Source: Gammaproteobacteria bacterium (GTDB lineage Bacteria; Pseudomonadota; Gammaproteobacteria; GRL18). Taken from it: 12,734 bases of DNA. Position numbers and translations under genes: made by a program. The stretch covers positions 1 to 12,734 of the forward strand of contig WTAX01000292.1 of the NCBI GenBank assembly GCA_013139395.1, read 5' to 3'. Of this stretch, positions 1-12,734 are shown piece by piece; the stretch's first letter is position 1; each line of letters opens with the position of its first letter. Under the pieces are notes generated by a model that was not told the origin of the DNA, ran no database searches, and was given only the letters and a program-made list of their open reading frames with translations.

Positions 1-744
1 ATCGATAAAGATAAAACCCAAACCAAATAATAGAGCCTGAATAGTTGAAACGCCGATAACCCCCATTGCTACAGAACGAATTGTTGTGGTCGAAAGTTTG
101 TGTAGGGTACCGCCTTTTTTGTGTCCAGCCAGACGATTAATAATTTTTAACATGCTCTCGCTGCCTGACTTGCCATAGGCCAGCATAATCCCGGCAACTA
201 CCATGGAAAACAAGAATTGAAACAAACCACCAGCCATACCGGCAGCAAATCCCAAAGCTGATTTAGCAAAGCCTTCAAGTTGCGGCCGTAGTTTTTTTAA
301 TAAAGCAGGCAGGTTTTTTGCTGCCTGTCCCCAAAATTCATAGAGTTTCTTTCCGACAACAGGCCACTGTGCAACGCTTGGTGCTGGTTCTTTTATTGTT
401 ATTGAGTCATTTTTAAAATCAGTATGAACTTCCTGAACAAAATCAACCATAGAACTACTTAACATTACTGTTGGAATACCAAGAAAAAGTATCCCTGATA
501 ACACTAAGATGGTTGCCGCTCGACCTTGTTTTCCCCCTAGCCTATTGGCAAGTTTTTGGTGCAGAGGAAATAAGGTCACAGCAAGAATTAAAGCCCACAA
601 CATCAAACCCATAAATGGGCTGAACACTTTCATGCTCATAAAAACTAAAAATCCAACTAGCGCCATACGAATTAAAATATCAGTGAGATCTTTTTTGATC
701 ATTTCTCTGATCTGTATTTTTTCCATTTCCATTTTCATTTCCAT
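1..744 (-). CDS. AI-2E family (PerM/YdiK-like) membrane transporter, 3' end beyond window
   Basis: The frame is open from 744 down to base 1, giving 248 residues without a stop; the family is usually about 350 residues, so roughly the last 100 are missing. Hydrophobic segments lie near residues 24-62 (probably two helices), 77-98, 160-190 and 225-248. The order is typical of the AI-2E family: two N-terminal helices, a short soluble stretch rich in Lys/Pro (about 105-155), then further helices including the GVIGVSTIQALLFGLGF stretch that resembles the family's conserved C-terminal half. Members have been linked to autoinducer-2 export or ion/solute transport, and the substrate cannot be told here. 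Four ATG codons occur in the first seven codons (744, 738, 732, 726), so the exact start is open; no strong ribosome site precedes the first. It follows the patatin gene by 22 bp on the same strand, so cotranscription is likely. Confidence 0.85.
   Translation of the reverse strand, partial: MEMKMEMEKIQIREMIKKDLTDILIRMALVGFLVFMSMKVFSPFMGLMLWALILAVTLFPLHQKLANRLGGKQGRAATILVLSGILFLGIPTVMLSSSMVDFVQEVHTDFKNDSITIKEPAPSVAQWPVVGKKLYEFWGQAAKNLPALLKKLRPQLEGFAKSALGFAAGMAGGLFQFLFSMVVAGIMLAYGKSGSESMLKIINRLAGHKKGGTLHKLSTTTIRSVAMGVIGVSTIQALLFGLGFIFID
721..744 (-). repeat. Hexamer repeat covering the AI-2E gene start
   Basis: Four 6-bp units (ATGGAA, ATGAAA, ATGGAA, ATGGAA read on the minus strand) form the first eight codons of the AI-2E family gene and encode Met-Glu/Lys pairs. 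A change in unit number would keep frame and only alter how many start codons are offered. Confidence 0.6.
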
Positions 745-766
745 TTAAAGTGGTTATCTGTGTCTA

Positions 767-2131
767 TTAAAGATTGGCGCCTAATTGATGCAATAATTTC
801 TGGTATTCAGGATTTTGACGCAACATGTCTTTTGCCAATTCAATCAACTTATCTGCCTGTTCTTTTTCCAGTGAAAAACTGGTGGGCACTCGATTGAAAA
901 AGATTCGATCTTTCGGATTTTGTATATCAGTCGCATCCAGATCAATAAAATACGGTGTAATTGGGTTCTCTTTAGTAGAAAGTTTATTGGCCCATTTCAT
1001 TAGCTGTTCTTTCAGCAATGTGTTAGTTTCTGTATTGTAGAGCTGCAGTTGAATATCAGTGACAGCAGACAATGTATCACCTATTGAAGGTAGCATTTTA
1101 CTTTTTCCAATCTCTGTTTCACTTGTGGTTGAAGCATCAACAACGATAACAACTAACCGTTTAGGCGGTTTCTGATTTTTAAATGTTTTGTCATATACCT
1201 TTTGTGCGCCACCTGAGAGGCTCACCGTTTTTAGAATAGTCCGTAAGCCCAGGTTATCCGTCACCCCACCATCCAGCAGAGTGACATAGGGTGGGTTATC
1301 ATTATCCAGATAAAAGTTTAATGCGCTGACTGATTCTTTTAAACGTTGATCACTCTCTTGCTCTGACTTTTTCTCAGCCTTACTTAACCAATCGGGCTTC
1401 TCATAATGACAGTTTCCATGCCGCTCTAATAATATGGGTGGGAATAATATCGGCACAGCAGAAGAAGCTGCCACAGCTCTGGCAACCTTAAACTGAGACA
1501 GATCGGAACACAGAAAATCAAATTGGCCTTGCACAAATATGAACTGGCTTCGCGAATTCAAATCGGAGGAATTAATGAGTATAAAAGGTCCTCCTGATTT
1601 TTGAAAATCGGCAAAAGTTTTGCCTCGAAATATATGTTTATCATAGTAATCAACGGCAATTTCTGTTCGACTGGTTGTTGAAAACATTCGACCAATCAGA
1701 TCAAAAAAACCCAGCACAAGACTACTCAAATCACCTTGAACATCTTTGTATAAAAAAACATCTTTAAAATCATCAAAGATTTGATCGCCAAACAGGCCAT
1801 AATAGGCTGAGGTAAAACTACCACCAGAAACAGAACTAATACGATCCACTTCATCAAGCAGACGTACATCCTTTCCGTTCAATTGATAACGAGTATCTCT
1901 GAGTTCTTCTAACACACCATATGATAAAGCCGCAGCCCGGGTTCCACCACCAGAAAAAGCCAGCAAGAACAGAGTATCTCCCGCAGGGTGCTGTTGAGAA
2001 TAATTACTGACAGTGTATCTTTGCTGTCCACGGGGCAATTGCGATACAGACTCGTTTTCTATTTTGCCAATTGACGAACAGCCGTTTAGCAAAACCATAA
2101 TAAGAACAGAAAAAATTTTAACTTTATTCAT
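767..2131 (-). CDS. Patatin-like phospholipase lipoprotein
   Basis: This is a 454-residue lipoprotein with a patatin domain, expected to be an acyl hydrolase (phospholipase A type) anchored in the envelope. The N-terminus is a lipoprotein signal ending in LLNGC, so Cys18 would be lipidated. The oxyanion-hole motif GGGTRA lies at residues 61-66, the nucleophile elbow S-V-S-G-G at 100-104 (Ser102; the first Gly of GxSxG is Ser here), and the catalytic Asp of the DGG motif is Asp287 in LLDGGVTDNLG. The Ser-Asp dyad is therefore complete and the protein is probably active. A charged, Glu/Lys-rich insertion (about 250-268) separates the conserved blocks. The start is supported by an AGG ribosome site about 8 nt upstream. 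Family membership is clear; the lipid substrate and any link to virulence or membrane turnover are unknown. It is the first gene of a probable two-gene unit with the AI-2E family gene. Confidence 0.9.
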   Translation of the reverse strand: MNKVKIFSVLIMVLLNGCSSIGKIENESVSQLPRGQQRYTVSNYSQQHPAGDTLFLLAFSGGGTRAAALSYGVLEELRDTRYQLNGKDVRLLDEVDRISSVSGGSFTSAYYGLFGDQIFDDFKDVFLYKDVQGDLSSLVLGFFDLIGRMFSTTSRTEIAVDYYDKHIFRGKTFADFQKSGGPFILINSSDLNSRSQFIFVQGQFDFLCSDLSQFKVARAVAASSAVPILFPPILLERHGNCHYEKPDWLSKAEKKSEQESDQRLKESVSALNFYLDNDNPPYVTLLDGGVTDNLGLRTILKTVSLSGGAQKVYDKTFKNQKPPKRLVVIVVDASTTSETEIGKSKMLPSIGDTLSAVTDIQLQLYNTETNTLLKEQLMKWANKLSTKENPITPYFIDLDATDIQNPKDRIFFNRVPTSFSLEKEQADKLIELAKDMLRQNPEYQKLLHQLGANL

Positions 2132-2240
2132 AATAAACCTGACTTGTTAGAGTAATTTGCTTTTCGTTCCAAATAAGTAAGCTAATAATTAAACTGACAC
2201 CAACAATTTTAAGAAAAAAATAACCGTGTTGATTCCTTAA
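2132..2240. other. Non-coding gap between patatin gene and kinase remnant
   Basis: This AT-rich stretch must hold the promoter of the minus-strand patatin gene, but I see no convincing -35/-10 pair. It ends in a run of T then A (about 2239-2255) just before the kinase-like reading frame becomes recognisable, which marks the likely deletion or rearrangement junction. Confidence 0.4.
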
Positions 2241-2720
2241 TTTTTTAAAAAAATTAGTGGCAACTTTGCCAATTTTGGATTATCCAATGATAATGATATT
2301 GCCAAAAAACAGGTTCAATTGCTAGTTGATCATGCACGTATTACTCAAGTCATCAGTAATTTAATATCCAATGCCGTCAAATATTCACATAAAGAAGGTA
2401 ATATTAACATTGAATTAGCTCATAAACTCATGGACAACGATACCCCAAAAGATAAATTAATAAACACCTCACCTGATGCACTACAATTCAGCATTGAAGA
2501 CAATGGTATCGGCATACCTGAGAACGAACTCGCTAATGTGTTCAATAAGTTTATCCAAAGCAGTAAAACTAAAACCAATACAGGGAGTTCGGGATTAGGC
2601 TTAGCCATCTGTCAGGAAATTATAGCCGCTCACCAGGGGAAGATCTGGGCTGAACATAAAAGTTCAGGGGGGTCCATTTTTCTTTTTAAATTACCCTTAA
2701 ATACATCTTCAATAGTTTGA
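2241..2720 (+). pseudogene. Histidine kinase remnant: HATPase_c domain only
   Basis: The readable part is the ATP-binding end of a sensor histidine kinase. It shows the N box (VISNLISNAVKYS), the G1 box (DNGIGIP), an F-box-like segment (VFNKFIQ) and the G2 box (GSSGLGLAI), then the final strand and stop at 2718-2720. No sensor region, membrane segment or phospho-accepting His (DHp/HisKA) precedes it. The frame continues upstream to a stop at 2238-2240 but has no ATG. The earliest plausible start is TTG at 2319, with AGG 5 nt before it, which would give 133 residues. The 5' side (2132-2240) is AT-rich and carries stops in all forward frames. The best explanation is a gene that lost its 5' two-thirds. 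The ATP-binding motifs look intact, so the loss may be recent, or a stand-alone ATPase may still be made. It is not an intact kinase. Confidence 0.75.
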
Positions 2721-2802
2721 TTTAATAATAAATCCACATTAAATATTTAACAATCAGCGTCTATAAGGCTCAATTTATCTTTCAATTTCCCTATGAGTCA
2801 TC

Positions 2803-2808
2803 TATAAT
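2803..2808 (+). promoter_or_regulatory. Candidate sigma-70 -10 box for the Dnr-like regulator
   Basis: A perfect TATAAT lies about 59 bp before the TTG start of the Crp/Fnr-type gene. The -35 region 17 bp upstream (TTTCAA, 2780-2785) is weak, so the promoter may need an activator. No clear TTGAT-N4-ATCAA box was found near it. Confidence 0.45.
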
Positions 2809-2866
2809 TTGCTCGTTTATTAACCAAATCAAATAATAATAATAGACTCAAAACAGGGGTTCTCCA

Positions 2867-3583
2867 TTGAGTATTAGTAAGCTTTTTCAACAAGAATTAC
2901 GTCAGCATTATCTGTTCCGTCGCTTACCCGATGATGCATTCAACAATATTCTTACACAGTCAAACCTGACCTCATTAAAAAGAAATGAAATGCTATTTGA
3001 GCAGGGTGATGATGCCAGTCGCTTTTTTCTAGTGCGCAGCGGTCAGATAATGTTATTTCAAACCTCACCTGAAGGTAATGAAAAAGTGGTCGATATCATT
3101 GGCCCTGGACAAACTTTTGCTGAAGCTGTGATGTTTATGGAAGGGAACCGCTATCCGGTTAATGCCAGAGCAACGGGTAATACAGAGTTATTTTATTTTG
3201 ACAACAAAGCATTTATTGAACAATTGCATAAATCTAATGCGCTGTGTTTTGTCATGATGGCAGATATGAGCACTCGTCTGAAAGGACTATTAACAGAAAT
3301 TAGTGAATTAACGATTTATAATGCTAAACATCGCTTAATTAGTTATTTGCTGGGCCATATCAATGATCTGCAAGAACAACCAACGGTAAAACTAACCGCC
3401 ACTAAATCAATGATTGCCTCAAGGCTTTCTATTACCCCGGAAACTTTTTCACGAATTATGTCTAAGCTGAAAAAGGAAGGTTTGATTAGCATTGAAGATG
3501 AAACGATCACTCTCGTTCAGCCAGACAAACTAAAAGAAATCATTGGCGAATCATTTTCAAAAAGCAAATCACGCTGCATGTAA
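2867..3583 (+). CDS. Crp/Fnr-family transcription regulator, Dnr-like
   Basis: This 238-residue protein has an N-terminal cyclic-nucleotide-binding-type beta-barrel (about 20-125), a dimerisation helix (about 130-160) and a C-terminal winged helix-turn-helix (about 170-215). It resembles Pseudomonas Dnr: the QHYLFRRL start, TFAEAVMFME in the barrel, LFYFDNKAFIEQL, and SITPETFSRIM in the recognition helix. The recognition helix has Glu192 and Arg196, matching FNR/Dnr-type readers of TTGAT half-sites. There is no FNR N-terminal cysteine cluster, so direct oxygen sensing by an Fe-S cluster is unlikely; Dnr relatives respond to nitric oxide through haem, which is inference here. The start is TTG, supported by AGGGG at 2855-2859 with 7 nt spacing; the length then matches the family. 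No denitrification genes are nearby. The stop codon abuts the convergent chemoreceptor gene with no gap. Confidence 0.85.
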   Translation: MSISKLFQQELRQHYLFRRLPDDAFNNILTQSNLTSLKRNEMLFEQGDDASRFFLVRSGQIMLFQTSPEGNEKVVDIIGPGQTFAEAVMFMEGNRYPVNARATGNTELFYFDNKAFIEQLHKSNALCFVMMADMSTRLKGLLTEISELTIYNAKHRLISYLLGHINDLQEQPTVKLTATKSMIASRLSITPETFSRIMSKLKKEGLISIEDETITLVQPDKLKEIIGESFSKSKSRCM

Positions 3584-4783
3584 TTATAAAGTAAATTTAC
3601 TAACCAATAGATTCATTTTATTAACTAATTCTTCTACTTCATGACCTGAGTGACTAATTGCCTCTGAGCCACTCACAATGCCTTGTGCAACAGTATTTAT
3701 CGTGGCAATACTATCATTAATCTCTTCTGTCAGCTGATTTTGCTCTGTTGATAAAGAGGCTATATTCATATTCATAGTCGCTAATTTCGCTACAGATGCA
3801 GATATTGTTGCTAATGATTGACCCGCCTCAGATGCTTGAGAAACACTTTTATCTGCTTCTTCTTTACCCTGCCCCATCACATGCACGGCATGATTAGACG
3901 CACTTTGAAGTCGCTCAATCATTTGTTCAATTTCCTTAGTGGACTCCTGAGTTCGACTGGCAAGCGTACGCACTTCATCTGCAACAACAGCAAAGCCTCG
4001 TCCTTGTTCACCAGCTCGAGCAGCCTCGATTGCAGCATTTAGTGCCAATAAATTAGTTTGTTCGGCAATTCCCTTAATCACATCAATCACTGTACCAATA
4101 TTTTCACTGTCTTTAGCCAGTTTTTCCAAGGCATCAGAGGTACTGCTTACATTACTTGCTAAACTACGAATTGAGCTTATCGTTGATGCCACTTCCTGAT
4201 GACCATTTTTTGTCTCATCAGTGGCGCTGACTACGGCACTTGAAGCCTCGTTTGCGTTATTTGTCATTTCCTGAACTTTATCTGACATATCTCGAATAGA
4301 ATTGGCAACATTCTCCATTTGCTGCTTTTGCTGCTCAATTTTTTGTTGTGTTTCATTGGTAATTGAATTCATTGACGAACTGGTAGAAGACAGCCGATTA
4401 CTGACAGCCATAATTTCACTAATCACATTATGAAGATTGTCAGTCATATGATTAAAGCTCTGAGCAATATCACCCACCATATCAAAGCTGGTGATTGTGA
4501 GCCTTTCTGATAAGTCATTATTGCTGATTTTTTCTGATGTATCAGAAATACATTGTAAACGCTTCAACAAAACAATTTTTAACAGCCAGTAATTAGCTAA
4601 ACCGATAGTCACACCAGCAACAACACAGGAAAGGGAAAACCAAAAATGCATACCCTCTTTCCACTCAACAAACAGGCTTGCCCAGAGCGGGAACACCATA
4701 CCTAAGAGCATACCAAAAGCAATAAACGCTAAAAATAAATTTTTTAATATACTGGGTTTTCCAAATGAGAAGGATGCAGCCAT
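3584..4783 (-). CDS. Methyl-accepting chemotaxis protein without a periplasmic sensor domain
   Basis: This 399-residue receptor has two membrane helices (about 16-38 and 47-70) joined by only about eight residues, a HAMP domain (about 70-121) and a long coiled-coil signalling domain. The hairpin tip is clear: [20 protein letters not shown] starting at Glu241, followed by [15 protein letters not shown] to residue 275, which is the CheA/CheW contact. Gln/Glu-rich helices on both sides (about 140-200 and 280-370) are the usual adaptation region. There is no room for a periplasmic ligand-binding domain and no recognisable PAS domain, so the signal would have to come from the membrane, the HAMP segment or a partner. 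No CheR-tethering NWETF-like tail is seen. A strong ribosome site (AGGGGAG) sits 5 nt before the ATG. A sigma-28-like promoter lies about 53 bp upstream, which fits late flagellar expression. Confidence 0.92.
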
Positions 4784-4835
4784 ATTACTCCCCTGGTTTA
4801 TGCGCCTCTATTATTTATAAACAACACTAATTAGT

Positions 4836-4862
4836 ATTTCGGCAGAATTCATAAATACTTAA
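4836..4862 (-). promoter_or_regulatory. Sigma-28 (FliA)-like promoter for the chemoreceptor gene
   Basis: Read on the minus strand: TTAAGTAT (4862-4855), an 11-nt spacer, then GCCGAAAT (4843-4836). Compared with TAAAGTTT-N11-GCCGATAA, each half matches 6 of 8 positions and the spacing is exact. It ends 52 bp before the chemoreceptor ATG. Chemoreceptor genes are classic sigma-28 targets. Confidence 0.6.
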
Positions 4863-4931
4863 TACACTTATAAAAAACTATAGTCGATTTTAAAAAAATC
4901 ACCTGAATTTAACTAAACAACAAGGGTTTAA

Positions 4932-4948
4932 TTGGTATATTTTTTGCA
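4932..4948 (+). promoter_or_regulatory. Sigma-54 (RpoN)-like -24/-12 promoter for flgA
   Basis: TTGGTATATTTTTTGCA has the essential GG (4934-4935) and GC (4946-4947) separated by exactly 10 nt and the TTTGCA -12 element; the -24 element departs from TGGCAC at two positions. It ends 67 bp before the flgA ATG. Early and middle flagellar genes in Pseudomonas- and Vibrio-type hierarchies use sigma-54 with FleQ/FlrC-type activators, so the position makes sense. Confidence 0.55.
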
Positions 4949-5015
4949 TGTTTATTATATATTATTTAATATTAGCTATGCTAAATCATTGATATCAGTA
5001 CCAAAGGATAAAAAA

Positions 5016-5756
5016 ATGACACCTAAAACAAGACAACCCAATCAGTACTATATCAATTATCCATTATTAGCCTGGGGACTGGTGTTAATATCACTATTCT
5101 ATACAAACACCCTGTTTGCCAGTGAATATCACTCTCATGAACAAATTCGTAATGCTGCCGTAGAATTTGTCCGTTCTCAAATTCCTGAAGATGTCACTAT
5201 TAAAGAAATTAAAGCTGGAAAAATTGATTACAGAGTACGTTTTAAGCAATGTTCTCAGTCACTTGAAGTCAATTCAACAACGAAAAAGCACATTGCTAAA
5301 AGCTGGACTATTAGTATTCGTTGTTCTGATATGCCCACCTGGAGCATTTATATTCCGGTTAAAAGCAAACTCAGCAGAAAGATGCTGGTCAGTAATACCA
5401 CCATTACTCGAGGAGAAATGCTCACAAGCCAAAATGTCCAGCTTATAGAACGAGAAATCCGTAATCAAAATTATAATCATTTTTCAGATATAGCCAATGT
5501 AACAGGCCGCGAAGCACGTAGAACCATTCGTCCCGATCGAGTCATTAGCAGCTCTATGCTTCAAGAAGCCTTAATGGTTCATAAAAAAGAAACGGTGTTA
5601 ATTTATGTAAAAAATCACAAACTACAAATTAGCATGAAAGGCACTGCACTTAAAAATGGGCGTTACAATGAAATGATAAAAGTACGCAATAACAGTTCAA
5701 AAAAAGTAATTGACGCCGTGGTAGTTGACAGAGGTATAGTCGCTGTTAATTTTTAA
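5016..5756 (+). CDS. flgA: Flagellar basal body P-ring formation chaperone FlgA
   Basis: FlgA is a periplasmic chaperone for assembly of the P ring (FlgI) around the flagellar rod. The protein (246 residues from this start) has an N-terminal signal segment (hydrophobic LLAWGLVLISLFYTNTLFA, cleavage likely just after) and an N-terminal domain with paired cysteines. A SAF-type domain follows (KMLVSNTTITRGEMLTSQNV), then the FlgA C-terminal beta domain ending with the conserved RNNSSKKVIDAVVVDRGIVAV pattern. The open frame begins earlier, at 4932, but ATG 5016 is preferred: AAAGGA lies 7 nt upstream, a normal signal peptide starts there, and the frame upstream overlaps the sigma-54-like promoter. 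In many gammaproteobacteria flgA is directly followed by flgM and flgN. Here a 140-bp repeat element has inserted between them, with its target duplication overlapping the last two bases of the stop codon. Confidence 0.92.
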   Translation: MTPKTRQPNQYYINYPLLAWGLVLISLFYTNTLFASEYHSHEQIRNAAVEFVRSQIPEDVTIKEIKAGKIDYRVRFKQCSQSLEVNSTTKKHIAKSWTISIRCSDMPTWSIYIPVKSKLSRKMLVSNTTITRGEMLTSQNVQLIEREIRNQNYNHFSDIANVTGREARRTIRPDRVISSSMLQEALMVHKKETVLIYVKNHKLQISMKGTALKNGRYNEMIKVRNNSSKKVIDAVVVDRGIVAVNF

Positions 5757-5762
5757 ATAAAT
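5755..5762. repeat. Left copy of 8-bp target site duplication
   Basis: AAATAAAT directly precedes the left terminal repeat and is identical to 5903-5910 on the other side. It overlaps the last two bases of the flgA stop codon, which stays intact. Confidence 0.85.
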
Positions 5763-5902
5763 GTAACTACTCAGCGTATTCATCTTTTACCCAACTTCGT
5801 CGTTATTTTTGTACTCAAATGGTCACGTATTTGTATATGCTCACATTTTCCGTGCAAAAATGCCTAGAATTTGGGCAAAATCTAAACACGCTGAGTAGTT
5901 AC
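5763..5902. mobile_element. MITE-like near-palindromic element with target duplication
   Basis: The element is 140 bp with perfect 15-bp terminal inverted repeats, GTAACTACTCAGCGT at 5763-5777 and its complement at 5888-5902. The inverted similarity continues inward: 27 of the first 32 bases match, and arms of about 52 bp (5763-5814 against 5852-5902) can be aligned with a one-base gap. It encodes nothing and so would have moved using a transposase supplied elsewhere. Flanking it is a perfect 8-bp direct repeat, AAATAAAT (5755-5762 and 5903-5910), the expected mark of transposition. Ends beginning GTAA and an 8-bp duplication recall IS66-type elements, but that assignment is a guess. As RNA it would fold into a long imperfect hairpin and could end or process flgA transcripts. 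It stops 20 bp before the flgM sigma-28 promoter without damaging it. Confidence 0.88.
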
Positions 5903-5910
5903 AAATAAAT
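5903..5910. repeat. Right copy of 8-bp target site duplication
   Basis: AAATAAAT directly follows the right terminal repeat and matches 5755-5762 exactly. Confidence 0.85.
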
Positions 5911-5922
5911 AATGAAAAAGAC

Positions 5923-5949
5923 TAAAGTTCCCCTGAAAATAGCCGATAA
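5923..5949 (+). promoter_or_regulatory. Sigma-28 (FliA) promoter of flgM-flgN-ycgR-like unit
   Basis: TAAAGTTC (5923-5930), an 11-nt spacer, and GCCGATAA (5942-5949) match the FliA consensus TAAAGTTT-N11-GCCGATAA at 15 of 16 positions with exact spacing. Transcription would begin near 5956, leaving a leader of about 20 nt that carries the GGGAG ribosome site. FlgM made from a sigma-28 promoter closes the usual feedback loop on FliA. Confidence 0.9.
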
Positions 5950-5976
5950 TATAGCCAAACGGGAGAGCATAATATA

Positions 5977-6297
5977 ATGCCAATTAATATTAGTAATTCA
6001 ACAAATAATACATCACAAACTAACAGAACAAATGAACAAAAGCATGTAAGAATTGTTCAAACAACTTCTGAAGGTAGAACTGAGCAATCAGACAAAGCGA
6101 CGCTTAAACAAGATTCCGTCAATTTGACCGATTCTGCTCTGCGTATAAAAGCATTGGAAGAGCAGATTTCACGCCTGCCAATTATTGACACGCAAAAAGT
6201 TGAACAAGTTAGAAGTTCACTTAGTGATGGTACATTTGAGTTTAACTCAGAACGAATCGCAGAAAAAATGATTAATTATGAAAAAGAGTTAGCCTAA
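5977..6297 (+). CDS. flgM: Anti-sigma-28 factor FlgM
   Basis: FlgM binds FliA (sigma-28) and keeps it inactive until the hook-basal body is finished, when FlgM is exported through the flagellum. The protein has 106 residues, the normal size. Its first half (1-45) is polar, Asn/Thr/Ser-rich and probably disordered, as expected for an export-competent protein. The C-terminal half carries the FlgM pattern DSVNLTDSA followed by helices LEEQISRLPIIDTQKVEQVR and FNSERIAEKMINYEKEL, which form the FliA-binding region. It starts at ATG 5977 with GGGAG 11 nt upstream, directly downstream of its sigma-28 promoter. flgN follows after 51 bp and is probably cotranscribed. Confidence 0.92.
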   Translation: MPINISNSTNNTSQTNRTNEQKHVRIVQTTSEGRTEQSDKATLKQDSVNLTDSALRIKALEEQISRLPIIDTQKVEQVRSSLSDGTFEFNSERIAEKMINYEKELA

Positions 6298-6348
6298 AGC
6301 CACTCTAAATTATCACCTTTTTCTGTAGCAATCAGACAGGATTAAAAA

Positions 6349-6945
6349 ATGAACCCGTTTATTTCAACTCCAGTAGTAACACAGGAAGAGCCTTCAGCTT
6401 ATAAAGAGCCTTCAGCATATAAAGAGCCTTCAGCCCAATATGAAGCCCATTCAGCTCAACAACAAAAGTCTTTATCCGAAAATATCCTAAGCACTATTTT
6501 AGAACAGGAACAACTCTGTCTGGATCAAGTAATTCAGTTGCTAAAAACAGAAAATATGGCCATTGTTGAACGAGACGTCAATTCTATGGACCATTTATTA
6601 GACAAAAAACTCCCCCTGCTCAGCAAATTAGAACAACTCGATATACAACGCCAGCATTTTTATGAGCAACAGACTGGATTCTCATACCACAATACCGCTT
6701 TTTCTCATTTTATTGAGCAGCAATGTTCAGAATCCGTTCGAACTCTCTGGCAGGCGGTTAAAGAAAAATTACCTGAATGCAAAACCCAAAATGAACTCAA
6801 TGGACGAATAATTAACATCAAAAAAAATAATACAGAACAAATTCTGCAGATATTATTAGGTCGTCCTGCGAATAACAGCCCAACTTATAGTCATTTGGGG
6901 CAAACTAATATGCAAAAACGAAGTGCCCTATACACTGCGGTTTAA
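6349..6945 (+). CDS. flgN: Flagellar export chaperone FlgN with repeat-bearing N-terminal extension
   Basis: FlgN is the cytoplasmic chaperone that delivers the hook-filament junction proteins FlgK and FlgL to the flagellar export gate. The core (about residues 40-185) is helical with long heptad-like stretches and ends in the family pattern NELNGRIINIKKNNTEQILQ followed by YSHLGQ. The protein has 198 residues, some 40-50 more than a typical FlgN. The extra part is the N-terminus, where EPSAYK is repeated (residues 14-29, two full units and a partial third) followed by a Gln/Ala/Ser-rich linker. The start ATG has AGG 8 nt upstream, and no internal Met would remove the repeats while keeping the whole core. 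Position between flgM and a ycgR-like gene supports the call. Confidence 0.88.
   Translation: MNPFISTPVVTQEEPSAYKEPSAYKEPSAQYEAHSAQQQKSLSENILSTILEQEQLCLDQVIQLLKTENMAIVERDVNSMDHLLDKKLPLLSKLEQLDIQRQHFYEQQTGFSYHNTAFSHFIEQQCSESVRTLWQAVKEKLPECKTQNELNGRIINIKKNNTEQILQILLGRPANNSPTYSHLGQTNMQKRSALYTAV
6388..6435 (+). repeat. flgN: 18-bp in-frame tandem repeat at the flgN 5' end
   Basis: Two full 18-bp units (6388-6405 and 6406-6423), nearly identical in DNA, and a 12-bp partial third (6424-6435) encode EPSAYK, EPSAYK, EPSA. Copy-number change would keep the reading frame. Confidence 0.85.
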
Positions 6946-6965
6946 TATCATAAAGGGGCGGCACA

Positions 6966-7739
6966 TTGCGGTTATCTAATCTCTTTTCTTTTTTTGAACT
7001 TTTTTCTTTTATAAAGGGTGGGAAAAAAAAGAAAAAATCAGTACAGCGCAATATTCTTGATACCGATGAAGCCATCGCACGCCTGCTAAAACAACTGCGA
7101 CAACACCTGGTTATTATTACAGCAAAATTTCCTTCTGATTCAGAAACCTACAACACCGCTATTATTAAAATCGACTACCAGAATAAATTATTTTATCTCG
7201 ATGAACTTATCCCTCAAATAGGCAATGAGCAGATTAAAAACCTAAAAAAAGTGCTTCTAAGAACACGTCTGGATGGTGCAATATTAACAGCAGAGTGTTT
7301 ATTAAAAGAAACCGGTGAAGAAAAAGGTTTACCTCATTATATTATGCACTTTCCCGCCCTGATAAAATCAATACAGCGTCGAGACAGTTATCGGATCAGT
7401 ATTCCATTAAGCAAACGTTATCAAGTCAATATGCAAACTGAATCAGGACTTTTTATTGCCGGATTTCTCAATAATATTTCTTTTAACGGCCTGGCCATCC
7501 GCCTTGAACCCAAGCAAAATTTTGAATTAAATATTGGCGAAGATATCCCCTTTTTAACCCTGCACCTGCATGAAACAATCACCTGTGAAATGGAAATCAA
7601 ACGTATTTCTAACACCATGGGTTACACCATAATCTCTGGTCATTTCGAAGAGATTTCACCTTCACATCAACACTCAATTCAAAAATTTATCTCTCGTCTT
7701 GATCGACAAAAAAGAAAACAAAACAAAGGTCAAACATAA
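6966..7739 (+). CDS. YcgR-like cyclic-di-GMP-binding flagellar brake protein (PilZ domain)
   Basis: The protein has 257 residues: a YcgR-type N-terminal domain (about 30-130) followed by a PilZ domain (about 135-250). Both c-di-GMP contacts are present: the RxxxR motif R139-D-S-Y-R143 and the second motif N170-I-S-F-N-G175, a (D/N)xSxxG match. It is expected to bind the flagellar motor and slow or bias it when c-di-GMP is high. The first 17 residues are unusually hydrophobic (LFSFFELFSFI) and are followed by GGKKKKK, a possible membrane-touching tail not found in typical YcgR. The start is TTG with AAAGGGG 7 nt upstream; the next in-frame ATG is deep inside the protein, so TTG is firmly supported. 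It lies 20 bp after flgN, so it probably shares the sigma-28 transcript. Confidence 0.88.
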   Translation: MRLSNLFSFFELFSFIKGGKKKKKSVQRNILDTDEAIARLLKQLRQHLVIITAKFPSDSETYNTAIIKIDYQNKLFYLDELIPQIGNEQIKNLKKVLLRTRLDGAILTAECLLKETGEEKGLPHYIMHFPALIKSIQRRDSYRISIPLSKRYQVNMQTESGLFIAGFLNNISFNGLAIRLEPKQNFELNIGEDIPFLTLHLHETITCEMEIKRISNTMGYTIISGHFEEISPSHQHSIQKFISRLDRQKRKQNKGQT

Positions 7740-7943
7740 CTTCTCAGCCTATTGTTAACAAAAAGTCTGTGCTTACTTATTTTTATGGCTTTGACTTCTT
7801 GTTACGAGAGTCGCTACGCTTGGCATGCCCTTTGGGTACAACCAATCAAATTTTGTCCACAAATATTAGCCCTTAATACACAAGTACAATCATTCACAAA
7901 ATCTATTGCTCTCTCCTGTTTTATGATATATTACTCCCCATTA
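7740..7943. other. Gap upstream of tRNA-Arg
   Basis: No gene is supported here. A -10-like TATGAT (7922-7927) and an overlapping TATATT (7927-7932) lie 11-22 bp before the tRNA and are the probable promoter core; no good -35 is seen at standard spacing. An open frame runs through it into the tRNA but is spurious. Confidence 0.4.
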
Positions 7944-8020
7944 GCCCCCGTAGCTCAGCTGGATAGAGCGACCCCCTCCTAAGGGGTAGGCCGGACGTTC
8001 GAATCGTCTCGGGGGCACCA
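7944..8020 (+). tRNA. tRNA-Arg (anticodon CCT)
   Basis: The cloverleaf can be drawn by hand. The acceptor stem GCCCCCG (7944-7950) pairs perfectly with CGGGGGC (8010-8016), with discriminator A8017 and encoded CCA at 8018-8020. The anticodon stem ACCCC/GGGGT (7971-7975 with 7983-7987) encloses the loop CTCCTAA, giving anticodon CCT, which reads AGG arginine codons. The T arm has loop TTCGAAT and a 5-bp stem with one G-T pair. The D arm begins GCTCAGCTGGATAGAGC. It stands alone on the plus strand, 204 bp after the ycgR-like gene, and no 3'-end duplication that would mark an integrated element is visible in the window. Confidence 0.97.
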
Positions 8021-8149
8021 TAACTCATTAAAATACAAGAAATTTCTGTTATTTACACCTAAATATTACAGAAGACTCTCTATTATATATAGAAACAGTC
8101 ACCCATATTATATAAACCAGATTACACGAACCAGGGTACAAAAAAGCAA

Positions 8150-8554
8150 ATGACAGTTAAAAAATTTATCACTAATCCATCAGCAATTAGCTTGATGCCA
8201 TTCATGCTGTTCTTTTTAGTCACACTGACTGGCTGTTCACCACACCCGGGTGCAGGCAATTGGAAAGCAGAGGGTAGTAATCCACTCAATGTATCTCGTA
8301 TCAACATCATTTATGAAGGTACTGCCGATTTTTATGTTGATGGTAAAGAAGACGCTATTCGTCGCTGTTTTTGGTCCGCTGTCGCTGAGAATACCATGCA
8401 GTTACAATGTGTTTATGCAGACGATACTGACAAAAAAGTAAGTTATCAATTTATTGTCACAGAAAAAGGCCATGCAGACTTACTTCTGGATGATAAAGTA
8501 ATCGGTCGGTTTTTAGCACAAGCACCTGAGCCGGCACCAGAAAAAAAGAAATAA
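8150..8554 (+). CDS. Small predicted lipoprotein of unknown function
   Basis: The protein has 134 residues. A signal sequence with hydrophobic core (residues 13-27) ends in LTGC, so Cys29 should be lipidated, and the next residue Ser favours the outer membrane. The mature part (about 105 residues) starts GAGNWKAEG and alternates hydrophobic and polar residues in a way that suggests a small beta-sheet domain. It has Cys74 and Cys87, which could form a disulphide, and ends in a Pro/Glu/Lys tail (PEPAPEKKK). I do not recognise a named family. The ribosome site is weak (AGGG about 13 nt before the ATG). A fragment of the MITE family seen after flgA begins within a few bases of the stop codon. No operon partner is obvious; the Tim44-like gene begins 71 bp downstream. 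Confidence 0.75.
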   Translation: MTVKKFITNPSAISLMPFMLFFLVTLTGCSPHPGAGNWKAEGSNPLNVSRINIIYEGTADFYVDGKEDAIRRCFWSAVAENTMQLQCVYADDTDKKVSYQFIVTEKGHADLLLDDKVIGRFLAQAPEPAPEKKK

Positions 8555-8558
8555 ATTA

Positions 8559-8582
8559 GCAACTACTCAGCGTATTATTTAC
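8559..8582. mobile_element. Fragment of the MITE family (one end only)
   Basis: AACTACTCAGCGTATT (8561-8576) is identical to bases 3-18 of the left end of the 140-bp element at 5763. No matching opposite end is present nearby. As with the full copy, it follows AAATAAAT (8549-8556) at a gene's stop codon, here with two extra bases between. It is probably an end left by deletion of the rest, or a very short derivative. Confidence 0.6.
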
Positions 8583-8625
8583 AAAAATTAAACCATTAGT
8601 ATCATTTTTAACCAGAGATTTTTCT

Positions 8626-9663
8626 ATGAACAAGCATTTACTTTTTAGCCTTATTACCTTTATTTCAATCGCTTTCTTTTTTGCCAGTAATGCTGAAGCA
8701 AAACGCTTTGGCGGCGGTTCTTCATTCGGCAGTAAAAAATCATATAGCTCACCATTTAAACAAAGCACCCGGCAAAAATCTTTTTCTCAACAAAAAGCAT
8801 CTGCCACTAACCTGCAACGCAAACAACAAATGAGTAAGCGAGGTGGTCTCATGGGTCTGTTAGGCGGTCTGGCACTTGGCGGCCTGCTTGGCGCTTTATT
8901 TTTTGGTGGTGCTTTTGAAAACTTTAACTTCTTTGACTTTCTAATCATTGGCGGCATTATCTGGGGCTTCATGTGGTTTATGAAACGCAAAGCCCTCACA
9001 GCTCAAGCTCAAACTGCTGGTGCTGGTGGTTTTAATACTGATATGGGAAATAGTCCTTCACAAGTCCATACAAACGATAACCCAAATCAGTTTAAACTCA
9101 AATCAGACAATCAGGATGCTACATTTTCTGACAATTTTTCAGCAGATAACAACAATTCTACTCACATAAAAAATAGTAACAAAGATGCCAGTTTTGCTGA
9201 TAGCTTCGGTATGAATTATGGGCAAAACAATGGTGAGTCTCAATCTAATCAACCAACGGCTTCTGAACATGACGTTATTTTACCAGGCTGGTTCAATCAG
9301 GAAGAATTTCTCACTGGTGCACGTTCTGCCTATAACCAGTTACAATACGCCTGGGATAATGGTGATCTGAAAGCAATAAAAGGATTAACTACAGACAATG
9401 TTTATAGTGAAATTGCACACCAATTATCACAAGAACCTCCACAGGGTGAGACTCGTATTCTGCAATTAAATGCACAGCTTATTGATTTCAATGAATTAGA
9501 TGATCATTGTGAAGCCTCAGTATTATTTGATGCCCTATTAGATGAGGAGGCCGCCAGTACACAGGGTCGTGCCAGTCAGGTACGAGAACTATGGCACTTT
9601 GTTCGTGGTAATAATAGCACTGCACCAACCTGGTACTTAGATGGTCTGCAACAACTAGAATAA
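8626..9663 (+). CDS. Tim44-like domain exported/membrane protein
   Basis: The protein has 345 residues. An N-terminal signal peptide (cleavage likely after AEA, residue 25) is followed by a KRFGGGSSFGSKKSYS stretch typical of proteobacterial Tim44-like proteins. Next come a Gly/Leu-rich hydrophobic segment (about 76-95) and a second one rich in Phe/Ile (about 101-118), suggesting membrane insertion as a hairpin. A long Asn/Ser/Asp-rich linker (about 125-215) contains an imperfect duplicated motif (DATFSDNFSADNNN and DASFADSFGMN). The C-terminal Tim44/MRP-L45-like domain (about 220-343) begins FNQEEFLTGARSAYNQLQYAWDNGDL and ends LWHFVRG...TWYLDGLQQLE. In mitochondria this fold helps dock the import motor; the bacterial role is poorly known and I do not assign one. 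The ATG is preceded by AGAGA about 8 nt upstream. Confidence 0.85.
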   Translation: MNKHLLFSLITFISIAFFFASNAEAKRFGGGSSFGSKKSYSSPFKQSTRQKSFSQQKASATNLQRKQQMSKRGGLMGLLGGLALGGLLGALFFGGAFENFNFFDFLIIGGIIWGFMWFMKRKALTAQAQTAGAGGFNTDMGNSPSQVHTNDNPNQFKLKSDNQDATFSDNFSADNNNSTHIKNSNKDASFADSFGMNYGQNNGESQSNQPTASEHDVILPGWFNQEEFLTGARSAYNQLQYAWDNGDLKAIKGLTTDNVYSEIAHQLSQEPPQGETRILQLNAQLIDFNELDDHCEASVLFDALLDEEAASTQGRASQVRELWHFVRGNNSTAPTWYLDGLQQLE

Positions 9664-9671
9664 TGCCGATA

Positions 9672-9705
9672 ATTAACACAGGGCTTTTATGAGTCTTGTG
9701 TTAAT
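9672..9705. other. Stem-loop after the Tim44-like gene
   Basis: ATTAACACA (9672-9680) and TGTGTTAAT (9697-9705) form a perfect 9-bp stem, extendable by a G-T and a G-C pair, around a loop of about 12 nt. It sits 9 bp after the Tim44-like stop. No T-run follows, so it is at best a weak or factor-assisted terminator or an mRNA 3' stabiliser. Confidence 0.4.
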
Positions 9706-9796
9706 AATGTGACAATATTACTATTGTTCAATAGCAATTCTAAATTATTCACAAAGTCATTTGTTTGTTTCAAAAACCTGTGCTAGGTTATTCAAT

Positions 9797-10462
9797 ATGA
9801 ATCGATTTTTCCCGACACTCCTCATATTGATCATTTCTTTTGCCCTATTGGCAGAATGGCTCAGCGCAACTCAAAATACTATCCTATATTCTGAAAAAAA
9901 ATTAGCTGATGTCAAAGAACAATATGGTGAAGAAGTATCTGAGCGTCTGGTAAACTGGAAAAAATTTATCGCCACTAATTTAGATAAATCTGAAACGGAA
10001 AAGTTACATTTAACCAACGATTTTTTTAATCAGCAATTACTCTGGATCACCGATAGTAAATTATGGAAACAAAAAGATTATTGGGCTACACCACTTGAAA
10101 CCTTAATAAAAAGTGCTGGTGATTGTGAAGATTTTACAATCATAAAGTATTTTACTCTCATCTCATTAGGTGTACCGATTGAGCACCTGAAATTAACCTA
10201 TGTTAAAGCATTAAAATACAATCAGGCTCACATGGTTTTAACCTATAGTAAAAACAAACGTTCAGTGCCTCTGGTATTAGATAATATTAATAAAAAAATT
10301 CTGCCTGCATCCAAACGTACTGATCTAAAACCCGTTTATAGTTTTAATGGTGAAGGTATGTGGATACAAAAGCAACAGAAATTAGGAAAAAGAGTAGGTA
10401 GTAGCTCTAGAATACGCTTATGGACTGATCTCACTAGTCGAATGAAAAAAGAACTGTTATAA
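9797..10462 (+). CDS. lapG: LapG-like periplasmic transglutaminase-like cysteine protease
   Basis: LapG cuts the N-terminal anchor of large repeat-rich adhesins (LapA type) and so releases them from the outer membrane; LapD restrains it when c-di-GMP is high. This protein (221 residues from ATG 9797) has an N-terminal export segment (residues 5-24) and the complete BTLCP triad: Cys110 in GDCEDF, His145 in QAHMVL and Asp162 in LVLDN. The acidic residues flanking the cysteine (Asp109, Glu111) correspond to the calcium-binding pair described for LapG proteins. An upstream TTG at 9761 would add 12 residues, but ATG 9797 has AGG at 9 nt and gives a normal signal start. lapD follows 15 bp later on the same strand, the usual partnership. 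No LapA-like adhesin or type I secretion genes are in view. Confidence 0.92.
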   Translation: MNRFFPTLLILIISFALLAEWLSATQNTILYSEKKLADVKEQYGEEVSERLVNWKKFIATNLDKSETEKLHLTNDFFNQQLLWITDSKLWKQKDYWATPLETLIKSAGDCEDFTIIKYFTLISLGVPIEHLKLTYVKALKYNQAHMVLTYSKNKRSVPLVLDNINKKILPASKRTDLKPVYSFNGEGMWIQKQQKLGKRVGSSSRIRLWTDLTSRMKKELL

Positions 10463-10477
10463 AAGGAAAACTTTTTA

Positions 10478-12433
10478 ATGACATTGTTTAAACAAATTTT
10501 AATTATGATCGTTGTTATTTTTATAACACTCTTTATCAGTACTTTTTTTGTCAGTACGGAAAATATTCGTGATTATCAAAATGAACAGTTATCATCCCAT
10601 GCTCAGGATGCTGCAACATCATTGGGTATTGCCCTCAGCGCAGAAATTAACGAAAGTGATATTGCCTCATTAGAAGCTTATACAAATGCCATGTTTGATA
10701 GTGGATATTATCAGCAGATTATTATCAAAGATATCGATAATAAAATTCTTTTTGAAAAAAATCGCCCTCTGATCATTGAAAATGTACCGGCCTGGTTTGT
10801 CACTTTATTTCCATTAGATACACCATTTCAAGAGGCTACAGTTGAAAGCGGCTGGCAAACCGTGGGTACAATTCATATCCAGAGTTATCCTGGTTTTGCT
10901 TATGAAAAATTATGGAAAAACACGCTAAATACCTTACAAACCTATATTATCGTTATGTTTGTTATTTTATTATTGACTGCTTTTTTTCTAAATATTTTAT
11001 TAAAGCCTCTATTCGCAATTCGACAACAAGCTAATGCTATTTGTAATCATGAATTTCCCATTATTAATATAAAACCTAAAACCATTGAATTTTTACAAGT
11101 GGTCACTGCCTTAAACAAAATGTCAGATAAACTCAAAAGTATTTTTTCCGAGCAGGCAAAAATGACAGAAGATTTGCAAAAACAGGCCTTTCAGGATGAA
11201 GTGACAGGCTTATCCAATCGTTCTATTTTTATTAAACAACTGAAATATTTTTGCCTGTCGGAAAATAATGACAGTCAGGGTTGTCTGGTCATTATGCAAA
11301 TCAATGATTTAGTTCTGATAAACAAACAATATGGGCATTTAAAAGGAAATGATCTATTAATCAAGGTGGCAGAATTACTAAACAATGAAGCGGATAAATA
11401 TCCTAACTCATTAATAGCCCGTTTATCTGGCAGTGAATTTGTTTTACTCATAAAATCCATCACTCCCGAGTTGATTGATATTTTAGGTATGCATTTGCAA
11501 AATAAGCTCCGGCATATTGCACAAACTCTTCAATTTGACAATGACGATATAGCTCATATTGGTATGGTAACAACTCATACACATCATGATATGGGTAAGT
11601 TGTTATCTAAGGCAGATATGGCTTTACGCCTCGCTCAGCAAAAAGGCATTAATGCCTACCACTTGTATAACAGCGCTCAAAATAATCATATACAAACTCA
11701 TGGTTCCGAAGAATGGAATAAAATCATCATAGAAGCCATTGAAAAAGACTGGTTTCAGTTATATTTTCAAAAAACAGTTAATGCTGACAATAAGACCTCT
11801 TTTCAGGAAATATTACTCAGGCTTAATTATAAGACTCAGCTCATTTCAGCAGGGGTATTTATTCCAATGGCTGAACATCTACAGATCACCCGCTTTATTG
11901 ATCGCTGGGTAATAAATACAATATTAACAAAAATTCAAGCTGGAACAGATAGTATTTATTGCATTAATTTATCAAGAGATACACTACAAGATCCAGCCTT
12001 TCCTATTTGGTTAAAAGAGCAAATCAGTCAATTAACAACAAAACATCAAAGTCAAATTGTCATTGAAGTACCTGAATATAATATCATCAGAGAATTAGCT
12101 GAGTATAAAAATCTACTGATGATTATGGAACCCTTTGCTTGTCAGTTTTCTATAGACCATTTTGGAATTGGCTTTGCTTCTATGGCCTATTTACGTGATA
12201 TCAAGATTGATTTTATTAAAGTTCATGGTAGTTATGCCGCAAACATTCAGGATAATAATGATATTATCAATTACATGAGACAAATTATTAATACCGCTCA
12301 CAATCTTGATATTAAAATTATTGCTGAAGGTATTGAAGAAGAAAAAGATCTGAAAATTTTACAGGCAATGAAACTGGATTATTATCAGGGTTACTTTATC
12401 GGCAAGCCTGAACCTGAAGAGCATGTCGATTAA
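10478..12433 (+). CDS. lapD: LapD-like c-di-GMP receptor with degenerate GGDEF and EAL domains
   Basis: The 651-residue inner-membrane receptor has a first membrane helix (about 5-25), a periplasmic LapD/MoxY domain (about 26-150), a second helix (about 153-176), HAMP (about 177-230), GGDEF (about 235-395) and EAL (about 410-645). The periplasmic signature GW-x-x-VG...YPGFAYEKLW is present; Trp126 matches the tryptophan (W125 in Pseudomonas fluorescens) that docks into LapG. The cyclase motif is S317-G-S-E-F instead of GGDEF, so cyclase activity is unlikely. In the EAL domain the signature is E444-I-L, the metal-binding DD pair is D560-H561, and KxD is K581-V-H583, so hydrolysis is unlikely, while E617 of AEG and Q637 remain. 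This fits a binding-only c-di-GMP sensor that sequesters LapG. A ribosome site AGGA lies about 10 nt before the ATG, and it is almost certainly cotranscribed with lapG. Confidence 0.94.
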   Translation: MTLFKQILIMIVVIFITLFISTFFVSTENIRDYQNEQLSSHAQDAATSLGIALSAEINESDIASLEAYTNAMFDSGYYQQIIIKDIDNKILFEKNRPLIIENVPAWFVTLFPLDTPFQEATVESGWQTVGTIHIQSYPGFAYEKLWKNTLNTLQTYIIVMFVILLLTAFFLNILLKPLFAIRQQANAICNHEFPIINIKPKTIEFLQVVTALNKMSDKLKSIFSEQAKMTEDLQKQAFQDEVTGLSNRSIFIKQLKYFCLSENNDSQGCLVIMQINDLVLINKQYGHLKGNDLLIKVAELLNNEADKYPNSLIARLSGSEFVLLIKSITPELIDILGMHLQNKLRHIAQTLQFDNDDIAHIGMVTTHTHHDMGKLLSKADMALRLAQQKGINAYHLYNSAQNNHIQTHGSEEWNKIIIEAIEKDWFQLYFQKTVNADNKTSFQEILLRLNYKTQLISAGVFIPMAEHLQITRFIDRWVINTILTKIQAGTDSIYCINLSRDTLQDPAFPIWLKEQISQLTTKHQSQIVIEVPEYNIIRELAEYKNLLMIMEPFACQFSIDHFGIGFASMAYLRDIKIDFIKVHGSYAANIQDNNDIINYMRQIINTAHNLDIKIIAEGIEEEKDLKILQAMKLDYYQGYFIGKPEPEEHVD

Positions 12434-12530
12434 AGCAGGAATTGACAGCAGAACGAGCTGAAGCTATTTAAGCCAGGGATTGAACAGTTATAAAATCAGA
12501 ACATATTTTAGAAAAAGGCTTATCATCTTT

Positions 12531-12734
12531 ATGAAAGATTATACTTTTCCATTAAGGTACTCTCATTTATTTCTGCTGAGTACTGTGCTCTTTGTGGTGT
12601 TAATATTGAGTCAGCTTTTTGTTGCCAATATGCTTGCAAGGCAGCTAATTATCGAGCGTGCTCAAATAGACCTGCATTATCTGGAGACAGGCGATACCCC
12701 ATTTTTCTGGTCGTTTGACAGTTTGATTGATATT
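12531..12734 (+). CDS. N-terminal part of an unknown membrane protein, 3' end beyond window
   Basis: An open frame of 68 codons runs to the edge from ATG 12531. A short polar start is followed by one long hydrophobic segment (about residues 12-34, LFLLSTVLFVVLILSQLFVANML), then a charged region RQLIIERAQIDLHYLETGD and an aromatic patch FFWSFDSLIDI. The layout, with one membrane helix and then a likely periplasmic region, is what a sensor kinase, diguanylate cyclase or secretion component could show, but nothing in it identifies the family. The ribosome site is weak (AAAGG about 12 nt upstream). It begins 97 bp after lapD, in the same direction, and could belong to the same adhesion locus. Confidence 0.6.
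   Translation, partial: MKDYTFPLRYSHLFLLSTVLFVVLILSQLFVANMLARQLIIERAQIDLHYLETGDTPFFWSFDSLIDI

Follow-up and report, generated by a model that had tools for sequence, protein, structure and literature searches.

A MITE with IS66-type ends between flgA and the flgM promoter of a gammaproteobacterium, from a family with a maintained hairpin and optional modules

Introduction

Insertion sequences of the IS66 family have ends that start with GTAA, as given in the available part of one publication (PMC12888890), and in the available part of another a value of 8 is listed for two IS66 elements in a table column taken here as the direct repeat (PMC3281130). Among small repeats, BOX of Streptococcus pneumoniae is modular, with a predicted RNA stem-loop and one unit, boxB, that can be absent or repeated (PMC3049150, available part). 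For QMITE2 of Coxiella burnetii, as for MITEs in general, descriptions give 7-9-bp direct repeats, a full-length hairpin and a preference for 3'-UTRs, and the ERIC and Correia repeats are short palindromic sequences with many intergenic copies that are able to affect mRNA (both in the available part of PMC10969869). A MITE of 161 bp with a 4-bp repeat has been reported from within a gene fragment next to a remnant of IS66 (PMC12888890, available part), and MITEPye1 has been assigned to IS1182 (PMC11578231, available part). The MITEs of Thiomargarita were also considered as a match for the element described here and were rejected, since their repeats, as far as given in the available part of PMC4853749, differ from those of the element.

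The DNA analysed here, referred to as the window, is a stretch of 12,734 nucleotides (contig WTAX01000292.1, assembly GCA_013139395.1) from a gammaproteobacterium of the GRL18 lineage. It carries a 140-bp element between flgA and the promoter of flgM, of a kind called type A below. The element resembles the single-ORF IS66 insertion sequences in its ends starting with GTAA, its 8-bp duplications and the agreement of 14/15 bases with the end of one such insertion sequence, but it is only 140 bp long, has no transposase and has an interior unrelated to the IS copies seen. Its ends and target duplications presumably also differ from those of ERIC and Correia. Where BOX has a single unit that is absent or repeated, the element family has three modules at three fixed sites in eight combinations, together with 8-bp duplications. 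QMITE2 is set apart by its description, with longer terminal repeats of 23-29 bp (PMC10969869, available part). In the open-licence literature of PubMed Central, a MITE that combines IS66-type ends with 8-bp duplications was not found, and neither was a description of this element, including in the available parts of PMC6382973, PMC3189936, PMC2246112, PMC9769881 and PMC6807381; the three literature matches to the end sequence belonged, judged by title, to unrelated subjects.

The element between flgA and flgM

The features of the junction are collected in Table 1; flgN and a PilZ-domain gene also lie on the + strand of the window. In the list of open reading frames, a TTG at 4932, further upstream, is an alternative open start for flgA. 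The 15-bp perfect inverted ends and the 8-bp target duplication reported in the first-pass annotation were confirmed by direct reading of the sequence, and the imperfect pairing of the arms was found again (46 nt at 78%, flanks included). The claim that the element is non-coding also holds, the longest ORF entirely inside it being 29 aa. The element had been placed exactly at the flgA stop codon, and this is partly right: the duplication covers the last two bases of the stop, whereas the element itself starts 6 bp after it. The flgM promoter, named from what we take to be the sigma-28 consensus, is intact and 20 bp from the element, as had been stated. The element is a MITE: it is short and non-coding, has 15/15 terminal repeats and an 8/8 duplication, is present in many copies, and has empty sites in relatives.

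Table 1. Features of the flgA-flgM junction (positions in the window) and IS66 elements compared with the MITE
Feature	Position or locus	Strand	Remarks
flgA (P-ring chaperone)	5016..5756	+	Pfam ChapFlgA 8.6e-30; ORF list; stop TAA at 5754-5756
Target duplication, left 8-bp copy AAATAAAT	5755..5762	.	overlaps flgA stop codon
Type-A MITE, 140 bp	5763..5902	+	form without modules
Left terminal inverted repeat GTAACTACTCAGCGT	5763..5777	+	
Right terminal inverted repeat, ACGCTGAGTAGTTAC in + reading	5888..5902	-	15/15 identical to left
Target duplication, right copy AAATAAAT	5903..5910	.	8/8
Sigma-28-like promoter TAAAG-N14-GCCGATAA	5923..5949	+	upstream of flgM; intact; from sequence
flgM (anti-sigma-28 factor)	5977..6297	+	Pfam FlgM 2.4e-13
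IS66 element, 1731 bp	L157		both ends GTAACTGCTCAGCGT; contig edge one base further on
IS66 element, 1721 bp	L139		perfect 8-bp duplication ATAAAATG
IS66 element, 1714 bp	L140		transposase frame broken; no duplication
One IS66 end GTAACTACTCAGTGT	L148		14/15
IS66 element in MC-11, 1489 bp	L057		no duplication

Copies, target duplications and distribution

The proposal that further copies would be present in the genome was borne out. With up to two mismatches, the 15-bp end has 152 matches in the element's own genome (73 + 79), against 4 (2 + 2) for a reversed control, and 113 against 12 in genome BB4 (G001; also G011, with identical contig places). A DNA search of the own genome gave two further full-length type-A copies, one on contig C523 that is 98% identical and has the duplication AAAACTTA, and one of 181 bp on C412 with the duplication AATAAGAT. 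Of 35 full-length type-A copies, 24 have a duplication of at least 7/8, 17 of them perfect. The copy counts that follow come from a sample made up of 60 of the 550 contigs of the own genome and 40 regions of BB4, picked among the first 100 matches listed for each. Among 87 end pairs in the sampled stretches of the two genomes, a number that includes short or chance pairs, 86 have both flanks, and 60 of these show a duplication of at least 7/8, compared with a mean of 1.6 and a maximum of 6 in 1000 shuffles. The 45 perfect duplications among the end pairs are 87% A+T. At L239:2024-2068, a pair of ends that together span only 45 bp is flanked by AAGATGTA as a perfect duplication of 8 bp; should the pair move as a unit, it would be an extremely short element.

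A cousin, type B, dominates the own-genome sample, with 32 copies against 3 of type A. It is mostly 149 bp long, and in common with type A it has its ends, a AAATANGTGACCAT stretch and 18 bp at one end. Just beyond the right end of two type-B copies, extra end-like copies are present (L226:4698-4718 and L233:6071-6082), as if the ends had been duplicated. The window also contains type-B material: from 7736 onward there is a truncated end, ATAACTTCTCAGCCTATTGTTAACAAAAAG, whose TAA serves the PilZ-domain gene as stop codon, and a solitary end, GCAACTACTCAGCGTATTATTTACAAAAAT, lies at 8559-8588, 4 bp past the stop codon of ORF 8150-8554. A tRNA gene (7944-8017), the sole Rfam match in the window at gathering score, separates the type-B remnant from the ORF that follows.

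At E <= 0.001, element matches were found in 22 of 144 genomes, some with short or end-only matches only: 20 of the 24 genomes of the same family (own included) and 2 of the 120 outside it. When genomes were drawn evenly from the class, 11 of 369 gave a match, and 8 of these 11 belong to five families other than that of the element. These numbers are lower bounds, since few candidates per genome were scored. Plasmid records gave no match to the element and viral contigs none to its exact ends, so that no vehicle was found.

IS66-type ends and the probable source of mobility

The ends starting with GTAA and the 8-bp duplications are as in IS66-family insertion sequences. The first-pass annotation had suggested a search for a full insertion sequence with the same ends. 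Relatives do contain single-ORF IS66 elements, a kind that presumably goes by the name ISBst12-like, with ends that agree at 14/15, but none was found in the own genome. Four of the loci in Table 1 (L157, L139, L140 and L148) are from genomes of the element's own family. The ends of L157 match the end of the flgA copy at 14/15 and that of the C523 copy at 15/15, and the ends of L139 match the flgA copy's end at 11/15 and 13/15 (counted by eye). The transposases of L157, L139 and L057 score above cut-off for both Pfam DDE_Tnp_IS66 and the NCBIfam IS66 model. An 8-bp duplication is present in one of the three testable IS66 copies (L139).

The Pfam family PF03050 is found above cut-off in 12 of the 24 family genomes. 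The own genome (79% complete, 550 contigs) is not among them, and the search for an IS66 transposase there gave none. A candidate parent there, C505, was dropped, as its sub-threshold IS66 match proved to be a transposase of the IS6 family (NCBIfam, 211 bits). What the element has in common with the IS66 copies seen is limited to the terminal 11-16 bp, and interior matches are no better than E 0.4. The idea of a simple internal deletion of a known insertion sequence is not supported by ends alone that match the IS copies seen, and because the interior is unlike these copies, the element is called IS66-ended rather than a deletion derivative. In a genome of the same genus (G019), 68 matches to the IS66 transposase family are present together with a single partial type-A match of 46 bp.

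A single-ORF IS66 transposase of the DDE type, acting in trans, probably recognizes the GTAACTACTCAGCGT ends and inserts the element into AT-rich 8-bp targets, which would be duplicated in the process. The copy beside flgA would then have gone into AAATAAAT, across the flgA stop codon, as a chance landing at an AT-rich site where the gene ends, and would be tolerated there. The insertion would postdate the split of this lineage from its nearest sampled relative.

Optional modules

The type-A family carries three optional modules, M1, M2 and M3, which are insertions of 20, 21 and 21 nt, respectively, at fixed places; the reverse of M2 is similar to M3. All eight combinations were seen among the 38 sampled type-A copies that are 100 bp or longer (35 from BB4 and 3 from the own genome): none (22 copies, as in the copy beside flgA), M1 (1), M2 (1), M3 (4, one of which is a 137-bp deletion form), M1+M2 (1), M1+M3 (4), M2+M3 (1) and all three (4). 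The four rarest combinations are represented by one copy each, every one with a perfect duplication. Helical phasing had been considered as the source of the 20-21-bp steps in length and was dropped, because the three defined modules explain these steps.

In the sample, M1 is confined to counted type-A copies (10/10), and two of nine M2 and one of 14 M3 occurrences lie outside the counted set, at L171 and L198, where each is no more than about 100 bp away from a type-A end. A search of all of BB4 with 18 nt of M3, allowing three mismatches, gave 24 matches, against 2 for the control. Comparison by hand with the 100 element ends listed showed that all 17 matches with at most one mismatch adjoin such an end, and that one of the remaining seven does so and six do not.

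Hairpin and compensatory changes

As RNA, the element (141 nt, with one flanking base) folds at -50.9 kcal/mol on the + strand (z -9.28) and at -58.4 kcal/mol on the - strand (z -11.63), and on either strand none of 200 shuffles folds as well. For covariation, 30 of the 35 full-length type-A copies were aligned, five longer ones (160-181 bp) being set aside. The 38 consensus pairs are paired in 96.5% of cases, compared with 91.3% in shuffles. Changes on both sides are present at 13 of the 38 pairs, across copies and species, and 56 individual cells show such changes, compared with 15.7 in shuffles; for both measures, none of 500 shuffles was as high. The signal collapses when the pairing partner is slid. 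On the structure of the other strand, changes on both sides were found at 15 of 49 pairs, and on a tree of the 30 copies, 20 changes from one Watson-Crick pair to another were inferred at the 35 pairs common to both strands. The imperfect hairpin is thus maintained through compensatory changes across copies and species, which goes beyond an ordinary MITE.

Two explanations of this upkeep have to be weighed. Quasi-palindrome correction is a template switch between the two arms of a hairpin, and it could produce both the paired changes and the precise loss of modules without any selection on the fold. The arms remain palindromic, and the 4 nt (TTYT or AAAA) that replace an absent M2 or M3 largely complement the opposite arm, both of which speak for such copying. 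However, template switching should erase mismatches, yet a tandem G.A/A.G mismatch is kept whole on the better-folding strand in 28 of 30 copies, and the mismatch at position 33/110 is retained as well (G.A in 21, A.G in 4 and another state in 5 of the 30). Template switching is therefore a possible source of the pattern, short of a probable one.

Alternatively, selection could act on the folded form of one strand, be it for mobility, for stability or for tolerance by the host, the element being a mobile structured RNA or single-stranded hairpin. This reading is compatible with the IS66-type MITE explanation and adds to it. In addition to the compensatory changes and the intact tandem mismatch, it is favored by the constant direction of the asymmetry: the strand opposite flgA is the better fold in 35/35 type-A copies, and the homologous strand in 30/31 type-B copies. 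These fold and covariation counts are not independent, because the copies are related. Against selection, further pair types, one of the five covariation measures, are not above shuffles (175/500 as high), the orientation of copies beside host genes has no clear bias, and correction of one arm from the other could also yield paired changes. One-sided changes on the tree favor wobble pairs on the - strand over the + strand by only 15 to 6 (p 0.08), next to 13 other mismatches, and this polymorphism evidence of strand-specific selection is suggestive only. A selected fold is thus a tentative reading with rather low odds. Rather unlikely, too, is the broader proposal that the success of the MITE family depends on a strand-specific folded form (RNA or single-stranded DNA) selected across species, in which compensatory changes and non-canonical pairs would preserve the hairpin and three interchangeable hairpin modules of 20-21 nt, reassorting from copy to copy, would rebuild it. 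The data do not discriminate between a selected folded strand and correction from arm to arm.

Placement beside genes

Copies favor the 3' ends of genes: with genes called by simple ORF rules, the distance to the stop upstream is shorter than that to the start downstream at 31 of 42 sites between tandem genes (25 type A, 17 type B; p 0.003). For type-A copies beside a gene 3' end, the TAA within GTAA serves as the stop codon in 7 of 31. At gene 3' ends, the better-folding strand is in the mRNA in 14 of 31 type-A copies (the other strand in 17) and in 14 of 25 type-B copies (the other in 11). Before counting, nine copies of type B at the edges of contigs were dropped, as was one overlapping copy of type A. 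For copies no more than 60 bp from the stop, the worse-folding strand is somewhat more frequent in type A (16:9, p 0.23) and the better-folding one in type B (9:8). With no clear orientation preference, a directional role at the 3' end of mRNAs is not indicated.

It had been suggested that the insertion terminates flgA transcription or stabilizes the flgA mRNA, by which flgA would be uncoupled from flgMN. A very stable hairpin does lie directly 3' of flgA, and effects on mRNA have been reported for other bacterial MITEs (PMC10969869, available part). The terminator part of this suggestion is not supported, as no U-tract follows the hairpin in the flgA direction: the element does not have the combination of a GC stem with a U-tract after it that marks an intrinsic terminator, and a scan gave no terminator-like site. 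In addition, relatives with the same gene order lack the element, and the copies at gene 3' ends have no clear orientation bias. Such a role at flgA is accordingly unlikely. The flgA stop and the flgM promoter have been left intact, so that the local effect would probably be near neutral, and any effect on flagellar expression would probably be small.

Related flgA-flgM junctions

FlgA was present in 34 of the 57 genomes searched, own included, and 15 junctions besides the own one were compared (loci L075-L087, L089 and L090; the set leaves out L088, where the match stops near the contig end, loci from L091 on and matches without a locus). In these relatives flgA and flgM are adjacent, as the first-pass annotation had expected, and the element widens the gap. 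An end search found the element at none of the 15 junctions, and a sigma-28-like promoter match (up to two substitutions) at all 15. In the closest relative (78% FlgA identity), the joined flanks align with a score of 193, compared with 118.5 with the element included, giving the clean empty site that had been predicted. The score with the element was higher than with joined flanks in G015, G010, G014 and G029 and nearly equal in G027; these five have long junctions that make the score uninformative, and their emptiness rests on the end search. At the G024 junction, there is a single end-like match, with up to three mismatches allowed, that has no partner.

The idea that the element is a regulatory RNA or attenuator conserved at the flagellar locus, to which the intergenic place and the hairpin would fit, is refuted by the absence from these 15 junctions, the many copies at other sites and the lack of an Rfam match for the element at gathering score, and its probability is negligible.

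Conclusions

The preferred reading, to which a probability of roughly 0.87 is given, is that the element is a non-autonomous IS66-type MITE that landed across the flgA stop codon after the split from the nearest sampled relative and is near-neutral there; mobilization by an IS66 transposase, the timing of the insertion and its neutrality are inferred. The family appears to be moved by IS66-type transposases. It is unusual among MITEs in that its hairpin is kept by paired mutations and in that optional modules of 20 bases occur in every combination. Since no IS66-ended MITE was found in the open-licence literature, a large repeat family of Gammaproteobacteria for which no name was found is hereby tied to a probable parent. 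With its compensatory changes and its eight module combinations, the family provides a natural data set for the question of why bacterial MITEs stay palindromic, be it through selection on the folded strand or through copying from arm to arm.
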